From assembly GCA_027923965.1 (NCBI GenBank), contig AP026969.1, forward strand, positions 4,216,001 through 4,280,000: 64,000 nucleotides of DNA. Reading direction: 5' to 3'. The notes under the pieces were generated by a model. It did no database searches. It was not told the DNA's origin and was given only the letters and a program-made list of their open reading frames with translations. How positions within the stretch are numbered: the first letter of the stretch is position 1; every line of letters begins with the position of its first letter. Made by a program: the position numbers and the translations under genes. This DNA is from Comamonadaceae bacterium OS-1 (GTDB lineage Bacteria; Pseudomonadota; Gammaproteobacteria; Burkholderiales; Burkholderiaceae_C). Of the stretch, positions 1-64,000 are shown piece after piece.

Positions 1-590
1 TGATCCTGCTGGTGGCCAAAAACGACCGCAAGCTGCGCATCGAGGTGGCCAAGACGCTGGAGGGCGCGATTCCCGACCTGGCGGCCAGCAACATCATCAA
101 CGACGCGATCACGCCGCGCTTCAAGCAGGGCGACTTTGCCGGGGGTGTGGATGCCGGGGTGGACCAGATCATGGCGCTGGTCAAGGGCGAGGCCCTGCCC
201 GCGCCTACCGCTCGGACGGCACAGCAGGACTTGGGTTTTGACTGGCAAGAGCTGCTGATCTTCGCGGTGGTGGCGGTGCCGGTGGCGGGAGCCATTGCGC
301 GCAGCATCTTCGGGGTCGGGTTGGGGTCGGTGGTAACCGGCGGAGCCATCGGCGCGCTGGCCTGGGTGCTGTCGGCCAGCGTTCTGATCGCGGGCGTGGC
401 CGGGGTGGCTGCGTTGCTGTTCACGCTGCTATCGCGTGTCGGCAGCTCGTCCTTGGGCGGTGGCCTGGGCGGTTTGGGTGGCCTGGGCGGGGGTGGTTTC
501 AGCTCTGGCGGGCGCAGCAGCGGTGGCGGCGGATTCAGCTCGGGCGGCGGTGGCAATTTTGGCGGCGGCGGTGCCTCCGGGGGGTGGTAA
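1..590 (+). CDS. TPM-domain (YgcG-type) membrane protein, 5' end outside window
   Basis: The frame is open from base 3, so the gene starts upstream of the window. The visible part begins inside a TPM domain (end of the fold, with IINDAITPRFKQGDF). It continues with two hydrophobic segments, roughly 80-100 and 110-140 residues into the visible part, and ends in a tail of Gly and Ser runs closing with GGW. TPM proteins are membrane-anchored, often have Gly-rich tails, and are commonly encoded next to LemA and a second TPM gene. The second TPM gene follows here directly. Their biochemical role is poorly defined; some plant and bacterial members bind metal or act as acid phosphatases. Family assignment is confident, function is not. 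Confidence 0.8.
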   Translation, partial: ILLVAKNDRKLRIEVAKTLEGAIPDLAASNIINDAITPRFKQGDFAGGVDAGVDQIMALVKGEALPAPTARTAQQDLGFDWQELLIFAVVAVPVAGAIARSIFGVGLGSVVTGGAIGALAWVLSASVLIAGVAGVAALLFTLLSRVGSSSLGGGLGGLGGLGGGGFSSGGRSSGGGGFSSGGGGNFGGGGASGGW

Positions 591-595
591 CCAAG

Positions 596-1108
596 ATGTG
601 GAAGTATGTCCTCCGATTCCTGAAACACTGCTGCTGGGACGTGGGCGATGTGCGCCGCGCCGTCCCCTCGGCCCTGCTAGAGCGGCTCACCCTGCGGGTC
701 AGCGCCAGCGAACAGCGCCACACCGGCGAGATCCGCATCTGCGTGGAAGCCGGCCTGCCACTGAGCTACTTGCGGCGCAACGCCACGGCACGCGAACGGG
801 CGGTGATGCTGTTTGGCAAGCTGCGTGTCTGGGACACCGCGCACAACAACGGCGTGCTGATTTACCTGCTGCTGGCCGACCACGCGATCGAGCTGGTGGC
901 CGACCGGGGCCTGAACGAGCGCGTGTCACCGGCAGAGTGGCAGGCGATGGTGGCGCACCTGGGCACGGCCTTGCAGGCGGGCCGGTACGAGGAAGGTTTG
1001 ACGGCTGCGCTGGAAGAGGTGTCTGCCGTGCTGGTGCAGCATTTTCCGCTGCTGCCGGGCGGTGTGCGGGGCAACGAGCTACCGAATGCGCCCGTAGTGA
1101 TTCTGTAA
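596..1108 (+). CDS. Soluble TPM-domain protein
   Basis: This 170-residue protein carries a single TPM fold without membrane segments (motifs HTGEIRICVE and NNGVLIYLLLADHAIELVADRG). I chose ATG 596, five bases after the upstream stop. A GTG at 584 would overlap the upstream gene by seven bases. The tight spacing indicates co-transcription with the preceding membrane-anchored TPM gene, and the pair resembles the LemA-TPM-TPM arrangement of many betaproteobacteria. A rho-independent terminator follows immediately after the stop. The exact biochemical activity is unknown. Confidence 0.8.
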   Translation: MWKYVLRFLKHCCWDVGDVRRAVPSALLERLTLRVSASEQRHTGEIRICVEAGLPLSYLRRNATARERAVMLFGKLRVWDTAHNNGVLIYLLLADHAIELVADRGLNERVSPAEWQAMVAHLGTALQAGRYEEGLTAALEEVSAVLVQHFPLLPGGVRGNELPNAPVVIL

Positions 1109-1137
1109 GCCTATATTTGAAATATAGGCATTTTTTT
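1109..1137 (+). terminator. Rho-independent terminator of the TPM operon
   Basis: A perfect 9-bp inverted repeat, GCCTATATT / AATATAGGC with a TGA loop, begins on the base after the stop codon. An A and seven T follow. The position and T tract fit termination of the TPM gene pair. Confidence 0.85.
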
Positions 1138-1145
1138 ACCATAAA

Positions 1146-1201
1146 AACAGGACTCTACGCTTACTGCATAAGCGTAAGCAGCTCCTTTTTTTGATATCAA
1201 A
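1146..1201 (-). repeat. R1 dispersed double-hairpin repeat, copy 1
   Basis: This is the first copy of the repeat family called R1 here. Its hallmarks are an inner hairpin (ACGCTTA-N5-TAAGCGT at 1157-1175) and an adjoining AGCAGCT block. The other copies share both features. It lies between the convergent TPM and ATP synthase operons, flanked by their two terminators. Confidence 0.7.
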
Positions 1202-1234
1202 AACAGAAGCAAGCACTTCGGGATTACGCCCACA

Positions 1235-1260
1235 AAAAAGCCGCTCAAGAGCGGCTTTTT
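1235..1260 (-). terminator. Rho-independent terminator of the atp operon
   Basis: A perfect 12-bp inverted repeat, AAAAAGCCGCTC / GAGCGGCTTTTT with an AA loop, lies 18 bases downstream of the atpC stop. It has T runs on both strands and may terminate in both directions. Confidence 0.9.
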
Positions 1261-1278
1261 GGGAAGTGTCAGTAAAGA

Positions 1279-1695
1279 CTAGCGGTTGCGGCGGAACTTG
1301 CGCAGAGCGGAAATCTGGGCGGCCATGATGGCCAGCTCGGATTGGGCCTTGGCGATGTCCAGCTGGCCTTTGGCATTGCGCAGAGCTTCTTCGGCGCGGG
1401 CCTTGGCGGCGTTGGCTTTTTCTTCGTCCAGGTCCTTGCCGCGGATGGCCGTGTCAGACAACACGGTGACGCAGTTGGGTTGGACTTCCAGAATGCCACC
1501 GGCCACGAAGATGAATTCTTCGGTGCCGTCGGCCTTTTCGATACGCACCGAACCCGGCTTGATGCGGGTGATCAAGGGGGTGTGGCGCGGATAAATGCCC
1601 AGCTCGCCCGCTTCGCCCGGCAAAGCCACAAACTTGGCTTCGCCCGAGAAGATGGATTCTTCGGCACTGACAACATTCACGAGAATGGTGGTCAT
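1279..1695 (-). CDS. atpC: F1Fo ATP synthase subunit epsilon
   Basis: This 138-residue protein is of usual length. The N-terminal beta-sandwich ([33 protein letters not shown]) is followed by the C-terminal helical hairpin rich in Ala and Lys. Epsilon belongs to the central stalk and restrains ATP hydrolysis through its C-terminal helices. It is the last gene of the operon, 67 bases after atpD, and is followed by a strong terminator. Confidence 0.97.
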
Positions 1696-1762
1696 AGGTT
1701 TCCTTTGGGTCCAGCGTGGTGAAGTGCAGAGCGCGACCTAGGCCGCACTCTGCAGAAGGGGT

Positions 1763-3247
<1,485 letters not shown>

Positions 3248-4126
3248 TTAAACAGCCGCCGCACCTGCCACAATTTCCGACAATTCTTTGGTGATCGCGG
3301 CCTGGCGGGTCTTGTTATAGATCAGCTTGAGCTCGGCAATCACGCTACCCGCGTTGTCGGTAGCAGCCTTCATGGCGACCATGCGCGCGGCATGCTCGGA
3401 GGCCATGTTTTCCGCGACCGCCTGGTAGGCCAACGCTTCCACGTAGCGGATCAACAAATTGTCGATCACCGACTGCGCATCGGGTTCGTAGATGTAGTCC
3501 CAGGTGTTGGCCTTGCCGGATGCCTTGGTATCCGCCTGCATTTGGGCCGACGACAAGGGCAACAGCTGCTCCACCACCGCTTCTTGCTTCATGGTGCTGA
3601 CAAACTTGTTGTACACCAGGTAGACAGCGCTGATTTCACCTTTTTCGTAGGCATCCAGCAGCACCTTGAGCGGGCCGATCAGCTTGTCCAGGTGCGGCTT
3701 GTCACCCAGATGGGTCACATGCGCTACCACCTGGGCACCGGTACGGTTCAAAAACCCGAGACCTTTGCCGCCCACCGCCACGGTTTTTGCGGTCAAGCCT
3801 GCAGCCTGCGCAGCGCGCAGTTTCAGGGTCAACGCGCGGAACAGGTTGGTGTTCAAGCCGCCACACAAACCCTTGTCGGTGGTCACCACCACAAAACCCT
3901 CGGCCTTGGCGCCGTTGGGTTTCATGAAGTTGTGCACGTACTCGGGATTCGCCTGGCCCAGGTTGGCTGCGATGTCACGGATCTTGTCGCTGTACGGGCG
4001 GGCTGCCTTCATCCGCTCCTGTGCTTTACGCATCTTGGAGACGGAAATCATTTCCATCGCCTTGGTGATCTTCTTGGTGTTTTCCACCGATTTGATCTTG
4101 GTGCGTAGTTCCTTGCCTGCTGCCAT
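3248..4126 (-). CDS. atpG: F1Fo ATP synthase subunit gamma
   Basis: This 292-residue subunit forms the rotating central shaft. The N-terminal coiled-coil helix ([20 protein letters not shown]) and the C-terminal helix ([20 protein letters not shown]) are the conserved halves of the shaft. The middle carries the [11 protein letters not shown] signature. It starts 13 bases after atpA, consistent with coupled translation. Confidence 0.97.
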
Positions 4127-4139
4127 GACGGGCTCCTAG

Positions 4140-5693
4140 TTAAGCGAACGTCTTCTTGAAGGCGGTGACAGCAGCGTGCAACTCAGCTTCCGCTTCCTTG
4201 TCCAGTGCTTTCGAGGCTTCAATCTTGGCCAACAAAGCCGCGCTCTTGTCCTTGAGGTAGCCGTGCAGGCCGTGCTCAAAAGCCAGGATCTTCTTGACAT
4301 CGATGTCGTCCATGAAGCCCTTGTTCACTGCGAACAAAGTGGCACCCATGAGGGACACGGACAAGGGGCTGTACTGGGCTTGCTTGAGCAGTTCGGTCAC
4401 GCGGGCACCGCGGTCCAGCTGCTTGCGGGTCGCTTCGTCCAGGTCCGATGCGAACTGGGCGAAAGCCGCCAATTCACGGTACTGCGCTAAGTCGGTACGG
4501 ATACCGCCAGATTGGCTCTTGATGATCTTGGTCTGTGCGGCGCTACCGACGCGAGACACCGAGATACCGGCGTTGATCGCAGGGCGGATGCCGGCGTTGA
4601 ACAGCGAGGTTTCCAGGAAGATCTGGCCGTCGGTGATCGAGATCACGTTGGTGGGCACGAAAGCAGACACGTCACCGGCTTGCGTTTCAATGATGGGCAA
4701 AGCCGTCAAGGAACCGGTCTTGCCCTTGACTTCACCCTTGGTGAAGGCTTCGACGTAGTCGGCATTCACGCGGGCGGCGCGTTCCAGCAGGCGGCTGTGC
4801 AGATAGAACACGTCTCCAGGGTAGGCTTCGCGGCCTGGTGGACGGCGCAGCAGCAAGGAAACCTGGCGGTAGGCCACGGCTTGCTTGGACAAATCGTCGT
4901 ACACGATCAGGGCATCCTGGCCGCGGTCGCGGAAGTATTCGCCCATGGTGCAGCCGGAGTAGGCCGAAACGTACTGCATGGCAGCCGATTCAGAAGCCGA
5001 AGCCGCCACCACAATGGTGTATTCCATCGCACCAGCCTGTTCCAGGGCACGCACCACGTTTTTGATCGACGAGGCCTTTTGGCCAATCGCGACGTACACG
5101 CAGAACATGTTCTGGCCCTTTTGGTTGATGATGGCATCGATCGCCACAGCGGTTTTACCCGTCTGGCGGTCACCAATGATCAACTCGCGCTGGCCACGGC
5201 CGACGGGCACCATGGCATCGATCGACTTCAAGCCGGTCTGCATGGGCTGGTCCACCGATTTACGGGCAATCACGCCGGGCGCGACTTTTTCGATCACGTC
5301 GGTCATCTTGGCGTTGATCGGGCCCTTGCCGTCGATCGGCTGGCCCAGTGCGTTCACCACGCGACCGAGCAGCTCGGGACCGACCGGCACTTCCAGAATG
5401 CGGCCCGTGCACTTCACGATGTCGCCTTCGGAGATGTGTTCGTATTCGCCCAAAATCACGGAGCCGACCGAGTCACGCTCCAGATTCAGTGCCAGGCCGT
5501 AGGTGGGCTGGCCATCGCTACCGGCGGGGAACTCCAACATTTCGCCCTGCATCACGTCGGACAGGCCGTGCAAACGGCAGATACCGTCGGTCACGGACAC
5601 GACGGTGCCCTGGTTGCGGATATCGGTTTGGGCCGTCAGGCCTTCGATACGGCTCTTGATCAGCTCAGAAATTTCTGCGGGATTGAGTTGCAT
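4140..5693 (-). CDS. atpA: F1Fo ATP synthase subunit alpha
   Basis: This 517-residue subunit carries the non-catalytic nucleotide sites. The P-loop GDRQTGKT is at residues 174-181, and the signature [17 protein letters not shown] comes in the C-terminal half. The N-terminal helix ([18 protein letters not shown]) contacts delta. It follows atpH after 87 bases, the widest gap among the F1 genes, and no hairpin is evident there. Length and motifs are normal. Confidence 0.98.
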
Positions 5694-5780
5694 GACTCTT
5701 TCCTTCTCTTTCTTTAGTTAGCAAACAACCGGAGCCATGGGCTCTGGCCGAAAACGCTGGCACAGACCTTAACCTGGTGG

Positions 5781-6311
5781 TTAAGCGGTCAGGGCCAATT
5801 TCATATGTTCCAGGCGGGCTTTGATCGAGGTGTCCAACACCTCGTCACCCACCACGACGCGAATTCCGCCAATCAACTCCGGCTGCAAAGCCACTGTGAG
5901 ATTGAGCTTGCGTCCAAAACGCTTTTCCAGCGCCGACGAGACGTTGGCCAGAGCATCTGCGTCGATCGCAAAAGCACTGAACACGGTCGCGTCAGAGGAG
6001 CCGCTCCGGGCATTTTTCAATGCACGGAACTGGGTAGCAATCTCGGGAAGAGCGGCCAGGCGCCCGTTCTCGATGACCATGCGCAAAAAGTTTTTTGCAG
6101 CATCTGGCAGGGCCGACTTGGCCACACCGGCTACCACCTCAAACACCTGGTTCACCTCAACCTTGGGGTTGTCGGCGAACTGGAGCAACTGGGGGTTGGC
6201 TGCAATCGCGGCCAATTCATCCACCCATCCGGCGGTGCCGTCCAGGTCAGACGCAGTGGCCTTGAACAGCGCTTCGGCGTAAGGACGGGCAATGGTTGCT
6301 ATTTCAGCCAT
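5781..6311 (-). CDS. atpH: F1Fo ATP synthase subunit delta
   Basis: This 176-residue OSCP-type subunit of the peripheral stalk joins the top of F1 to subunit b. The N-terminal six-helix domain starts with [12 protein letters not shown]. The C-terminal signature is [20 protein letters not shown]. It follows atpF by 14 bases. Confidence 0.96.
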
Positions 6312-6325
6312 GGTCGTTCTGCCGC

Positions 6326-6796
6326 TCAGAGTTCGGTTTGGAGACGGTTCAGCAAGTCCGCGTGGACACCGGCATTGACTTCCTTGCGGAGAATCTGCTC
6401 GGCACCCTTCACCGCCAATGCAGCCACTTGCTCACGCAGGGCCTCACGGGCTTTGACGGTTTGCTGCTCGGCTTCGGCACGGGCTGCGGCGACGATCTTG
6501 TTGCCCTCTTCCGTGGCACGGGCCTTGGCCTCTTCCACGATAGTTTGGGCACGGCGATCGGCATCCGCCAAACGCGACGCGGTCTCGGTGCGCGACTTGG
6601 CCAGTTCGGCTTCCACGCGCTGGTTGGCGCTGGTCAGTTCGGACTTGGCTTTATCGGCGGCAGCAAGGCCGTCAGAGATTTTCTGCACCCGCTCGTCCAG
6701 GGCCTTGGTGATCGGAGGCCACACGAATTTCATCGTGAACCACACCAAAATCGCAAAGACGATGGCCTGCAGAAACAGGGTTGAATTAATGTTCAC
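6326..6796 (-). CDS. atpF: F1Fo ATP synthase subunit b
   Basis: This 156-residue protein has one N-terminal membrane helix ([20 protein letters not shown]) followed by a long charged, Ala-rich coiled coil. This is the classic peripheral-stalk architecture. Two copies dimerise and bind delta. Only one b gene is present, so the enzyme has a b2 rather than a b/b' stalk. Confidence 0.96.
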
Positions 6797-6834
6797 GGCT
6801 TAATTCCTTTCGGTCGTGAAAGGTCGGCCAAAAA

Positions 6835-8098
<1,264 letters not shown>

Positions 8099-8118
8099 AT
8101 TTAAGTCCATCAATCCTG

Positions 8119-8631
8119 TTAAGCCGTACGTTGGCGTTTGGAGCGAAACATCAGCGCAATCCAAACCACCTTCATGGTCACTACAAAGCCGACCAACAAG
8201 GCCAGCCAATTCAACTCAGGAACCAGTCGGGGTGCCGCAAACAGCATTGCTACTGTGACGGCAATCTTGACCAGCTCCCACACAAAAAACCCCGCCATCG
8301 CCGCACCGGGAATTGCCCGGGCCAGCTTGCCGGTAACACCGCGCGCAAACAGCGCTGCAGGCACCACCACCGCAATGGCTCCATACCCCGCCGACCAACC
8401 CATAACGGGCTTGCCGGTCACCAGCCATGCGGCTATTGCCACCAGACACCCGGTGGCCAACTGGCCCCACACAATCGCCCAAATGGACATCATGGGAGTC
8501 TGCTGGCGCCAGGTCTGCGCTTGCGCAGCCGTCAGGGGCTTGAAATCGTCTTCAGCTACCCCATCTCTTAATTCATCTCCCAGATTCGCAAGTGCTCTCG
8601 GAGGAGCTTTTGGGGGCATTCCTGGTGACAT
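8119..8631 (-). CDS. atpI: ATP synthase assembly protein I
   Basis: This is a protein of about 170 residues. A hydrophilic N-terminal segment is followed by four hydrophobic helices (around WAIVWGQLATGCLVAIAAWL, AIAVVVPAALFARG, GFFVWELVKIAVTVAMLF and LLVGFVVTMKVVWIALMF). AtpI assists c-ring assembly and is not part of the finished enzyme. It is first in the operon and just downstream of the promoter. ATG 8631 is preferred; an ATG at 8676 is possible. Confidence 0.88.
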   Translation of the reverse strand: MSPGMPPKAPPRALANLGDELRDGVAEDDFKPLTAAQAQTWRQQTPMMSIWAIVWGQLATGCLVAIAAWLVTGKPVMGWSAGYGAIAVVVPAALFARGVTGKLARAIPGAAMAGFFVWELVKIAVTVAMLFAAPRLVPELNWLALLVGFVVTMKVVWIALMFRSKRQRTA

Positions 8632-8699
8632 GATTGACTGACTGTATGACACCTGATTGACACCCGACTTACACACTGAAAAGTTTAGTAAAGCCCACT

Positions 8700-8729
8700 A
8701 TTATACGAATATTCCCTTGACACCCGCAA
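8700..8729 (-). promoter_or_regulatory. Sigma70-type promoter of the atp operon
   Basis: On the minus strand a TTGCGG box (8724-8729) is separated by 18 bp from a perfect TATAAT box (8700-8705). It sits about 70 bases upstream of atpI and is the only strong promoter-like sequence ahead of the operon. Confidence 0.7.
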
Positions 8730-8855
8730 GCGCTTTGGCGTGCATACAACTGTAACGCTTTGCCATGCCTGTCTGCGCGTAGGGCTGCGTCCATGTAGGG
8801 ATATCCCCAAGGGCGCTGCATTGTGGCACTTCTTCCTTGACCGTCTTTTTTTGCC

Positions 8856-9857
8856 ATGCAGCACCACACCGCCACCGGCTTCAAGAACAACTATACCGAT
8901 GCCGTTCCCGGCTCCACCCGCGACCTGCTGCGCTGGCAGTGGAATGCCCGGCGCAAGAATTTGCCGCCACCACCGCAAACACCCACACCCATAGTCGCGC
9001 CCAACCTGGCCGCCATCCACGCCAACGCCGGAGCCGCCATGCAGCCCGCCATCACCTGGGTGGGACACGCCACCATGTTGGTGCAGGCCAGCGGGCTGAA
9101 TGTGCTGACCGACCCGGTGTTCAGCGAGCGCGCCTCGCCGGTGCAGTGGAGCGGGCCGCAACGGGCCCAGCCGCCGGGCTTGGCCCTGGCCGACCTGCCG
9201 CCCATCGACGTGGTGGTCATCTCGCACAACCACTACGACCATCTGGATGTAAATGCGGTGCTGGCGCTTAATAGACGGGCGCAAGGCGCTACGGTTTTTA
9301 TAGTGCCGCTGCGCCTCAAAGCCTGGTTCATCCGGCAGGGCATCCACCACGTGGTGGAACTCGACTGGTGGCAGCAGCACACGGTGCGCGGCGTGGAATT
9401 TCACCTCACCCCCGTGCAGCATTGGACGGCCCGCGCCATGGGCGACCGCTTCCAGACGCTGTGGGGCGGCTGGGCGGTGTTTGGGGCCGATTTCCACTGG
9501 TACTTCAGCGGCGACACCGGCTACAGCCAGGACTTCCAGGACACCCGCGCACGTTTCCAGGAGCGCAGCCCCGACGGCTTTGACATCGCCCTGATCGCCG
9601 TGGGCGCCTACGAACCCCGCTGGTTCATGCAAAACCAGCACATCAACCCGGCCGAAGCCGTGCAAATCCACCGTGACCTGCACGCCAAACGCAGCGTGGG
9701 CGTGCACTGGGGCACCTTCAACCTGACCGACGAGCCGCTGGACCAGCCCCCGGCCGACCTAGCCGCCGCCCGCATCGCCCAGGGCGTGTCCGAGGACGAC
9801 TTCTTTCTGCTGAAAATTGGCGAAACCCGCGGCCTGCCCGCCCGCAGTCCAAAATAG
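8856..9857 (+). CDS. MBL-fold metal-dependent hydrolase (NAPE-PLD/UlaG-like)
   Basis: This 333-residue protein has a metallo-beta-lactamase fold. The strand WVGHATMLVQASG leads to the metal motif SHNHYDHLD. Later ligands are in FSGDTGYS and VHWGTFNLTDEP. The arrangement matches bacterial NAPE-phospholipase-D-like hydrolases. The substrate cannot be read from the sequence. The start at 8856 gives MQHHTATGF, and the first 60 residues are poorly conserved in type. It ends six bases before the aminotransferase gene, so the two are probably co-transcribed. Confidence 0.85.
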   Translation: MQHHTATGFKNNYTDAVPGSTRDLLRWQWNARRKNLPPPPQTPTPIVAPNLAAIHANAGAAMQPAITWVGHATMLVQASGLNVLTDPVFSERASPVQWSGPQRAQPPGLALADLPPIDVVVISHNHYDHLDVNAVLALNRRAQGATVFIVPLRLKAWFIRQGIHHVVELDWWQQHTVRGVEFHLTPVQHWTARAMGDRFQTLWGGWAVFGADFHWYFSGDTGYSQDFQDTRARFQERSPDGFDIALIAVGAYEPRWFMQNQHINPAEAVQIHRDLHAKRSVGVHWGTFNLTDEPLDQPPADLAAARIAQGVSEDDFFLLKIGETRGLPARSPK

Positions 9858-9863
9858 CGTCCT

Positions 9864-10754
9864 ATGCACTCTTTGCCCGACTACCCCTGCTACCTCAACG
9901 GTGCCTACACCCCCCTGTGCGACGCCAAAATCAGCGTCATGGACCGGGGCTTCATCTTTGGCGACGGCGTGTACGAAGTGGTGCCGGTCTACGCGGGCCG
10001 TTTGTTCCGGTTTGAGCAGCACATGGCCCGGCTCGACCGCAGCCTGGCCGAGCTGCGCATCGCCAACCCGCGCACCCGGGACCAGTGGCGCGAAATTGCT
10101 ACAACTTTAGTAGCTTCTCACGCCCACCACACCAGCACGAACGGCCAAAAACCTTTAAATCCTAACCACCTGGTCTACATCCAGATCACCCGCGGTGTGG
10201 CCCTGCGCGACCACGCCATGCCGAAGGACATCACGCCCACCGTGTTCGCCATGGCCACCCAGATGAACCTGCCCAGCGCCACCCAGCGCAGCCAGGGCGT
10301 GGCCTGCGTCACCGCCGACGACTTCCGCTGGGAAAAAGCCCACATCAAAAGCACCAGCCTGCTGGGCGCGGTGTTTGCACGGCAGATCGGCGTGGACGCG
10401 GGCGCGACGGAAACGGTCATGTTCCGCAACGGCTATCTGAGCGAAGCCGCCAGCAGCAACGTCTGGCTGGTCAAAGACGGCACGCTCATCGGCCCGCCCA
10501 AAGACCACCTCGTGCTCGAAGGCATCCGCTTCGGGCTGATGGAAGACATCTGCCGCGCCCAGGGCGTCCCGTTTGCACTGCGCCGCATCACGCGCGAAGA
10601 AGTGCTGCACGCCGACGAACTGCTGCTCACCAGCGCCACCAAAGAGGTGCTGGCCATCTCCACCCTGGACGGCCAGCCCGTGGGCAACGGCCTGCCCGGC
10701 CCCGTCTACACCCGGCTCTACGCCGGCTACACCGCCGCCACCCAGGCGGCCTGA
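9864..10754 (+). CDS. dat: D-amino-acid aminotransferase (PLP class IV) carrying an R1 insertion
   Basis: This 296-residue fold-type IV PLP enzyme probably interconverts D-amino acids and 2-oxo acids. Visible motifs are [13 protein letters not shown] near the N terminus, the Schiff-base lysine K162 in [10 protein letters not shown], and the cofactor region [16 protein letters not shown]. Residues 79-98 are encoded by a copy of the R1 repeat lying in frame without a stop. This lengthens the segment just before the conserved strand [10 protein letters not shown]. The gene lies 12 bases before ybeD, giving a dat-ybeD-lipB order. In the E. coli lip locus dacA takes the first position. Confidence 0.9.
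10096..10151 (+). repeat. R1 repeat inside the coding region of dat, copy 2
   Basis: First hairpin GCTAC-N7-GTAGC (98-102 and 110-114 of the 10,000s), then TTCTCACGCCC, CCAGCACGAACGG and CCAAAAA. These are the same blocks in the same order as the intergenic copies. It is translated in frame as about 20 residues rich in His, Thr and Asn. Codons such as TTA and GTA stand out against the GC-rich surroundings. Confidence 0.8.
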
Positions 10755-10766
10755 CCACACACCACC

Positions 10767-11069
10767 ATGACCACACCTACGACCGAACCCACCGACCCTA
10801 TCGATCCCCGCAAAGAATCCCTGATCGAATACCCCTCGCTCTTCCCCATCAAGGTGATGGGCGAAAAGGTAGACGGCTTCGTGCACGCCATGACCGCCAT
10901 CGCCGCCCAGTTCGACCCCACGTTCGATGCCAGCGCGGTCGAGCTGCGCGAAAGCAAGGGCGGCAAGTACCTGGGCATCACCCTCCCCATCACCGCCACC
11001 AGCCGCGAACAGCTCGACGAGCTGTACCGCACCCTGAGCACCCATCCGATGGTGAAGATGGCGCTGTAG
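10767..11069 (+). CDS. ybeD: DUF493 (YbeD-like) protein
   Basis: This 100-residue protein of the YbeD/DUF493 family has an ACT-like small fold. Conserved segments are [27 protein letters not shown] and [15 protein letters not shown] at the extreme C terminus. The family is almost always found beside lipB and is proposed to act in lipoate metabolism, without a proven reaction. Here too lipB follows, separated by an R2 repeat. Confidence 0.9.
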
Positions 11070-11074
11070 GATAT

Positions 11075-11169
11075 GGCTCACCCCCAGGCTACAGTGCTGC
11101 GCACTTTTCGCCACCCCCCTTGCAGGGGGCAACAGCAGCAGCCCGGCAAAGCCGGTTCTGCGCTGTTCA
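11075..11169 (+). repeat. R2 dispersed repeat, copy A
   Basis: About 95 bp beginning GGCTCACCCCCAGGCTACAG. It contains a CCCCCTTGCAGGGGG hairpin at about 11116-11129 and CGGCAAAGCCGG at about 11144-11155. The same blocks occur in order at 36387-36481 and, inverted, at 59599-59692. It fills the gap between ybeD and lipB. Confidence 0.85.
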
Positions 11170-11185
11170 CCGCCGTGGCTGCGGC

Positions 11186-11866
11186 ATGACCACCACCCAC
11201 CTCCTCGGCCGCGTGGACTACCTGCCCACGGTGGAAAAAATGCAGGAATTCACCCTCCAGCGCCCAGCAGATGAGCGTGACCAGCTATGGATTTGTGAGC
11301 ATCCGCCGGTGTTCACCCAGGGGCTGGCGGGCAAGGCCGAACATCTGCTGCTGCCGGGCGACATTCCGGTGGTGCAGGCCAACCGGGGCGGCCAAGTGAC
11401 CTACCACGGGCCGGGGCAGGTGGTGGCATATCCGCTGCTGGATTTGAAGCGCGCGGGCTATTTCGTCAAGGAATACGTGTTCCGGCTGGAAGAGGCTGTG
11501 GTGCAAACCCTGGCCCATTTCGGCATCACCGGCCTGCGCGTGCCGGGGGCACCGGGCATCTATGTGCGCCTGCAAGACCCGTTTGGCCACGCCCGGCTGG
11601 AGGCGGGCTTTACCGCCCAACAATTGGAGTCTGACCCCTATTATTTGGGCAAGATTGCCGCGCTGGGCATTAAGGTCAGCCGCCACTGCACCTACCACGG
11701 GGTGGCGCTGAACGTGGCCATGGACCTGGAGCCTTACAGCCGCATCAACCCCTGCGGCTACGCCGGGCTAAAGACGGTGGACATGGCCAGCCTGGGCGTT
11801 GCCGTGTCCTGGGCCGAGGCGGCGCAGGTGTTTGCCCAGAAGCTGGAACGTTACTTGGCGGCTTAA
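11186..11866 (+). CDS. lipB: Octanoyl-[acyl-carrier-protein]:protein N-octanoyltransferase
   Basis: This 226-residue enzyme moves octanoyl from ACP to lipoyl domains, the first step of lipoate assembly. The signature [20 protein letters not shown] is present, with catalytic Lys163 ([12 protein letters not shown]) and Cys190 ([11 protein letters not shown]). ATG 11186 was chosen because anything upstream lies inside the R2 repeat. Its stop overlaps the stop end of the convergent Mrr-like gene. Its usual partner lipA lies 8.6 kb away. Confidence 0.95.
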
Positions 11867-12438
11867 CGGGCGGCCTGAAGCAGCAGCTGCGCCAGCGCCA
11901 CGTCGGCCACCAGGGTGATGCCCTGGGCCTTGGCGAACTGCTCGGCGGTGTCGGTCACCCCGGCAATGCTGATGTAGGTGCAGGCCGCAGCGTTCTGTGT
12001 TTCCTTGGCTGCTGCCAGATCGCGCAAAGCTTCCACCCCGTGGATCGCGGCCTTCCAGCGCTTGGCGGCCACCAGGGTGGTCTGGCCGTCTTTGGACAGT
12101 TGCAAATCCGCCGCCTTGCCGTTCAAACGCGCCACCGTATAGCCCTTGGCGCGGTAGGCGGCATCCAGCGCATCGGCGAAATCGCGCCAGGGCATGGCCG
12201 TGGCTTTGGCCAAGGTGTCGGCCACCGCGGCGCTGCTGGGCAGGTCCCATTGGCGCGAGGCGGCGATCACCCCGATCACCAAAAATGGCATCGTTCCCAG
12301 CAGGCCAAACGGAATATAGGCTTTGGGCAGCAGCGCAAACGACAGCAGCCCAAACACCAGCACCAGCAGCATGCTGACCCACCACGGCGAACGCAGCAGC
12401 ACTGCAAAAAGAGAGTTTTTGGCCATTTTCAGTTTCAT
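11863..12438 (-). CDS. Membrane-anchored Mrr-like restriction-endonuclease-fold protein
   Basis: This is a 191-residue protein. Two hydrophobic helices occupy about residues 19-62 ([30 protein letters not shown]). The remainder resembles the Mrr_cat endonuclease-like fold (PF04471 type): [19 protein letters not shown], then [20 protein letters not shown] and an Ala-rich helix. In the family the catalytic core is D-x(n)-(E/Q)-x-K. Here D and the lysine in AAKRWK are present, but the central residue is Ala, so nuclease activity is doubtful. It overlaps lipB by four bases at the 3' end. Function unknown. Confidence 0.7.
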
Positions 12439-12460
12439 GGCCGCAGTGTAAAGGCCCGGG

Positions 12461-13042
12461 CTACAGCGCCTGGAACACCTTCAGCGCCGCGTAGGCATCG
12501 TTGGCGGCGTACAGCATCTGCGTGGGCGTGAGCTGGGCCACGGCCCAGTTGGAGGTGGTGGTTTTTTTGGATTTGTGGAAGCGCTGGCGCAGCACCACGC
12601 CCACAGCGGCGCGCACGCCCATCGAGGTGCCATAGCCATCCTTGCGGAAAATCGCGTTCAAGTCCAGCACATTGCGCATGGCAACGCCGAACTTGGCGTG
12701 GATCTGCCCCCGGTCCTGCTCCAGGCCAAAGCCTACCTTGCGCACTGCATCCGACTGCAAGATCTCCAGCAGGCAGGGGCGGCAGTCGCTCCGGTGCATC
12801 TGGAACAAATAGGCCTTGGTGGGCAGCGCAAACTGCACCACGTGGGGCCCGTCACTCACCTCGCCAGGCGCAAACGTGGGCTTGGCCTCGGTATCAAAAC
12901 CCACCGCGCCCGCGGCCAAGATCTCGGCTGTGGCAGCGGCAAATTCGGCCTGCGTGGCGGGCACGAAGATGCGGTCCAGGGCCAGGCCCTGCATGGGCGG
13001 CAGCAGAGCGGTTTGGGCTTTGGTGGGGGCGGTGTTTTTCAT
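12461..13042 (-). CDS. 3'-5' exonuclease domain protein (RNase D-like fold)
   Basis: This is a 193-residue single DEDD-type exonuclease domain. Motif I is GFDTEAKPTF, motif II lies around VLDLNAIFRKDG, and motif III appears as LTPTQMLYAANDAYAALKVF with a Tyr four residues before the Asp. HRDC domains of true RNase D are absent, so it is a compact stand-alone exonuclease of unknown substrate. ATG 13042 was preferred; the open frame continues upstream but would cross the divergent ChvE-like promoter region. Confidence 0.85.
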   Translation of the reverse strand: MKNTAPTKAQTALLPPMQGLALDRIFVPATQAEFAAATAEILAAGAVGFDTEAKPTFAPGEVSDGPHVVQFALPTKAYLFQMHRSDCRPCLLEILQSDAVRKVGFGLEQDRGQIHAKFGVAMRNVLDLNAIFRKDGYGTSMGVRAAVGVVLRQRFHKSKKTTTSNWAVAQLTPTQMLYAANDAYAALKVFQAL

Positions 13043-13126
13043 GTGGGGAAGGTGCAATACGGGTGAAGGGCAAAATAACCGGTCTGCTACGATGCCGTAA
13101 CAAAAAAACACAACGGGGACAACAAC

Positions 13127-14212
13127 ATGCAATCCGACCGCAGACGGCTGGTGGGCGGCTTGGTCGGCAGCCTGCTCGCGCTGAGCGCCTGGTCCCAGAC
13201 CGCATCCAAAACCGACAAGGGCGAAAAAGGGGTGATCGGCATCTCCCTGCCCACCATCACCTCGCTGCGCTGGGTGATCGAAGGCCTGGCCATGACCCGG
13301 TCACTGGACAAACTGGGCTACCGCGCCATTTTGCAGTACGCCAACGACGACATCCCCACCCAGACCGCCCAGCTCACCGACATGCTGGCCCAGGGTGCCA
13401 CCGTGCTGGTCATCAGCGCGATCGACGGCACCCAGCTGGCCCCGGTGCTCAAAGCCGCTGCCGACAAGGGGGTCAAGGTCATCGCCTACGACCGGCTGAT
13501 CCGCGGCAGCCCCCACGTGGACTACTACACCAGCTTCGACAACTTCCAGGTCGGCGTGCTGCAGGGCAGCGACATTGCCAACCGCCTGGGCCTGGCGGCG
13601 GGCAAAGGGCCATTCCGTATCGAACTGTTTGGCGGCTCGCCCGACGACAACAACGCACACTTTTTCTACAACGGCGCCATGTCCGTCCTCAAGCCCTACC
13701 TCGACAAAGGCCAGTTGGTGGTCGGCTCGGGCCAGATCGGCATGGACAAGGTCTCCACCCTGCGCTGGAGCGGCTCGGTCGCCCGCGCGCGGCTGGCGGG
13801 CATCCTGGACAAGCACTACGCCAAACAGCACCTGGATGCCATCCTGTCGCCCTACGACGGCATCAGCATGGACCTGATCGAGGCGCTGAAAAAAGCCGGA
13901 TATGGTCAAGGTGGCCAGGCGCTCCCCATCATCACCGGACAAGACGCGGAGCTGCCCTCGGTGCGCTCCATCGTGCGCGGCGAACAAACCTCCACCGTCT
14001 TCAAAGACAACCGCGACCTGGCCCAGGTCACCGCCACCATGGTCGATGCCCTGCTGACCGGCAAAAAGCCCAGCATCAACGACGAGAAGACCTACCACAA
14101 CGGCGAGAAAATCGTGCCCGCGTTTCTGCTCAAGCCCGTGCTGGTGGACGTGAAGAACTGGCGCGCGATGCTGGTGGACAGCGGGTATTACAAGGCGGAG
14201 CAGTTTCGGTAA
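13127..14212 (+). CDS. ChvE-like periplasmic sugar-binding protein, orphan
   Basis: This 361-residue protein is of the periplasmic binding protein type 1 class. A signal peptide occupies about residues 1-24 (RRRLVGGLVGSLLALSAWSQ). Two Rossmann-like lobes follow (GVIGISLPTITSLRWVIEG; LVISAIDGTQLAPVLKAAAD; DAILSPYDGISMDLIEALKK). It resembles ChvE and xylose-binding proteins. No permease or ATPase gene lies beside it. It may feed a transporter encoded elsewhere, or act as a sensor partner as ChvE does with VirA in Agrobacterium. A weak GGGGAC ribosome site precedes the start. Confidence 0.85.
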   Translation: MQSDRRRLVGGLVGSLLALSAWSQTASKTDKGEKGVIGISLPTITSLRWVIEGLAMTRSLDKLGYRAILQYANDDIPTQTAQLTDMLAQGATVLVISAIDGTQLAPVLKAAADKGVKVIAYDRLIRGSPHVDYYTSFDNFQVGVLQGSDIANRLGLAAGKGPFRIELFGGSPDDNNAHFFYNGAMSVLKPYLDKGQLVVGSGQIGMDKVSTLRWSGSVARARLAGILDKHYAKQHLDAILSPYDGISMDLIEALKKAGYGQGGQALPIITGQDAELPSVRSIVRGEQTSTVFKDNRDLAQVTATMVDALLTGKKPSINDEKTYHNGEKIVPAFLLKPVLVDVKNWRAMLVDSGYYKAEQFR

Positions 14213-14274
14213 GGGTGGGATAGAGTGCTTTGAGGCAATATGGTGTTCGTTGCAACCCACCACAAAAGGCTCCT

Positions 14275-14472
14275 ATGCGCACCACTTTGACTTTGGACGA
14301 AAGCCTGTTGGCCCAAACCCAGAAACTCAGCGGCCTGAACGAGCATTCGGCGCTGGTCAACGAAGCGCTCAGAGCCTTGATTGAACGGGAGAGTGCGCGG
14401 CAGTTGGCCTTGTTGGGTGGCATGGTGGCGGAAGTCGAAAATGTGCCCCGGCGTAACTGGCCGACAACTTAA
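14275..14472 (+). CDS. Orphan VapB-type antitoxin
   Basis: This 65-residue protein is too short for many ORF filters. It has the VapB N terminus MRTTLTLDESLLAQTQKLSG followed by HSALVNEALRALIERESARQ, and the C-terminal toxin-binding tail ends PRRNW. VapB proteins pair with PIN-domain VapC RNases encoded directly downstream. No PIN frame follows here: the next 110 bases hold only an R1 repeat. The toxin has probably been lost. Confidence 0.75.
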   Translation: MRTTLTLDESLLAQTQKLSGLNEHSALVNEALRALIERESARQLALLGGMVAEVENVPRRNWPTT

Positions 14473-14520
14473 GGACGGCTACGTGCAGCGAACTGGACAG
14501 CCGAAGGTCGAGCGATATTG

Positions 14521-14580
14521 ACAATTTTTAGGCCGCTCACGCTTACCCCACCAGCACAAGCAGCTACGTAAACAATAGCA
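14521..14580 (-). repeat. R1 repeat, copy 3
   Basis: A full-length copy read on the minus strand: TGCTATTGTTTACGTAGC, then TGCTTGTGCTGG, GTAAGCGTGAGCGG and CCTAAAAATTG. It lies between the orphan antitoxin and the 3' end of the convergent Hsp70 gene. Confidence 0.8.
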
Positions 14581-14583
14581 CCC

Positions 14584-17292
14584 TCAATCCACCAGCTTCA
14601 ACCCCACCGGCAGCGACTCGCCAAACACGCGCTTGGTGTCGGCCGCGTCCAGCGCGGTCACCTCGCGCACCATGGCGATCCAGCCGGGTGCTGCGCGGGC
14701 GGCGGTGAGGCGGTTTAGCACCTGCTGGCGCAGGGCCTCGGGGATGTCGCGGGCGCGGTCGCCGGTGGCGCGGGCGATTTGGGTGGCGGCGAATGCTGCG
14801 GGTTCGGCCTGGGACCAGTCGGCGGCCAGCAGGGCCTGGAGCCACTGCGCGGCCACTTCCGGCGGCACCACGTGGTGCAGGCTGGCGTAGAGCGGCTGGC
14901 GGGCACCGATGCGGCCCAGGGCCCACCAAGTTTGCGGGTTCTCTCCGGGTTTTTGCAGGCGCTGCAGCAGCCAGGTGCCCAGCTGCACCTTGTTGGCCAC
15001 CGACAGGCGCTCGAACGACGCGGCCATACGCAGCATGTCGTCCAGGCCCTGCATGCGCGGGCCGTCGGGCGTGGGCACGTCCTGCCCGCCCACGGGCTGC
15101 AGGTAGAAGGCGATGGCCTCGAACACCATGTCCTGCTGCTCGGCGGTGAGCCCCCCGGCGATGCGCCGCCACAGCGTCCACCATTCAGACCACTGCTGCG
15201 GCTCATGGCTGTGGGCGATGCCGGGTGCAAACAGCTCCCACATCTGCTGCACCCGCCAGTCGTCCAGCGGATGGCCAAAGCCGGGACGCAGGGCGTAGCC
15301 GGTGAGGTTGAACCACTGGCGCTCGTGCTGGGCGGTGCGGCGGCGGCGTTTGGCGCTGTCGAGCAGTTGGGCGAACAGGGTGCGCAAAAGGGGGGTGTCC
15401 CAGCCCTCGCGGCTGCCCAGCAGGCGCTCCAGGGTGGCGCGCAGCTGTTTGACTTCCTTGGCCTCCACGCCCTGGCTGCGGTCGCCGAAGACGCGGGCGA
15501 TGGCTACGCTGGCATCGGCCAGACGCGGGTGCGGCGCGGCTTCCACCACCACCGGGGCATCTCCGCGCAACTGGAATTCGAGTTGCCAGCGTTGCGCGGG
15601 GTCGTCCACGGCAATGCAGTGCATCTCCAGCGTGCCGACCTCGGTGAGCGCGGTGCTGAGCTGCACCAGCACTTCGCGGGCACTGCTGTCGCTGTGCACC
15701 ACGGTGGCGATGGGTGGCAGGCGCACGAAACCGCCGGTGGACAAATCGACCAGCGCGCCCGGCTGGGAACGGGTGTCGGTGACGCTGCTGGCCAGGTAGA
15801 AGCGCACCGGGCGGGCCAGGCGCAGGGCGAAGGTGCGGTCGGCCAGGGTGGTGGCGCGGCCCTCCTCCGCGCCAAAAGGCAGCACGCAGATGCCGCGCTG
15901 GCTGGTGATGCCGTCGTCCAGCACCAAAAAGTAGCTGCGCGCCGAGCCACCGCCGATGCGCGGGGCCTTGCCCGCACGGGCCAGGGCGTAGGCCACGGCA
16001 CCGCGCGCCACGGCGGCATCCAGGTGCGGGTTGTGCAGCAGTTGCAGCGGCGCAGTCGCCCAGCCGTTCAGCGTCTCATGCAGGCGTTGAACGAGAGATT
16101 CGGCATGGAACACCCCGCCGTTGAGCAGCAGTGCATCGGGCATCTGGCCGGGGTGGCGTTGCAAAAAGGCCGCGACGTGGCGGGTGATGGCTGCATCGCT
16201 GGCGTAGGGCAGGCCAAAAGCCACCAAGCCACTGCGGGCACGCTGGGGCTGGGCATCGGCGGCCACAGTGGGAAAGAAACCTTCGACCAGAATGCTATCT
16301 AAATCAGAGCGCAACAAGCTGGCGGAACGCGCGCTAGCTACCAATTTGCTCCCACTGCCCAGCAGGGTGACGGTGGTGGACTCCGGCGCACCGGGGCTCC
16401 ACAGCAGCTCCTTGGCGGCACGGCAGCGCTGGGTGAGCTGGGCGAGTTGCGCAGCAGACAAGCGCTCGGAGCCGCCCATGCGGGATTCCACCAGATGCGC
16501 CAGCGCCAGGTCCATGTTGTCGCCACCCAGCACCAGGTGGTCGCCCACGCCGGTGCGGGTCAACTTCGGCTCACCACCTACCAGATCCACGTCGATCAGC
16601 GTCAGGTCGGTGGTGCCGCCGCCCACGTCCACCACCAGCACGCGGCGGGTGGCGTGCAGATCGGCGGCCAGGGTGGCGCGGTGGTTGTAGACCCAGTCGT
16701 AGAACGCAGCCTGGGGCTCTTCGATCAGGCGTACCTTGGGCAAACCCGCCAGTTGGGCGGCTTGCAGCGTGAGGGTGCGTGCGCCTTCGTCGAAGGACGC
16801 GGGCACGGTGAGCACGATGTCTTGGTGTTCCAGCGGGGGGTGCTGGGCATTCCAGGTGGCGCGCACGTGGGCCAGGGTGCTGGCGCTGGCGGCCAAGGGG
16901 GAAACTTTGGGTATCTCGTCTGGCGCGCCCCAGGGCAGGATGGGCGCGGTGCGGTCCACCGCCGTGTGCGAGAGCCAGCTTTTGGCACTGGCCACCAGGC
17001 GGCCCGGCACCTGCGCACCCAGCTCCAGGGCGAAACGGCCCAGCACGGCGGATTCTGCGGATGGCCAGGGCAGTTGCACATCGGCAGCCAGCAGCGTGCC
17101 GGGCGCGGGGTGGAAGCGCACCGACGGCAGCAGCGGCAGCGCCGCCACCTCGCCCGCCGCCACGAGCTGGGGGATGGCGAAGATCTGGATCTTGGCCGCC
17201 CCGCGCGCCGCCGTGCTGGCGTAGGCCACTACGGTGTGGGTGGTGCCCAGGTCGATGCCGACAGTGAAGGCGGGCTTTGCTATTCTTTGCAT
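14584..17292 (-). CDS. Large Hsp70-family protein (DUF3731-type C-terminal region)
   Basis: This is a 902-residue protein. The Hsp70/actin-type ATPase domain fills roughly residues 8-520: phosphate loop 1 is VGIDLGTTHTVVAYAS, phosphate 2 is VVDVGGGTTDLTLIDVD, and the adenosine region holds LLNGGVFHAESLVQRL. The substrate-binding region of DnaK is not recognisable. The last 300 residues are Trp- and Arg-rich helices (RTAQHERQWFNLTGYALRPG, WSEWWTLWRRIAGGLTAEQQ) typical of the DUF3731 family. The start codon and first five codons lie in an R1 repeat. It is the last gene of the DUF2760-Hsp70-Hsp70 set. Function unknown; a dedicated chaperone is the likeliest reading. Confidence 0.85.
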   Translation of the reverse strand: MQRIAKPAFTVGIDLGTTHTVVAYASTAARGAAKIQIFAIPQLVAAGEVAALPLLPSVRFHPAPGTLLAADVQLPWPSAESAVLGRFALELGAQVPGRLVASAKSWLSHTAVDRTAPILPWGAPDEIPKVSPLAASASTLAHVRATWNAQHPPLEHQDIVLTVPASFDEGARTLTLQAAQLAGLPKVRLIEEPQAAFYDWVYNHRATLAADLHATRRVLVVDVGGGTTDLTLIDVDLVGGEPKLTRTGVGDHLVLGGDNMDLALAHLVESRMGGSERLSAAQLAQLTQRCRAAKELLWSPGAPESTTVTLLGSGSKLVASARSASLLRSDLDSILVEGFFPTVAADAQPQRARSGLVAFGLPYASDAAITRHVAAFLQRHPGQMPDALLLNGGVFHAESLVQRLHETLNGWATAPLQLLHNPHLDAAVARGAVAYALARAGKAPRIGGGSARSYFLVLDDGITSQRGICVLPFGAEEGRATTLADRTFALRLARPVRFYLASSVTDTRSQPGALVDLSTGGFVRLPPIATVVHSDSSAREVLVQLSTALTEVGTLEMHCIAVDDPAQRWQLEFQLRGDAPVVVEAAPHPRLADASVAIARVFGDRSQGVEAKEVKQLRATLERLLGSREGWDTPLLRTLFAQLLDSAKRRRRTAQHERQWFNLTGYALRPGFGHPLDDWRVQQMWELFAPGIAHSHEPQQWSEWWTLWRRIAGGLTAEQQDMVFEAIAFYLQPVGGQDVPTPDGPRMQGLDDMLRMAASFERLSVANKVQLGTWLLQRLQKPGENPQTWWALGRIGARQPLYASLHHVVPPEVAAQWLQALLAADWSQAEPAAFAATQIARATGDRARDIPEALRQQVLNRLTAARAAPGWIAMVREVTALDAADTKRVFGESLPVGLKLVD

Positions 17293-17334
17293 AGCTTGTC
17301 ACGCCGATGGAATAAGCACAGGGTGCCGATTTGA
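17276..17334 (+). repeat. R1 repeat overlapping the start of the 902-residue Hsp70 gene, copy 4
   Basis: GCTAT (17279-17283) and ATAGC (17291-17295) form the first stem. TGTCACGCCGATGGAATAAG and CACAGGGTGCC follow in standard R1 order. The Hsp70 ATG (17292-17290, minus strand) is inside this stem, so codons 1-5 are repeat sequence. Confidence 0.8.
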
Positions 17335-17350
17335 CTCCGAAATTTCGCCA

Positions 17351-19174
17351 TCAATCGGCACGCACCTCGAACTCCACCTTCCAGCCCTCGCCACCCGAGC
17401 GCGGCACGGCCAGCAGCTCCAGCGTACCGATTTCGGACACGCGGGCGTGCAGCTTCACCGGCACGACTTCACCGACCGCCCGGCCCTCGGCGGGCAGGGT
17501 GGCTTCGATCTCGGCCAGCTCTTGCAGCTCCTCAGAAGTCCAGAAGTCCAGCATCTGGCCCACGGTGTCGTCGCGGCGCACAGACGAGCCAAAGAAGCGA
17601 AAGCGCACGGCTTCGCCCACCACCAGGCCGAACTCTTGGGGAGGCAGAGCGGCCTCGGTGCCCTCCTCCATGCCGAACGGGGCCACGCACAGGGCTTGCA
17701 CCGGCGGCTCCAGCCCTGGCACAGCGGGCATGGCGGATTCCACGCCCACGTAGTAGGCCATGGCCGTGCCGCCGCGGATGCGGATGCCCTGGCCGCCGCG
17801 CACGGTGCCGTAGTAGGCGGCACCCCGGGCCACGGCGAAGTCCAGGTCCGCACCGTCGAGCAGGCGGGCCTCCGGTGCGCCCTCGGCCTGCAGCCAGCCG
17901 TTGAGCGTGGCCAGGGTGCGCTGCACCAGCAGCTCGGACTTGAACACGCCGCCGTTGAACAGCACGGCGGTGGGGTGCAAAAAGCTCGCGTCCTGTTGCG
18001 CCGCAAAGCCTTCCAGCGCGGCGGTAGCACCCACCTGGCGGCCCAGCAGCGCGGCCAGGTGGCGGGTAACCGCCGCGTCCTGCGCATACGGCAGGCCCAG
18101 CTGCGTCAGGCCCGCACGGGCGCGGCTCACGGGACGGGCCTGGCTGTCCACCTGGGGGAAGAAGCCTTCCAGGATGGTGGCGGTGAGCGCGTCGCGGGTC
18201 AGCTCGGCATTGATCGAGCCGCCGATCAGCCGCGCACCCCGGCTGGGGATGAGCAGCGGCACGGTGTGCACGTCTGCGTCGGTCAGCAGCTTTTCCTTGG
18301 CCAGGCGGCAGGCGTAGGTGAGGGCCCGCATCTGCCACGGATCCAGCGCCTTGCCCTCAGAAGCCAACTGGCGGGCCACGCCGTGGGCCAGGGCCAGGTC
18401 CATGTTGTCGCCGCCGAGCAGGATGTGCTCGCCCACGGCCACGCGGTGCAGTTGCAGGTTGCCGTCTTGCTCGACCACGGCGATCAGCGAGAAGTCGCTG
18501 GTGCCGCCGCCCACGTCCACCACCAGAATCACGTCGCCCACCTTGACCTGCTTGCGCCAGCCGCCACCGCTCTGGGCGATCCAGCTGTACAGGGCGGCCT
18601 GGGGTTCTTCCAGCAGGGTCACGCCGGTGTAGCCCGCAGCCTGGGCGGCTTCGGCCGTCAGCTCACGGGCGGCCGGGTCGAAGGAAGCGGGGATGGTCAC
18701 CGTCAGCGCCTGCTCGCCAAACGGTGCGTCGGGGTGGGTGTGGTTCCAGGCATCGCGCAGGTGCGCCAGGTAGCGGGTGCTGGCTTCCAGCGGGGAGATG
18801 CGGGCGACTTCGTCGGGGGCATCGTTCGGCAGGATGGCTGCGCGGCGGTCTACCCCGGCGTGGCAGAGCCAGCTTTTGGCGCTGGACACCAGGCGGATAG
18901 GGGTTTGCGCGCCATGGCTGCGGGCCCACTCACCCACCACGGCCAGCGTGTCGCTGTGCCAGGGCAGGGTCAGGTCGCCGTCGGCAAATTCGCTGGCATG
19001 CGGCAAATAGATGAAGGACGGCAGCAGCGCGTAGTCCTGCACCGCGCCGGGGGCGCTTTGCTGGGCGATAGGCAGGATTTGCGGGGGCGCTTCGGGGTTG
19101 GAAAGATCCACCCACGACAACGCGCAATGGGTGGTGCCCAGGTCGATGCCGATGGCAAAACGGGGGGCGCTCAC
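17351..19174 (-). CDS. Hsp70-family protein, second paralogue
   Basis: This 607-residue protein is almost entirely an Hsp70-type ATPase domain: IGIDLGTTHCALSWVDLS (phosphate 1), VVDVGGGTSDFSLIAVV (phosphate 2), ILLGGDNMDLALAHGVA and LFNGGVFKSELLVQRTL. A short beta-rich tail ends EIGTLELLAVPRSG. It aligns block for block with the ATPase part of the 902-residue neighbour but lacks the DUF3731-type extension. The pair therefore arose by ancient duplication. The start overlaps the DUF2760 stop by four bases, showing translational coupling. No DnaJ or GrpE gene is nearby. Confidence 0.88.
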   Translation of the reverse strand: MSAPRFAIGIDLGTTHCALSWVDLSNPEAPPQILPIAQQSAPGAVQDYALLPSFIYLPHASEFADGDLTLPWHSDTLAVVGEWARSHGAQTPIRLVSSAKSWLCHAGVDRRAAILPNDAPDEVARISPLEASTRYLAHLRDAWNHTHPDAPFGEQALTVTIPASFDPAARELTAEAAQAAGYTGVTLLEEPQAALYSWIAQSGGGWRKQVKVGDVILVVDVGGGTSDFSLIAVVEQDGNLQLHRVAVGEHILLGGDNMDLALAHGVARQLASEGKALDPWQMRALTYACRLAKEKLLTDADVHTVPLLIPSRGARLIGGSINAELTRDALTATILEGFFPQVDSQARPVSRARAGLTQLGLPYAQDAAVTRHLAALLGRQVGATAALEGFAAQQDASFLHPTAVLFNGGVFKSELLVQRTLATLNGWLQAEGAPEARLLDGADLDFAVARGAAYYGTVRGGQGIRIRGGTAMAYYVGVESAMPAVPGLEPPVQALCVAPFGMEEGTEAALPPQEFGLVVGEAVRFRFFGSSVRRDDTVGQMLDFWTSEELQELAEIEATLPAEGRAVGEVVPVKLHARVSEIGTLELLAVPRSGGEGWKVEFEVRAD

Positions 19175-19710
19175 AGTTCCACCTCGGCAGCCGCGATGAC
19201 GCGCGGGTCGTGGCCTTCGGTGGTGCGGGGCAGGCGCACGTCGGTGGCTTTCCAGCCGGGGTGGCGCAGCGTGCCGCGGAACGGAGCGTGGCCCACCACG
19301 TTGCCGGTCAAGCGTACAGCGGCGGCATCAAACCCGGCTTCGAGCACCACACGGCTGCCTTCGGCCTCGGGGCGCGCGGGGGCCAGGGTGAAGTGTTCCT
19401 GCAAGACTTTGCGGCAGCCGGTGTGCACCAGGCGGGCAGCACCGCCGATGTCGGCATCCGAATACGCGGCCACGTCTTCCTGGATGAAGTCCACAAACCG
19501 GGCTTCGCGCTGCAGCAGGCCCAGCAACTGCAGGGCGGCATCGGGGGTGGCGACCTTCAGAACCGGGGGTGGCGGGGGGGCGGGAGGCGCAGGCGGAGCG
19601 GCGGGCTCGACACCATGGCGTACATCCTGCACCTTGGCGGCCAGCGTGCTGTCGCCCAAAACGGCAAAAGCGAGCGACAGACGGGCGAAAAATGAGGGGG
19701 GGTTGTTCAT
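19171..19710 (-). CDS. DUF2760 protein
   Basis: This is a 179-residue protein starting MNNPPSFFARLSLAF. A Pro/Ala-rich linker (residues 38-52) is followed by the conserved DUF2760 region (ALQLLGLLQREARFVDFIQE, DIGGAARLVHTGCRKVLQEH). The family has no assigned activity but is a recurrent neighbour of the paired Hsp70 genes seen here. It is the first gene of the set and overlaps the next by four bases. It may be the client, adaptor or nucleotide-exchange partner of the two Hsp70 proteins; this is inference from co-occurrence only. Confidence 0.8.
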   Translation of the reverse strand: MNNPPSFFARLSLAFAVLGDSTLAAKVQDVRHGVEPAAPPAPPAPPPPPVLKVATPDAALQLLGLLQREARFVDFIQEDVAAYSDADIGGAARLVHTGCRKVLQEHFTLAPARPEAEGSRVVLEAGFDAAAVRLTGNVVGHAPFRGTLRHPGWKATDVRLPRTTEGHDPRVIAAAEVEL

Positions 19711-19731
19711 ATTGGTTCTCCACAAAGACAA

Positions 19732-19755
19732 ACGGCCCGGTAAAAACCAGGCCGT
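19732..19755 (-). terminator. Hairpin between phasin and DUF2760 genes
   Basis: An inverted repeat ACGGCC-C-GGT / ACC-A-GGCCGT with an AAAA loop has a single mismatch and only a broken T tract on the minus strand. It lies downstream of the phasin gene and is a plausible weak terminator. Confidence 0.5.
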
Positions 19756-19812
19756 AGGGCGATATTGTCCGCGATGTGCGCCCCCTCAGGGCCGCACACA
19801 GAAAGCTGAGGC

Positions 19813-20325
19813 TTAAGCCTTGGCTTCCAGTTGGGCCGCCACGGCTTCGACAGCCTTGTCGGTGGCTTCCTTGGCGGAAGCTTGGGCGGTTTCAAACGCA
19901 GTGGTGGCAGCGGCCACAGCCGACTTCACCAGAGCCACAGCGTTTTCGCTGCCAGCAGGTGCGTTCTTCACAGCGGCATCCACCAGGGTCGCCAGTTCGG
20001 CCTTGGCGCCGGAGGTAGCGGTTTCCACATAGGTGCGCACTTCGGTGCTGCTGGTGGTGGCAATGGCTTGCACGTGGCGCAGGTAGGAAGCAGCCTTTTC
20101 AGGAGCAGCCTTGGCTACCTTGGTGACCAGCTCGACCAGTTCCTTGGGGTCTTTGATCGAAGCAGCGGTCAAAGCAACTTCTTCGGTTTCTTGCAGCGAG
20201 GTCTTGGCGGCTTGCAGGTTCAGCTTGACCAGGGCTTGCGCGCTGTCGAACAGGGAGTTGGACAGATCAAACAGGCTGGCAACAGCGGATTTTTGGTTGG
20301 CGGTGATTTGTTCAAAGTTCAGCAT
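19813..20325 (-). CDS. phaP: Phasin
   Basis: This 170-residue protein has the phasin N terminus (MLNFEQITANQKSAVASLFD) and amphipathic helices rich in Ala, Lys and Glu throughout, with no Cys and no signal peptide. Phasins coat polyhydroxyalkanoate granules. The length and the FEQ...A...L pattern match the betaproteobacterial PhaP family. A perfect palindrome lies 46-62 bases upstream of the start, where the PhaR repressor could bind. Confidence 0.92.
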   Translation of the reverse strand: MLNFEQITANQKSAVASLFDLSNSLFDSAQALVKLNLQAAKTSLQETEEVALTAASIKDPKELVELVTKVAKAAPEKAASYLRHVQAIATTSSTEVRTYVETATSGAKAELATLVDAAVKNAPAGSENAVALVKSAVAAATTAFETAQASAKEATDKAVEAVAAQLEAKA

Positions 20326-20370
20326 GGTGTTTCCAATATAAAAAAGGGTGAAGGATCAGTGCAAGGTTTT

Positions 20371-20387
20371 ATGTTGCACTGCAACAT
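20371..20387. promoter_or_regulatory. Palindrome upstream of phaP, candidate PhaR operator
   Basis: ATGTTGCA-C-TGCAACAT is a perfect 8+1+8 palindrome. A second TTGCAC half-site lies 12 bases closer to the gene, on the minus strand. PhaR repressors of PHA-making proteobacteria are reported to bind TGC/GCA-type palindromes upstream of phasin genes. The position and sequence fit, but binding is inferred. Confidence 0.55.
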
Positions 20388-20506
20388 GGACTGAACTATA
20401 ACGCGCACTCTGTGACCGCGCCAAGACAGGAAGCTCTAATCTTGCACGTTGATTTTTGGCAACAGCGATAATCACCACCCCGGCCATCCTGACAAAGAAA
20501 CCGCCC

Positions 20507-21505
20507 ATGAGCACCACCGAAGTCGTCCGCGACGCGCAATCTGTAGAGTCGTACAACCCACTTGCCAAGCAAAAGGCCGGTGCCAAGCTGTCGCGCATCC
20601 CCGTCAAGGTGGTCCAGGGCGAAGTGCTGAAAAAGCCCGAATGGATCCGCGTCAAGGCCGGTTCGCCCAGCACCCGCTTCAACGAGATCAAGCAAATCCT
20701 GCGCGAAAACAACCTGCACACCGTGTGCGAGGAAGCCAGCTGCCCCAACATCGGCGAATGCTTTGGCAAGGGCACGGCCACCTTCATGATCATGGGTGAC
20801 AAGTGCACCCGCCGCTGCCCGTTCTGCGACGTAGGCCATGGCCGCCCCGACCCGCTGGACGCAGACGAGCCGCTGAACCTGGCCAAAACCATCGCCAAGC
20901 TCAAGCTGAAATACGTGGTGATCACCAGCGTGGACCGCGACGACCTGCGCGACGGCGGTGCCCAGCATTTTGTGGATTGCATCAAAAACATCCGCGAACT
21001 CTCGCCCACCACACAAATCGAGGTGCTGGTGCCCGATTTCCGGGGCCGTGACGACCGGGCCCTGGAGATTCTGAAGCTGGCCCCGCCCGACGTGATGAAC
21101 CACAATTTAGAGACCGCGCCGCGCCTGTACAAAGAAGCCCGCCCCGGCTCGGATTACCTGTTCAGCCTGAACCTGCTGAAGAAGTTCAAGGCCCTGCACC
21201 CCCACGTGCCCACCAAGAGCGGCATCATGGTCGGCCTGGGCGAGACGGACGAAGAAATCCTGCAAATCATGCAGGACATGCGCGACCACAACATCGACAT
21301 GCTGACCATCGGCCAGTACCTGGCACCCAGCAACAGCCACCTGCCGGTCAAGCGCTACGTGCACCCCGACACCTTCAAGATGTTCGAGACCAAGGCCTAC
21401 GAGATGGGTTTCAGCCACGCCGCCGTGGGTGCCATGGTGCGCAGCAGCTACCACGCCGACCAGCAGGCCGAACACGCCCTAGCCCACGCTGCCCCCACTG
21501 CGTAA
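20507..21505 (+). CDS. lipA: Lipoyl synthase
   Basis: This 332-residue radical-SAM enzyme inserts two sulfurs into octanoyl groups. The auxiliary cluster ligands are C74, C79 and C85 ([12 protein letters not shown]). The radical-SAM cluster is C100, C104 and C107 (CTRRCPFC). The C-terminal RSSYHAD carries the conserved serine ligand. ATG 20507 ([11 protein letters not shown]) is preferred over an upstream TTG. The helicase gene begins on the base after its stop. Its partner lipB is 8.6 kb upstream. Confidence 0.96.
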
Positions 21506-24500
21506 ATGGCGACGGTCGGCGGCCTCTGGTTCAACCCCCGCAATCTCGGCAACTACGTCACGGATGCCGTCCTGGAACGGGGCTTGACCCTGTACCGGGG
21601 CCAGAAGGTGCTGGACATCGAAGTCCGGGCCATCGACAACGGCCGCTGGCAGCTCACCGGCAGCGTGCAGGGCAGCGAACGCACCCCGTACAAACAAAGC
21701 ATCCGCCTGCACATCAACGTGCACGGCATGCTGACGCACTGGGACGCGGAGTGCAGTTGCCCGGTGGGTGTGGACTGCAAGCACGCCGTGGCCCTGTCGC
21801 TCAAGGCCGCCTACCGCACCCAGGCCACGGTCAACGCCACGCCGCCCAAGCCGCCCACCGATGCCGAACTGGCCGCCGCCCGCCTGGCTGCCGAGCAGCG
21901 CACCCGCGATGCCGCTGCCCTCAAGGTACGCCAGTGGCTGGCCCAGTTTGACGCGCTGGACCGGCGCAGCAGCCCCCGGCCCGACAGCGCCCAGGCCGAG
22001 AGCTTTGTCTACACCCTGTGCCCGGGCAGCACGCAGCAAAAAACCCAGCTGCTGCAACTGCAGTTGCAGAAAACCTATTTGAAGAAAAACGGCGAGTGGG
22101 CCAAGCCCAAGAACATCCTCACCCCGCCCTACCCCGGCCACCCGCTGTTCGATGCCGCCAGCCCCGCCGAGCAAGAGCTGCTGCGCATGCTCAAGGGCAT
22201 GGCCAGCAGTTCCAACCATTACGCCTATGCGCTGACCCACTGCGCCGTGGTGGAGGGTGCCGCCGGGTTGCTGGCGCTGCAAATGGCCTCCGACACCGGG
22301 CGCTTGTTCACCGTGGCCGACGGCGGGTTTCTGGGCGCACCGCTGCGCTGGGCCGCCCCCCGGGAACTGGGCTGGAGCTGGCACGAATCCCCCCAGCCGC
22401 TGGCCAGCGAACCCGTGTGGACGCTGCAATCGCGGCTCGCCCATAGTTCCGAGAACGCCCAGGTCTACGCCAACCACCCGCCCCTGTACCTGGATGCCGT
22501 GCAGGGCACCTGCGGACTGGCCCAAACCCAGGGCATTGCGCCCGAACAACTGCCGCTGCTGCTGAACGCGCCGCCCATGCCGCAATCGGCCATCGAGCCG
22601 CTGCAGCTGCCACTGACCCGCCGCCTGGCCGCCGTGGCCATGCCGCCTACCCTTAAGCCCCTGCCCACCGTGCAGGGCGTGGTGCCTACGGGCCACCTGC
22701 ACCTGTCACCCGTGGCCAAAAAAGACGAGGCGGAGCTCGGCCTGCTACGCGCCCAACTGGTGTTCGACTACACCGGGCTACGCGGCAGCTGGGACCCGGT
22801 GGAGCCCAGCGTGATCGTCCAGCAAGGCAGCACCCGCACCCTGCTGATCCGCGACCTGCAGGCCGAACAGGCCATGGACGCGCAGATGCTGGCCCACGGC
22901 CTGCTGGGCACACCCCACACCGGCTACCACCTGCCCGGCCCCCAGAGCCAGCAGACTTGGCTGGACTGGGCCGACACCGACTTTGCCGCCTTCCGCGCCG
23001 ACGGCTTTACCGTCACCCGTGACGACGCACTCACCGACTGGCTGCAGCGCGCCGATGCCCTGGACGTGCAGATGCAGGCCCAGAATGCCAACGATCCGGA
23101 CGCATCGCCCTGGTTCGACCTGTCCCTGGGCATGGAGATCAACGGCGAGCGCCACAACATCCTGCCCTGGCTGCCCAGCCTGCTGAACCAGCTGGCCAGC
23201 GCCCCGGCGGATGGGGCCACCGGCGAACGCGTGCTGCCGCCGTTTGTCTACATGCGCAAGCCCGACGACAGCTTCATCCGCGTGCCCACCGAGCCGCTGC
23301 GCCCCTGGCTGGCCGCGCTGCTAGAGCTGGTGGGCGACCGCCAGCACGACCTGCTGGGCGACAGCCTGCGCCTGAGCCGCATGGAAGCCCTGCGCGCCGG
23401 GGCCGCCCTGGGCGAGGGCGCGGTGTGGACCGGGGCCAGTGCCCTGCAGGAACTGGTGGCCCAGCTCGCAGGCCGCAGCGCCCTGCCCGAGGTGCCGCTG
23501 CCCGAGGGCGTGCACGCCAGCCTGCGCCCCTACCAGCAGCAGGGCCTGAACTGGCTGCAGTTCCTGCGCCGCGCGGGCCTCAACGGCATCCTGGCCGACG
23601 ACATGGGCCTGGGCAAAACCCTGCAAACCCTGGCCCACATCCAGGTGGAAAAAGACGCGGGCCGCCTGACCAACCCGGCGCTCATCATTGCCCCGGTCAG
23701 CCTGATGGGCAACTGGCAACGCGAAGCCCAGCGCTTTTGCCCCGGCCTGCGCATACTCGTTTTGCACGGCCAGGACCGCCACGAAGTGGCCGACACCACG
23801 CACGCGCATGACGTGGTCATCGCGCCCTATTCCCTGCTGCAGCGCGACCGCGAAGGCTGGCTGCAAGCGCCATGGCACATCGTGGTGCTAGACGAAGCCC
23901 AGAACATCAAGAACGCCAGCACCCTGGCCGCGCAGGTGGTGGGCGCGCTGCAAACCCAGCACCGCCTGGCCCTGAGCGGCACGCCCATGGAAAACCACCT
24001 GGGCGAAATCTGGAGCCTGTTCCACTTTTTGATGCCCGGCTTTCTGGGCAGCCAGGCCAAGTTCGGCAGCCTGTTCCGCACACCGATTGAGAAGCGCGGC
24101 GACACCGAGCGCCTGGCCCAGTTGCGCAGCCGCATCACGCCGTTCATGCTGCGCCGCACCAAGGCGCTGGTGGCGCACGAGCTGCCGCCCAAGGTGGAGA
24201 CCGTGATGCGCGTCGAGCTGGAAGGCCCGCAGGCCGACCTGTACGAGGCCATCCGCCTGACCACCGAAAAAGCCGTGCGTGAGGCGCTGGACAGCAAGGG
24301 ACTGGCCAAGTCGCACATCACCATCCTGGACGCGCTGCTCAAGCTGCGCCAGGTGTGCTGCGACCCGGGCCTGCTGAAGCTGGAGTCGGCCAAAAAAGTC
24401 ACCCGCTCGGCCAAGCTCGACCAGCTGATGGAGATCCTGCCCGAGATGCTGGCCGAGGGCCGCAAGGTGCTGCTGTTTTCGCAGTTCACCAGCATGCTGG

Positions 24501-24925
24501 AGCGCATCGAGGCCGAGCTCAAGGCCCGCAGCATCCCCTGGGTCAAACTCACCGGCCAGTCGCAAAAGCGCGATGCCATCATCGACCAATTCACCAGCGG
24601 TGCCGTGCCGCTGTTCCTGATCAGCCTGAAAGCCGGTGGCGTGGGCCTGAACCTGCCGCAGGCCGACACCGTGATCCACTACGACCCGTGGTGGAACCCC
24701 GCCGTGGAAACCCAGGCCACCGACCGCGCCCACCGCATCGGCCAGACGCAAAGCGTGTGGGTAGTGAAGCTGGTGGCCCAGGGCACCATCGAAGAACGTA
24801 TCCTGGCCCTGCAAGAACGCAAGGCCGCCTTGGCCGAGAGCATGTACAGCGGTGCGCAGGGCCGCAAGGAACCGCTGTTCTCGGAAGACGATTTGCAGGA
24901 ACTGTTGAGGCCGCTATCGAAATAA
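21506..24925 (+). CDS. SNF2-family helicase/translocase with SWIM zinc finger
   Basis: This is a 1139-residue protein. An N-terminal SWIM zinc finger (CSCPVGVDCKH, about residues 76-88) leads to a long middle region and then the SF2/SNF2 motor from about 665: motif I DDMGLGKTLQT, motif II DEAQ, motif III LALSGTPMEN, motif V GGVGLNLPQA and motif VI ATDRAHRIGQ. This is the bacterial SWIM-SNF2 architecture, an ATP-driven DNA translocase of unknown target. It starts directly on the base after the lipA stop, so it is probably co-transcribed. Its last three codons and stop lie in an R1 repeat. Confidence 0.9.
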   Translation: MATVGGLWFNPRNLGNYVTDAVLERGLTLYRGQKVLDIEVRAIDNGRWQLTGSVQGSERTPYKQSIRLHINVHGMLTHWDAECSCPVGVDCKHAVALSLKAAYRTQATVNATPPKPPTDAELAAARLAAEQRTRDAAALKVRQWLAQFDALDRRSSPRPDSAQAESFVYTLCPGSTQQKTQLLQLQLQKTYLKKNGEWAKPKNILTPPYPGHPLFDAASPAEQELLRMLKGMASSSNHYAYALTHCAVVEGAAGLLALQMASDTGRLFTVADGGFLGAPLRWAAPRELGWSWHESPQPLASEPVWTLQSRLAHSSENAQVYANHPPLYLDAVQGTCGLAQTQGIAPEQLPLLLNAPPMPQSAIEPLQLPLTRRLAAVAMPPTLKPLPTVQGVVPTGHLHLSPVAKKDEAELGLLRAQLVFDYTGLRGSWDPVEPSVIVQQGSTRTLLIRDLQAEQAMDAQMLAHGLLGTPHTGYHLPGPQSQQTWLDWADTDFAAFRADGFTVTRDDALTDWLQRADALDVQMQAQNANDPDASPWFDLSLGMEINGERHNILPWLPSLLNQLASAPADGATGERVLPPFVYMRKPDDSFIRVPTEPLRPWLAALLELVGDRQHDLLGDSLRLSRMEALRAGAALGEGAVWTGASALQELVAQLAGRSALPEVPLPEGVHASLRPYQQQGLNWLQFLRRAGLNGILADDMGLGKTLQTLAHIQVEKDAGRLTNPALIIAPVSLMGNWQREAQRFCPGLRILVLHGQDRHEVADTTHAHDVVIAPYSLLQRDREGWLQAPWHIVVLDEAQNIKNASTLAAQVVGALQTQHRLALSGTPMENHLGEIWSLFHFLMPGFLGSQAKFGSLFRTPIEKRGDTERLAQLRSRITPFMLRRTKALVAHELPPKVETVMRVELEGPQADLYEAIRLTTEKAVREALDSKGLAKSHITILDALLKLRQVCCDPGLLKLESAKKVTRSAKLDQLMEILPEMLAEGRKVLLFSQFTSMLERIEAELKARSIPWVKLTGQSQKRDAIIDQFTSGAVPLFLISLKAGGVGLNLPQADTVIHYDPWWNPAVETQATDRAHRIGQTQSVWVVKLVAQGTIEERILALQERKAALAESMYSGAQGRKEPLFSEDDLQELLRPLSK

Positions 24926-24970
24926 GAGCTTGTCACGCTCATCGAATAAGCGTGAGGGCCGTATTTTTCA
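24913..24970 (+). repeat. R1 repeat supplying the helicase stop codon, copy 5
   Basis: GCTATCGAAATAAGAGC, then TTGTCACGCTCATCGAATAA, GCGTGAGGGCC and GTATTTTT. The TAA at 24923-24925 in the loop of the first stem ends the SNF2 gene, so the protein's final LSK is encoded by repeat sequence. Confidence 0.75.
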
Positions 24971-25035
24971 TCCAAAATGCAGGGCGAGTATCCTCGTAGC
25001 CTTGACCCGCCCCCCATCCACAGGAGCCGCAACCC

Positions 25036-25653
25036 ATGCCCGCCCAAAAACCCTTCTCCATGATCCGCGAGTTCCACCTGGCCGACTGGTTCACGCTGGC
25101 CAACGCGGTGTGCGGCGTGGGGGCGCTGTTTTCCACCATGACCTTTTTGGAAGTGGGCGACGTGCGGCACATCTACTTTGCCTGCTGGCTGGTGCTGGCG
25201 GCGTTTGTGTTCGATGTGTTCGACGGCAAGATTGCGCGCTGGCGGCAAAAAACCTCCATCCTCGGGCGTGAGCTGGATTCGCTGGCGGACGTGATCTCGT
25301 TCGGCGTGGCCCCGGCCATCATGGCTTACGGCTGCGGCATGCAGGGGCTGTATGACCGCATCGTGCTGGCGTTTTTTGTGGCCTGCGGGGTCTCGCGGCT
25401 GGCGCGCTACAACGTTACCGCCGAGACGCTGTCGCAGGGCTCGGACAAGGTGAAGTACTTTGAGGGCACGCCCATCCCCACTTCCATCGTGCTGGTGTTC
25501 ATGCTGGGCATGGCCGCCTGGACCGGCCATGTGCGGCAGGACCTGTGGGGCGGTGCTGTGATGTTGGGCGGGTTCACGCTGCACCCACTGGTACTTTTGT
25601 TCGCGCTTTCAGGCTCGCTGATGATCAGCCGCATCCGCATTCCGAAGCCGTAA
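25036..25653 (+). CDS. pssA: CDP-diacylglycerol-serine O-phosphatidyltransferase
   Basis: This is a 205-residue multi-helix membrane protein with the CDP-alcohol phosphotransferase signature (DVFDGKIARW, then GRELDSLAD eleven residues on), which binds the metal and CDP-diacylglycerol. The length and the N-terminal HLADWFTLANAVCGVGA match the type II PssA family that starts phosphatidylethanolamine synthesis. A related CDP-alcohol transferase cannot be excluded from sequence alone. Confidence 0.88.
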   Translation: MPAQKPFSMIREFHLADWFTLANAVCGVGALFSTMTFLEVGDVRHIYFACWLVLAAFVFDVFDGKIARWRQKTSILGRELDSLADVISFGVAPAIMAYGCGMQGLYDRIVLAFFVACGVSRLARYNVTAETLSQGSDKVKYFEGTPIPTSIVLVFMLGMAAWTGHVRQDLWGGAVMLGGFTLHPLVLLFALSGSLMISRIRIPKP

Positions 25654-25784
25654 AGCGATTTACGGATGGGCTGCTGCAGCCCATCTCAACGCGTTTATCC
25701 GAATCCATTCTTCGGAAATATCTGCTTTTCCAGAAGTGTCGTGCAGCGTACCTTCGGGGTTCCAGCAACCCCAGGAGATATGGC

Positions 25785-26126
25785 ATGCAAGTACTGTTTC
25801 AATCCCGAGACCCCCAAGGCGCGGAATTCCGCGAACGGGTCGAGCGCCGGGTGCGCTTTGTCACACGGCGGCTACAAGGCCTGGTGCCGCGCGTCAAGGT
25901 GCAGTTGTCGGATGTCAACGGCCCCCGCGGTGGTGTCGACAAGCGCTGCCAGTTGGCACTGCAAACCGAAACAGCCGGTACGGTAGTGGTGACTTCTACC
26001 GCCCGCAACTGGCACCTGGCGGTTGACCAGGCCCTGGCCCGCGCCGGACGGGTCTTGCGCCAACTGGTGCAACGCCAGCGCACACAGGCCCGGCCCCACG
26101 CACGCACCACCCCCGCAGAAATCTAG
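25785..26126 (+). CDS. HPF/RaiA-family ribosome-associated protein, short form
   Basis: This is a 113-residue protein beginning MQVLFQSRDPQGAEFRERVE with the beta-alpha-beta pattern of the HPF/RaiA family (VPRVKVQLSDVNGPRGGVDK). The family binds the ribosome decoding centre in stress or stationary phase. This copy has no C-terminal dimerisation domain and ends in an Arg/Gln-rich tail. An AGGAGA ribosome site at 25773-25778 fixes ATG 25785. It is probably a divergent paralogue, so ribosome binding is inferred. Confidence 0.75.
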   Translation: MQVLFQSRDPQGAEFRERVERRVRFVTRRLQGLVPRVKVQLSDVNGPRGGVDKRCQLALQTETAGTVVVTSTARNWHLAVDQALARAGRVLRQLVQRQRTQARPHARTTPAEI

Positions 26127-26135
26127 GGAAACGCC

Positions 26136-26360
26136 ATGCAACAACCCACCCACCGCCCTGGCACCGCCATCGCCTTGCGCGCCCAGGCGCTGCCTCCGCC
26201 ATCCCCACACCGCAGCCTCTATGCCTGGCTGGGTGCGGCCTTGTTACTGGCGGCCATTGCCGGCATCGGCTTTAAGGTTCCGGTCATGGGCATGCTGCTG
26301 GCCGCGGCCTGTAGTTTCGCGCTGTTGCGAACCGCATCCAAGGCCCAAAAACAGACTTAA
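26136..26360 (+). CDS. Small membrane protein of unknown function
   Basis: This 74-residue protein has a Pro-rich N terminus followed by two hydrophobic stretches (YAWLGAALLLAAIAGIGF and VMGMLLAAACSFALL) that could form a hairpin. It starts nine bases after the HPF-like gene, with AGGGAA just upstream. I recognise no family. The spacing suggests co-expression with the HPF-like protein. Confidence 0.5.
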   Translation: MQQPTHRPGTAIALRAQALPPPSPHRSLYAWLGAALLLAAIAGIGFKVPVMGMLLAAACSFALLRTASKAQKQT

Positions 26361-26402
26361 ACCAGGCCCGCCGCCCGCCCAAGCCCGCAAAGCGGCGGCA
26401 CA

Positions 26403-26458
26403 TTTGCTATTTAAATAGTAGCTACTAGCGCTTACAGAATAAGCACTAGAGCCAGATT
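26403..26458 (+). repeat. R1 repeat, copy 6
   Basis: TTTGCTATTTAAATAGTAGC, then TACTAGCGCTTACAGAATAA and GCACTAGAGCC. A near-complete copy in the gap before the PEP-CTERM gene. Confidence 0.8.
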
Positions 26459-26564
26459 CTCTCTACATCCTGCTACCGCCATGCCCGCCTGGCAGGTCAG
26501 CACGGCACACCTAGCCAAAACGCACTCCATTCCAAACGCGTGATGAATTTCACGTTTGTGGACA

Positions 26565-26580
26565 GTATTGAATCCAATAC
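26565..26580. promoter_or_regulatory. Inverted repeat upstream of the PEP-CTERM gene
   Basis: GTATTG-AATC-CAATAC is a perfect 6+4+6 inverted repeat about 85 bases before the start. A second, imperfect one (AACGCGTGA and TTTCACGTT) lies just upstream of it at about 26536-26556. The rest of the 302-base gap (26361-26662) is AT-rich, with the R1 copy and no gene that I can support. These repeats could be operators. Confidence 0.4.
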
Positions 26581-26662
26581 TTACACACATCAATATTGCT
26601 CACTTTTTTTACACACAAATTGTTCTGTAGACATGTTGTAATATTATTTTTAAAGGAAATTT

Positions 26663-27391
26663 ATGCATACAAAGTTAAATGCCATCGTGTTTGCAGTGCT
26701 TTCGGGGCTCGGCGGTGTGGCTTCTGCCAACCTGGTCCAGAACGCCGGTTTCGAGCAGACCACGTTCACCGGCTCAAAACAGTTGATCGGCGCGAACCAG
26801 GTAACCAACTGGACCAGCAATGGCTACAACTTCTTGTTTACGCCCGGTACGGCCACCACCACCGGCTCGGAGTCCGCCCGCGGCGGGTTCGTCAAGCTTT
26901 GGGGACCTGCCACGGGTTCGGCCAACGGTTTTCGCGACAGCCCGTCCGGTGGCAACTGGATTGCCGCCGATGGTGCCTTTGAGGTTTCGCCGCTCCAGCA
27001 GACCATCAACAACCTGGTGATCGGCCAGACATACAAATTGAGCTTCGACTGGGCCGCAGCACAGCAAAGTACCTATGTCGGTCCCACCACCGAGGGCTGG
27101 ATTGTCAGTCTGGGCAATGAAACTTATGCCACCACCATGCTGAACAATCCAACCCAGGGTTTCCAGGACTGGCGCCAGCAAATATTCAACTTCACCGCCA
27201 CCAGCACATCCGAGATTCTGTCGTTTCTGGCCACCGGTACACCCACCGGCAACCCGCCTTTCTCGCTGCTGGACAATGTGCAGTTGAACGCCGTGCCCGA
27301 ACCCGACAGCCTGGCATTGATGTTTGCCGGGCTGGGCTTGCTGGCGGTCACTTCGCGTCGCCGTCGTCCCACGACACCATTGGCAGCCTAA
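26663..27391 (+). CDS. PEP-CTERM sorted exported protein
   Basis: This is a 242-residue protein. A signal peptide (LNAIVFAVLSGLGGVASA) is cleaved about residue 22, and a beta-rich extracellular domain begins NLVQNAGFEQT, as in DUF642 or carbohydrate-binding-like modules. A C-terminal PEP-CTERM signal follows: VPEP, hydrophobic LALMFAGLGLLAV, then TSRRRR. PEP-CTERM proteins are processed by the exosortase EpsH/XrtA and are tied to exopolysaccharide. No exosortase is in this window. AAAGGAAA precedes the ATG. Confidence 0.9.
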   Translation: MHTKLNAIVFAVLSGLGGVASANLVQNAGFEQTTFTGSKQLIGANQVTNWTSNGYNFLFTPGTATTTGSESARGGFVKLWGPATGSANGFRDSPSGGNWIAADGAFEVSPLQQTINNLVIGQTYKLSFDWAAAQQSTYVGPTTEGWIVSLGNETYATTMLNNPTQGFQDWRQQIFNFTATSTSEILSFLATGTPTGNPPFSLLDNVQLNAVPEPDSLALMFAGLGLLAVTSRRRRPTTPLAA

Positions 27392-27492
27392 CCGCATCCA
27401 CTCCCACATTGCCGGGCGGGGAAACCTGTCCGGCATTGCTTTGACCCCTTCCGAGGAATCGGCATGCTTTTTCTGACAGACCCGCAAACTCC

Positions 27493-28359
27493 ATGATGTC
27501 CTTCTGCTGGGATGTGTTCAGGCTGTGCCTGTGGCTGGTGCTGCTCACCGCTATTTTTGTGCCCCTCGAACGCCTGTTCGCACTGCATCCGGCCAAAATG
27601 TTGCGCCGCGATATCTGGACCGATGTGGGCTACTACTTCATCAACAGCCTGCTGCCCGCTGTACTGCTGTCGATACCGCTGGCCGCGCTGGCCACCGTGG
27701 CACACCATGTGGTGCCTGCCGAGTGGCATACCGCCGTGCAAAGCTGGCCATTGTGGGCCCGTGTAGTGGCCGGTCTGGTCGTGGCCGACATCGGCTCGTA
27801 CTGGGGCCACCGGCTCAGCCACACCGTTCCCTGGCTGTGGCGCTTCCATGCCGTCCACCACAGTGCCACGCACATGGATTTTCTGGTCAACACCCGCGCC
27901 CACCCCGTGGACCTGGTGGTGGTGCGCCTGTTTGGCCTGGTACCGCTGACCTTGTTGGGGCTGGGCTCGGCCGGTCCACAAGGGGCCCTGTTGCCCATGG
28001 TGATCACCCTGGTGGGCACGCTGGCCGGATTCTTTGTGCATGCCAATGTGCACTGGCGCTTCGGGCCGCTGGAATGGCTGGTGTCTACCCCGGCATTCCA
28101 CCATTGGCACCACAGCAAGATCGACCACATCAACCGCAATTACGCCGCCACCCTGCCCTGGATTGATCGGCTGTTTGGCACCTACTATTTGCCCGTATCG
28201 CAGTGGCCCGCGCAGTACGGGATTGCGCAAACCCTGCCGGAAACGCTGGGTGGGCAGCTTGCAGCCCCATTTGTGCAAACCGTGGCCCGGTGGTTCACGC
28301 GGGCCCAATCATCCCATTCCGTCCACCCAAACACCGGTCTTGACAACCCGGTTCAATGA
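27493..28359 (+). CDS. Sterol desaturase/fatty-acid hydroxylase family membrane protein
   Basis: This is a 288-residue integral membrane di-iron protein. The His-box pattern of the family is complete: GHRLSH, then HAVHHS in the middle and FHHWHH near residue 200, with membrane helices between and before. The family uses O2 to hydroxylate or desaturate lipids, but the substrate here is not determinable. It overlaps the 3' end of ptsI by seven bases (convergent). Confidence 0.88.
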   Translation: MMSFCWDVFRLCLWLVLLTAIFVPLERLFALHPAKMLRRDIWTDVGYYFINSLLPAVLLSIPLAALATVAHHVVPAEWHTAVQSWPLWARVVAGLVVADIGSYWGHRLSHTVPWLWRFHAVHHSATHMDFLVNTRAHPVDLVVVRLFGLVPLTLLGLGSAGPQGALLPMVITLVGTLAGFFVHANVHWRFGPLEWLVSTPAFHHWHHSKIDHINRNYAATLPWIDRLFGTYYLPVSQWPAQYGIAQTLPETLGGQLAAPFVQTVARWFTRAQSSHSVHPNTGLDNPVQ

Positions 28360-30191
28360 GCGGGCAGCGGCCCCAGCCCGGAATCCACCCGACAGGGTTC
28401 GCCGTCGGGGCGGGCGGTCAGGGGCTCGGCCATGGCCTGGACCGGATCTTCGGCGTCCAGTACGCGCTGTGCCCAGGGGCCCAGGCGGGCGGTGTCAGCG
28501 CGCAACACCTCCTGCTTGACCGCCAGTATCTGCGCCGGGTGCATGGAGAAGCTGCGCAGCCCCAGGCCCAGCAGCAGCCGGGTCATGGCCACGTCACCGG
28601 CCATTTCGCCGCACACGCTGACCCCTTTGCCCTGGGCCTGGCAGGCACGGATGGTGTCGGCCAGCAGACGCAGCACGGCGGGGTGCAGCGGGTCGTACAG
28701 GTGGGCCACCGATTCATCGGCCCGGTCGATGGCCAGGGTGTACTGGATCAGGTCGTTGGTGCCGACCGACAAGAAGTCGAAGTATTTGAGGAACAGCGGC
28801 AGCGTCAGGGCCGCGGCCGGAATTTCGATCATGGCCCCCAGCCGGAGCGGTCCGTAGACCACGCCGCGGTTGTCCAGCTCGGCGCGGGCAAAGTCCAGCA
28901 GGGCCAGGGTCTGGCGGATTTCGCTGCCGTGGGCCAGCATGGGGACCAGAAGATTCACCTGGCCGTGCACCGCCGCCCGCAGAATGGCGCGCAACTGGGT
29001 CAGGAACATGGCCGGGTCGGCCAGGCTCCAGCGGATGGCGCGCAGGCCCAGGGCCGGGTTCAGGTGGGTGTCTTCCTTGTGGCCTTTGTCCAGCGGCTTG
29101 TCGGCCCCGATGTCCACAGTGCGGATGGTCACCGGCATGCCCTGCATGCCTTCGACGGCCCGGCGGTAGGCCTGGTACTGCTCTTCTTCGTCCGGCAGGC
29201 TGCCTTTGCGGCCCATGAACAGGAATTCGCTGCGAAACAGCCCCACGCCCACGGCCCCGGCGATCACCGCACCCACTGCGTCTTCGGGCATTTCGATGTT
29301 GGCCAGCAGCTCGACCTTGTGGCCGTCCAGGGTGATGGCCGGGGTGTGGCGCAGGCGCGTCAGGCGCTCGCGCTCCAGCTCGCCCTGGCGCTGCTTGAAG
29401 CCGTATTCGGCCAGGATGATGGGCGAGGGATCGACCACCACCACCCCGGCATCGCCGTCGATGATGACCCAGTCGTCCTGGCGCACCAACTGGCTGGCGC
29501 TGCGCGCACCCACCACGGCCGGGATGTCCAGGCTGCGCGCGACGATGGCCGTGTGCGAGGTTTTGCCGCCCACGTCGGTTACAAACCCGGCAAAAACGCT
29601 TTGCTTGAAGTGCAGCATGTCGGCGGGCGACAGGTCGTGGGCGATCAGCACCAGCGGCACGGTCAGGCTCTCGTCGGGTGACATCTGGTGCGCGCCGCCC
29701 TTGCGCCGTTCTGCGGCCGATTTGGGCGGCGGCACGGCGATGGGCGAGCCCACGCCCTTCATGTAGCGCAGGATGCGCTCGACCACCTGCTCCAGGTCGG
29801 CTTTGCGCTCACGCAGGTATTCGTCCTCCATCTCGTCGAACTGGCGGGCGATGATCTCCAGCTGGGTGGTCAGTGCCCATTCGGCGTTGTAGAGGCGGTC
29901 GGTGATCCAGTGCTTGACCCCGGTGGTCAGCGTCTCGTCTTCCAGCAGCATCAGGTGCACGTCAAGCAGGGCGGTCAGCTCGGGCGGTGCGTCCTTGGGC
30001 ATCGCGTGCTGCAGGCGCTGCAGCTCATCCACCACCGCATTGCGGCCCACGCGCACGCGGTCGATCTCGGCCGGGATTTGCGCGGGCTTGATAAAGTAAT
30101 GCGCCACCTCCACGCGGCTGGAGCCGACCAGTACCGCACGCCCGATGGCGATGCCGCGGGCGACCGGTAAGCCGTGGATGGAGAAGGTCAT
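28353..30191 (-). CDS. ptsI: PTS enzyme I (phosphoenolpyruvate-protein phosphotransferase)
   Basis: This 612-residue protein takes phosphate from PEP and passes it to HPr. The phosphorylated histidine is about residue 213 in GGKTSHTAIVARS. The C-terminal PEP-binding barrel shows LFRSEFLFMG and GTNDLIQYTLAIDRADE. ATG 30191 follows HPr by four bases, and the upstream extension to 30224 would overlap ptsH. The length is slightly above the usual 575 residues, with an extra Lys/Arg-rich stretch around ERRKGGAHQ. Confidence 0.95.
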   Translation of the reverse strand: MTFSIHGLPVARGIAIGRAVLVGSSRVEVAHYFIKPAQIPAEIDRVRVGRNAVVDELQRLQHAMPKDAPPELTALLDVHLMLLEDETLTTGVKHWITDRLYNAEWALTTQLEIIARQFDEMEDEYLRERKADLEQVVERILRYMKGVGSPIAVPPPKSAAERRKGGAHQMSPDESLTVPLVLIAHDLSPADMLHFKQSVFAGFVTDVGGKTSHTAIVARSLDIPAVVGARSASQLVRQDDWVIIDGDAGVVVVDPSPIILAEYGFKQRQGELERERLTRLRHTPAITLDGHKVELLANIEMPEDAVGAVIAGAVGVGLFRSEFLFMGRKGSLPDEEEQYQAYRRAVEGMQGMPVTIRTVDIGADKPLDKGHKEDTHLNPALGLRAIRWSLADPAMFLTQLRAILRAAVHGQVNLLVPMLAHGSEIRQTLALLDFARAELDNRGVVYGPLRLGAMIEIPAAALTLPLFLKYFDFLSVGTNDLIQYTLAIDRADESVAHLYDPLHPAVLRLLADTIRACQAQGKGVSVCGEMAGDVAMTRLLLGLGLRSFSMHPAQILAVKQEVLRADTARLGPWAQRVLDAEDPVQAMAEPLTARPDGEPCRVDSGLGPLPAH

Positions 30192-30195
30192 GGGG

Positions 30196-30465
30196 CTATT
30201 GGCCTTCGCCGAACTTGTCGGCAATCAATGCGAGCAGTGCGTCCATGGCTTCCTGCTCCTGCGGGCCGTCGGTGTCGAGCACCACGGTGCTGCCGATACC
30301 AGCGGCCAGCATCATCACGCCCATGATGCTTTTGGCGTTGACACGGCGTTCGCCCCGGGCGATCCAGATCTCGCACGGGAAGCTGCCCGCCAGCTTGGTC
30401 AGTTTGGCGGAGGCGCGGGCGTGCAGGCCCAGTTTATTGTTGATGGTCGTGGAGGTTTGGATCAT
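30196..30465 (-). CDS. ptsH: PTS phosphocarrier protein HPr
   Basis: This 89-residue protein has His15 in LGLHARASAK (phosphorylated by EI) and Ser46 in NAKSIMGVMML (the site used by HPr kinase). ATG 30465 lies inside the end of the EIIA gene, a 32-base overlap. A longer frame would be wholly within EIIA. The presence of Ser46 fits betaproteobacteria that keep hprK elsewhere. Confidence 0.95.
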   Translation of the reverse strand: MIQTSTTINNKLGLHARASAKLTKLAGSFPCEIWIARGERRVNAKSIMGVMMLAAGIGSTVVLDTDGPQEQEAMDALLALIADKFGEGQ

Positions 30466-30877
30466 GCTTCTTGCGGGCCTGGTTCTGGGGTGCGGTGATG
30501 GCGACTTGCATGATGCCCTGCGTGCCGCCAATCAGCGCGCGGGCCACCAGGGCTTCCAGCGATTCATGCCGGTAGCTCACGGTGCGCAGCAGCATGGGCA
30601 GATTCACACCGGTGATCAGCTTGGAGCGGACCCCATCGACCAACTTTTGCGCCACATTGGAGGGCGTGGCACCGAACACGTCGCTCAGCACCAAAAACTG
30701 CCCGGAGCCCTGCTGGTCCATGGCGATACGGGCCATGGCAAAGGTTTCTTCGGGCGGGGTATGGGGTTGCACATCCAGTGCCACCACGCCGCTGGCGCAG
30801 TCGGGGAACACGTGCAGAGCGCATTCGCGCAGTGCGTGGGCCAGCGGGGCGTGGGCAATGATGAGAATACTGTTCAT
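30434..30877 (-). CDS. PTS EIIA component, mannose family
   Basis: This 147-residue protein has the EIIA-Man fold. The phosphorylated His9 is in ILIIAHAPLAHAL, and VLSDVFGATPSNVAQKLVDG forms the conserved core. The C-terminal Lys/His tail is extra. No EIIB or EIIC gene follows, so it cannot complete sugar uptake alone. In many betaproteobacteria this EIIA-HPr-EI set works in regulation. Confidence 0.92.
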   Translation of the reverse strand: MNSILIIAHAPLAHALRECALHVFPDCASGVVALDVQPHTPPEETFAMARIAMDQQGSGQFLVLSDVFGATPSNVAQKLVDGVRSKLITGVNLPMLLRTVSYRHESLEALVARALIGGTQGIMQVAITAPQNQARKKHDPNLHDHQQ

Positions 30878-30905
30878 GCGGGCTCAATTATGGGTGCGTA
30901 CAGGT

Positions 30906-31424
30906 TTACTCGAATTTCAGACCGGTAAAGAAAGTGTCCGCCGCGGCGCTATCGACTTTATCGGCCACCACCACCGCATTAAACAGGTCGATGCCATCGG
31001 GCCGGATACGGGCAAACCACAAGGCCTGGGCGCTGACCGGGCGACCGTCGGCACGCTGGCCCCGCACTGCCCAGCGCACGGCGAGCTGGCCACCCGGGAC
31101 ATCGAAGGGCTGCGGCTGCGGGTGGGCGGCATGCAGCGTGGCCAGCGTGGCCGCCTGCCAGCCCGCCAGCGCCGCACCGGCTTGCCGGGCATCGGCCAGG
31201 CGCACGTGGGACACGGCAAAGGTAGCCCCGGCGGCATCGCACCCCTGCATGTCCAGCGCCACCGTGGCACCGGCCATGGGCACGTCGCGCGTGGCGTGGT
31301 CGGGCTTGCAGGGCAACAGCATCTTCAGCGGGTGCGCCTCCGAGCGCACGGTGCGCCAGTTCAGCGCCGGGCTGCAGGCCACCAGCCCCGCCAGGGCCAG
31401 GCAGGTTAGGGGTCGAAGGCTCAA
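30906..31424 (-). CDS. Predicted lipoprotein, function unknown
   Basis: This 172-residue protein has a lipoprotein signal (LALAGLVAC, Cys17 as the lipidated residue). The mature part has a mixed alpha/beta pattern with two cysteines (LLPCKPDHA, DMQGCDAAG). I recognise no family. Its ATG overlaps the DUF4197 stop by four bases, and the PTS genes follow after 28 bases, so all may share a transcript. Confidence 0.7.
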   Translation of the reverse strand: MSLRPLTCLALAGLVACSPALNWRTVRSEAHPLKMLLPCKPDHATRDVPMAGATVALDMQGCDAAGATFAVSHVRLADARQAGAALAGWQAATLATLHAAHPQPQPFDVPGGQLAVRWAVRGQRADGRPVSAQALWFARIRPDGIDLFNAVVVADKVDSAAADTFFTGLKFE

Positions 31425-32116
31425 AACGTCGCGCCAAAAACCTTCTTCAGCACCGCGCTGCCGGTACCCACCGGGTCCTGGCGGATGGACTTTTCCTGCT
31501 CGCCAATCATGGTGTACAGGCCGTCCAGGGCTTTGCGGGTGATGTAGTCTTGGATGGACGCGTCTTCTTTTTTCACCAGTCCAAACGCGGCCGCCTTGCC
31601 GGCGAACTGGTTGTATTTTTCGGCCGCACCCACTTTTTCGGTGGATTTGGTGACCACCGGCAGGAACTTGGTGAACAGCGGCTCCCGGGTTTTGTCGGCA
31701 AAAAACGTGGTCATGGCGTTGTCGCCGCCGCTGAGGATGTTCTTGGCGTCGGTGAAGTTCATGCTCTTCACCGCGCCCACCAGCGCGTCTTTGGCCAGCG
31801 GCACAGCGGCTTCGGCGGCGCGGTTCATGCTGGTGATGAGTTCGTCCACGCGCTGGCCCTGACCCAGGTTTTTCAGCATCTTGGCTGCAGAATCCAGGTA
31901 GCCAGGCAAAGGAATGCGAACTTTTTCGTTGCCCAGGAATCCATCCGTCTGGCCCAACAGGCCGACAGCGGCCACGGCGGCTTTTTCCAGCGCAGCTTTC
32001 AGGCCCTGGTTGGCTTCCTTGTCGGTCAGGTCGGCCAGCGACAGGGCGTGGACCTGCTGGGCCGTAGCCAACACCAACGCGCCCAGCGCAACAGAATTAA
32101 AATGGCGACGATGCAT
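31421..32116 (-). CDS. DUF4197 periplasmic protein
   Basis: This is a 231-residue protein. An N-terminal export signal (RRHFNSVALGALVLA, cut near Ala24) is followed by DUF4197 helices: FLGNEKVRIPLPGYLDSAAK, MNFTDAKNILSGGDNAMTTF and the C-terminal ALDGLYTMIGEQEKSIRQDP. The family occurs widely in proteobacteria without known activity. The start lies only 14 bases from the divergent TlpA-like gene, so its promoter must lie inside that gene. Confidence 0.85.
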   Translation of the reverse strand: MHRRHFNSVALGALVLATAQQVHALSLADLTDKEANQGLKAALEKAAVAAVGLLGQTDGFLGNEKVRIPLPGYLDSAAKMLKNLGQGQRVDELITSMNRAAEAAVPLAKDALVGAVKSMNFTDAKNILSGGDNAMTTFFADKTREPLFTKFLPVVTKSTEKVGAAEKYNQFAGKAAAFGLVKKEDASIQDYITRKALDGLYTMIGEQEKSIRQDPVGTGSAVLKKVFGATF

Positions 32117-32130
32117 AGGAACCCCTTGGT

Positions 32131-32634
32131 ATGAAAAAAACGTTTGTAGCCGCCAGCGTAGCAGCCCTGCTGGCCCTGGGCTCGGGGGCCTATTATCTGA
32201 CCGCCAGCAGCGCCAACGCCGCCCCCATGGCCACCTATGTGCTGCTGGACGGCAGCCAGAAAACCACCGCCGACCTCAAGGGTCGCGTCACGCTGGTCAA
32301 CTTCTGGGCCACCAGCTGCGTCACCTGCGTAGGCGAAATGCCCAAGGTGATCGCCACCTACGACAAATACCACGCCCAGGGCTTTGACACCCTGGCGGTG
32401 GCCATGTCCTACGACCCGCCCAGCTACGTCATCAACTACGCGCAAACCCGCAAGCTGCCGTTTGACGTGGCCATCGACAACACCGGCGCCGCTGCCAACG
32501 CCTGGGGCCAGGTGCAACTGACCCCCACCACCTTCCTGGTCAACAAGCGCGGCGAGATCGTCAAGCGCTTTGTGGGCGAACCCGACTTTCCCGAACTGCA
32601 CAAGCTGATCGAAAAGCTGCTCAAAGAGGCCTGA
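32131..32634 (+). CDS. TlpA-family thiol-disulfide oxidoreductase
   Basis: This is a 167-residue exported thioredoxin-fold protein with a signal peptide in the first about 30 residues. The active site is WATSCVTCVGEMPK (CVTC), and the cis-Pro region is QLTPTTFLVNKRGEIV. TlpA-like proteins reduce disulfides in the periplasm, for example during cytochrome c maturation. The partner is unknown. AGGAA lies upstream of the ATG. An R1 repeat follows its stop. Confidence 0.9.
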   Translation: MKKTFVAASVAALLALGSGAYYLTASSANAAPMATYVLLDGSQKTTADLKGRVTLVNFWATSCVTCVGEMPKVIATYDKYHAQGFDTLAVAMSYDPPSYVINYAQTRKLPFDVAIDNTGAAANAWGQVQLTPTTFLVNKRGEIVKRFVGEPDFPELHKLIEKLLKEA

Positions 32635-32647
32635 TTCCGGATTGATA

Positions 32648-32704
32648 AGAAATAAGCCTCCCGTGCTTACTCCATCAGCACGGGCAGCTATAAAAAAAAT
32701 AGCA
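32648..32704 (-). repeat. R1 repeat, copy 7
   Basis: Minus-strand reading GCTATTTTTTTTATAGC, TGCCCGTGCTGATGG, AGTAAGCACGGGAGGC. Both hairpins are intact, with first stem 32687-32691 paired with 32699-32703. Confidence 0.8.
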
Positions 32705-32776
32705 GCGCCAAATTCTGCCCCCTTCAGTGCGCGACTGCCCTAAACTGGCGCCGTCGCAGCCCGCCCCCGCACCGCC

Positions 32777-33274
32777 TTGAACACCCCAGAGATCGCATCC
32801 GTTGCCTTGCTCACGCCCACCCGGCCTGAGGAACTCGATGCCACCCGTGCCATTTTTCAGGAATACGCCGACCAACTGGGCGTGGACCTGTGTTTCCAGT
32901 CGTTTGACACCGAGCTGGCCACCCTGCCCGGCGACTACGCCGCCCCGCGCGGCACGCTGCTGCTGGCCCTGGTGGACGGCGCGCTGGCCGGTTGCTGCGC
33001 CCTGCGCCCGCTGGACAACGTGGACTACGCCAACGCCAGCGAAATGAAGCGCCTGTATGTGCGCAAGGCCTTTCGCGGCTTCGGCCTGGGCCGCCAGCTG
33101 GTCGAAGCCGCCCTGGACGCCGCCCGCGCTGCCGGTTACGACTGCGTGCTGCTCGACACCCTGGTCGATATGGAGGCTGCCCGCGCGCTCTACGAAGACC
33201 TGGGCTTTGCCGAGGTGCCGCCCTACTACCACAACCCTATCGCCGGCGCGCACTACCTGAAGGCCGACATTTAA
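32777..33274 (+). CDS. GNAT-family acetyltransferase
   Basis: This 165-residue protein has the GNAT core: MKRLYVRKAFRGFGLGRQLV binds acetyl-CoA (R/Q-x-x-G-x-G/A type), and AARALYEDLGFAEVPPYYHN follows. The acceptor cannot be deduced. The start is a TTG without a clear ribosome site; no ATG lies upstream in frame close by. Confidence 0.85.
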   Translation: MNTPEIASVALLTPTRPEELDATRAIFQEYADQLGVDLCFQSFDTELATLPGDYAAPRGTLLLALVDGALAGCCALRPLDNVDYANASEMKRLYVRKAFRGFGLGRQLVEAALDAARAAGYDCVLLDTLVDMEAARALYEDLGFAEVPPYYHNPIAGAHYLKADI

Positions 33275-33365
33275 AACCCCTTGGCAGCTATTTCCGCGGT
33301 TACAGCAGACGGCCCCGTATTAATATCCGTCCACAATTTGTAACTTCTCCCTACACGGTCTGCCC

Positions 33366-33965
33366 ATGCGCTCCTTTTTCTGCCTGACCCCGCTGCTGTG
33401 TGCCGCCCTGCCGGTGCTGGCGGCCACGGTGCAAGTGCAAATGCAAGACGGCGCAGGCCAGCCCCTGCCCGGCGCGGTGGTGTACCTGGAGTCCAAAGAC
33501 GCGGCGGCGGCGGCCAAACCCCTGCAAGGAGCCGAGGTGGCCCAGGCCGCCCGGCAGTTTGACCCGCAGGTGCGCGTGGTCACGGTGGGCACGGCGGTGC
33601 AGTTCCCCAACCACGACACGGTGCGCCACCAGGTGTATTCGTTCTCGGACACCAAGCGCTTCGAGCTCAAGCTCTACGCCGGCACCACCGCCAGCCCGGT
33701 GGTGTTCGACAAGCCCGGCATCGCCGTACTGGGCTGCAACATCCACGACAACATGGTGGCCTGGGTTGTCGTCGTGCCCACGCCCTACTTTGGCAGCAGC
33801 GGCCCCGACGGCAAGCTCAGCCTGGACAACGTACCGGCGGGCAACTACCGCCTGCGCACCTGGCACACCCGCCTGCCGGTGGGCACGCCCGCGCTGGACC
33901 AGGCCGTGACGGTGCCTGCCACCGGTGCCACGGTGGCTGTGCGGATGGCCGGACTGGCTCCATGA
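33366..33965 (+). CDS. Exported cupredoxin-like protein
   Basis: This is a 199-residue protein. A signal peptide (FFCLTPLLCAALPVLA) is followed by a cupredoxin-like fold. Probable copper ligands are His in FPNHDTVRHQVYSFS, then Cys, His and Met in VLGCNIHDNMV, the type I spacing of plastocyanin-like proteins. A carboxypeptidase-regulatory-like beta segment (YRLRTWHTRLP) ends it. The stop overlaps the start of the GGDEF/EAL gene by four bases (ATGA), so the two are translated together. It may bind copper or quinone compounds and modulate the sensor. Function is inferred. Confidence 0.8.
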   Translation: MRSFFCLTPLLCAALPVLAATVQVQMQDGAGQPLPGAVVYLESKDAAAAAKPLQGAEVAQAARQFDPQVRVVTVGTAVQFPNHDTVRHQVYSFSDTKRFELKLYAGTTASPVVFDKPGIAVLGCNIHDNMVAWVVVVPTPYFGSSGPDGKLSLDNVPAGNYRLRTWHTRLPVGTPALDQAVTVPATGATVAVRMAGLAP

Positions 33966-36388
33966 CCTGGCGCGTGCTGCAGCGCCTGCACATGGGCGGC
34001 TGGCGGCTATCTACCCGCATCGTGGTGTGGTCGCTGCTGCTGCTGATGCTGGTGCAAACCGTAGGCTACTGGGTGGTGCGCCAAAGCATCGAAAGCAACG
34101 CACGCGACCTGGTCACTGCCGAATTGCAACGTGGCCAAAGCATCTGGCTCGGCCTGCTGGAACAAAACGCCGCCAAACTTCGCCAGGGTGCCGCGCTGAT
34201 ATCGGGCGACTTTGGTTTTAACGCCGCGGTAGCGGACATGCACAAAGAGAGCGAGAAAGGCGCCGCGAACGACAAGGACATCCTTGTGGAAACGATCCGG
34301 GATGTACTGGACACCCAGGGTGAGCGCATCGGCCCGACCGTCATCACCGCCCTGCTCGATCCCCAACTCCAACTGATCGCCAGCAACCGCACGCCCGCCG
34401 CCAAGGACGTGATCGACGTGCTGCCCCACATCGTCTCCCCCCTGGCGAACAGCAAACTGGTCACCAAGGTCACGCTGGTAGGCGACACGGCCTACCAGTT
34501 TGTGCTGGTCAAAATGCGCGCCCCACTGGCAGAGTCGGTGCTGGTCGGTTTCCGCATCGACCAAGCCATGGCGGTGGCCATGAAGGACATATCCGGCCTG
34601 GATGTTGTGGTGCTGACCCGGGAAACACCCGACCAGGTACCGCACATCAGCCTGACGACCCTGCTGCCAAAGGAAGACCTGGCAGACCTGCAAAGACCAG
34701 ACCGCAGGGTCAATGAGATGGATAAAGGCGGCGACACCCTGGTGACACAAACGATCGACCTGCAGGCGGTAACCGGAAGTGCGCAAACGGTGCTGCTGCG
34801 CTCACTCAGCCAACTGCTGGCCCCTTACGAAGAATTGAAAAAAACCATGTGGTGGATTACTGCCTTGGGCCTGCTGCTGTTTGGCCTGGGCAGCACCCTG
34901 GCGGCACGCAGCGTGACCCAGCCCCTGCGCTCACTGGCCGACGACGCGACACGGCTGGGCGATGGCGAATACGGCCAGCCCGTGCACCACACCGAGCGGC
35001 GCGACGAAATCGGCGATCTGGCCAAGGCCTTTGACCAGATGCGCAACGACATTGCCGACGATAAAACCCAGATCGAAAGACTGGCCTACTGGGACGACCT
35101 GACCCGGCTGCCCAACCGGCTGAACTTTCGCCGACTGCTGAAGATAGAAATGGACCAGCGGCCCGCCCACGGCCATGCCCCGCAGCCCCCGCTGGCCGTC
35201 ATCACCCTCAACCTGGACCGCTTCAAGCACGTCAACGACATCCTCGGCTATGCCGAGGGCGACCAACTGCTCAAGGCGGTCGCCACCCGCCTGCTGGACT
35301 GCGTGGGCGACAAGCAGGCGCTGGTGGCCCGCCTGGGGGGCGACGAGTTTTCGGTGCTGCTGCACCACGCCGATGCCGAGGCCGCCCTGCAGGTGGCCCA
35401 TGCCATTGCCACCGCGTTTGTCGCCCCGTTCAAGGCGGCCGACCAGCCGGTGGACCTGAACGCCAGCATGGGCATCGCCTGCTGGCCGCAGGACGCACAG
35501 GAGCTGGACACCCTGCTGGGCCGAGCCGAGGTGGCCATGTACGTGGCCAAGCGCAAAAACACCGGCTTCCAGCGCTACGACCCGGCGCTCGACTCGTCCA
35601 GCAAGCAAACCCTGTCCCTGCTGTCGGAGCTGCGCCGCGCGGTAGAGCACAACCAGCTGCGGCTGTTTTTGCAGCCCAAGATCGCACTCGCCACCGGCCA
35701 GGTCATTGCCGCCGAAGCCCTGGTGCGCTGGGAGCACCCGGAGCGCGGCCTGGTGCCGCCCGACAGCTTCATCCCGTTTGCCGAGCAAACCGGTTTTGTG
35801 CGCCAGCTCACCCTGTGGATGTTCAACGAGGCCGCCCGCCAGTGGGCCGGGCTGCAACTGCCCGGGCAGCCCTTGCGCATCTCCGTCAACCTGTCCACCC
35901 GTGACCTGATGGCGCTGGACTTCCCGGACGCGCTGGACACGCTGCTGGCCAAGCACAGCGTGGCTCCCGAGGGCTTCTGCCTGGAGATCACCGAAAGCGC
36001 CATCATGGACGACCCGCTGCGCGCCGAAGGCACGCTGAACCGCCTGTCCGAGCGCGGCTTCAAGCTCAGCATCGACGACTTCGGCACCGGCTACTCGTCC
36101 CTGGCCTACCTCAAGCGCCTGCCGGTGGACGAGCTGAAAATCGACAAATCCTTTGTGATGGGCATGGAGCGCGACCCGGACGATGCCAAGATCGTGCGCT
36201 CCACCATCGACCTGGCCCACACCATGGACCTGAGCGTGGTGGCCGAAGGGGTGGAAAACCAGGCCATCTGGAATCTGCTGCGCGAGCAGGGCTGCGACGA
36301 AGCCCAGGGCTACCACATGAGCCGGCCACTGCCGGTGGAGAAGTTCAAGGAATGGCGCGAACGCTGGGCCGAACGGGCGGAAATTTGA
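33962..36388 (+). CDS. Membrane sensor with HAMP, GGDEF and EAL domains
   Basis: This is an 808-residue protein. Membrane helix 1 is near 22-42 (VVWSLLLLMLVQTVGYWVV). A periplasmic sensing region spans about 43-295, helix 2 is near 297-318, and HAMP covers about 319-365. The GGDEF domain has an intact ARLGGDEFSVLL near 457. The EAL domain has an intact AAEALVRWEHP near 585 and DDFGTGYSSLAYLKRLP near 705. Both catalytic signatures are complete, so it could make and degrade c-di-GMP. The RxxD inhibitory site is not evident. It is coupled to the cupredoxin-like gene upstream, and its stop lies at the edge of an R2 repeat. Confidence 0.93.
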   Translation: MTWRVLQRLHMGGWRLSTRIVVWSLLLLMLVQTVGYWVVRQSIESNARDLVTAELQRGQSIWLGLLEQNAAKLRQGAALISGDFGFNAAVADMHKESEKGAANDKDILVETIRDVLDTQGERIGPTVITALLDPQLQLIASNRTPAAKDVIDVLPHIVSPLANSKLVTKVTLVGDTAYQFVLVKMRAPLAESVLVGFRIDQAMAVAMKDISGLDVVVLTRETPDQVPHISLTTLLPKEDLADLQRPDRRVNEMDKGGDTLVTQTIDLQAVTGSAQTVLLRSLSQLLAPYEELKKTMWWITALGLLLFGLGSTLAARSVTQPLRSLADDATRLGDGEYGQPVHHTERRDEIGDLAKAFDQMRNDIADDKTQIERLAYWDDLTRLPNRLNFRRLLKIEMDQRPAHGHAPQPPLAVITLNLDRFKHVNDILGYAEGDQLLKAVATRLLDCVGDKQALVARLGGDEFSVLLHHADAEAALQVAHAIATAFVAPFKAADQPVDLNASMGIACWPQDAQELDTLLGRAEVAMYVAKRKNTGFQRYDPALDSSSKQTLSLLSELRRAVEHNQLRLFLQPKIALATGQVIAAEALVRWEHPERGLVPPDSFIPFAEQTGFVRQLTLWMFNEAARQWAGLQLPGQPLRISVNLSTRDLMALDFPDALDTLLAKHSVAPEGFCLEITESAIMDDPLRAEGTLNRLSERGFKLSIDDFGTGYSSLAYLKRLPVDELKIDKSFVMGMERDPDDAKIVRSTIDLAHTMDLSVVAEGVENQAIWNLLREQGCDEAQGYHMSRPLPVEKFKEWRERWAERAEI

Positions 36389-36481
36389 CTCACCCCCAGG
36401 CTACAGTGCTGCGCATCTTCCTCCAACCCCCTTGCAGGGGGCAACACCAGCAGCCTGGCAAAGCCAGTTCTGCGGTGTTTC
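36387..36481 (+). repeat. R2 dispersed repeat, copy B
   Basis: Starts at the GGDEF/EAL stop codon with ACTCACCCCCAGGCTACAGT, then CCCCCTTGCAGGGGGCAACA, CCTGGCAAAGCCAG and TTCTGCGGTGTTTC. It matches copy A block by block with scattered substitutions. Confidence 0.85.
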
Positions 36482-36581
36482 TGGACGGCGTGCGTTCTGT
36501 CTGCAAGCAAATGTGACGTAACGCAAAATCCCCCCCAGCGCAGCACCCCGCCGCGCACAACCCCTGGAATCCCCCGACCCC

Positions 36582-36803
36582 ATGAATGCCCTCAAACTCG
36601 TCGCCGTCACCCTCATCGCCGCAGGCGTGCTCGCCCTGGTCTACGGCAGCTTTAGCTACACCAAGGACACCACCGCCGTCAAAATCGGGCCGCTGGAGCT
36701 GTCGGTGAAAGAAAAGGAAACCGTGAACGTGCCGGTCTGGGCCGGTGTGGGCGCGATTGTGGTGGGCGGCCTGCTGCTGGCTTTTGGCAGCAAAAAGGGG
36801 TGA
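36582..36803 (+). CDS. DUF3185 small inner-membrane protein
   Basis: This 73-residue protein has two membrane helices (LVAVTLIAAGVLALVYGSF and WAGVGAIVVGGLLLAFG) joined by a polar loop with KIGPLELSVKEKETV. This matches the DUF3185 family of small proteobacterial membrane proteins, whose function is unknown. Confidence 0.8.
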   Translation: MNALKLVAVTLIAAGVLALVYGSFSYTKDTTAVKIGPLELSVKEKETVNVPVWAGVGAIVVGGLLLAFGSKKG

Positions 36804-36812
36804 ATTTCGGCG

Positions 36813-36870
36813 CTTGCTATTGAATCAGTAGCTGCTCATGCTGATGGAATCAGCACGGGCAGCCTGAAAA
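36813..36870 (+). repeat. R1 repeat, copy 8
   Basis: TTGCTATTGAATCAGTAGC, then TGCTCATGCTGATGGAATCA, GCACGGGCAGCC and TGAAAA. Lies between the DUF3185 gene and the convergent DMT gene, touching the latter's stop end. Confidence 0.8.
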
Positions 36871-36873
36871 GCA

Positions 36874-37818
36874 TCAAACTTTGACCGGCTGGGCCACCGC
36901 CCCCGGCTGGCGGTTCACCAGCACAATGCCCGCCCCCACCAGGGCCATGGCGCCCAGCAGCCCCACCGATAGCGGTTCGCCCAGCCACCAGGCACTGAAC
37001 AGCAGGGCGAACACCGGGGTCAAAAACACAAACACCGACATCCGCGTGGCCGGGTAGCGGCCCAGCATCCACATCCAGGCCAGGTAGCTCACAAAGCCGC
37101 CCACCAGCCCCTGCAGCAGCAGCGAGCCGGTGGCAAAGCCGCTGAAGTGAAAGCTCCACGGCTCGCCCAGCGCCCAGGACACCAGCGGCAGCGTGGCGGC
37201 GCTCACACCCACCTGGTAGAGCAGCTGCTTCTCGGGCGGCACCCGAGCAAACGCCGTGGTGCGGATCACCACCGTGGTCAGCCCCCACATCAGCCCGGCC
37301 AGCAGGCCCAGCGCGTCACCGAACCAGCCCAGCGGATACGCGTTGCCCGCCGGGTGGCGGAACAAACCCTCGCCCATGGCCAGCGCCAGGCCCGCGAATG
37401 CGCAGCCCAGGCCCAGCCACTGCCCGCCGCGCAGCCGCTCGCCGAGGATGAAGCGCGGCAGCAGCAGCGCCACCCAGAACGGCGCGCTGTACAAAAACAC
37501 CGTCAAGCGCGAGGCCAGGGTGTACTGCAGCCCGGCGTGGATGCAGGCGAATTCCGCCGCAAACAGCAGCCCGGCCAGCAGCCCGAAGCGCCAGGCCCCC
37601 GCCGGTTCGGCCGCAAACCCCAGCCGCACGCCGCGCCAGCGGCACCACAGCGCCACCGCCACGCTGGACACCGCAAACCGCACACAGGCCTGGAACACCG
37701 GCGGCACCTCGGCCATGGTGGCCTTCACCAGCGTCTGCTGGAAGCCCCAGAACATGCAGCACACCAGCAGCAAGGCGATGGCGAGGGGGTCGAGCTGGGT
37801 TTTGCGGAGGGTGGGCAT
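36874..37818 (-). CDS. DMT-superfamily (EamA) transporter
   Basis: This is a 314-residue membrane protein with ten predicted helices in two EamA repeats (WGFQQTLVKATMAEVPPVFQ in the first, LLAGLMWGLTTVVIRTTAFA in the second). The family exports metabolites or amino acids. The substrate is not predictable. It is divergent from the LysE-type gene. Confidence 0.88.
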   Translation of the reverse strand: MPTLRKTQLDPLAIALLLVCCMFWGFQQTLVKATMAEVPPVFQACVRFAVSSVAVALWCRWRGVRLGFAAEPAGAWRFGLLAGLLFAAEFACIHAGLQYTLASRLTVFLYSAPFWVALLLPRFILGERLRGGQWLGLGCAFAGLALAMGEGLFRHPAGNAYPLGWFGDALGLLAGLMWGLTTVVIRTTAFARVPPEKQLLYQVGVSAATLPLVSWALGEPWSFHFSGFATGSLLLQGLVGGFVSYLAWMWMLGRYPATRMSVFVFLTPVFALLFSAWWLGEPLSVGLLGAMALVGAGIVLVNRQPGAVAQPVKV

Positions 37819-37884
37819 GCGGGAATTATCGGTGCCCCCACCCAGCGCATAATTTGGCCGCGCACCCTATCCAAAAGGTTTTTT

Positions 37885-38511
37885 ATGCCATCCATCGACA
37901 CCTGCCTCGCCTTCTTCGCCCTGGTTTTCATGCTGGGTTTTGCGCCCGGGCCGGACAATATTTTTGTGATGATGCAGTCGGTCACCCAGGGCCGCACAGC
38001 CGGGCTGGTGGCCATGCTGGGCATGTGCCTGGGCCTGGCGGTGCACACCCTGGCGGTGGCGCTGGGCCTGGCGGCGGTATTTGCGGCATCGGCCACGGCG
38101 TTTACCGTGCTGAAAGTGGTGGGCGCGCTCTACCTGGCGTACCTGGCCTGGCAGGCTTTTCGCGCCCCGGTGGGCACCCTGGCGGCCCCGGTGGAGCAGC
38201 AACCCGACCTGCGCCGCATCTTCCTGCGCGGCTGGGTGATGAACCTGACCAACCCCAAAATCGTGTTCTTCTTTCTGGCCCTGCTACCGCAGTTTGTGCA
38301 CGCCGAGCGCGGCCCCATCGCCACGCAAATTGGTGTGCTGGGTGCCATCTTCATAGCCTCCACGTTGATCACCTTTGGCGCCATCGCCTGGTTCAGCGCC
38401 ACCGTCAGCACCCGGCTGCGCCGCTCGCCCGCGGCCCAGCTGTGGCTGAACCGCATGGCGGGCACGGTGTTTCTGGGCATGGCGGCGCGCCTGGCCATGG
38501 CCGACCGCTGA
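37885..38511 (+). CDS. LysE/RhtB-family amino-acid exporter
   Basis: This is a 208-residue membrane protein. The LysE/RhtB signature GFAPGPDNIFVMMQSVTQG sits in the first loop, LYLAYLAWQAFRAP follows, then NLTNPKIVFFFLALLPQFV. It has six predicted helices. ATG 37885, seven bases after AAAGG, is the real start. The open frame upstream is antisense to the DMT gene. Family members export basic or neutral amino acids. Confidence 0.92.
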   Translation: MPSIDTCLAFFALVFMLGFAPGPDNIFVMMQSVTQGRTAGLVAMLGMCLGLAVHTLAVALGLAAVFAASATAFTVLKVVGALYLAYLAWQAFRAPVGTLAAPVEQQPDLRRIFLRGWVMNLTNPKIVFFFLALLPQFVHAERGPIATQIGVLGAIFIASTLITFGAIAWFSATVSTRLRRSPAAQLWLNRMAGTVFLGMAARLAMADR

Positions 38512-38515
38512 ACCT

Positions 38516-38574
38516 TTTGCTACCTAAAAAGTAGCTTCTTACGCTCACCGCATAAGCACAGGCGGCCTAAATGG
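38516..38574 (+). repeat. R1 repeat, copy 9
   Basis: TTTTGCTACCTAAAAAGTAG, CTTCTTACGCTCACCGCATA and AGCACAGGCGGCCTAAAT, fully canonical. Lies between two convergent genes and ends four bases before the DUF599 stop. Confidence 0.85.
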
Positions 38575-38577
38575 CTC

Positions 38578-39228
38578 TTAAACCAGAGCATCCTGGAGAC
38601 CAAACCGGTCAAACCCGGCCAGCGCCACCACCACCAGGATGGCGGCCACCGGCCCTGCCAGCGGGTGCAGGATGGATGCCAGCAGGGGCACCACCAAAAC
38701 CAGGTGCTTCAGCCCCCAGCTGTACAACATGCCGGCCCGCCGCACGTAGGCGCTGCCCACGGCCCGCCAGCGATCTCGCGCAGCGGAGCCGACCGGCATG
38801 GCACAGATGAAGCTGGCGTGGTGGTAGTAACGCACCGCTGTCACCGATGCCACCAGCGATGCCAGCAGCACGGCCAGTAACAGCAGCTCCAGGGCCAGCC
38901 GGGCGGTAAAAATAGGCCAGTCGGTGGCGGCATCGATGCTGGCGTGCAGGGCCGGTACGGCCAGCGTGGCGGTGCCCATCAGCCCCAGCGCAGCAGTGGA
39001 GGCCGCCATGGTGGCCGACATCAACGAGTTGCGCAGCGTCTGCACTGCCAACAACTCCGAACCCACCTGTGCCGACACGGCGGCAAACCACTCCTCCCGC
39101 AGGGCGGCATGGGCGGTGCGGGCCAGGCGCTCGGGGTGGAGGCGCTGGGCACGCGCCAGCAACACCTCGTAGCCCGCCAGGATCAATAAGGTGGCCCATG
39201 CGGCCAGCCAGGTGGCGTTGCCCGTCAT
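38578..39228 (-). CDS. DUF599-family membrane protein
   Basis: This is a 216-residue protein with four or five membrane helices. The conserved region includes AVQTLRNSLMSATMAASTAA and the segment RYYHHASFICAMPVGS typical of DUF599. The family has no known activity. ATG 39228 (MTGNATWLAAW) is chosen; the open frame upstream overlaps YeeE in another frame and has no helices of the family. It starts 10 bases after the YeeE-like gene. Confidence 0.75.
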   Translation of the reverse strand: MTGNATWLAAWATLLILAGYEVLLARAQRLHPERLARTAHAALREEWFAAVSAQVGSELLAVQTLRNSLMSATMAASTAALGLMGTATLAVPALHASIDAATDWPIFTARLALELLLLAVLLASLVASVTAVRYYHHASFICAMPVGSAARDRWRAVGSAYVRRAGMLYSWGLKHLVLVVPLLASILHPLAGPVAAILVVVALAGFDRFGLQDALV

Positions 39229-39238
39229 GGCAGCCTGG

Positions 39239-39649
39239 CTACCGCCGTTCCAGCCACGCGAACAGGCCCATGCCCACCAGCATGGCGGCCACAAACACCC
39301 CGGCCTGGGCCAGCCCCATGCCGATGCCGACCAGCGCCGGGCCCGGGCAAAAACCCGCCACACCCCAACCCACGCCAAACAGCAGGCTGCCCAGCACCAG
39401 GCGGCGGTCGATGTGACGGTTGCTGGGCAAGCGCATGGGAAGGCCCAGCAGCGACACGGAACGCCGCCGGGCCACCGCAAACGCCACCGCACCCACGGCG
39501 ATGGCACCGCCCATCACGAACGCCAGGGACGGATCCCACTGCCCGCCCAGGTCCAGAAAACCCAGCACCTTGGCCGGGTTGGCCATACCAGAGACGAGCA
39601 GGCCCAGGCCAAACACCAGGCCCGAAAACAATGCAGCGATAAAAACCAT
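39239..39649 (-). CDS. YeeE/YedE-type sulfur transporter half, second subunit
   Basis: This 136-residue protein has four helices with the family motifs [20 protein letters not shown] and [16 protein letters not shown]. Such half-size YeeE/YedE (PmpB-like) proteins pair with a second half. A GGAGGG ribosome site precedes ATG 39649. It lies 10 bases after the first half and belongs to the BigR-controlled operon. The likely role is thiosulfate or sulfur-compound movement. Confidence 0.88.
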
Positions 39650-39659
39650 GGAACCCTCC

Positions 39660-40094
39660 TTACCCACCCAAGATGTGGCGCACCACGAACACCGTGGCAA
39701 AGCCCGCGGCCATGAAGGCGACCGTGGCCACCAGGGAGCGCGGCGACAGGCGCGACAGCCCGCACACGCCGTGCCCGCTGGTGCAGCCCGCGCCATAGCG
39801 CGTGCCCACGCCCACCAGCAGCCCGGCCAGCACCAGCGTGCCGGTGCCCGCGTCGATCTGCGGCACGGGCAGCGGGGCAAACTGCAGGTACACCAGCGGC
39901 GCGCCCACCAGGCCCAGCACAAAGGCCAGCCGCCAGGCGATGTCGCCCCGGGTGGGCACCAGCAGCCCGCCCAGCACGCCGCTGATACCGGCAATGCGCC
40001 CGTTCAGCAGCACAAACAAGGCGGCCGCCAGGCCGATCAACGCGCCTCCGGCCAGCGATGCCAGCGGAGTGAAGTGGTTCCAGTCGATGGCCAT
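39660..40094 (-). CDS. YeeE/YedE-type sulfur transporter half, first subunit
   Basis: This 144-residue membrane protein carries [20 protein letters not shown] and the cysteine-containing core [20 protein letters not shown], in which Cys residues are thought to handle sulfur compounds in the YeeE family. It corresponds to the PmpA-like half. The ATG overlaps the regulator stop by one base (TGATG), so translation is coupled. Confidence 0.9.
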
Positions 40095-40417
40095 CACGCC
40101 TCCTTGGGGCAGTACAGGCGGTACAGCACCGCCAGAATTTCCAGCATCGCCGGGTCGGCGACGCTGTAGTAAATGTTCTTGCCGTCGCGGCGCGGGCTGA
40201 TCACGCCCTCGCTGCGCAGTACGCCTAGCTGCTGCGACAGCGTGGGCTGGCGGATGTCCAACTGCAGCTCCAGGTCGCCGACGCACATCTCGCCTTGCGA
40301 CAACTGGCACAGCAACAGCAAACGGTCTTCGTTGGCCAGCACTTTCATGGCGGCCACCGCGTGGTGGGCGGCACCCCGCAGCACGGCGGGGTCGATGGCG
40401 GGGGGGGCGTGTGTCAT
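40094..40417 (-). CDS. bigR: ArsR-family persulfide-responsive repressor (BigR/SqrR-like)
   Basis: This is a 107-residue winged-helix protein: [20 protein letters not shown], the recognition helix [20 protein letters not shown], then the wing [11 protein letters not shown]. Cys37 and Cys103 are 66 residues apart. This is the same spacing as the two sulfur-sensing cysteines of BigR (42 and 108) and SqrR (41 and 107). Persulfides cross-link these cysteines and release DNA. An additional Cys45 is present. The operon carries two YeeE halves, and a persulfide-dioxygenase-like gene is divergent, which fits this role. Confidence 0.88.
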
Positions 40418-40436
40418 GGGGTTGTGGAGAGTGGAT

Positions 40437-40473
40437 TTGCATTCATTATATTTATTTATATAATATATGTCAA
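40437..40473. promoter_or_regulatory. Overlapping divergent promoters with palindromic operator
   Basis: On the minus strand TTGACA (40468-40473) and TATAAT (40445-40450) are both perfect consensus with a 17-bp spacer and drive bigR. On the plus strand TTGCAT (40437-40442) and TATAAT (40459-40464), 16 bp apart, drive the MBL gene. The two -10 boxes form an inverted repeat ATTATA-N8-TATAAT, an ideal operator for a repressor shutting both directions. Confidence 0.75.
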
Positions 40474-40492
40474 ATAACTGTAAGGCACCACC

Positions 40493-41371
40493 ATGACCCC
40501 CCGCTTGCACACCGAAGGCTTTTTTGACCCCGCAACCTGGACCGTCTCGTACATCGCCTGGGACCCGGCCACCCGCCGCGCCGCCGCCATCGACCCGGTG
40601 CTGGACTACGACTTCAAGTCGGGCCGCACCGCCACCGCATCTGCCGACCGGTTGGTGGCCTATGTGCGGGAGCAGGGCCTGCAGCTGGACTGGATTCTGG
40701 AAACCCACGCCCATGCCGACCACCTTTCGGGCGCGCGCTATCTGCAAAGCCAGCTGGGCGGGCGCATCGCCATCGGCGAACGTATCCGCACGGTGCAGGC
40801 CACGTTCAAACAGCTGTTCAACCTGGAGCGCAGCTTTGTGCCCGACGGCAGCCAGTTCGACCACCTGTTCCAGGACGGCGAAACCTTCCACATCGGCGAG
40901 ATCGAGGCCACCGCCCTGCTGGTGCCCGGCCACACCCCGGCGGACATGGCCTACCGGGTGGATGGCGCGGTGTTTGTGGGCGACACGCTGTTCATGCCCG
41001 ACGTGGGCACGGCCCGCGCCGACTTTCCGGGAGGTGACGCGCACCAGCTCTACACCTCCATCCACCGCCTGCTGGCCCTGCCGCCCGAGACCACGGTGTA
41101 CGTGTGCCACGACTACCCGCCCACCGCCCGTGCGCCCGCCTGGCAGACCTCGGTGGCCGCGCAGCGCGCCCACAACATCCATGTGCGCGACGGCATTTGC
41201 GAAGCCGACTTTGTGGCCATGCGCACCGCCCGCGATGCCACCCTGGAGGTGCCCACACTGATCCTGCCGTCCATCCAGGTGAATGTGCGTGCAGGCAACT
41301 TCCCGCCCGCCGACGACAACGGTGTGGCCTACTTGCGCATCCCGCTGAACGCGCTGCCGACGCACCGCTGA
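40493..41371 (+). CDS. blh: Persulfide dioxygenase-type MBL-fold protein (Blh-like)
   Basis: This is a 292-residue protein. The MBL motif THAHADHLSGA holds the iron/zinc ligands. LLVPGHTPADMAYRVDG and FVGDTLFMPDVGTARADFPG follow, close to ETHE1 and BLH proteins that oxidise glutathione persulfide to sulfite. No rhodanese domain is fused. It is divergent from bigR and shares its operator region, as in the bigR operons of Xylella and Agrobacterium. Confidence 0.88.
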   Translation: MTPRLHTEGFFDPATWTVSYIAWDPATRRAAAIDPVLDYDFKSGRTATASADRLVAYVREQGLQLDWILETHAHADHLSGARYLQSQLGGRIAIGERIRTVQATFKQLFNLERSFVPDGSQFDHLFQDGETFHIGEIEATALLVPGHTPADMAYRVDGAVFVGDTLFMPDVGTARADFPGGDAHQLYTSIHRLLALPPETTVYVCHDYPPTARAPAWQTSVAAQRAHNIHVRDGICEADFVAMRTARDATLEVPTLILPSIQVNVRAGNFPPADDNGVAYLRIPLNALPTHR

Positions 41372-41413
41372 CTGTCTCAGCAAGTTGAAACAACCCTACC
41401 GCAACACGCGGTA

Positions 41414-41470
41414 TTTGCTCTATTTTTAAGAGCTGCTTGTGCTTGACGGATAAGCACAGACGGCCTAAAA
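41414..41470 (+). repeat. R1 repeat, copy 10
   Basis: TTTGCTCTATTTTTAAGAGC, then TGCTTGTGCTTGACGGATAA and GCACAGACGGCCTAAAA. The first stem changed to GCTCT/AGAGC on both arms, a compensated change that keeps pairing. Confidence 0.8.
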
Positions 41471-41535
41471 CACACACATTCGTCTGCGGGCCTACCGAAG
41501 GCCTGGCGGATAAGATGGCCCCTCCGCCCCGACAA

Positions 41536-42399
41536 ATGGATGCCGCCATGACCCGCACCCGCTCCCTGCTGCTGACGGCCTGCGCCATGCTGGCCTTTGC
41601 GGGCAATTCCCTGCTGTGCCGCCTGGCGCTGCGCCACACCGCCATCGATGCCGCCAGCTTCACCAGCGTGCGGCTGGTGGCGGGCGCGCTGACGCTGTGG
41701 CTGCTACTGCAATGTCGCCGTGGCAGTCGGCCCAGCGGTAACGGCAACTGGGTTTCCGCCGTGGCCCTGTGCGCGTATGCGGCGGGGTTTTCCTGGGCCT
41801 ATGTGCAGCTGTCGGCGGCCACCGGCGCGCTGCTGTTGTTCGGCGCGGTGCAGGCCACCATGGTCGGCCATGGCCTCTGGGCGGGCGAGCGTTTGCGGCC
41901 CCTGCAATGCGCCGGGGTGGTGCTCACCCTGGCCGGGCTGCTGGCCTTGCTGCTACCCGGCCTGGCCGCGCCGCCGCTGGCCAGCGCCATGCTGATGCTG
42001 GGTGCGGGCGTGGCCTGGGGCGTGTACTCCTTGCGCGGCAAGGGCGCGGGCGACCCGCTGGCGGTGAGCGCAGGCAACTTTGTGCGGGCGGTGCCCCTGG
42101 CGCTGGCCCTGACGGCGGCCAGCTATGCCCACCTGTCGCTGGACACCGCGGGCCTGCTCTACGCGGCAGCCTCGGGCGCGCTGGCATCGGGCATTGGCTA
42201 CGCCATCTGGTACACCGCCTTGCCCACGCTGTCGTCCACCACGGCGGCCAGCGTGCAGCTCAGCGTGCCGGTGCTGGCAGCGCTGGGCGGCATCGCCTTT
42301 CTGGGCGAATCGGCCAGCCTGCGCCTGGTGCTGGCCTCGGTGGCCGTCCTGGGCGGCATCGGGTTGGTGATCTGGCAGAAGCAGCGGGTGCGGGTATAG
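41536..42399 (+). CDS. DMT-superfamily (EamA) transporter
   Basis: This is a protein of about 288 residues with ten hydrophobic helices in two EamA halves (LTACAMLAFAGNSLLCRLAL and LMLGAGVAWGVYSLRGKGAG). The substrate is unknown. The start is uncertain: ATGs at 41515, 41536 and 41548 are in frame, and the last begins just before helix 1. No clear ribosome site distinguishes them. Confidence 0.85.
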   Translation: MDAAMTRTRSLLLTACAMLAFAGNSLLCRLALRHTAIDAASFTSVRLVAGALTLWLLLQCRRGSRPSGNGNWVSAVALCAYAAGFSWAYVQLSAATGALLLFGAVQATMVGHGLWAGERLRPLQCAGVVLTLAGLLALLLPGLAAPPLASAMLMLGAGVAWGVYSLRGKGAGDPLAVSAGNFVRAVPLALALTAASYAHLSLDTAGLLYAAASGALASGIGYAIWYTALPTLSSTTAASVQLSVPVLAALGGIAFLGESASLRLVLASVAVLGGIGLVIWQKQRVRV

Positions 42400-42408
42400 A
42401 CCGCAGCC

Positions 42409-44046
42409 CTAATCGGCAAACGATGGGATGTGCACCGGCAGCACCGGGGCCTGCCATTGGTAGCCCGGTTGCAGCACGTTGCGGCGGGGCTGGTTGCCGG
42501 CCCACTGGATGTTCAGCAGGTCGGCCACCGTCCAGGCGGCCCAGTCGGCGCGAAACGGTTGTGCCGCCAGGTCTGCGCTGGGCTGGTTGCGCCAGATGAC
42601 GGCAGGAATGCGGTAGCCCGAGGGGGTGGTCGGGCTGTGGCCTGCGCGGTCGCTGGCATGCCCGACTTCCTGGCCGTGGTCGGACAGGTACATCCAGGCC
42701 TTGTACGTCTGCGGCGTGCCGGTATCCCGCGCCATCTGCAGCAGCTCGGACACCACCGTGTCGTGGTACAGCACGGCCGCGTCGTATTCGCGCCGGAACT
42801 GGCGCACCCAGGCGCTGCGGCCTGCCTGGAGCAGGCCGGTTTCCACGCCGTCTGCGCTGTCTTCAAAGGGGTTGGCACCATCCGGAAAGCGCAAGCGGTA
42901 GTGCGGATGGGCCCCCATCAGATGCACCACCACCAGCTTGCGCGGGTTCGGGTCTTGCAGGGCCTCTTGCACGCAGTCCAGCAGCTCGCTGTCGAGCGAG
43001 GCACTGGCCCGGCCCGGCGTGCGGTTCACCATATCGACCACATCGGCCAGCCGCCCGTGCTTTTGCTCGATCGCCATGTCGTCGTGGTTGCTGATCCACC
43101 AGACCTTGTAGCCCGCCGCGCGGGCCAAGGCCAGCAGGTGCAGCGGGTCTTCGCTCTCGGGCTGGCCAAAATTGAGCATGCTGCGCATCGCGGGCAAGGT
43201 GCTGGCATCGACCGACCAGGCATTGCGCAGCACCTGCATCTGGCTGCCCAACTGCGCCTTCTGCGCCAAAAGGCGCGGCGTGGTGGGGCGGCCATAGCCG
43301 TACAGCGCCAGGTTATCGCGGTTGATGCTGTCAGTGATGACCAGCACCACGGTGGCGGGGCCCGTCTGCGCCAGCGTGGGGGCGGCGGCCTGGGCGCGCT
43401 GCAGGGCCCGGTCGCGCGCCTGCTGCTGGTCGCTCCATTGCCCGCGCAAGGTGTGCAGGGACTGCACCCAGTTCGGCCAGAACAGCAAAGGATGCAGCCG
43501 CCGCCAGGGCTTGCTGGCATACGCCAGCGTGGCGGCCAACAGCAGCACGCAGGCCAAAGCCATCGCCCAGCGCGGGTACGGGCGACGCGCGCCGGGCGCA
43601 GACACCGCCGCACGCGCGCCACGGTGCGCGCACCAGCCCAGCAGCACCGCGCAAGCCAGCGCCAGCGCGGCCCAGACCGCCATCTCACGCCATTGCGTCG
43701 AGAGGTATTCCGCGCTTTCCCGCGGGTTGGTATTGGCGGCAGACCCCAGCACCAGCGCGCCCTCGGGGGCGGCCTGGTAGGTGGCCAGCAGGTACGCCCG
43801 GACCATGCCGTCCAGCACAAACGCCATCGCCCACAGCCAGACCATGGCCGTGCGCAGGTGGTGCGCGCCCGCACTGCGCACCGGCCAGACCAGCCAGGCC
43901 AGCATGGGCACCGCCAACAGCGCCAACTGCGCCACGCGCCGCCCCTCGTGCCCCAGGGCGATGCAGGCAAGAAGCGCGGCCGCCAGCAGGGCGGTGCTGC
44001 CGTAGTGCCAGCGGTACGGGCGGGCCAGGAGATTCGGAGAGTGCAT
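42409..44046 (-). CDS. Phosphoethanolamine-transferase/sulfatase-like membrane enzyme
   Basis: This is a 545-residue protein. Four or five N-terminal membrane helices are followed by a periplasmic alkaline-phosphatase-fold domain. VVLVITDSINRDNLALYGYG resembles the first metal motif of EptA/CptA-like enzymes. SVDASTLPAMRSMLNF holds the probable nucleophile (Ser/Thr). YLSDHGQEVGH provides further metal ligands. Members transfer phosphoethanolamine to lipid A or other envelope glycans. The usual E(S/T) at the first metal is replaced by D-S, so the exact reaction is uncertain. Confidence 0.82.
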   Translation of the reverse strand: MHSPNLLARPYRWHYGSTALLAAALLACIALGHEGRRVAQLALLAVPMLAWLVWPVRSAGAHHLRTAMVWLWAMAFVLDGMVRAYLLATYQAAPEGALVLGSAANTNPRESAEYLSTQWREMAVWAALALACAVLLGWCAHRGARAAVSAPGARRPYPRWAMALACVLLLAATLAYASKPWRRLHPLLFWPNWVQSLHTLRGQWSDQQQARDRALQRAQAAAPTLAQTGPATVVLVITDSINRDNLALYGYGRPTTPRLLAQKAQLGSQMQVLRNAWSVDASTLPAMRSMLNFGQPESEDPLHLLALARAAGYKVWWISNHDDMAIEQKHGRLADVVDMVNRTPGRASASLDSELLDCVQEALQDPNPRKLVVVHLMGAHPHYRLRFPDGANPFEDSADGVETGLLQAGRSAWVRQFRREYDAAVLYHDTVVSELLQMARDTGTPQTYKAWMYLSDHGQEVGHASDRAGHSPTTPSGYRIPAVIWRNQPSADLAAQPFRADWAAWTVADLLNIQWAGNQPRRNVLQPGYQWQAPVLPVHIPSFAD

Positions 44047-44088
44047 GGCAGGGAGTGTAAGAAACTTGCCGCCGGGTGCCGTGCGAGA

Positions 44089-44147
44089 TGCTATCTTTTC
44101 CGCAGCTGTTCACGCGCTCTGTATCAGCACAAGCGGCACTTTTTATC
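44089..44147 (+). repeat. R1 repeat, copy 11
   Basis: TGCTATCTTTTCCGCAGCTG, TTCACGCGCTCTGTATCAGC and ACAAGCGGCACTTTTTA. The second hairpin is more degenerate than in other copies. Confidence 0.7.
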
Positions 44148-44195
44148 CATAACTACCGCTGCGGTACAACACGGGCGGAATTGGGCGGGGTGGGA

Positions 44196-44939
44196 TCAGC
44201 CGGGCGGCCCGCCCGCCGCCTCGTAGCGCGCACCGCCCACCAGCGATGGCAAGGCGAGGACGCGGCATACCGCGGCCGCCACCTGGGCGGGCGGCACCAG
44301 CCCGCCCTCGTCTTTGCGGCGGATAAAGCGCGCCAGCTCGGGGAAGTCGGCTGCCGATGCGCTGCGGATGAAGGCCTGCATGCCGGTATCCACCACGCCG
44401 GGGTCGATGTTGACGGGGATGAAAGGCTGTGGTTCGGTCTGCTGCTCCAGCGCCAGTGCGCGCACATAGTGCTCCATGCCCGCCTTGGCGGCGCAGTACA
44501 GCGACCATCCCGCGTAGCCCTTGTGCGCGGCCCCTGACGAGATATTGGCCAGCACCTTGCGGCACGGCGTGGCCTGGAACCGCGCCACGATGGCCGAGAG
44601 CACGAGGATGCAGGAGGTGAAATTGATGTTCAGTTGCGCCAGCACCGCCGCCGGGTCTTTGCGCGAGGCCGGGCCGATCGGGTCCAGGGTGCCCGCGTTG
44701 TGGATGACGAGCAGCTCGGCCACATCGCCAAGATCGGCAACGGCCGCCATGGCTGCAGCGGCGATGCGCTGGCTCTCCAAAGGCGATGCCAGATCCAGGC
44801 GCACCGAATAGGCATGCGGCGCGCTGCGCGAAAACTCCAGCACCCGGTAGCCGCGCTCGGCCAAAGCCTCGCACAGCGCCAGGCCCAGACCGGTGGAGCC
44901 GCCCGTCAACACGGCCAGACGCAGAGGTTCAGATGGCAT
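44196..44939 (-). CDS. Short-chain dehydrogenase/reductase (sepiapterin-reductase-like)
   Basis: This is a 247-residue Rossmann enzyme. TGGSTGLGLALCEALAERG binds NAD(P), IHNAG stabilises the core, and the catalytic Ser (ANISSGAA), Tyr and Lys (YCAAKAG) are all present. The layout resembles sepiapterin-reductase-like and benzil-reductase-type SDRs, but the substrate is not known. It is alone between two R1 repeats. Confidence 0.9.
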   Translation of the reverse strand: MPSEPLRLAVLTGGSTGLGLALCEALAERGYRVLEFSRSAPHAYSVRLDLASPLESQRIAAAAMAAVADLGDVAELLVIHNAGTLDPIGPASRKDPAAVLAQLNINFTSCILVLSAIVARFQATPCRKVLANISSGAAHKGYAGWSLYCAAKAGMEHYVRALALEQQTEPQPFIPVNIDPGVVDTGMQAFIRSASAADFPELARFIRRKDEGGLVPPAQVAAAVCRVLALPSLVGGARYEAAGGPPG

Positions 44940-44950
44940 AAATGTTGAAG

Positions 44951-45009
44951 CTTTTTTGGCCGCCTGTGCTTATTCCACCAGCACAAGCAGCTATCTTTTA
45001 CATAGCAAA
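44951..45009 (-). repeat. R1 repeat, copy 12
   Basis: Minus-strand reading TTTTGCTATGTAAAAGATAG, CTGCTTGTGCTGGTGGAATA and AGCACAGGCGGCCAAAAA, close to consensus. Confidence 0.85.
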
Positions 45010-45014
45010 AACGG

Positions 45015-45347
45015 CTACCGGCCTGGCCGTTGTTGCGGCTGTTGCTGCGGGTCGTAGATCACCGTGCTGGTTCCCACACCCACCCCCACCTGCGCGCCCC
45101 CCACGTTGGTGCTGGTGCCCACCCCCACGCCGGTGCTCACCTGGCCGCGCTGGTTCACGCCTACGCCCACACCCACCGGTCCCACCCCGGCCCCCACACC
45201 CAGATGCATGCCGCCCGAGCCGCCGCCAATGCCGATGCTGACACCGGGGAAAATCGGCACGCTGACCCCCACGCCCACCGAGCTGCAAGCGCCCAGCAGC
45301 AGGGATGCGGCCACCACACCAGCCACACGCAAACTTTTAAGCGCCAT
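45015..45347 (-). CDS. Gly/Val-repeat lipoprotein
   Basis: This is a 110-residue protein. The lipobox LLLGAC gives Cys21. The mature chain is a run of short Val-Gly-Val-Gly units (GVGVSVPIF, GVGAGVGPVGVGVGVNQ, VSTGVGVGTSTNVGG) ending in Gln/Pro-rich QQQPQQRP. The two-residue periodicity suggests beta-structure rather than a glycine zipper. I know no defined family or function. Its ATG overlaps the SRPBCC gene by 11 bases. Confidence 0.75.
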   Translation of the reverse strand: MALKSLRVAGVVAASLLLGACSSVGVGVSVPIFPGVSIGIGGGSGGMHLGVGAGVGPVGVGVGVNQRGQVSTGVGVGTSTNVGGAQVGVGVGTSTVIYDPQQQPQQRPGR

Positions 45348-45801
45348 CGGGAATCTCTGGCTCCACCAGTTGCGCCAGCATACCCAGCGACTCCTGCCAG
45401 CCCAGGTAGCAAAACTCCACCGGAATCACCGCCGGAATCCCTTCCTGCACGATGTTCAGCTCGGTGCCGCAGACGACCTGGCGAAACGTCACCGTGACCT
45501 GCATCTCGCCCGGCAGATTGGGGTCGTCAAACGTGTCGGTGTAGCGGATCTGCGTGTGCGGCGTGAGTTCGGTGAAGGTGCCGCCAAACGAATGGCTGTG
45601 GCCGGTGCCGAAGTTGGTGAACGACATGCGAAAGCTGCCACCCACCCGCTCCTCCGAATGGTGGATCTTGGCCGTAAACCCATGCGGCGGCAGCCACTTG
45701 ACCCGTGCATCGGGGTCGAGGAATGCCCGGTAGACGCGCTCGGGCGGGGCGCGCAGGACGCGGTGCAGGCGGACGGTGCCGGAGGTGTTGGGTGCGGTCA
45801 T
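45337..45801 (-). CDS. SRPBCC (AHSA1-like) protein
   Basis: This is a 154-residue helix-grip-fold protein. VRLHRVLRAPPERVYRAFLD, KWLPPHGFTAKI, VGGSFRMSFTNFG and the final CYLGWQESLGMLAQLVEPEI match the AHSA1/SRPBCC family, which binds hydrophobic ligands or assists chaperones. No ligand can be assigned. Confidence 0.88.
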   Translation of the reverse strand: MTAPNTSGTVRLHRVLRAPPERVYRAFLDPDARVKWLPPHGFTAKIHHSEERVGGSFRMSFTNFGTGHSHSFGGTFTELTPHTQIRYTDTFDDPNLPGEMQVTVTFRQVVCGTELNIVQEGIPAVIPVEFCYLGWQESLGMLAQLVEPEIPDGA

Positions 45802-45897
45802 TGGCGGGCTCCTATGCAGGCAAAACCGCCATTTTCCGGGGAAACAGGGTCGGGCTGCTGTAACAATTAGCGCCAGCCGGGGGCGGAGATGGTGGCA

Positions 45898-46197
45898 TCA
45901 ACCGTCCACGCGCCGATGGCGCCAGTAGCTCGGCTTGCGCGCATCGGGAACCACGGCCAGCACCTCAATGTCCGCATCGCGCAGGCGGTAGACGATAGAA
46001 AACGGAAACTTTTTGGGGAAAACCCGGCGGGTGCCAAACTTGAAAGGTGAACCCATTTCCGGGAACTCTGTCGCAATGCGGATGGCCGCTTCCACTTCGT
46101 TCGCGAAACGTGTGCCCAACCCAGGCACCTTGGCCTCGTAGTACACCGCCTCCGCCTCCAATTCCGCGAGGGCTTGGGGATGAAACCGGACTTCCAT
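45898..46197 (-). CDS. RelE/ParE-family toxin
   Basis: This 99-residue protein has the ParE-type fold: VRFHPQALAELEAEAVYYEA, then RRVFPKKFPFSIVYRLRDAD and VVPDARKPSYWRHRR. This subfamily is coupled to PF09720-type antitoxins, as here. Its start is two bases after the antitoxin stop, so the pair is one operon. Confidence 0.88.
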   Translation of the reverse strand: MEVRFHPQALAELEAEAVYYEAKVPGLGTRFANEVEAAIRIATEFPEMGSPFKFGTRRVFPKKFPFSIVYRLRDADIEVLAVVPDARKPSYWRHRRVDG

Positions 46198-46199
46198 GT

Positions 46200-46430
46200 C
46201 TACTGCAAGGCGCGGCGCACTTGGGCAAAAGCATCTTCGGCAGAAATGAGCTTGGCGGTGCCTTGGTCCACTTCGTCCAGCCGACGCAGGATTTCAGCAT
46301 CCCAGGCGGACTCCACTTCGCTGTCTGCCCCTTGGTGGATGGAGTCCAGCAGCATCTCCGCGAGACGTGCACGGTCAGCAGGGTGCAGGGTTTGGGCTTG
46401 CTGGGATAGGGTGGTGACGAGATCAGACAT
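46200..46430 (-). CDS. Addiction-module antitoxin (PF09720 type)
   Basis: This 76-residue acidic helical protein has the pattern LHPADRARLAEMLLDSI, ESAWDAEILRRLDEVDQGTA and ISAEDAFAQVRRAL, diagnostic of the unstable-antitoxin family. It neutralises the ParE-like toxin encoded directly downstream. The order antitoxin-toxin is standard. Confidence 0.88.
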   Translation of the reverse strand: MSDLVTTLSQQAQTLHPADRARLAEMLLDSIHQGADSEVESAWDAEILRRLDEVDQGTAKLISAEDAFAQVRRALQ

Positions 46431-46601
46431 AGCCGTTCTCCAGTGATGGGTCCGTGTTGGATGATCCGCTAAGACTTACGGTTCATCGACTTCTGATGCT
46501 GCGATTTGGCGTTTTGGTCGCAACATTTACAAGCACATCTTAGTCGCCATACAAACCATCGATTGCATTGCATTCCAGTCGGCGCAAAGCGCTCAACCCA
46601 C

Positions 46602-46637
46602 AAAAAAGCCCCGCAGGTCTCGCAACCGCGGTGTTTC
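46602..46637 (-). terminator. Degenerate terminator copy, left edge of island
   Basis: AAAAAAGCCCCGC, a 13-base loop, GCGGTGTTT. It is a mutated duplicate of the htpG terminator at 51869-51903, sharing the same flanking sequence. Pairing is weakened here. The region 46431-46601 shows nothing recognisable. Confidence 0.6.
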
Positions 46638-46650
46638 TCCATCGCACTGA

Positions 46651-46673
46651 TGCTACGAAATCAGTAGCTGTGC
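46651..46673 (+). repeat. R1 repeat, copy 13, left part cut by IS3
   Basis: TGCTACGAAATCAGTAGCTG is identical to the first hairpin of the copy at 51919. The IS3 element begins directly after, and the rest of the repeat resumes at 47914. Confidence 0.75.
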
Positions 46674-46676
46674 TGG

Positions 46677-47884
<1,208 letters not shown>

Positions 47885-47913
47885 CTATCGAGGTGTCCGG
47901 GGGAATTAGACCA

Positions 47914-47960
47914 GCACAAGCCTCCTACGCTTATCCAATAAGCACAAGAGGCACTTTTCG
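47914..47960 (+). repeat. R1 repeat, copy 13, right part
   Basis: GCACAAGCCTCCTACGCTTA, TCCAATAAGCACAAGAGGCA and CTTTTCG continue the R1 copy interrupted at 46673. The sequence CACTTTTCG matches the end of the 51919 copy. Confidence 0.75.
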
Positions 47961-47980
47961 CCGCTTAAATGCACTCCACT

Positions 47981-48059
47981 TAGACCAACAGCGCATTCAC
48001 GGGTTTGACTTCGGGGGCAAGCTGGGTGTGCATGCCGTCGTCTTGCACCACCAGGCAGA
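47981..48059 (-). pseudogene. Remnant of the htpG 3' end
   Basis: Read on the minus strand this encodes [25 protein letters not shown] and a TAA stop. The intact htpG has [20 protein letters not shown] and VNALLV at its C terminus. Two internal stretches are missing but the frame is kept, and the NALLV codons differ only silently. It is therefore a shrunken duplicate of the end of htpG, located 3.9 kb away. Confidence 0.8.
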
Positions 48060-48103
48060 GTCACGGCTGTATTTTGAATTCTCCGAGGTCCACATCGCCC
48101 CCG

Positions 48104-48627
48104 TTACTTCGCCCACCGGCGAATACGCGCCGCCAAGCGCCTGCGGTCATCGGCCGGAATAGGCATGCGGGGCACCAGTTCCAATGCCTGTTGAATCTGC
48201 ACGTGGCCGAACTTGAGTAAGGCGCTGCAAAACACGTGGTCCTTGTCGCGGGCCGCGAACGCTTTGGACATGAATAGGTCCAGCACGTCCAGGCACCAGC
48301 CGATGAGGCTGTCGGTATTGCCGTTTTGGACTTTGTGCAGGCGGTCTTGCCAGCCCTCGGGCAGGATGGCCGTCTCGGGGCCCACGCCCTGGGCGTAGTA
48401 GCCGTTGGTCTTGTGGAACACAGATCCCTCGCCAATGCTTCCATCGATTTGGTCGGCCAGCTCGGGGCGTGCAGGGGGTAGATGTCAGCCTCGGCGGACA
48501 TTTTGAATTCGGGTTCCGGGTACGGGATCGACCCCAGAATCGATTGGCTACCCACGATCACCAGCTCGTACTGGTTGGTGATGGCTCCGCTGGCGCGGAT
48601 GAGGTGCTCCAGTTCGTCGCGGTTCAT
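48104..48627 (-). pseudogene. DUF6036-type nucleotidyltransferase, frameshifted
   Basis: The start MNRDELEHLIRASGAI and the motif VIVGSQSILGSIPYPEPEFK (nucleotidyltransferase GS) are in one frame up to ADIYPLHAP. From about 48463 the homologous frame shifts: ELADQIDG, then FHKTNGYYAQGVGPETAILP, DSLIGWCLDVLDLFMSKAFA and the C terminus ending RRWAK. Restoring one G near 48463 gives 174 residues in one frame. Such proteins are encoded after an XRE-type regulator, as was the case here before the IS21 insertion. A toxin-like or defence role is suspected for the family. Confidence 0.8.
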
Positions 48628-48664
48628 GGCGCTGGCTCCTGGCCGAGGACGATGCCCTTTTTAA

Positions 48665-48670
48665 GGCTGC
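48665..48670. repeat. IS21 target-site duplication, left
   Basis: GGCTGC directly abuts the left end of the IS21 element and is repeated at the right end (51169-51174). Six bases is in the IS21 range. Confidence 0.8.
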
Positions 48671-48746
48671 TGGTCGGTGTCAACTATCTTGACCGCTCGG
48701 CGACAACTATCCTGGCCGGTGGAAAGCGGGGAATGATTTTGAATCT

Positions 48747-49553
48747 TTATGTCGTTGAACGTGCCTTGCGTACTGCTGGGGCTTGCTGCTGAGCTGCTCG
48801 TCGGCGGTAACTCTCCACATTCATTTCCAGAATCGTCGAGTGGTGTACCAGGCGGTCAACGGCCGCCAGCGTCATAGCCGGTTCCACAAACACCTCGCCC
48901 CATTGGGAGAACGGCGTGTTGGCAGTGAGGGCCAGGCTCTTGCGTTCATAACGCTCCGATATGAGCTCGAACAGCACAGAGGTTTCTGACTGGTCTCGCC
49001 GTACATAGCTCAGGTCATCCAGAATCAGCAAGTCAAACCGGTCCAGCTTGGCCAATTCCTGCGGCAGTCGCAAGTCCCGCCGGGCCGCCTGCAAGCGCTG
49101 CACCAGGTCCGAACAGCGCGTAAACAGCACCCGCCGCCCGGCATCAATCAGGGCATGGCCCAGAGCACATACCAAATGGCTCTTGCCCACGCCGGGTGGC
49201 CCGAACAGCAGTACGTTGGCGCCCCGGTCCAGCCACTGCGTACCTTCGGCCAGTGCCATCACCTGGGCCTTGGACACGGTGGGAACGGCCGTGAAGTCAA
49301 AGCTGGAGAGGCGTTTATCCGGGCTGAGCCCGGACTCCACGCGGTGGCGGTCAATGCGGCGAGACTCTCGTTCATTGATTTCGTGCTCCAGTAACGCTTC
49401 GAGCAGGCGGTGTGCGGGCCAACCCTCAAGGTCCGACAGTGCGCACAGGTCGCCCGCCAGGCGCTTGATGGTGGGCAGGCGCAGGTCTGTGAGCATCACG
49501 CCCAGACGTGCCGATGTGGCGGTAATTGACGTGCTAATTGGCGCCGCGCTCAT
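48747..49553 (-). CDS. istB: IS21 helper ATPase IstB
   Basis: This is a 268-residue AAA+ protein with Walker A GPPGVGKSHLV, Walker B LLILDDLSYV, and the IstB C-terminal helices. It regulates target choice by the IstA transposase. It overlaps istA by four bases (ATGA). Confidence 0.95.
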   Translation of the reverse strand: MSAAPISTSITATSARLGVMLTDLRLPTIKRLAGDLCALSDLEGWPAHRLLEALLEHEINERESRRIDRHRVESGLSPDKRLSSFDFTAVPTVSKAQVMALAEGTQWLDRGANVLLFGPPGVGKSHLVCALGHALIDAGRRVLFTRCSDLVQRLQAARRDLRLPQELAKLDRFDLLILDDLSYVRRDQSETSVLFELISERYERKSLALTANTPFSQWGEVFVEPAMTLAAVDRLVHHSTILEMNVESYRRRAAQQQAPAVRKARSTT

Positions 49554-51043
49554 GGGGCCACCTCAAACAGCGCGTCGTAACTGGCCAAGGCCGGCAGCGT
49601 CACCATCACCTGCGGTATCTCTGCACGCGGGGGTGCCAGCAATAGCGTCAGCGCATGCAGGTCGGGCAACTGGTCGAGTTCGATGAGTTGCTCCAGCTCC
49701 TGCGCCAACTGCGCCTCGTGCCCATCGGCGGCCAGGACCAGCAGGCCCACCATGGTCTTGCAGGCTTCGCGCTCGGGCTTGCTGCCAGCCAGACGCTCCC
49801 AGGTCTGGCGGTACACCGCACGCGGGAAGGCGGCATCGCGCAGCACCCAACGCGCAAAGGCGCCGGGCTTGCGTTTCAATGCGCCAACTAAATGGCGGTA
49901 ATCAATCGAGCGTCCATGGCGCTGGCCGTCGCCCGGCCTGGCACGCGCAAGGCTCAACACACACTGGCCACCTAGCCAGCATTCAATGTGCTCGGCGTAC
50001 TGACGCACCATCAACCGGTGCCCAATCAACTGGCTTGGCGTGCTGTACTGCGCACCCTTGACGGTGAAGATGGCGTACTTGCTGACCCGTACCGGAATCT
50101 CTTCGAACTCGGCGGTGCGCCGCACCGGCAAGGCCTTGAGCATGGTGCGCTCGATGGCCAGCAACTTGGTGGTGCGTGCATTCATGCGCTGCACGATGGT
50201 GTCGACAAACGCCTCGTATTCTCGGCGCAGCCCAAAGCTGCGGCTGCCGCGCAGCCGCAAGGCCTGGTCGAGCGCCGTCTTGAGGGAATCGTGGCGCGAT
50301 TCGATGGAGCCGTTCTCGTTGGACTGGCCCGGGTTGCAGCGTGTAGCCCGCAGACCGTAGTGGCTGCACAAGCCGGCATAGCGGCGCGTCAGCTCTTCTT
50401 GCTCGGCCACGTTGTTGAACGCCGCCGACAGACTGTCGGTGCGGTGTTCTTCCGGCACGCCGCCCAAGGCCCAGAGGGCCGCTTGCAGTCCGGTGGATAG
50501 CGCCATGAAGCTCTCGCCGGAGTCGATGACCGTGGCGTGGCGCCAACCGGAATAGGCCAATGCAAACTGGTACAGACGATGGGCAAACACAACCCCGTCA
50601 ATCTTGACGCAGAGCTCATCGAGCACGGTGAAGTCCGACAGGCACTGGCGTCCGGGCGGGTGCTCCTGGGCGAAGTAGACCTCGCGTTCGGCGCCGTACT
50701 TGGCACGCCACTGACGGACACGGCGCTGCAGGGTGCGCAGCACGCTGCTGTCCCACTGACCCGGATAGCGGCGTTGCAGCTCTTCGAGCAGGGTAACGGC
50801 ATTGAGCCGGGCATCCGTTTGCAACAGTGGCACGACTTCACTGTCCCAGACCGCCTCCAATGGGTCGGGGCGGGTGCGCCAGTTCCGTTCGGGGCGCTGT
50901 GAGGGCAGATGGTTGGCGTCTTCAATGCGACGGGCGCTGCGTTCACTGATGCCGGCCTTGGCGGCAGACGCGACCTGGCTAAGCTGGTTGCGGTGTTGCT
51001 TGTACTTGTGCACTTGGTGGTCCGTGATTCTCTTGCCGGGCAT
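49550..51043 (-). CDS. istA: IS21 transposase IstA
   Basis: This is a 497-residue protein. An N-terminal helix-turn-helix (QVASAAKAGISERSARRIED) is followed by the rve core with DDE residues: D in FTVLDELCVKIDG, D in EEHRTDSLSAAF, and E in NENGSIESRHDSLKTAL. A C-terminal beta domain completes it. Full length with no lesion. Confidence 0.95.
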   Translation of the reverse strand: MPGKRITDHQVHKYKQHRNQLSQVASAAKAGISERSARRIEDANHLPSQRPERNWRTRPDPLEAVWDSEVVPLLQTDARLNAVTLLEELQRRYPGQWDSSVLRTLQRRVRQWRAKYGAEREVYFAQEHPPGRQCLSDFTVLDELCVKIDGVVFAHRLYQFALAYSGWRHATVIDSGESFMALSTGLQAALWALGGVPEEHRTDSLSAAFNNVAEQEELTRRYAGLCSHYGLRATRCNPGQSNENGSIESRHDSLKTALDQALRLRGSRSFGLRREYEAFVDTIVQRMNARTTKLLAIERTMLKALPVRRTAEFEEIPVRVSKYAIFTVKGAQYSTPSQLIGHRLMVRQYAEHIECWLGGQCVLSLARARPGDGQRHGRSIDYRHLVGALKRKPGAFARWVLRDAAFPRAVYRQTWERLAGSKPEREACKTMVGLLVLAADGHEAQLAQELEQLIELDQLPDLHALTLLLAPPRAEIPQVMVTLPALASYDALFEVAP

Positions 51044-51115
51044 GCCGTCTACCTTCGATTCATGTTCGAAGGTTCAACGGTAGCCCCGCCTCCCGGACCC
51101 GCCCGGTGTAGGCCG

Positions 51116-51796
51116 CTAACCGGCCAACATAGTTGTCGTTAACCGGCCAAGGTAATTGTCGTCAACCAGGCTGCCCAGCTCGGCGAGGATGCGCTCGCGC
51201 ACGGCGGGTGGCAGCATGGGGGTCAACGGAGATGCCTGGCGCAGCTCTTGCGCGCGGCGCGTGCGGCCCAGTACCTTGCGCCACTGGCCGCCTTCCAGAA
51301 TGTCTTGCCATTCCAGCCACAGGCTGGTCGAGCGGTGGTTGCCCGCGCCGAGCCAAGTCTGGAGCAGGTCTTGGGCCTGTTGCAGCAACGCGGGGTCGGC
51401 GCGCACCCGCCGGACGGCTTCCTCGTGCAGCACCAGGCTTTGCAGGTCCTGGGCCTGGTGCCGGGTGGGGTCGGTGGTCACCATCACCTGCACCTGGGGC
51501 GGGCTGCGCAGGGAGCGGGCGGCGGCGGAGTCGGCTGGGGCGGGCTGCAGCACATCGCCCGCCAGCAGGGCCAGGTCACTGCCAACCCCCAGCACCGACA
51601 TCACGCGCAAATACGTGCCGATGGACGGAGCCGGGTCACCGGCCTCGACAGCGCTGAGCGTGGTGCGTGAGATGCCCACGCGGCTGGCAGCCTCGACCGT
51701 GCTCAGCTTGCGTGCCTTGCGCAGACGGCGCAGCCGGTCACCCAGTTGCAGCAGCAGCTGGCGTTGCAGGATGGAGGAATCGACTAACGTGTTCAT
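51116..51796 (-). CDS. XRE-family regulator with 3' end replaced by IS21 sequence
   Basis: This is a 226-residue frame. A helix-turn-helix occupies about residues 15-70 (LRRLRKARKLSTVEAASRVG, ISRTTLSAVEAGDPAPSIGT). A helical region follows, ending ERILAELGS. The last 17 residues, LVDDNYLGRLTTTMLAG, are read from the IS21 end. Removing the element and one GGCTGC copy gives an ending of LKKGIVLGQEPAP and a TGA that overlaps the ATG of the DUF6036 gene. The native protein would have been 222 residues. It probably regulated the nucleotidyltransferase; current function is doubtful. Confidence 0.8.
   Translation of the reverse strand: MNTLVDSSILQRQLLLQLGDRLRRLRKARKLSTVEAASRVGISRTTLSAVEAGDPAPSIGTYLRVMSVLGVGSDLALLAGDVLQPAPADSAAARSLRSPPQVQVMVTTDPTRHQAQDLQSLVLHEEAVRRVRADPALLQQAQDLLQTWLGAGNHRSTSLWLEWQDILEGGQWRKVLGRTRRAQELRQASPLTPMLPPAVRERILAELGSLVDDNYLGRLTTTMLAG
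51169..51174. repeat. IS21 target-site duplication, right
   Basis: GGCTGC next to the right end of the IS21 element, identical to 48665-48670. Confidence 0.8.
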
Positions 51797-51868
51797 ATGT
51801 CCATCAATTTAATCAAAACATACTTATTTGTCTAGTTTGCTGAACAGATGAATTGAATAAAAAGCTAC

Positions 51869-51903
51869 AAAAAAGCCCCGCCAGTCTCACAACCGCGAGG
51901 CTT
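51869..51903 (-). terminator. Terminator downstream of htpG
   Basis: On the minus strand AAGCCTCGC, a loop of about 13 bases, GCGGGGCTTTTTTG. The stem has one mismatch and the T run is good. It is downstream of htpG beyond an R1 repeat and is duplicated in decayed form at 46602. Confidence 0.75.
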
Positions 51904-51918
51904 CTCTATCACACTGAC

Positions 51919-51974
51919 GCTACGAAATCAGTAGCTGCTCACGCCTATTCCATAAGCGCCAGAGCCACTTTTCG
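51919..51974 (+). repeat. R1 repeat, copy 14
   Basis: GCTACGAAATCAGTAGC, TGCTCACGCCTATTCCATAA, GCGCCAGAGCCACTTTTCG. Near-consensus; the template for the duplicate at the other island edge. Confidence 0.85.
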
Positions 51975-51985
51975 TATAAATCCAT

Positions 51986-53968
51986 TTACACCAGCAGCGC
52001 ATTCACGCGTTTGACGTACGCGGCGGGATCCGCAGGCAAGCCGCCTTCGGCCAGCAGGGCCTGGTCGAACAGGATGTGGGCCAGGTCGTTGAAGTGCACC
52101 GAGCCCTCCAGCTTCTTCACCAGGGCGTGTTCGGCGTTGACTTCCAGCACGGGTTTGACTTCGGGGGCGGTCTGGCCGGCTTGTTTGAGCATGCGGGCGA
52201 GCTGGGTGCTCATGCCGTCGTCTTGCACCACCAGGCAGGCGGGGCTGTCGACCAGGCGGGTGGTGACGCGCACGTCTTCAGCCTTGTCTTTCAGGGCCTC
52301 TTTCAGCTTGGCCAGCAGGGGCTTGAAGGTTTCGGCGGCGGCTTCGGCGGCTTTCTTTTCGTCCTCATCCAGCAGCTTGCCCAGGTCGACCGCACCCTTG
52401 GCGACGGACTGCAGCGGGGTGCCGTCAAAGTCGTGCAGGTAGTTCAGCGCCCACTCGTCCACGCGGTCGGTCATCAAGAGCACTTCGATGCCCTTTTTCT
52501 TGAAGACTTCGAGCTGCGGGCTGTTCTTGGCAGCGGCGGCGTTGTCGGCGGTGATGTAGTAGATGGCTTCCTGGCCTTCTTTCATGCGCGCCTTGTAGTC
52601 GGCCAGCGACACGGTGGTGGTGTCGGTGGTGTTGCTGGCAAAGCGCAGCAGCTTGGCCAGGCGGTCGCGGTTGGCGAAGTCTTCGCCCAGGCCTTCCTTG
52701 AGGACCGCGCCGAATTCGGCGTAGAACTGGCTGTACTTGCCGACCAGGGCCTTGTCTTCGTCAGACACCACATCGGTCACGCCATCAGCCGAGGCTTCAG
52801 GCAGTGCGTTGTGCTTGGCCAGGTCTTCCAGCATGCCCAGCACGCGCTTGGTGCAGCCTTCGCGGATGGCTTTGACATCACGGCTTTCCTGCAGCAGCTC
52901 TCTAGACACGTTCAGTGGCAGGTCGGCGGAATCGACCACGCCCTTCACAAAGCGCAGGTAGCTGGGCAACAGAGCTTCGGCATCGTCCATGATGAAGACG
53001 CGCTTCACATAGAGCTTGAGGCCGCCCTTTTTGTCGCGGTTCCACAGGTCTTGCGGGGCCTTGCCAGGCACGTAGAGCAGCTGGGTGTATTCGGTGCTGC
53101 CTTCGACGCGGTTATGGGTGTGGGCCAGCGGGGCTTCGAAGTCGTGGCTGATCTGCTTGTAGAAGTCGTCGTACTGTTCCTGGCTGATGTCTTTCTTGGC
53201 GCGGGCCCAGATGGCGCTGGCCTTGTTGACGGTTTCCCATTCGCCGGTGTTGACCATGCCACCGGGCTGGCGGCCGCCGTTTTCGTCTTCGGGGTTGATC
53301 AGGTCGCCGTCTTTCCACTCTTCCTTTTCCATCAGGATGGGCAGGCTGATGTGGTCGGAGTATTTGCCGATGATGGACTTGAGCTTCCAGGCGGATGCGT
53401 AGTCCAGCGCGTCGTCGCGCAGGTGCAGGATGACGCTGGTGCCGCGCTTTTCGCGGGTGATGTTTTCGACCTCGAACGCGTCGCCCCCGGCGGCACCGCC
53501 GTCGCTGGACCAGCGCACGCCTTCATTGGCGGGCACACCGGCGCGGCGAGATTCGACGGTGATGCGGTCGGCCACGATAAAGCCGGAGTAAAAGCCCACG
53601 CCGAACTGGCCGATGAGCTGCGAGTCGGCCTTCTGGTCGCCCGACATCTTGCTGACAAAGTCCTTGGTGCCGCTCTTGGCGATGGTACCCAGGTTGTCGA
53701 TGGCTTCCTGCTGCGTGAGGCCGATGCCGTTGTCGGTGATGGTGAGGGTTTTGGCATCCTTGTCGAAGGACACGCGCACCTCGAGGTTGGGCGCATCTTC
53801 GTACAGGCCGGGGTTGGCAATGGCCTCAAAGCGCAGCTTGTCGCACGCGTCGGAGGCGTTGGACACCAGCTCGCGCATGAAAATTTCCTTGTTGGAATAC
53901 AGCGCGTGGGTGACGAGGTGCAGCAGTTGGGCCACTTCGGCCTGGAAGGAAAGCGTTTGCTTGGTCAT
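51986..53968 (-). CDS. htpG: Molecular chaperone HtpG (Hsp90)
   Basis: This is a 660-residue protein. The ATP-binding N domain has [30 protein letters not shown] and [16 protein letters not shown]. The middle domain ([19 protein letters not shown]) and a C-terminal dimerisation domain ending VNALLV follow. ATG 53968 ([19 protein letters not shown]) is the family start; an upstream frame adds 19 non-conserved residues. A sigma32-like promoter lies upstream. Confidence 0.97.
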
Positions 53969-54031
53969 GTTCGTGTGTGTGGATGGTTCGAAAAAGAGGT
54001 GTCGGCACTCGGTGTTGCCGGGCAACCCTCA

Positions 54032-54058
54032 ATTATGGCCGGGTGGGCCAATTGCAAG
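54032..54058 (-). promoter_or_regulatory. Candidate heat-shock promoter of htpG
   Basis: On the minus strand CTTGCAA (54052-54058), 13 bp, CCATAAT (54032-54038). This resembles the sigma32 pattern CTTGAAA / CCCCATNT, but also a weak sigma70 site. Located about 65 bases before the start. Confidence 0.4.
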
Positions 54059-54102
54059 ACCATTGCCTTCAACAACGCACTCAGGTGTCAATGAACTTTC
54101 AT

Positions 54103-54125
54103 ATTTGTAAATGGTTATTACAAAT
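54103..54125. promoter_or_regulatory. Inverted repeat between htpG and aqpZ
   Basis: ATTTGTAA-N7-TTACAAAT, a perfect 8-bp dyad in an AT-rich stretch. It is about 135 bases before aqpZ and upstream of the htpG promoter. Possible operator; I know no matching regulator. The rest of the 53969-54260 gap holds no gene I can support. Confidence 0.45.
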
Positions 54126-54260
54126 TCCCCAGCAAAAAACCTCGAAATGTGTGAATTAGTTGCCTGCGTCACATTCACCTGCGACGATGATGGCCGCCGC
54201 GTGCAGGTTTCGCCCATGGCGACTGTATGTATGCATTCAATACACATAGGAGTGAACACA

Positions 54261-54974
54261 ATGGATAGCAATCTCAAAAAATGGTCCGCTGAATTCCTCG
54301 GCACCTTCTGGCTGACCTTGGGCGGCTGCGGCAGTGCCGTGCTGGCCGCGGCTTTTCCGGGCGTGGGCATCGGCCTGCTGGGCGTGTCGCTGGCGTTCGG
54401 CCTGACGGTGGTGACGGGCGCGTACGCACTGGGCCCCATCTCGGGCGGCCATTTCAACCCCGCCGTGTCGATCGGCTTGGCCGTGGGCAAGCGCTTCCCC
54501 GCCAGCGGCCTGCCGGGTTACATCATTTCGCAGGTGCTGGGCGCGTGCGCTGCAGCGGCCGTGCTGTACCTGATCGTGTCGGGCAAGGCCGACTTTGATG
54601 CCGCCAAGGCCTTCACCGGCGCGGGCGCATTTGCCACCAACGGCTTTGGTGCCCACTCGCCCGGCGGCTTCAGCATGCAGTCGGTGCTGGTCACCGAAGT
54701 GGTGATGACGGCCATCTTCCTGATCGTGATCCTGGGTTCTACCGCCAAGCGCGCTGCCGGTGCCTTTGGCGGCCTGAGCATCGGCCTGTGCCTGACGCTG
54801 ATCCACCTGGTGTCCATCCCCGTGTCCAACACCTCGGTGAACCCCGCCCGCAGCACCGGCCCCGCGCTGTTTGTGCCCGGTGCCATGGGCGATCTGTGGC
54901 TGTTCTGGGTGGCACCCATCGTAGGCGCCATCCTCGGCGCAGTCATTTACAACGTGCTCTTGAGCGACGACTGA
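54261..54974 (+). CDS. aqpZ: Aquaporin Z
   Basis: This is a 237-residue, six-helix channel. The NPA loops are HFNPAVSIG and [11 protein letters not shown]. The selectivity-filter residues seen are the His in [13 protein letters not shown] and the Arg after the second NPA, the water-specific (not glycerol) pattern. AGGAGTG before the ATG is a good ribosome site. Confidence 0.96.
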
Positions 54975-54979
54975 GTTAC

Positions 54980-55036
54980 ATGCCATTTAGGCCGCTAGCG
55001 CTTATGGGATGAGCGAAAGCAGCTATAAAAAGCATA
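54980..55036 (-). repeat. R1 repeat, copy 15
   Basis: Minus-strand reading GCTTTTTATAGC, TGCTTTCGCTCATCCCATAA, GCGCTAGCGGCCTAAATGGC. Lies between aqpZ and its terminator. Confidence 0.8.
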
Positions 55037-55042
55037 GTACGC

Positions 55043-55072
55043 AAAAAAGCCGCGACCCGTCGCGGCTTTTTT
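55043..55072 (+). terminator. Bidirectional terminator between aqpZ and the DMT gene
   Basis: AAAAAAGCCGCGA-CCCG-TCGCGGCTTTTTT, a perfect 13-bp stem. It serves aqpZ and the convergent DMT gene. Confidence 0.92.
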
Positions 55073-55079
55073 GTGCCGG

Positions 55080-55991
55080 TCAGGTTCTATGGGCCACACG
55101 CAAGGCCACCAGCCCGGCGACCACCACGATGGCCCCGCCCAGCACCGTGGTGGCACGCGGCACCTCGTGGAAGAACAAATAACCCCAGGTGGGGGCCCAC
55201 AAAATGCCGGTGTACTCGAACGGCGTGACGATGCTGGCCCGGGCCATGCGGTAGGCGCTGGTGAGAAACAGCGTGCCCACAGCAGCCACCACGCCGCACA
55301 CCGCCATCAGGCTGCCGTCCAGCAGGGTGGGCAACACCCAGGGGCGTACCAGAAACGACAGGCTGGGGTGGCTTGCCCGCACGATGCCCAGTTGGTGCAA
55401 GACCAGGGCCGTGGCCAGGGCCCCCACCAGGAAAAACGCGTTCTGGTGGAACGACATCACCGACGCGGCCTGGGTGGTGCCCAAGCGGCGCGCCATCAGC
55501 ATGGAGCTGCCGTACATGGCCGCCGACAGCAATGACAGCAGCGCGGCGGGCTCGAACAGGCCGCTGCCGGGCTGCAGCATCACCATCACACCGGCAAAGC
55601 CCACCACCACCGCCAGCCAGACTTTCCAACCCGATTTTTCGCCCAGAAACGGCCCGGCCAGCGCAGTCACGAACAAGGGCACGGTGAAATACAGCGCCAC
55701 CGCATCGGCCAGCGGCAGCGCCGGAAACGCCATGTAGTAGGCCGTGTACGACACAAACAAAATCAGCGCACGCAGGGCCAACACGCCCCAGCGGGACGTG
55801 AACAACGCCCGCCAGCCTACCTCGTGCTGCACCAGGGCCAGCAGCACCGGCACCCCGACCAGCGAGCGGATGGCCACCACCTCGGTGAGCGGGTAGGCTC
55901 CGCTGACCTGCTTGATGATCGCGTCCTGCAGCGAGAACACGAGAACGCCCAGGCATAGGCACAAGATGCCGCGCGCGGTGTGGTTTTGCAT
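55080..55991 (-). CDS. DMT-superfamily (EamA/RhaT-like) transporter
   Basis: This is a 303-residue, ten-helix protein. The first EamA repeat begins CLGVLVFSLQDAIIKQVSGA, and ESGAL-type segments appear in the second half (EYTGILWAPTWGYLFFHEVP). Substrate unknown. A terminator between it and the ABC operon shows separate transcription. Confidence 0.88.
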   Translation of the reverse strand: MQNHTARGILCLCLGVLVFSLQDAIIKQVSGAYPLTEVVAIRSLVGVPVLLALVQHEVGWRALFTSRWGVLALRALILFVSYTAYYMAFPALPLADAVALYFTVPLFVTALAGPFLGEKSGWKVWLAVVVGFAGVMVMLQPGSGLFEPAALLSLLSAAMYGSSMLMARRLGTTQAASVMSFHQNAFFLVGALATALVLHQLGIVRASHPSLSFLVRPWVLPTLLDGSLMAVCGVVAAVGTLFLTSAYRMARASIVTPFEYTGILWAPTWGYLFFHEVPRATTVLGGAIVVVAGLVALRVAHRT

Positions 55992-56004
55992 AAAAAAGCA
56001 GATG

Positions 56005-56033
56005 AAAAAAAGGCCGGACTTGGCAGCCCGGCC
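56005..56033 (-). terminator. Terminator of the peptide-type ABC operon
   Basis: Minus strand GGCCGG, a loop of about 10 bases, CCGGCC followed by seven T (56005-56011). Lies 23 bases after the ATPase stop. Confidence 0.85.
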
Positions 56034-56055
56034 CTGGGGGTCTAGAGGCTGCGGG

Positions 56056-57672
56056 TCAGGCGGTGGCTGCCGCGCGTTCGGCCAGCACGCCGTCCAGCCA
56101 GTCCACCCGCATTTCCGGCACCGCGGTGATCAGCTTGCGGGTGTAGGGATGCTCGGGGTTGTGGAAGATCTTGTCGGTCTGGTCAAACGCCACAAACTGG
56201 CCTTGCAGCATCACCGCCGTGCGGTGGGCGATGCGGTGCACAACATCCAGGTCGTGGGTGATCAGCACGTACGACAGGCCCAGCTCCGCCTGCAGCTTGC
56301 GAAGCAGCTTGAGGATTTCCTCGGCCACCAGCGGATCGAGTGCCGAAGTGGGTTCGTCCAGGATGATCAGCTCAGGCTTGGCGGCCAGGGCGCGGGCAAT
56401 GCACACGCGCTGCTTTTGCCCGCCCGACAACTGGCCGGGGCGGCGCTGCAAGAATTCCACCGGCAGCTCCACCAGCGCCATCAGCTCCTTGGCGCGCTCC
56501 AGCACGGCCTGGCGGCCCAGGCCAAAGTAGAACTGCACCGGGCGGCCCACGATATCCAGCAGGTTGTGCCGGGGGTTGATGGCCACATCGGGGATCTGGT
56601 AGACCAGCTGGATGCGGCGCTTGAGCTCTTTGTCACGCGCCTTGAGGGCACGCGGCAAGGCCTTGCCCTGGAAGATGATTTCGCCGCTTTTGGGCGGCAG
56701 CAGGCCGGTGACGATGCGCGCCAGGGTGGATTTGCCCGAGCCGGACTCGCCCACCACGGCCACGGTTTCGCCGCCTTTGACATCCAGCGACACACCTTTG
56801 ACCACATGGAAATCGCCGTAATAGGCCTGGCAGTCCTTGATGGACAGCACGGTCTCGGGCTTGACGGTGGCCTCGTTGGCGCGCTCGCTGGCCGCGGCCC
56901 CGCGCACGGCCACCAGCCGGGCGGTGTAGTCCTGCTTGGCCTGGGTCAAGATTTGCTGGGTCTGGCCTTCTTCCACTTCTTTGCCGTGGCGCAGCACCTT
57001 GATGCGGTCGGCCACCTGGGCCACCACGGCCAGGTCGTGGGTGATATAGAGCGCGGCGGTGTTGTACTGCCTGATCAGCGATTTGAGCAGGATCAGCACC
57101 TCGATCTGGGTGGTCACATCCAGTGCGGTGGTGGGTTCGTCCAGCACCAGCACGTCGGGGCGGCACGACATGGCCATGGCCGCCATGGCGCGCTGCAACT
57201 GGCCGCCCGAGGCCTGGTGCGGGTAGCGCGCCCCAAAGGTGTCGGGGTTGGGCAGATCCAGCGACTTGAAGAGCTGGCGCGCCCAGGCCTCGGCCTCGGT
57301 GCGGGTCATCAGCTTGTGCAGCAGCGGGGCCTCGCAGACCTGGTCCATCAGGGTGTGGACCGGGTTGAAAGCCGCCGAGGCCGACTGGGCGATGTAGGCC
57401 ACGCGTTTGCCGCGCACGCTGCGCCGCCCGTCGGCGTTGAGGGCGCGGATGTTCACGCCGTCCAGAATGATTTCGCCCCCGGCGATGTGCACCCCGGCGC
57501 GGGCGTAGCACATGCTGGACAGGCCGATGGTGGATTTACCGGCCCCGCTCTCGCCAATCAGGCCCAGCACTTCGCCCTTGCGCAGGTTCAGGTCCACGTT
57601 GTCCACGATGGCGTTGCCCGCCAGACTCTCCAGGCGCAGACCCTTGATTTGCAGAATGATTTTTTCTTCCAT
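56056..57672 (-). CDS. ABC transporter ATPase, two fused nucleotide-binding domains (DppD-DppF type)
   Basis: This 538-residue protein combines the two ATPases of an oligopeptide-type importer. Domain 1: Walker A GESGAGKST, signature ASGGQLQRAM, Walker B VLVLDEPTTALD. Domain 2 begins near residue 290: Walker A GESGSGKST, LSGGQKQRVCIARA, ILDEPTSALD. Each domain ends with ITHDL. ATG 57672 is preferred over 57708. It is last in the operon, 16 bases after the permease gene. Confidence 0.95.
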   Translation of the reverse strand: MEEKIILQIKGLRLESLAGNAIVDNVDLNLRKGEVLGLIGESGAGKSTIGLSSMCYARAGVHIAGGEIILDGVNIRALNADGRRSVRGKRVAYIAQSASAAFNPVHTLMDQVCEAPLLHKLMTRTEAEAWARQLFKSLDLPNPDTFGARYPHQASGGQLQRAMAAMAMSCRPDVLVLDEPTTALDVTTQIEVLILLKSLIRQYNTAALYITHDLAVVAQVADRIKVLRHGKEVEEGQTQQILTQAKQDYTARLVAVRGAAASERANEATVKPETVLSIKDCQAYYGDFHVVKGVSLDVKGGETVAVVGESGSGKSTLARIVTGLLPPKSGEIIFQGKALPRALKARDKELKRRIQLVYQIPDVAINPRHNLLDIVGRPVQFYFGLGRQAVLERAKELMALVELPVEFLQRRPGQLSGGQKQRVCIARALAAKPELIILDEPTSALDPLVAEEILKLLRKLQAELGLSYVLITHDLDVVHRIAHRTAVMLQGQFVAFDQTDKIFHNPEHPYTRKLITAVPEMRVDWLDGVLAERAAATA

Positions 57673-57688
57673 GGTGAAACCGTCTTTC

Positions 57689-58522
57689 TTAAAGTTCTGC
57701 CTGGGCACCGGAGGGGCGTGCGTCCATGGACAACATCCAGTCCACCACCAGGTTCACCGACACGGTGAGCAATGCAATGGTGGCAGCGGGGTAGATCGGG
57801 GCCATCATCCCAAAGTTGATGGCGGCGGCGTTTTCACGCACCATGCCGCCCAGGTCGGCATACGGCGGCTGGATGCCCAGGCCCAGGAACGACAGCCCGG
57901 CGATGAACAGAAAGTTGAAGCAAAAGCGCAGGCCGAATTCCGACACCAGTGGGGCCCAGGCGTTGGGCAAGATTTCGCGGCTGATGATCCACCACAGGCC
58001 TTCGCCCCGCAGGCGGGCCGCTTCCACGTACTCCATCACCGACAGGTTCATGCCCAGCGCCCGCGACAGGCGGAACACGCGGGTGGAGTCCAGCACGGCA
58101 ATGGTCATGATCAGCACCGGAATGCTGGAGCCAAACACGCCCAGCACGATGAGCGCGAAGATCAGGCCGGGAATCGACAGCATCACATCCACCAGGCGGC
58201 TGAAGAACACATCCACCCAGCCGCCCACCACGGCGCTGACGAAGCCCAGCACGATGCCGATGAAGAACGACAGCAGGGTGATGGCCAGCGCCACGCCAAT
58301 CGTCATGCGCGTGCCGTACAGAATGCGGGTGAGCATGTCGCGCCCGATCTGGTCGCCGCCCAGCCACATGGTCTTGGAGGGCTCGGCCCAGGTCTCGCCG
58401 ATGTTGGCCGACTGGGCATACGGTGCCAGCCAGGGGGTGAACAGGGCGATGAAGATGAATATCGCCACCACGGTCAGGCCAAACCAGGCCGACAGGGTGG
58501 GTTTTTGTCCAAACAATTTCAT
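57689..58522 (-). CDS. ABC transporter permease (DppC type)
   Basis: This is a 277-residue inner-membrane protein. The N-terminal OppC segment (LSAWFGLTVVAIFIFIALFT) is followed by helices and the coupling loop EAARLRGEGLWWIISREILP, which contacts the ATPase. An AGGAAG ribosome site precedes the ATG. It pairs with the DppB-type permease 20 bases upstream. Confidence 0.93.
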   Translation of the reverse strand: MKLFGQKPTLSAWFGLTVVAIFIFIALFTPWLAPYAQSANIGETWAEPSKTMWLGGDQIGRDMLTRILYGTRMTIGVALAITLLSFFIGIVLGFVSAVVGGWVDVFFSRLVDVMLSIPGLIFALIVLGVFGSSIPVLIMTIAVLDSTRVFRLSRALGMNLSVMEYVEAARLRGEGLWWIISREILPNAWAPLVSEFGLRFCFNFLFIAGLSFLGLGIQPPYADLGGMVRENAAAINFGMMAPIYPAATIALLTVSVNLVVDWMLSMDARPSGAQAEL

Positions 58523-58542
58523 GGGGTGCTTCCTTGTTCTTA

Positions 58543-59490
58543 TCAGCGTTTGTGGCGCAGGCGGGGATTGACCAGAATCACCAGAATGTCGGCCACGGTG
58601 TTGAGCAGCACAAACACCATGGCAAACACCAGGCCGCAGGCCTGGATCACCGGCACGTCGCGCTTGGATACGGCGTCCACCATCAACTGGCCCAGGCCGG
58701 GGTAGACAAACACCGCTTCGATCACCACCACCCCCACCACCAGGTAGGCCAGGTTCAGGGCGATCACCGTGATGATGGGCGCGGCCGCATTGGGCAGGGC
58801 GTGGCGGGTGATGACGCGCCCTCGCTTGGCCCCCTTGAGGAAGGCCATTTCAATGTAGGGCGTGGACATCACCGACAGCACCGAGCTGCGCGTCATGCGC
58901 AGCATGTGCGCGGCCACCAGCAGCGTCAGGGTGATGGCGGGCAGCGTGGTCTGGTAGACCCGCTCACTGAACGGCATGCCCTTGAACACCGTGGACAGCG
59001 ACGGGAACCAGTCCACGTTCACCGACAAAAAGATGATCAGCAGGTAGGCAATAAAAAACTCGGGAAACGAGATGGCAATCAGCGACAGGATGTTGGCCAG
59101 CTTGTCGGAAATCTTGCCTTCGTTGATGGCCGAAAACACCCCCAGGCCCACCGCCACCGGAATCGCGATCAGCGCCGCGTAGCCCGCCAGGAACATGGTG
59201 TTGCCCAGACGCGGCAGCACTTCGTCCACGATCACGCGTTTGTTGGTCAGCGCAATGCCCAGGTCGCCGTGCAGCACGCCGACCAGCCAGTTCCAGTAGC
59301 GCATGTAGGACGGGATGTCATAGCCCAGCTCCTTGCGAAACACCGCCAGCGCCTCGGGCGTAGCCCCCTGGCCCAGCACCGCCGAAGCCACGTCGCCCGG
59401 CAAAATTTCGGTGCACACAAAGATCAACACCGACACTGCAAACAGGGTCAGCACGCCTAAAAAAAAGCGGTTCAATATCAGTTTTGCCAT
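58543..59490 (-). CDS. ABC transporter permease (DppB type)
   Basis: This is a 315-residue permease. FFLGVLTLFAVSVLIFVCTE forms helix 1, followed by the DppB-type TEILPGDVASAVLG motif and the loop EMAFLKGAKRGRVITRHALP. ATG 59490 (MAKLILNRFF) is the family start; a longer frame upstream is unrelated. An R2 repeat separates it from the binding-protein gene. Confidence 0.93.
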   Translation of the reverse strand: MAKLILNRFFLGVLTLFAVSVLIFVCTEILPGDVASAVLGQGATPEALAVFRKELGYDIPSYMRYWNWLVGVLHGDLGIALTNKRVIVDEVLPRLGNTMFLAGYAALIAIPVAVGLGVFSAINEGKISDKLANILSLIAISFPEFFIAYLLIIFLSVNVDWFPSLSTVFKGMPFSERVYQTTLPAITLTLLVAAHMLRMTRSSVLSVMSTPYIEMAFLKGAKRGRVITRHALPNAAAPIITVIALNLAYLVVGVVVIEAVFVYPGLGQLMVDAVSKRDVPVIQACGLVFAMVFVLLNTVADILVILVNPRLRHKR

Positions 59491-59598
59491 AGCAATTTCC
59501 GAGTGGACTGAAGGGCAACGCAAGCGGTTGACCCAAAAAAAGCGGAGCGGGGCCAAGCCCCACCCCGCTAGCAACAGAACGCAGGCTTTCTACTTCGC

Positions 59599-59692
59599 GA
59601 ACAGCGCAGAACTGGCTCTGCCAGGCTGCTGCTATTGCCCCCTTACAGGGGGTTGGCGGAAAGCGCTTGCGCTGTAGCCTGGGGGTGAGCCT
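59599..59692 (-). repeat. R2 dispersed repeat, copy C (inverted)
   Basis: Minus-strand reading GCTCACCCCCAGGCTACAGC, CCCCCTGTAAGGGGGCAATA, GCCTGGCAGAGCCAGTTCTG, matching copies A and B. Lies within the ABC operon between the binding-protein and permease genes. Confidence 0.85.
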
Positions 59693-61260
59693 TAGATGAA
59701 CCAGCCTTTTTCGGCGATGCGGTCGTCGGCCAGGTCGTAACGGCCCGACACGGTCAATCCGCCCAGCTTGGTGTTGTAGGCGTCGATGTAGTCCTGCACC
59801 GCAAAGCACACCATGCCGGCGTTTTCGCTGATCAGCTCCTGGCAGCGTGCGTACATTTGCGCGCGCTTGGGCTGGTCCAGTTCGACGCGGGCGGCCACCA
59901 GCAGCTTCTCGAACTCGGGGTTGTTGAAGTGGGTGTCGTTCCAAGTGGTGTTGGCCTTGAAGGTGCTGGTCAACTGGTTGTCGATGGTGGGGCGGTTGCC
60001 CCAGTACACCGCGCAGAAGGGCTGCTTGAGCCAGACGTTGTCCCAGTAGCCGTCGCCCGAGACGCGCTTCAGGTCCAGCTGGATACCGGCCTTGGACAGC
60101 GACTCCTGGAACACCTGGCCGCTGTCGGTGGCACCCGAGAACGCACCTTCCGAAACTTGCAACTCCACCGGTCCGGCGATGTTGGCCTTCTTGAAGAAGA
60201 ACTTGGCCTTGTCGGGATCGTAGGCGTGCAGCTTTTGCTTGGGATCGTAGTACTTCATCTTCGCGCCCACGGTGTGGTCGTTGCCGATGGAGGCGTAGCC
60301 CGAGAACACGTTGTCCACGATCTTCTTGCGGTCGATGCCGAACTTCAGCGCCATCATCAGGTCGGGGTTGCTGAAGGGCGACTTGTCGGTGTGCGCCACA
60401 AAGGCAAAACGGTTGCCGGCACCCGGTGTGCGCGACAGCTTGATGCCCTTGCTCTTGGCCAGCAGCCCGGCGGTCTTGGGGTCCACGCGGTTGATCACGT
60501 CCACCTGGCCGGTCACCAGCGCCTGGGTACGGGCGGCGGCATCGCCGATGTAGCGCAGTTCCACGCGGTCGAAGTTGCCGCGGTTGGGCTTCCAGTAGTT
60601 GCCGGGCTTGCGTTTGAAGGTGGCGCGCACACCGGCCTGGAACTCTTCCAGCAGGTAGGCACCGGTACCGTCGGGCTTGCTGAAATCCGTCGTGCCATTG
60701 GGCACCACGATGATGTGGTAATCGCTCAGGTTATATGGCAAATCCAGGTTGCCATTGGTCATGAGAATCTGGATTTGGGTGGGCGAGATTTTCTTGATCT
60801 CTTTGATATCGGCCAACAGGGCTTTGGCGGGCGATTTGGTTTCGCCGCGGTGCATATTGATCGAGTAAATGACATCGTCGGCATCCAGTGTTTTGCCGGA
60901 TGCAAAAGTAATGCCTTTGCGGATATTAAAGGTCCAGTCGGCGGCACCGGGTTTGACTTCCCAGTTTTCAAACAGCTCACCGGTGGCATCGCCGTTGTCG
61001 GCCACTTCCACCAGGTTGTTCCAGAGCATCAGGCTGATGTTGATCATCACCGAGTCGGCATAGGTGCGGGGGTCAAAGCTGTCGGATGCTGAGCCGCCTT
61101 CCACGCCCATGCGCAGGGTTCCGCCCTTTTTTGGTGCACCTTGGGCCATGGCTGGCATGGCGCCGAAAGTTGCTGATAGACCGAAAGCGGCGGCGCCGGT
61201 GATGAGTTGGCGGCGGTCCAAAATGATGCTGGATTCTGGATGGATGTCGTTCATGGGCAT
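59692..61260 (-). CDS. Peptide/nickel-type ABC substrate-binding protein with Tat signal
   Basis: This 522-residue family 5 binding protein has a twin-arginine signal (LDRRQLITGAAAFGLSATFG, cut after AMAQ), so it is exported folded. The mature part shows GGTLRMGVEGGSASDSFDPR and WTFNIRKGITFASGKTLDAD of the SBP_bac_5 family. The cargo could be a di- or oligopeptide or another small molecule. GGAA eight bases before ATG 61260 supports that start. It is first in the operon SBP-DppB-DppC-DppDF. Confidence 0.93.
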   Translation of the reverse strand: MPMNDIHPESSIILDRRQLITGAAAFGLSATFGAMPAMAQGAPKKGGTLRMGVEGGSASDSFDPRTYADSVMINISLMLWNNLVEVADNGDATGELFENWEVKPGAADWTFNIRKGITFASGKTLDADDVIYSINMHRGETKSPAKALLADIKEIKKISPTQIQILMTNGNLDLPYNLSDYHIIVVPNGTTDFSKPDGTGAYLLEEFQAGVRATFKRKPGNYWKPNRGNFDRVELRYIGDAAARTQALVTGQVDVINRVDPKTAGLLAKSKGIKLSRTPGAGNRFAFVAHTDKSPFSNPDLMMALKFGIDRKKIVDNVFSGYASIGNDHTVGAKMKYYDPKQKLHAYDPDKAKFFFKKANIAGPVELQVSEGAFSGATDSGQVFQESLSKAGIQLDLKRVSGDGYWDNVWLKQPFCAVYWGNRPTIDNQLTSTFKANTTWNDTHFNNPEFEKLLVAARVELDQPKRAQMYARCQELISENAGMVCFAVQDYIDAYNTKLGGLTVSGRYDLADDRIAEKGWFI

Positions 61261-61849
61261 ATCAAAAATTCCTTCAAAGTCGATGGATAGGGGTCCGCTG
61301 GCGGGTCCTGAAAATCATGCAATTACCCCAAGAGCAAAGGCGCTTTGCACTCACTGACCATCATAGGGTGGGTTTTTTTTCTTGTATCGGTATATCCGCT
61401 TATTCGGCCCATTGATTTTCAAACGGTGATTCCATTCTTTACAGGACTTCGCGTACGTAAATGCACCTGCGTCGCAGCACCATCAATTAGTGTCGGATTT
61501 CAGCTAGCCCGATGGGGTCAGCCTGTTATGAACGCAGTGCAAGCAGTCCATCCGGGCAAAGTGCGGCGTTGCGAGGACCGATTTTTTGCAGGGCTATTTA
61601 TTCCAGCCAGAATTGCCGAAAACCGCGGGTTGTGCAGACACTTCCATCAGGTCGGCCAGGCCGCTTGGCAACCCGCTCTGGCACGCCCGAGAAGCCAACG
61701 CCGCGCACCGTACTTTGGCCGGTTTGCCGGACCGGTGCGCGGCTTGCCAACTCCCGAATCGGTGCAGCCGAAAGCGCGGCCAAGGCGGTTTTTGCACGCG
61801 GATGGTGCAGTGCAGCAGAGATATCGAGTCACCGGTCCGTGTTAACTTT
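61261..61849. other. 589-base region without a supported gene
   Basis: The region lies between the divergent ABC operon and MFS gene. It is AT-rich near 61370-61440 and must hold both promoters. The palindrome-rich CGG/CCG stretch around 61720-61745 is noted. A 166-codon open frame (61345-61845) has no ribosome site or recognisable features and is not reported as a gene. Confidence 0.6.
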
Positions 61850-61873
61850 ATGAGCCCCCTTCAAGGAACCCAC

Positions 61874-63139
61874 TTGCGCAATATATTTCTCTCCCTGGCC
61901 TCGCTTCTCAGCGGTGTAGGCATGCTGGTGGTGGGCACCGGCCTGCTGTTTGCAGCCATCGGTGCGCAGGCCAGTTCGGCCCATTTTTCCGCCCTGGTAA
62001 CGGGGCTGATCATGTCGGCGTATTTCGCGGGCTTCGTGTACGGTACCTATGCCTGTCCGGTCATCATCCGCCGCGTGGGCCACATCCGCGCGTTTGCCTC
62101 GATGGCGACGATTGCCTCGTCGCTGCCCATCATGCATGCGCTGTGGGTCAATCCCTGGGCCTGGGGGGCGCTGCGCTTTGTCACCGGGGTGTGTCTGGTG
62201 GGGCTGTACATCGTGGTGGAGAGCTGGCTCAACGTGGTGGCCACCAGCCAGCAGCGCGGCAAGGTGTTTGCCGCCTACATGGCCGTCAACGGGGTGGCGC
62301 TGGCGCTGGGCCAGTGGCTGATTCTGGTGGGCGACCGGTACGGTTTTGTGCCGTTTGCGGTGGTGTCCATTCTGTTCTCGTTGGCCATATTGCCCATCAC
62401 ACTCACGCCGGTGAGCGAGCCGGAGCCCACCGACGCGCCCAAGCTGGGCCTGTTCGAGCTGTTCCACATCTCCCCCATCGGGGTGATCGGGGCCGTGGGC
62501 TCGGGCCTGCTCAACGGCGCGTTCTACAGCCTGGGCACGGTGTTCGCCCAGGGCGTGGGCTTCAGCGAGGCTGGCATCGCAACCTTCATGGCCGCTACCA
62601 TCCTGGGCGGGGCGGTGTTCCAGTGGCCGGTGGGGCATTTGTCCGACCGGCACGACCGCCGCCGCGTGCTGTTCCTGGTCTGCGCCCTGAGCGCGGCGGT
62701 GGCCGTGGCGGGCTACTTCATGGCCGAGGGCAACGAGATGCTGCTGATCGGACTGGGCGTGGTGTACGGCGGCCTGTCATTCTCGATCTACGGGCTGAGC
62801 GTGGCCCATGTGAACGACCTGATCGACCCCTCGCGGGTGCTGGAAGTCACCGGCGGCCTGCTGCTGCTATTCGGCATCGGGGCTACCGTGGGCCCGACGC
62901 TGGGCGGCGCCATGATGGACTGGATGGGCCCCGCCGCGCTGATGCTGTACTTTGCGGGCCTGCTGAGCCTGCTGGTGCTGGCCACCTGGCGCTACAGCAT
63001 CCGCAGCACCCCACACGCCGACGCACACGCCGTCAAATCCGACTACGTGGTCATGGGCAGCGGCTCGCAGGCGGTGCTGCAGATGGACCCACGCCGGACC
63101 GCAGGCACCCACACCACCCCCGCCGACCTCGGACCGTAG
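61874..63139 (+). CDS. MFS transporter (YcaD-like)
   Basis: This is a protein of about 421 residues with twelve helices. It has loop motifs such as GHLSDRHDRRRVLFL (MFS signature between helices 2/3 or 8/9) and the opening RNIFLSLASLLSG typical of the YcaD/UMF group. I chose the TTG start at 61874 because AAGGAA lies six bases before it. An in-frame ATG at 61850 lacks a ribosome site. The C-terminal 40 residues are hydrophilic and poorly conserved. Substrate unknown. Confidence 0.85.
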   Translation: MRNIFLSLASLLSGVGMLVVGTGLLFAAIGAQASSAHFSALVTGLIMSAYFAGFVYGTYACPVIIRRVGHIRAFASMATIASSLPIMHALWVNPWAWGALRFVTGVCLVGLYIVVESWLNVVATSQQRGKVFAAYMAVNGVALALGQWLILVGDRYGFVPFAVVSILFSLAILPITLTPVSEPEPTDAPKLGLFELFHISPIGVIGAVGSGLLNGAFYSLGTVFAQGVGFSEAGIATFMAATILGGAVFQWPVGHLSDRHDRRRVLFLVCALSAAVAVAGYFMAEGNEMLLIGLGVVYGGLSFSIYGLSVAHVNDLIDPSRVLEVTGGLLLLFGIGATVGPTLGGAMMDWMGPAALMLYFAGLLSLLVLATWRYSIRSTPHADAHAVKSDYVVMGSGSQAVLQMDPRRTAGTHTTPADLGP

Positions 63140-63237
63140 CACCCAATCAATTATTCGGATTGATCTTGTCGCGGGCCAGGGTCGTAGGCACAGGGCGGCC
63201 CTAAACTTTCTTCCAACCTTTTGTGCTTGGAGCCCGC

Positions 63238-64000
63238 ATGCAACTCGAATCCATCCAGACCTTTGTGGTGGCCAACCCGCCGCCCAGCTTTGGCGGCCGC
63301 TACTTTGTGTTCGTCAAGCTGCGCACCCGCTGCGGCATCGAAGGCATTGGCGAGGCCTACACCGCCACCTTTGGCCCCAAAGTGGTGGCGGCCATGGCCG
63401 AAGACCTGTTTGCCCGCGTGTTCCAAGGCGAAGACCCGATGCAGACCGAAACCCTGTGGCGGCGCGCCTACGGCGAAGGCTTTTCGCTGCGGCCCGACAT
63501 CTCGCTGATGGGCGTGCTCAGCGCGCTGGAAATGGCCTGCTGGGACATCACCGGCAAGGCGCTGGGACAACCCGTCTACAAGCTGCTGGGCGGCCTGGTG
63601 AACCCGCGCCTGCGCAGCTACACCTACCTGTACCCCGACCCCGACGAGGACGAATCCTTCTACGGCGACCCGGACCGCTCTGCCGCGCGCGCCGCCCGCT
63701 ATGTGGAAGAAGGCTTTACCGCCGTGAAGTTCGACCCGGTGGGCGGCTACTCGGTGTTCGACCCGCGCCAGCCCACGCTGGAGCGCATGGACATGTCGGA
63801 GCGCTTCTGCGCCCGCATCCGCGAAGCCGTGGGCGACAAGGCGGACCTGCTGTTTGGCACCCACGGCCAGTTCACCGTGTCCGGGGCCAAGCGCCTGGCG
63901 CGCCGCCTGGAGCCCTACAACCCATTGTGGTTCGAAGAGCCCACGCCGCCCGAGCGCCCCGAGTCCATGGCCGAGGTGGCCCGCTACACCTGCATCCCCG
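63238..64000 (+). CDS. Mandelate racemase/muconate-lactonizing enzyme family protein, 3' end outside window
   Basis: The frame is open to the window end (254 codons visible). The N-terminal capping domain is MQLESIQTFVVANPPPSFGG. The barrel begins near residue 130: GFTAVKFDPVGGYSVFD contains the acid-base lysine region, GTHGQFTVSGAKRLARRLEP the His/metal region, and NPLWFEEPTPPERPE a metal ligand Glu. The pattern resembles sugar-acid dehydratases (galactonate type) of the enolase superfamily; the acid substrate cannot be assigned. Confidence 0.85.
   Translation, partial: MQLESIQTFVVANPPPSFGGRYFVFVKLRTRCGIEGIGEAYTATFGPKVVAAMAEDLFARVFQGEDPMQTETLWRRAYGEGFSLRPDISLMGVLSALEMACWDITGKALGQPVYKLLGGLVNPRLRSYTYLYPDPDEDESFYGDPDRSAARAARYVEEGFTAVKFDPVGGYSVFDPRQPTLERMDMSERFCARIREAVGDKADLLFGTHGQFTVSGAKRLARRLEPYNPLWFEEPTPPERPESMAEVARYTCIP

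Follow-up and report, generated by a model that had tools for sequence, protein, structure and literature searches.

Hsp70 action is taught as the work of one chaperone, one J-protein and one exchange factor. The three-gene locus described here, from a 64,000-nucleotide stretch of the Comamonadaceae bacterium OS-1 genome (the window, meaning the whole stretch of DNA analysed), shares with DnaK-DnaJ-GrpE the nucleotide-binding domain, the catalytic residues and, in the modelled larger protein, the fold of the beta part of the substrate-binding domain (SBD-beta), but it has two unequal Hsp70s, termed Hsp70a and Hsp70b, a DUF2760 partner and no J-protein or GrpE gene. Compared to DnaK, identity in the structural alignment is ~20% for modelled Hsp70b, the lid is absent or replaced and the DnaK linker is not recognisable. 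HscA models scored best for both in NCBIfam (79.8 and 75.8 bits), although far under the HscA cut-offs (620-743 bits), and neither a DnaK nor an HscA equivalog was found in NCBIfam (no score above 79.8 bits, with 620 or more required). Furthermore, a separate HscA-like protein, named by resemblance, is encoded in the host genome, and no isc family occurs among the 25 commonest families neighbouring the trio. The eukaryotic Hsp70-Hsp110 system also keeps together two Hsp70-fold ATPases that are related but differ in length, and the Foldseek matches of Hsp70b include Hsp110 (Sse1) structures; in contrast, the extension of Hsp70b is a DUF3731 region. Trio members score well above the cut-offs of the Pfam families DUF2760 (PF10816) and DUF3731 (PF12531), both without assigned function.

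The original prediction knew of no function for this trio, and none was found in print: DUF2760, DUF3731, PF10816 and PF12531 are named in no open-access paper that we found, with subscription papers and supplements lying outside the search. The available part of one study describes Myxococcus xanthus MXAN_5323 as a 925-aa non-canonical Hsp70 and as one of two exceptions among hsp70 genes that were otherwise unchanged or decreased upon heat shock; sporulation and oxidative resistance decreased when any one of four non-canonical hsp70 genes, among them MXAN_5323, was deleted (PMC8265645). No further open-access paper with this locus tag was found, and the available parts of PMC8910936 and PMC8215388 yielded nothing on the trio.

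The trio is encoded on the reverse strand of the window as follows:
19171-19710, minus strand: DUF2760 protein, 179 aa, with N-terminal helix, Pro-rich linker, PF10816 domain and C-terminal AEVEL tail
19171-19174, minus strand: stop/start overlap of DUF2760 and Hsp70a, 4 bases
17351-19174, minus strand: Hsp70a, 607 aa, GTG start, with nucleotide-binding domain and SBD-beta-like stretch, no lid
14584-17292, minus strand: Hsp70b, 902 aa, ATG start, with nucleotide-binding and SBD-beta-like domains (residues ~8-577) and helical DUF3731 (654-900)

This layout agrees with the predicted positions, the sizes of both Hsp70s and the overlap of the first two genes. The DUF2760 frame is open up to 19731, while the ATG at 19710 gives the 179-aa form known from the database; 58 bases separate the Hsp70a stop from the Hsp70b start. 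In a sample where Burkholderiales are strongly represented, 81 of 104 loci have an overlap of this 4-base type, which would be expected to couple translation of DUF2760 and Hsp70a. As predicted, the window holds no DnaJ or GrpE gene (0 J-domain and 0 GrpE matches). The host genome, a single contig of 5.12 Mb from a close relative of Rhodoferax as judged by best named matches, has six J-domain matches and one GrpE match, all outside the window. It also has six PF00012 matches, two of them from the trio and one a 369-aa frame; the other three proteins are DnaK-like, HscA-like and YegD-like, as named by resemblance.

Both Hsp70s pass the PF00012 cut-off (62.7 and 52.5 bits versus 20.6; E-values of 2.6e-17 for Hsp70b and 3e-14 for Hsp70a), with matches that cover residues 130-296 and 156-330 only. 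PF12531 matches Hsp70b at residues 654-900 (2e-106), where 13 Trp occur in 247 residues compared to 9 in residues 1-653, which bears out the proposed Trp-rich DUF3731-type region. As to the claimed lack of a recognisable DnaK substrate-binding domain in both proteins, the Pfam family search agrees, whereas the Hsp70b structure model does not. Modelled Hsp70b fits the nucleotide-binding and beta-substrate domains of DnaK at ~20% identity in the structural alignment; the match stops at residue 577, beyond which follow helices and then DUF3731. An SBD-beta domain, as defined for the Hsp70 superfamily, is therefore predicted for Hsp70b from its model. Hsp70a is homologous to Hsp70b (42% over 573 columns), ends at DnaK position 507 in a forced global profile alignment and is predicted from sequence to carry a homologous SBD-beta-like stretch. 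What differs from DnaK is the SBD-alpha lid, which Hsp70a lacks and in whose place Hsp70b has DUF3731, so that the claim has to be restricted to the lid.

To name the ATPase and J-contact columns we used DnaK residue roles that we take as established. Nine of 11 catalytic or nucleotide-contacting columns were unchanged in all 103 Hsp70a and all 94 Hsp70b sequences (105 loci, leaving out 2 short or missing Hsp70a and 11 Hsp70b). The equivalent of R151 was kept in 102/103 Hsp70a and 87/94 Hsp70b, while the equivalent of R167, the J-contact arginine, was R in 2/103 Hsp70a and 75/94 Hsp70b. By this computation on aligned residues, the ATPase sites are complete in both Hsp70s.

The DUF2760 protein matches PF10816 at 2e-53, and no known fold was detectable in it. 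A C-terminal tail of the AEVEL type is present in 104/104 loci. A segment of the protein is membrane-like in 15 of the 104 loci (L051, L055-L058, L061, L064-L067, L069, L070, L073, L111 and L146), intermediate in 33 and without clear membrane character in 56. The membrane-like rows from L051 to L061 also share a repeated charged linker. The helix of the window's own protein is only moderately hydrophobic, with a moment of at most 0.28.

In 299 genomes of Pseudomonadota, DUF2760 was found in 22 and DUF3731 in 21, both together in 21. The corresponding numbers were 21, 22 and 21 for 150 genomes of the same family and 10, 11 and 10 for 274 genomes of the same class, while neither domain matched in 14 control genomes. 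Since the samples share some genomes, we counted their union: 46 genomes have both domains and 3 have one alone, and in 42 of the 46 the two matches lie less than 10 kb apart on a single contig. Contig ends explain two of the three single-domain genomes: one contig ends directly after Hsp70a (G026) and another is cut within Hsp70a, ahead of the expected DUF2760 (G625). In the third (G442), the contig begins 1.7 kb before Hsp70b with no Hsp70a in that 1.7 kb, and the genome, given as 99% complete, yielded no DUF2760; a contig gap may account for the missing DUF2760, and a true loss is possible as well. Computation thus shows near-strict inheritance of the trio as a set. The proposal that the trio recurs in proteobacteria, which a lack of co-conservation elsewhere was to refute, was followed up by this check of co-occurrence and gene order, and fixed order and co-inheritance were what it returned.

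Among 80 named loci kept from 533 relatives, the trio is complete and in order in 72, and its order is constant wherever all three genes were seen. Two further loci have Hsp70b in place and cut by the contig end (L076, L084), and L119 is cut within Hsp70a. In the remaining five, from Comamonas (L088, L148, L150), Accumulibacter (L144) and Methyloglobulus (L111), Hsp70b is not beside the DUF2760-Hsp70a pair, and DUF3731 was found elsewhere in the genome in 5/5. A DUF3731 search of eight genomes (the five with split loci, those with complete L147 and L132, and that of cut L119) matched in seven; none was found in the 2.8-Mb MAG of L119. Additional ORFs lie within two loci, namely a C5 DNA methylase between Hsp70a and the Hsp70b start (L076:5378-6595) and a 137-aa ORF between DUF2760 and Hsp70a (L066:7870-8283), whose DTGA stretch we take to resemble a clan AA aspartic protease. 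Proteins of the DUF3731-Hsp70 type have also been named in SAR324, Acidobacteria and Neptunomonas.

Searches of a plasmid collection with Hsp70b and DUF2760 retrieved the identical 11 records, seven of them replicons above 1 Mb of Burkholderia and Caballeronia; Hsp70b coverage was at least 80% in ten. Four plasmid loci were read, and the full order is present on two Bradyrhizobium plasmids and one Comamonadaceae plasmid. On the fourth, Thiodictyon pTs485 (L071), the DUF2760-Hsp70a pair stands without Hsp70b, as judged for the plasmid, and lies amid genes annotated as anti-phage. On the conjugative plasmid pCC829_3 of Bradyrhizobium barranii (L070), the trio has trb genes on one side and tra genes on the other, and groES-groEL follow immediately downstream on another Bradyrhizobium plasmid (L073). 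Two viral-labelled contigs carry an Hsp70b-like gene with DUF3731 near ORFs resembling phage tail genes (L239:2091-4994) and a lone Hsp70a-like gene (L240:9965-11818), neither with a DUF2760 match; these genes possibly stem from a chimera or from host flank.

The three trio proteins co-evolve. In 20 genomes their distances correlate at r 0.94-0.97, and after subtraction of DnaK distance still at 0.73-0.88, a value reached in 0/2000 permutations, with kinship not fully corrected. Correlation with DnaK itself was 0.87-0.90 in these 20 genomes, so that within these groups the trio is to a large extent inherited vertically. In a tree of 41 rows Hsp70a forms one group (95/99). Two changes are required for Hsp70b, which is recovered as a single group in 12% of bootstrap replicates; both Hsp70s are set apart from DnaK, HscA-like and YegD-like rows (97/99) by a long branch that carries a long-branch warning. 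These groupings make an old duplication of Hsp70a and Hsp70b likely, with a tentative root. Presence is patchy (21/150 genomes in the family). Between lipB and lipA, the window and loci L211 and L212 hold a run of genes, bounded by an Mrr-like ORF and a phasin, that includes the trio, whereas lipB and lipA are adjacent in three genomes without DUF2760 match (L216-L218) and in L214 of the same genus; L213 and L215 have the trio with phasin and lipA, and no lipB in the fetched stretch. Four relatives lack this whole stretch between lipB and lipA. Its parts on either side of the trio (11863-14472 and 19813-20325 in the window) encode an Mrr_cat ORF, a 3'-5' exonuclease, a sugar-binding protein, a VapB antitoxin ORF and the phasin. 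The trio thus looks accessory at this locus, where it was probably inserted between lipB and lipA.

The near-strict co-inheritance points to an undescribed chaperone machine. We consider the chances about even that the three genes form one dedicated machine of the Hsp70 type with its own partner instead of J-protein and GrpE. Since the J-contact arginine is lost in Hsp70a and kept in most Hsp70b, DnaJ is expected to fail on Hsp70a, while host DnaJ may still act on Hsp70b. DUF2760 would then stand in the place of the J-protein as the adaptor that joins an ATP-driven pair of Hsp70a and Hsp70b, would be sited at the membrane in lineages with a membrane-like segment, and its AEVEL tail would be a likely docking peptide that fits into one of the Hsp70s. 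By analogy to Hsp110 and Hsp70, Hsp70b perhaps acts on Hsp70a by holding and nucleotide exchange. Clients would be stress-damaged or hard-to-assemble proteins. The full version of this design, with a lidless Hsp70, an Hsp110-like Hsp70 with DUF3731 in place of its lid, and a J-replacing, partly membrane-tying and AEVEL-docked DUF2760, is put forward tentatively. Against a single machine count the only moderately hydrophobic helix in the window, the 56/104 DUF2760 proteins without clear membrane segment and the 33 with an intermediate one, the J-contact arginine kept in 75/94 Hsp70b, the incomplete sets of G442, L119 and Thiodictyon, and the 12% grouping of Hsp70b.

A possible, if doubtful, alternative is that the two ATPases are ordinary accessory Hsp70 paralogues that use host DnaJ and GrpE for general stress help, with DUF2760 as client or minor regulator. 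The J-domain and GrpE matches of the host genome and the arginine of 75/94 Hsp70b fit this, as do the stress phenotypes of M. xanthus MXAN_5323, a candidate Hsp70b relative, in the available part of its description (PMC8265645); however, the J-contact position is not R in 101/103 Hsp70a, and retention of DUF2760 with both Hsp70s is a better fit to a fixed complex. That the trio is a chaperone or assembly factor of one specific membrane or surface complex, with DUF2760 as membrane holder, is suggested by the 15/104 membrane-like segments and the charged repeat linker among them, yet it appears unlikely: across 25 loci the trio has no recurrent client gene as neighbour apart from one ORF family seen in two loci, and Pfam matches of 136 neighbours are spread over 144 families. 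This family, the sole non-trio one joining distant groups, consists of a 353-aa pair in L053 (4224-5285) and L064.

An anti-phage defence system could be suspected from the patchy and sometimes plasmid-borne presence, the anti-phage-annotated surroundings of the Thiodictyon pair, the methylase in L076, a weak PADLOC match to the candidate PDC-M61B, and one neighbour match each for the MzaA and RT_UG29 models. However, the PDC-M61B match maps to the nucleotide-binding part of Hsp70, viral contigs yielded no DUF2760 relative, and PADLOC at 1e-15 matched 10 families in 136 ORFs near the trio versus 17 families in 137 control ORFs of the same 20 genomes, a comparison with crude control stretches and broad models in both lists. 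Genomic context in this sample therefore does not support phage defence, and we regard it as very improbable. A chaperone of polyhydroxyalkanoate granules, tied to the adjoining phasin gene, finds hardly any credence with us. In the window, L074-L077 and L099 a phasin gene does lie immediately upstream of the trio in the same orientation, and in L079 one lies immediately downstream and converges with it, but two phasin queries matched none of the other 98/105 loci, among which are some with short flanks.

If the trio is indeed one machine, its maintenance in alpha-, beta- and gammaproteobacteria without an own J-protein or GrpE would represent another way to drive the Hsp70 cycle, and two unnamed Pfam families would gain a role that can be tested. 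A pair in which one Hsp70 is lidless and the lid of the other is replaced raises directly the question of the purpose of the lid.
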